The notes beneath the pieces were generated by a model. It had not been told where the DNA came from, made no database searches, and saw nothing but the letters and a program-made list of their open reading frames with translations. Of a DNA stretch of 5,699 nucleotides, positions 1 through 5,699 are shown piece by piece. This stretch comes from an uncultured Devosia sp. (lineage in GTDB: Bacteria > Pseudomonadota > Alphaproteobacteria > Rhizobiales > Devosiaceae): the NCBI GenBank assembly GCA_946480655.1, contig CAMLKN010000156.1, positions 1-5,699 on the forward strand, read 5' to 3'. The number at the start of each line of letters is the position of its first letter. Positions within the stretch are counted from its first letter, which is position 1. A program made the position numbers and the translations under genes.

Positions 1-604
1 CGAGGCGGAGCGTGACGCCTATCACGCCGAAAAAATGAAGAAGAAGAAGGCGGCGCGCGACAAGATCCTCTCGACCAAGACCGAGGAAAAGGGCCTGCTC
101 ATCGTCCATACCGGCAAGGGCAAGGGCAAGTCGACGGCCGCCTTCGGCATGGTGTTCCGGGCTTTGGGTAACGGTATGCGCGTCGGCGTGGTGCAGTTCG
201 TCAAGGGCGTCTGGAACACCGGTGAGCGCACCGTGCTCGACAGGTTCCCCGACCAGGTCACCATCAATGCCATGGGCGAAGGCTTCACTTGGGACGTTGC
301 CGACCGGCAGCGCGATCTCGCTGCCGCCCGCAAGGCCTGGGACCAGGCCCGGGCGCTGATCGCCGACCCGACCTACGACATGGTCCTGCTCGACGAGCTC
401 AACATCTGCCTGCGCTACGACTATCTGCCCATTGAGGAAGTGGTCGAAGTACTCGCCAGCAAGCCGCACGACAAGCATGTCATTGTCACCGGCCGCAATG
501 CCAAGGACGAACTCATTGAGATCGCCGATCTCGTCACCGAAATGACCGAGATCAAGCATCACTTCCGCGCCGGGGTGAAGGCGCAGAAGGGTATCGAGTT
601 CTAA
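1..604 (+). CDS. cobO: Cob(I)yrinic acid a,c-diamide adenosyltransferase, 5' end outside window
   Basis: CobO transfers the 5'-deoxyadenosyl group of ATP to the reduced cobalt of cob(I)yrinic acid a,c-diamide in the cytoplasm, after cobalt insertion. The P-loop GKGKGKST lies at nt 113-136. It is followed by a Walker-B-like LLDELN stretch and the family's conserved C-terminus (VTGRNAKDELIEIADL, then AGVKAQKGIEF). An ATG at 35 would give 189 aa. However, the frame stays open to the window edge, and the upstream codons read EAERDAYHAEK, which matches the usual CobO N-terminus just before the Lys-rich stretch. The real start therefore lies upstream, and the gene is given as 5'-partial (first complete codon at nt 2). 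The stop is TAA at 602-604. The gene faces convergently toward the small secreted-protein gene. In related genomes cobN often lies upstream of cobO, but that cannot be seen here. The family assignment is very secure. Confidence 0.96.
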   Translation, partial: EAERDAYHAEKMKKKKAARDKILSTKTEEKGLLIVHTGKGKGKSTAAFGMVFRALGNGMRVGVVQFVKGVWNTGERTVLDRFPDQVTINAMGEGFTWDVADRQRDLAAARKAWDQARALIADPTYDMVLLDELNICLRYDYLPIEEVVEVLASKPHDKHVIVTGRNAKDELIEIADLVTEMTEIKHHFRAGVKAQKGIEF

Positions 605-656
605 CTTCACCTCTCCCTTTGGGGGAGAGGTCGGCGCGTAGCGCCGGGTGAGGGGG
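605..656. repeat. Two-hairpin intergenic palindromic element (REP-like)
   Basis: The element fills nearly the whole gap between the convergent stops of cobO and the secreted-protein gene. The first hairpin is a perfect 9-bp stem, ACCTCTCCC (609-617) with GGGAGAGGT (623-631), around a 5-nt loop. The second is a perfect 6-bp stem, CGGCGC (632-637) with GCGCCG (641-646), around GTA. The flanks TCACC (607-611) and GGTGA (647-651) are also complementary, so a branched or Y-shaped fold is possible, in competition with the base of hairpin 1. No T-run follows on either strand, so it is not a standard intrinsic terminator. It could still block exonucleases or reduce read-through between the convergent genes. 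Elements of this CTCTCCC/GGGAGAG type are widespread between genes in Rhizobiales-like genomes (recalled, not searched). Only one copy is present in this window. Confidence 0.75.
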
Positions 657-661
657 CCTTC

Positions 662-1132
662 TCAGCACCCCACGGCAACGAACGACCTGTTCAGCCCCTC
701 AATGACAGCGTCCATCGTGGCGAGGTCGCGGATATTGTATTCCACTCGATAGGCCGCATAGCCAGACCCATCGCAGAGTACGATCATCCGCTGGTAGACG
801 ATGCGATGGTCGCGCTGTCCCGAAAACACCGCCCATTGCGGTGTAGAGGTCTGGTAGCTGACGCCCCAGTTCTCGGCACTGGCCGACGCAATCCTGTCTG
901 CCGCTTCCTCCTCGAATGTGTCGAGCAGATGCCCGCCCCACACGGTCAGCACCTGCTCTGCCCCGAGCCGCAGGAACGCCTGACCGTCGCCATTGTCGCT
1001 CTCCCCCTGCCCAACGAAATCGGGCGGGACGTCGATTGCATAGCCGAACCGGGCATTCTCATAGTGCCCCCAGAACTGCGCCAGGGCAGGGGAAGCAATC
1101 AGCATCAGGGCGAGGACGAGGAGGGCGCGCAT
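662..1132 (-). CDS. Small secreted (periplasmic) protein of unknown function
   Basis: This encodes 156 aa from the ATG at 1132. A Sec-type signal peptide is evident: MR, a hydrophobic core rich in Leu, Ala and Met, then SPALA followed by Q, with cleavage predicted after residue 18. The mature part begins FWGHYENARFGYAIDVP, a compact opening common in periplasmic alpha/beta proteins of the PsbP/Mog1-like type; that fold is a guess from pattern only. The mature protein has two cysteines, C120 and the C-terminal residue C156, which could form a disulfide. The frame is open up to 1297, but the longer product would overlap the CDF gene and put about 55 Arg/Ser-rich residues before the signal peptide, so the 1132 start is preferred. 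The ribosome binding site is weak. The gene lies 40 nt after the CDF gene on the same strand and is probably its operon partner. I cannot assign a function. Confidence 0.75.
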   Translation of the reverse strand: MRALLVLALMLIASPALAQFWGHYENARFGYAIDVPPDFVGQGESDNGDGQAFLRLGAEQVLTVWGGHLLDTFEEEAADRIASASAENWGVSYQTSTPQWAVFSGQRDHRIVYQRMIVLCDGSGYAAYRVEYNIRDLATMDAVIEGLNRSFVAVGC

Positions 1133-1172
1133 GAAGCCATCGTGCCTGCCGGCGTAGTTTCCGGCAAGGTGC

Positions 1173-2066
1173 TCACAAGACGACAATGCCGGCATGCTTG
1201 GCCTTGTTCTCGGGCTCGACATGGATGGTGATCTGCACATCCTTGACCGCCTCGCGCAGCTTGGCTTCAATCTCGTCGCAAATCGTATGCGCAGCATCCA
1301 CCGTCATCGCCCCGGGCACCACGAGGTGAAAGTCGATAAAGGTCATCTTGCCCGCCTGGCGTGTGCGGATGTCATGGGCTTCCAGCGCGCCATCGGCATT
1401 GATGGAAATCACCTCGCGGATGGTCTTCTGCGTTTCGGCCGGCACGGCGACGTCCATCAATCCGCCGACGCTGTCGCGGATGACGCCCCAGCCCGACCAC
1501 AGAATATTGATGGCGACCAGGGCAGCCAGCACGGCGTCGAGCTGGGCAATGCCGGTCGTATAGACCAGCACAAGCCCCACCAGCACGCCGCCCGTCGACA
1601 TCACGTCGGTCATCAGGTGCTTGCCATCGGCCGCGATCGCTGGCGATTTGGCCTGCCGGCCCTGGCGAAGCAAAACCATGGCCCAGACGAGGTTGATCGC
1701 CGTCGCGACGCCGCTGACGGCCAGCCCTTCAACCGGCGCTTCAGGCAGCTCCGGCGTCAGAAAGCCGAAAAAGGCCTCACGCAGAATGAGGATGGCAGCC
1801 ACGATGATCATCACCCCGACCAGCACGGCCGAAAAATACTCGGCCTTGTGGTAGCCATAGGGCAGGGTGTCGTCCGCCGGCCGCAGCGATAGCCTCACCG
1901 CAATCAGCGCGCCGATTGCCGTCACCACATTGACGATCGACTCCAGTGCATCCGAATAGAGCGCAATCGAGCCGGTCAGCCACCAGGCGAGACCCTTGAG
2001 GCCGAGCACGATCACCCCGATCAGGATACTCGTCATGGCTATGGCGAGGGTCTTGTTGGCGGCCAT
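1173..2066 (-). CDS. Cation diffusion facilitator (CDF) family metal exporter
   Basis: A 297-aa inner-membrane protein of usual CDF length, expected to export a divalent metal ion in exchange for protons. There are six hydrophobic segments at about residues 8-30, 33-58, 77-98, 112-133, 150-171 and 175-196, then a cytoplasmic ferredoxin-like domain. The TM5 metal motif HxxxD is present (H150, D154). In TM2, the positions that are Asp/Asp in E. coli FieF appear as E42 and N46 within SDALESIVN, a variant transport site. The C-terminal domain has H231, H247, H282 and E284, aligning with the regulatory zinc-binding residues H232, H248, H283 and D285 of FieF. The start is firm: GGAGG at 2072-2076 (minus strand) is 5 nt before the ATG. 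The metal cannot be named from sequence; Fe, Zn, Mn or Co are possible. Its place among B12 genes makes cobalt an attractive but unproven candidate. The TGA stop is at 1173-1175. Confidence 0.92.
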   Translation of the reverse strand: MAANKTLAIAMTSILIGVIVLGLKGLAWWLTGSIALYSDALESIVNVVTAIGALIAVRLSLRPADDTLPYGYHKAEYFSAVLVGVMIIVAAILILREAFFGFLTPELPEAPVEGLAVSGVATAINLVWAMVLLRQGRQAKSPAIAADGKHLMTDVMSTGGVLVGLVLVYTTGIAQLDAVLAALVAINILWSGWGVIRDSVGGLMDVAVPAETQKTIREVISINADGALEAHDIRTRQAGKMTFIDFHLVVPGAMTVDAAHTICDEIEAKLREAVKDVQITIHVEPENKAKHAGIVVL

Positions 2067-2201
2067 GTCTGCCTCCGTGGCAATCTTTCCTCAGGCCATA
2101 GCGAACCCCATCATGGGCTGCAAGTGCTTGTATTTGCGAACGATTTTCATAAGCATCTGTATCGGATTGCATTGCATGCTGACTTGGCTGCAACCCTTTG
2201 A

Positions 2202-2230
2202 TTGACCACGGCCTTTGCCCCGCCTAGAAC
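2202..2230 (+). promoter_or_regulatory. Sigma70-type promoter for the cobE leader
   Basis: TTGACC (-35, 2202-2207) and TAGAAC (-10, 2225-2230) are separated by exactly 17 nt. This is a good match for a housekeeping promoter in an alphaproteobacterium, where -10 boxes are often degenerate. Transcription would begin near 2236-2238, about 118 nt before the cobE start codon. No comparable promoter is obvious elsewhere in the region. The assignment rests on motif and spacing only. Confidence 0.55.
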
Positions 2231-2236
2231 CTGAAG

Positions 2237-2324
2237 CAGCGCAGCGTTCCCCTGATGGAACTGAAGAGAGCTCGGTGCGGCTGACCAATTTGCGGGGCCA
2301 AATCCGGGGCTGCTCCGGTTTTTT
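2237..2324 (+). ncRNA. Candidate structured leader RNA or terminated small RNA upstream of cobE
   Basis: From the predicted start near 2237 to the end of the T-run is about 88 nt of RNA with ordered hairpins. Hairpin 1 is GTTCC (2246-2250) with GGAAC (2257-2261), loop CCTGAT. Hairpin 2 is ATTTG (2288-2292) with CAAAT (2299-2303), loop CGGGGC. An intrinsic terminator follows directly. CCCC at 2249-2252 could alternatively pair with the GGGG in loop 2 or with the GGGG of the terminator stem, so a switch between folds is conceivable. The RNA could be an attenuator controlling cobE or an independent small RNA. I see no B12 box (GCCACTG) or other cobalamin riboswitch core, and no resemblance to SRP RNA, tmRNA or 6S RNA. 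The 5' end is uncertain by a few bases. Confidence 0.4.
2304..2324 (+). terminator. Intrinsic (rho-independent) terminator before cobE
   Basis: CCGGGG (2304-2309) pairs with CTCCGG (2313-2318), six pairs including one G-U, across a CTG loop. Six consecutive T residues follow at 2319-2324. No coding gene on this strand ends upstream within the window after cobO, and the nearest + strand promoter candidate is at 2202-2230. The terminator thus sits inside the 5' leader of cobE, 31 nt before the start codon, where it would act as an attenuator or end a short RNA. Confidence 0.6.
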
Positions 2325-2334
2325 GAGCGAACCT

Positions 2335-2351
2335 GCCTCGTTTGACGAGGC
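2335..2351 (+). promoter_or_regulatory. Hairpin sequestering the cobE Shine-Dalgarno sequence
   Basis: GCCTCG (2335-2340) and CGAGGC (2346-2351) form a perfect 6-bp stem with loop TTTGA, extendable by a T-G pair. The 3' arm contains GAGG (2347-2350), the only plausible ribosome binding site for cobE, 5 nt before the ATG at 2356. In this fold the site would be hidden from ribosomes. Pairing is read directly from sequence; a regulatory role is inferred. Confidence 0.45.
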
Positions 2352-2355
2352 GATG

Positions 2356-2838
2356 ATGAGTGATGATTCAAGGCGCGGTTCGGCGCCCCTGCCAGTTTGG
2401 ACACGACCGGGCCTCGTGGCCGGCATTGGCCTGCGGGAGTCTGCGGCTTCCGATGATATCCTCGAACTTCTCGACATCTGCCTCGCGTCCGTCCACGCCA
2501 AGCGCTCGGACCTTGTCGGCCTGGTAACGGTCGATGCGCGGTCGAACCATGCGCAATTGTTGCAGGTCACGCGCATGCTCGACCTGCCGCTGGCCACCCT
2601 GTCCCTGGCGCAGCTCGATCAGCCGGTGCCCAATCCGTCCCAGCGTGTGCGCGACCACGTTGGCGTCGCGTCGGTCGCCGAGGCAGCGGCGCGCGCATTC
2701 GGACCCCTGGTCGTGGCCAAGCGGCGTTCGAGTAATGTCACCTGTGCCCTGTCGCGCTATGCCTTGGCCGAAACATCCTCGAGCTCCAGGGCCCCCAGCG
2801 CCTCTTCGACACTGGCCACTTCCAGCGCTGGGCCATAG
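2356..2838 (+). CDS. cobE: Cobalamin biosynthesis protein CobE (CbiG C-terminal-like)
   Basis: A 160-aa product of the CobE/CbiG C-terminal family. CobE is an accessory protein of aerobic corrin-ring synthesis whose exact role is not settled, as far as I know. Family landmarks are GIGLRESA (from residue 23), the Asp-Ala segment VTVDARSNHAQLL, the VGVASVAEAAA stretch, LVVAKR, and the signature NVTCA at residues 127-131. The ATG at 2356 is chosen because GAGG at 2347-2350 is 5 nt upstream; the adjacent in-frame ATG at 2353 leaves only 2 nt. An in-frame ATG at 2215 would overlap the promoter and terminator and add about 47 unrelated residues. After NVTCALSR there is a Ser/Ala-rich tail of about 27 residues. 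Nearly all of it is encoded opposite the 3' end of cobK, and it is probably non-conserved. Confidence 0.88.
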   Translation: MSDDSRRGSAPLPVWTRPGLVAGIGLRESAASDDILELLDICLASVHAKRSDLVGLVTVDARSNHAQLLQVTRMLDLPLATLSLAQLDQPVPNPSQRVRDHVGVASVAEAAARAFGPLVVAKRRSSNVTCALSRYALAETSSSSRAPSASSTLATSSAGP

Positions 2839-3500
2839 GTGGGCCGGGCTATCATGATGACTTCGACCCCCATTTGCCGCGCTGCTTCCAGCTTGGCCTC
2901 CGTCTGTGCCCCGCCGGAATTCTTGCTGACCAGATGGGTGATGCCATGACGCCGCATCAGCGCCTTTTCGCTGTCCAGGTCGTAGGGCGGCCGGCTGACG
3001 ATCAGCTCCGCGTGGCGCGGCAGCTCCAGGTCCGGCGCCTCGATCACCCGCACATGGATCCGGCAATCGCTTCGCTCGAGAAAGGTCTCGAGTCCCGTAT
3101 GCCCCGTCGTCAGCAGTACATTGGCTCCGGCCGGCAGGGCGTCCGCCGCCTCCTGTACCGAACTGACATGGGTCCAGCTCTGGCCCGGGCTCGGCGCCCA
3201 TTCCGGACGCATGTAGCGCACCAGCTTGACGCCGGTGACCTTGGCGGCGGCCACGGCATTGATGGAGATCAGGCCCGCATAGGGATGGGTTGCATCGACC
3301 AGGCGGTCCATCTTCGCCGCTCTCAGATAAGCGCAGAGCCCCGGAATGCCGCCGAATGGCCCCATGCGAATGCCCCCCTCGGGCAGAATGGGGTCTTGCG
3401 TCCGTCCGGCCAGCGACGTGATGACGTCGTGGCCAAGCGCCACCAGCCGGTTCGCCAGTTGCCGCGCCTCGGCCGTTCCCCCAAGGATCAGGATTTTCAT
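2757..3500 (-). CDS. cobK: Precorrin-6A reductase
   Basis: A 247-aa cytoplasmic enzyme of the CobK/CbiJ family, which reduces precorrin-6A to precorrin-6B with NADPH. The N-terminus MKILILGGTAEAR is the typical nucleotide-binding start. The highly conserved VDATHPYA is at residues 68-75. TTGHTGLETF, SRPPYD and LVSKNSGG followed by KLEAAR appear further on in the expected order. The frame is open to 3572, but the ATG at 3500 places the family's conserved N-terminus at residue 1. GGACGG just upstream is only a weak ribosome binding site. The gene is on the opposite strand to its cob neighbours. It is divergent from cobA across 70 bp and convergent with cobE, overlapping its 3' end by 82 bp. The 3' end of this gene, after VASVEEALGALELE, lies in that overlap. 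In many relatives cobK lies within a co-directional ring-synthesis operon, so an inversion is likely here. Confidence 0.95.
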   Translation of the reverse strand: MKILILGGTAEARQLANRLVALGHDVITSLAGRTQDPILPEGGIRMGPFGGIPGLCAYLRAAKMDRLVDATHPYAGLISINAVAAAKVTGVKLVRYMRPEWAPSPGQSWTHVSSVQEAADALPAGANVLLTTGHTGLETFLERSDCRIHVRVIEAPDLELPRHAELIVSRPPYDLDSEKALMRRHGITHLVSKNSGGAQTEAKLEAARQMGVEVIMIARPTYGPALEVASVEEALGALELEDVSAKA

Positions 3501-3570
3501 AGTTTGCCGTCCATCGATTTGCCCCACTCTGCCCGGCCCTGTCGTCCCGCTCAAGGGGTGGCTCGCATCC

Positions 3571-4383
3571 ATGGTTGATCCGCATATCGCCCAGCTCGCT
3601 CACGCCGATTTTCCACCATTCACGGCCGGCTCCGTCTGGCTGGTGGGCGCCGGCCCGGGCGGCCCGGGCCTCCTCACGCTGCTTGCCTTCAAGGCGCTGG
3701 GCGAGGCCGACGTCATCGTCCATGACGCGCTGGTCTCGCCCGATATCCTGGCCCTCGCACCCGTGCATATCGAGCGCATTCATGCCGGCAAGCGCGGCGG
3801 CAAGCCGTCGCCCAAGCAGGCCGATATCACCATCCGCCTCATTGAACTGGCGCGGCAGAGCAAGCGCGTTCTGCGCCTCAAGGGCGGCGATCCCTTCATG
3901 TTCGGCCGGGGTGGCGAGGAAGCCGGCGAACTGGCCCGCGCCGGCATCCCTTTCCGCATCGTGCCGGGCATTTCCTCGGGCCTCGGGGGCCTCGCCTATG
4001 CCGGCCTACCCATCACCCACCGCGACACCAACCAGGCCGTGCTTTTCCTCACCGGCCATGACGAGACCGGCACCGTGCCGGGCGCCATCGACTGGTCGGC
4101 CGTCGCGAAGGCGGCCCCTGTGATCGTCATGTTCATGGCGGTCAAACACCTGCCCTCCATCGCGGCGCAGCTATTGGCCGCTGGTCGCTCACCGGACGAA
4201 GCATTGACCCTTGTTTCGCATGCAGCCAGTCCGTCCCAGACGGTGCTGGAGACCACGCTGGGCAAGGCCACCATCCCGCTCGATGTGCCTACGCCGGCCA
4301 TCGTCGTTCTCGGTCCCGTCGCCCGCTATCGCGCCGAGCTCGATTGGTATGTCGCCGAGGCAAGGAGGCATGTCTTTGGCTAG
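3571..4383 (+). CDS. cobA: Uroporphyrinogen-III C-methyltransferase (SUMT)
   Basis: A 270-aa, S-adenosylmethionine-dependent enzyme that methylates uroporphyrinogen III at C-2 and C-7 to give precorrin-2, committing tetrapyrrole to B12 (and potentially siroheme). The glycine-rich loop GAGPGGPG is at residues 26-33, HDALVS near 51-56, KRGGKPSPKQADI near 74-86 and LKGGDPFMFGRGGEE at 103-117. VPGISSGLGGLAYAGLPITHR follows. The length is that of a stand-alone SUMT, with no CysG-type siroheme domains. The ATG at 3571 is the only sensible start near the conserved N-terminus, although AAGGGG (3553-3558) is rather far upstream (12 nt). Its 3' end overlaps cobB by 14 nt, so translation is probably coupled. 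No AT-rich -10 element is visible in the 70 bp shared with cobK. Confidence 0.96.
   Translation: MVDPHIAQLAHADFPPFTAGSVWLVGAGPGGPGLLTLLAFKALGEADVIVHDALVSPDILALAPVHIERIHAGKRGGKPSPKQADITIRLIELARQSKRVLRLKGGDPFMFGRGGEEAGELARAGIPFRIVPGISSGLGGLAYAGLPITHRDTNQAVLFLTGHDETGTVPGAIDWSAVAKAAPVIVMFMAVKHLPSIAAQLLAAGRSPDEALTLVSHAASPSQTVLETTLGKATIPLDVPTPAIVVLGPVARYRAELDWYVAEARRHVFG
4362..4368 (+). promoter_or_regulatory. Ribosome binding site of cobB, unusually close to its ATG
   Basis: AAGGAGG is a near-perfect Shine-Dalgarno sequence inside the end of cobA. Only one base separates it from the ATG at 4370, too close for efficient initiation. The in-frame TTG at 4376 is 7 nt away, an ideal distance. The site therefore raises doubt about which codon starts cobB. 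Confidence 0.6.
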
Positions 4384-5665
4384 AGGCCTCGTCATCGCCG
4401 CGCCCCGCTCGGGCTCGGGCAAGACCACCGTCACCCTCGGTATTCTCGCGGCCCTGCGCCGGCGTGGCCTCGTGCTGGCCCCTGCCAAGACCGGGCCGGA
4501 CTATATCGACCCCACCTTTCTCGGGCTTGCCGCCGGGCGCGAGGCGATCAACCTTGACCCTTGGGCGATGAAGCCCGACCAGTTGCGCTCTCTCGCCGCC
4601 CAGCACGCCACCGGCGCTGACGCTTTCATTGTCGAGGGTGTGATGGGTCTGTTCGATGCCGCTGCCGACGGGCAGGGCTCCACCGCCGACCTGGCCGAAG
4701 CGCTCGGCCTGCCGGTCATTTTCGTCGTCGATGCCGACCGGCAGAGCCAGTCTGTCGCCCCATTGGTCGCCGGCTTCGCCCATTGGCGCCCCGGCGTCCG
4801 CATCGCCGGCGTCATCCTCAATCGCGTCGCCAGCGCCCGGCACGAGCGCATGCTCGCCGCGGCTATCGCGCAAACCGGCATTCCCCTCCTTGGTGCCATT
4901 CCGCGACGCACTGAACTGGTCGTCCCAGAGCGCCATCTTGGTCTCGTCCTGCCCGGCGAAATGAGTGGCTTCGAGTCTTTCCTTGATGCCGCCGCCGAGG
5001 CCGTGGGCGATTTCATCGATCTTGATTCCCTCATGGCCTTTGCCAGCCCGGTCTCCCCCGCCGAGGCCTTGCCGCAGGCCTTGCCGCCTCTCGGCCAACG
5101 CATGTCCATCGCCCGCGACGCCGCCTTCGCCTTCCTCTATCCGCACCTGCTCGATGGCTGGCGATCCGCCGGGGCGGAACTGAACTTCTTCTCCCCCCTC
5201 GCCAACGAGGCGCCGTCCCCGGATGCCGACGCCGTCTTCCTGCCCGGCGGCTATCCCGAACTGCACGGCCCGGCGCTCTCCGCCGCCACAACCTTCCACG
5301 CCGGTCTCGCGGCCGCCCGCGACCGCAATGCGCTGATCTATGGCGAATGCGGGGGCTTCATGGCTCTGGGCGAAGCGCTGGTCGACAAGCACGGTGCCAG
5401 CCATGCCATGTCCGGCCTGCTGCCTGTGGTGACCCGCATTGATCGCCCCAAGCGCGTTCTGGGCTATCGCCGCCTGCTGCAAGAAAGCGCCTTGCCCTGG
5501 CCCGCCGCCCTGCATGGACACGAATTTCATTATTCCTCGGCCAAGCAATCCGGCCTGCCGCCCCTCTTTGAGGCGCTCGACGCCGAGGGCATCCGCCAAT
5601 TGCCCATGGGCGGCCAACTCGGCCGCGTCATGGGCTCTTACGCCCATGTGATTGCTGCGGCATAA
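4370..5665 (+). CDS. cobB: Hydrogenobyrinate (cobyrinate) a,c-diamide synthase, glutamine-hydrolysing
   Basis: A 431-aa cytoplasmic enzyme of the CobB/CbiA family that amidates the a and c acetate side chains of the corrin ring, using ATP and glutamine. The N-terminal dethiobiotin-synthetase-like ATPase domain shows the P-loop APRSGSGKTT (11-20), GPDYIDP (42-48) and VEGVMGLFD (88-96). The C-terminal class I-like glutamine amidotransferase domain shows FLPGGYPE, the nucleophile C327 in GECGG, and GHEFHYS (H384, H387), one of whose histidines probably completes the catalytic site. The ATG at 4370 is given as start by convention; a TTG at 4376, giving 429 aa beginning MARGLVIAAP, fits the Shine-Dalgarno spacing better. 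The frame is open further upstream to 4211, but that part only mirrors cobA. The TAA stop at 5663-5665 is 7 nt before the next start, in an operon-like arrangement. Confidence 0.95.
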   Translation: MSLARGLVIAAPRSGSGKTTVTLGILAALRRRGLVLAPAKTGPDYIDPTFLGLAAGREAINLDPWAMKPDQLRSLAAQHATGADAFIVEGVMGLFDAAADGQGSTADLAEALGLPVIFVVDADRQSQSVAPLVAGFAHWRPGVRIAGVILNRVASARHERMLAAAIAQTGIPLLGAIPRRTELVVPERHLGLVLPGEMSGFESFLDAAAEAVGDFIDLDSLMAFASPVSPAEALPQALPPLGQRMSIARDAAFAFLYPHLLDGWRSAGAELNFFSPLANEAPSPDADAVFLPGGYPELHGPALSAATTFHAGLAAARDRNALIYGECGGFMALGEALVDKHGASHAMSGLLPVVTRIDRPKRVLGYRRLLQESALPWPAALHGHEFHYSSAKQSGLPPLFEALDAEGIRQLPMGGQLGRVMGSYAHVIAAA

Positions 5666-5672
5666 GGGCACC

Positions 5673-5699
5673 ATGACCAAAACGCTTATGTTCATGGGC
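5673..5699 (+). CDS. cobQ: Cobyric acid synthase, first 9 codons only
   Basis: The ATG at 5673 follows AAGGG (5664-5668) by 4 nt and opens a frame reading MTKTLMFMG before the window ends. This matches the usual CobQ N-terminus, which runs on into a GTGSDVGKS P-loop just beyond the edge. CobQ uses ATP and glutamine to amidate the b, d, e and g side chains of adenosylcobyrinic a,c-diamide, acting after CobB and CobO. The 7-nt gap from cobB and the shared pathway support the call, but only nine residues are visible. Confidence 0.72.

Follow-up and report, generated by a model that had tools for sequence, protein, structure and literature searches.

A conserved leader RNA ahead of corrin-ring genes in Hyphomicrobiales is a probable relative of the cobalamin riboswitch

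The cobE leader of a Devosia B12 locus

In cobalamin riboswitches a four-way junction is named as conserved (PMC11260477), and the P4 loop of the AdoCbl riboswitch is described as a T-loop that can be interrupted by a helix (PMC2258182). The AdoCbl riboswitch (RF01482) and the AdoCbl-variant (RF01689), both named in PMC8123684, are further leader RNAs tied to B12. In alpha-proteobacteria, speF, serC, ybhL and metA-type motifs have been listed (PMC2573895), which are leader RNAs in the same bacterial class as the one analysed here and belong to other genes.

The window is a stretch of 5,699 nucleotides from an uncultured Devosia sp. (contig CAMLKN010000156.1), and its best CobA matches are to Devosia, with identity of up to 87%. 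Its open reading frames and Pfam matches identify a B12 locus, including cobO (35-604), cobE, cobK, a cobA-type methylase and cobB. A gene without a Pfam match is located at 662-1132 (minus strand), and an MntE-like cation efflux gene of the CDF family at 1173-2066 (minus strand; NCBIfam MntE score below the cut-off). The cobE gene (2356-2838, plus strand) belongs to the CbiG C-terminal family (PF01890), has homologues of 160 aa and starts with the ATG at 2356, 2353 being a possible alternative. It is convergent with cobK (2757-3572, minus strand), and the coding ends of the two genes share about 80 nt (2757-2838). The leader RNA is positioned between the divergent efflux gene and cobE.

The original prediction had placed a promoter, two hairpins, an intrinsic terminator and a stem covering the ribosome binding site in this leader, and had read them as a possible RNA switch with a transcriptional and a translational gate. 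The observation was confirmed in part, and its interpretation is partly supported. The promoter (2202-2230, plus strand) is present, with TTGACC (2202-2207) and TAGAAC (2225-2230) separated by 17 nt. Of 32 Devosia-type leaders (the window and 31 relatives), 30 have the pattern TTGACC-16..18-TA[N]A[AG], which precedes the RNA core by 6-9 nt in these leaders and by 8 nt in the window. The conserved core of 77 nt (2239-2315, plus strand; models R1 and R2, described below) scores 87.7 bits with R1, the window itself being among the sequences used to build that model.

Comparative structure shows that the core folds as a three-way junction. It is closed by helix P1 (2241-2244 with 2310-2313), which shows covariation and reads GCAG/CUGC, ACGG/CUGU, AUGG/CCGU or AAUG/CAUU in other lineages (rows of alignment A3). 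The first of the two predicted hairpins, at 2246-2261, is the conserved helix P2 (2246-2250 with 2257-2261), the counterpart of P2 of the cobalamin riboswitch, and it aligns to the canonical P2 region in some of the weaker matches. Two bases of the CCCC at 2249-2252, C2249 and C2250, are located inside it. The junction J2/3 (2262-2270) reads UGAAGAGAG in the window and UGAAA plus variable bases in other loci, whereas canonical riboswitches carry AAAAGGGAA or similar at this site. The P3 arm of five pairs (2271-2275 with 2304-2308) has UGCG starting at U2276 and AA ahead of its 3' strand, and P4 (2279-2282 with 2296-2299 and 2285-2286 with 2294-2295) is a helix inside the T-loop. The second predicted hairpin, at 2288-2303, can form and is part of the single-sequence minimum free energy (MFE) fold, but the comparative structure assigns its bases to P4 and the loop.

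Downstream of these helices are the two elements taken as gates. The terminator-like hairpin with its T6 run (2300-2324; predicted as 2304-2318 plus T6) is present, with a dG of about -8.3 kcal/mol, and is specific to the lineage. It takes up the 3' strand of P3 and that of P1, which makes core folding and termination mutually exclusive in the lineage of the window. The stem over the ribosome binding site is also present, as a hairpin of 8 bp (2334-2341 with 2345-2352) with the GAGG at 2347-2350, and Shine-Dalgarno (SD) sequestration recurs among relatives. In single-sequence folding, the leader shows no extra stability over its shuffles (z = -0.06; 89 of 200 shuffles at least as stable), and it is conservation and covariation, not stability, that set it apart from chance. 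The conserved fold and the MFE fold of the window have nearly equal energies (-40.9 and -41.9 kcal/mol), which would permit switching.

Conservation and covariation of the leader RNA

Among 80 loci gathered by CobA, 31 carry the efflux gene (tblastn), and the same leader was present in all 31. In the alignment of the 32 Devosia-type sequences, 41 of 142 columns are invariant, and RNAalifold returned P1, P2, P3 and P4. Taken alone, these sequences show limited covariation: both-side changes occur at 3 of 20 pairs, a number that was reached by 36 of 500 shuffles. With a covariance model built from the 32 leaders (R1), 58 of 75 genus-level genomes showed a single strong copy (77-102 bits), and 151 of 397 order-level genomes had a match at E <= 1e-4. 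Eighty further loci were taken from the best order-level places, and R1 was run on 100 loci. The resulting alignment (A4) has 100 rows, of which 98 are distinct; L206 and the canonical riboswitches L212 and L218 were removed, the window, L001 and L005 were added, and L117 is absent.

The original prediction had proposed compensatory changes in a covariance model of relatives as a check on the leader. In A4, both-side changes affect 20 of 22 pairs and 353 cells, the latter against a shuffled mean of 96, with none of 500 shuffles as high on any covariation measure. Pairing was observed in 94.0% of cells and dropped to 57-60% after a one-column slide. Since A4 was fitted to the R1 structure, these counts lean towards the R1 fold. 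In our judgement, this bias does not explain the result, given how large the contrast is and how the sequences of P1, P2 and P3 differ between lineages (A3 rows). Outside the helices, the UGAAA of the junction and the UGCG and AA of the arm are nearly invariant across the order. We regard it as virtually certain that the leader is a conserved structured RNA.

A second covariance model (R2) was built from A4. At E <= 1e-7 it matched 123 of 397 order-level genomes; the score was at least 58.7 bits in 113, and a few of the 123 may be canonical riboswitches; one genome (G260) has two matches of about 50 bits, of which one (L212) is RF00174. In the class, 12 of 385 genomes matched at E <= 1e-5, and seven are left after setting aside five genomes (G784, G607, G497, G721 and G643) with RF00174 matches only. 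In the phylum, 6 of 339 genomes matched at E <= 1e-6, the canonical G497 among them. The class and phylum draws contain members of the order, and the large genome searches used stricter filters that lose weak matches. The RNA family is confined mostly to one order, Hyphomicrobiales.

Comparison with the cobalamin riboswitch and other named RNAs

None of the 35 R2-type loci scanned (the window, then 6, 4, 17 and 7) reached an Rfam gathering threshold. The scan, another check proposed by the original prediction, left the window leader below every such threshold, which agrees with its suggestion of a possible undescribed RNA at a B12 locus. For the window and L020 leaders, matches such as sR32 were far below their own thresholds, and identity with a known Rfam RNA was rejected also at E values of up to 10. 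In these two leaders there was no match in that range to RF01482 or RF01689, or to the speF, serC, ybhL and metA-type motifs. A NiCo (cobalt/nickel) riboswitch would fit the cobalt-related gene set, and it likewise had no match at E up to 10 in the same two leaders. The largely open-access literature searched yielded no recognisable description of this RNA, and the main texts of PMC11109978 and PMC8632094 contain no mention of cobalamin, cobalt, cobH, precorrin, Rhizobi or B12. The leader RNA is thus apparently undescribed, and no Rfam 15 family picks it out in the loci scanned.

The closest likeness is to the cobalamin riboswitch (RF00174), to which matches run in both directions. Of the weaker R1 matches, eleven loci (L090-L100; 11 further weak matches came without a locus) were compared with Rfam; L090-L099 are RF00174 (E 1.8e-8 to 0.04) and L100 is not. 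RF00174 was also found at L212, L218, L219, L225 and L227-L234. For the reverse direction, a model (R3) was built from the 5' halves of canonical cobalamin riboswitches, from P2 to CUGCC, with 18 of 19 extracted segments; the most divergent, L091, was omitted by choice. At E <= 1, R3 correctly locates 97 of the 100 R2-type loci (82 at E <= 0.01) and gives a single off-target match across 247 kb. Because its canonical loci had been collected by searches with R1 or R2, this reverse test is not fully independent. In nine loci (L200, L143, L207, L208, L203, L192, L129, L154 and L216), the R3 match is limited to the arm.

The aligned parts are P2, the A-rich J2/3 junction and the five-pair T-loop arm GGUGCG..AAnnCC with an inserted hairpin ACCCA..GGG, all present as in RF00174, and both RNAs are associated with B12 genes. 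In the alignments, the P3 arm appears equivalent to P4 of the AdoCbl riboswitch, whose T-loop is interrupted by a helix. Relative to the Rfam consensus, the ACCCA..GGG helix is an insertion; it was seen in the P4/L5 T-loop of the canonical L090, L092-L099, L212, L218, L219, L225, L227, L229 and L232-L234.

The differences concern the remainder of the aptamer. The original prediction had noted that the B12 box and the canonical core are not visible, and motif and alignment checks bear this out; the kinship with the 5' half of the cobalamin riboswitch, despite the missing box, was beyond its reach. The B12 box AGYCAGKARACCUGCC was found in none of 130 R2-type leaders (core plus 260 nt, up to 2 mismatches) and in 18 of 18 canonical sequences, the two rows that carry it (L212 and L218) being canonical. 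GGGAA at the P3/J3-4 site is absent from all 100 sequences in the aligned columns and present in 18 of 18 canonical ones, and AAGGGAA, sought at any position with one mismatch allowed, occurs in 23 of 130 leaders and in all 18 canonical sequences. The P6 segment CCCCGCAACUGU was detected in one of 130 (L147; up to 2 mismatches) against 18 of 18. The J6/3 motif RCCACUG appears in 14 of 18 canonical sequences and, perhaps by chance, in 10 of 130 leaders (core plus 260 nt). The central four-way junction is absent, the covarying structure being a three-way junction closed by another P1. With regard to the L5-L13 kissing loop, an L5-type arm is present and no B12 box was found. The core of about 77 nt compares with 205-266 nt in canonical matches, and its score is below the Rfam threshold.

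Canonical sequences carry CUGCC twice, where P6 begins and within the B12 box; deletion of the intervening DNA would leave something close to the short form, which may have arisen in this way. Taken together, the alignments make it highly probable that the leader RNA is a relative of the cobalamin riboswitch. Since neither the B12 box nor the segments of canonical binding are present, cobalamin binding in the known way is unlikely. As descent is well supported and several defining features are missing, we treat the RNA as a new variant, which should not be filed as a cobalamin riboswitch.

Downstream genes and possible regulation

A CbiX motif (GHGSR type, any frame) was found downstream in 91 of 98 non-canonical loci, within 784 nt of the core. 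In the loci without it, the first gene is CobH in L120, L151 and L164 and CobE in L204 (Pfam), and CobH-like in L150 and L154 (by eye only); the sequence of L145 stops 29 nt past the core. The motif also occurs in six R2-type class loci (L220-L224 and L226), and Pfam searches of downstream proteins returned CbiX four times, CobH three times and CobE once. Most of the Devosia found have cobE downstream, and cbiX prevails in the order as a whole. At every locus with a visible gene, the RNA stands ahead of corrin-ring genes. A small histidine-rich protein with a signal peptide (about 60-90 aa) is often located between RNA and cbiX (by eye), and could function in cobalt handling; the single such protein tested with Pfam (L118, 1225-1461) is a DUF6732 protein.

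In D. rhodophyticola (L084), the RNA is followed by cbiX (Pfam), with cobH-, cobL- and cobI-like ORFs behind it and a CDF-like ORF divergent upstream, as in the window (by eye). In D. pacifica, the RNA precedes an ORF with the CbiX motif, and an extra ORF is positioned between the RNA and an efflux-like gene (by eye). A typical Devosia genome (G001) had no CbiX match at E <= 1e-20. The arrangement in D. rhodophyticola suggests, as the simplest reading, that the leader kept its place beside the efflux gene while cobE became the first gene. In the class, 108 of 385 genomes have CbiX. The cbiX upstream regions of 40 of these, all searched with R2 and regular expressions and 20 of them with Rfam, gave no R2-type match, and a filter-off R2 search of 12 gave weak matches only (best 12.9 bits, E 0.1). 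One of the 40, L247, carries a canonical cobalamin riboswitch (209-439), the single match of the R2 search; it is located directly before cbiX, the place of the short RNA in the order. Plasmid records had no CobE match and only CbiX matches of less than 60% identity.

The core is often followed by a helix that pairs the SD sequence with an upstream pyrimidine stretch. From 128 leaders (the canonical L212 and L218, and L145 and L217, left out beforehand), 41 were dropped by eye (start codon wrong-looking or none; L206 a duplicate) and 6 have no platform. The best SD/anti-SD helix score in the remaining 81 was 15.39, compared with 13.71 for swapped platforms (sd 0.26, maximum 14.34 in 300 swaps) and 12.54 for shuffled ones; these 81 leaders were picked by eye and, including many close relatives, are not independent. 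Sequestration of the ribosome site thus appears to characterise the family. Re-pairing of the P1 5' strand as a connection from core to platform found no support, the pairing of this strand with the distal platform scoring 12.64 both as observed and when swapped between loci.

We therefore weighed what the RNA may do. It is very probably a cis-regulator of the corrin genes. The explanation that we favour overall, and hold to be probable, is a cis-regulatory descendant of the cobalamin riboswitch that heads corrin-ring genes and most likely acts on translation. Such an RNA would have retained P2 and the A-rich junction along with the P4/L5 T-loop arm and the hairpin inserted in it, and lost the GGGAA/P3 site, the P6 segment, the B12 box and the rest of the 3' half, with a different P1 closing a three-way junction directly after the arm. 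The SD/anti-SD hairpin that adjoins the core in most leaders points to translation, and its use would depend on the folded state of the core; we regard control of translation by some B12-pathway signal as most likely. If the terminator of the window works, a signal that stabilises the core would raise expression; if the SD hairpin alone counts, a response of either sign could follow. The core likely senses a small molecule or ion; a corrinoid is a plausible candidate for the signal, at somewhat less than even confidence, and another B12-pathway signal an unlikely one.

A more specific reading, which we hold only tentatively, is that of a separate riboswitch class, derived from the cobalamin riboswitch by loss of the 3' half, that would read another B12-pathway signal (a corrin intermediate or cobalt) and govern corrin-ring synthesis in Hyphomicrobiales beside canonical cobalamin riboswitches of the same genomes. 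Stated as a change of ligand, with the old scaffold sensing a corrin-ring intermediate or cobalt and the canonical copies sensing cobalamin, the idea seems doubtful to us. It draws on the loss of the canonical segments beside a conserved remainder, on 8 of 10 genomes in the weak-match set that carry both kinds (the L082-L089 set; L090-L099), on ring synthesis downstream and on the histidine-rich protein before cbiX. A ligand change within one class has been reported for guanine riboswitch variants (PMC9295807). There is no direct sign of any ligand, however, and the shortened aptamer might yet bind a corrinoid by a different mode.

It is less likely still that the RNA is a remnant without sensing, a structured 5' cap that serves mRNA stability, protein binding or constant translation. 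Half of the aptamer is gone, and the platform varies by lineage: it is missing in six Devosia leaders (L004, L005, L006, L023, L026 and L047), where the terminator is missing as well and the start codon follows the core end by 10 nt. Yet a plain stability hairpin would not need UGAAA, UGCG and AA to be near-invariant across the order, and the SD complementarity exceeds that of swapped controls. The scheme of the original prediction, a terminator and a translation gate under an RNA unrelated to known classes, we consider improbable. The window does have both the T6 hairpin and the SD hairpin, the former excluding the conserved P3, but CGG with at least four T occurs in only 13 of the 32 Devosia-type leaders, a distribution that does not support termination as a general mechanism; the 19 leaders without it do not fit two gates as a general design, and the RNA is kin to a known class. 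An ordinary promoter and leader with chance hairpins, a reading that the average single-sequence stability would allow, is ruled out for practical purposes by covariation and order-wide conservation.

With the favoured descent from the cobalamin riboswitch, one of the best-studied riboswitch superfamilies would gain an order-wide regulatory RNA that is apparently unlisted, and there would be a possible account of how corrin-ring operons are controlled where no B12 riboswitch is recognised. The family also offers a natural experiment: the binding segments are lost while part of the scaffold is still under strong selection, so that the reuse of scaffolds for new ligands becomes testable.

Three minor features of the window were recorded. 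The leader is open in the cobE frame throughout, starting at the TTG at 2215 (2215-2838); the core lengths of relatives differ by non-multiples of three, which argues against its translation. The sequence TTGTATTTGCGAACGATTTTCATAAGCAT (2128-2156), between the cobE promoter and the divergent MntE-like efflux gene and ahead of the latter, shows good conservation by eye across most of the 31 relatives, and it may be a Fur/Mur-type metal-regulator site. At 607-655, the palindromic element CTCTCCCTTTGGGGGAGAGGTCGGCGCGTAGCGCCGGGTGAGGGGG has a weak, sub-threshold match to Whalefall-1 (Rfam); palindromes of this kind occur as dispersed repeats in alphaproteobacteria.
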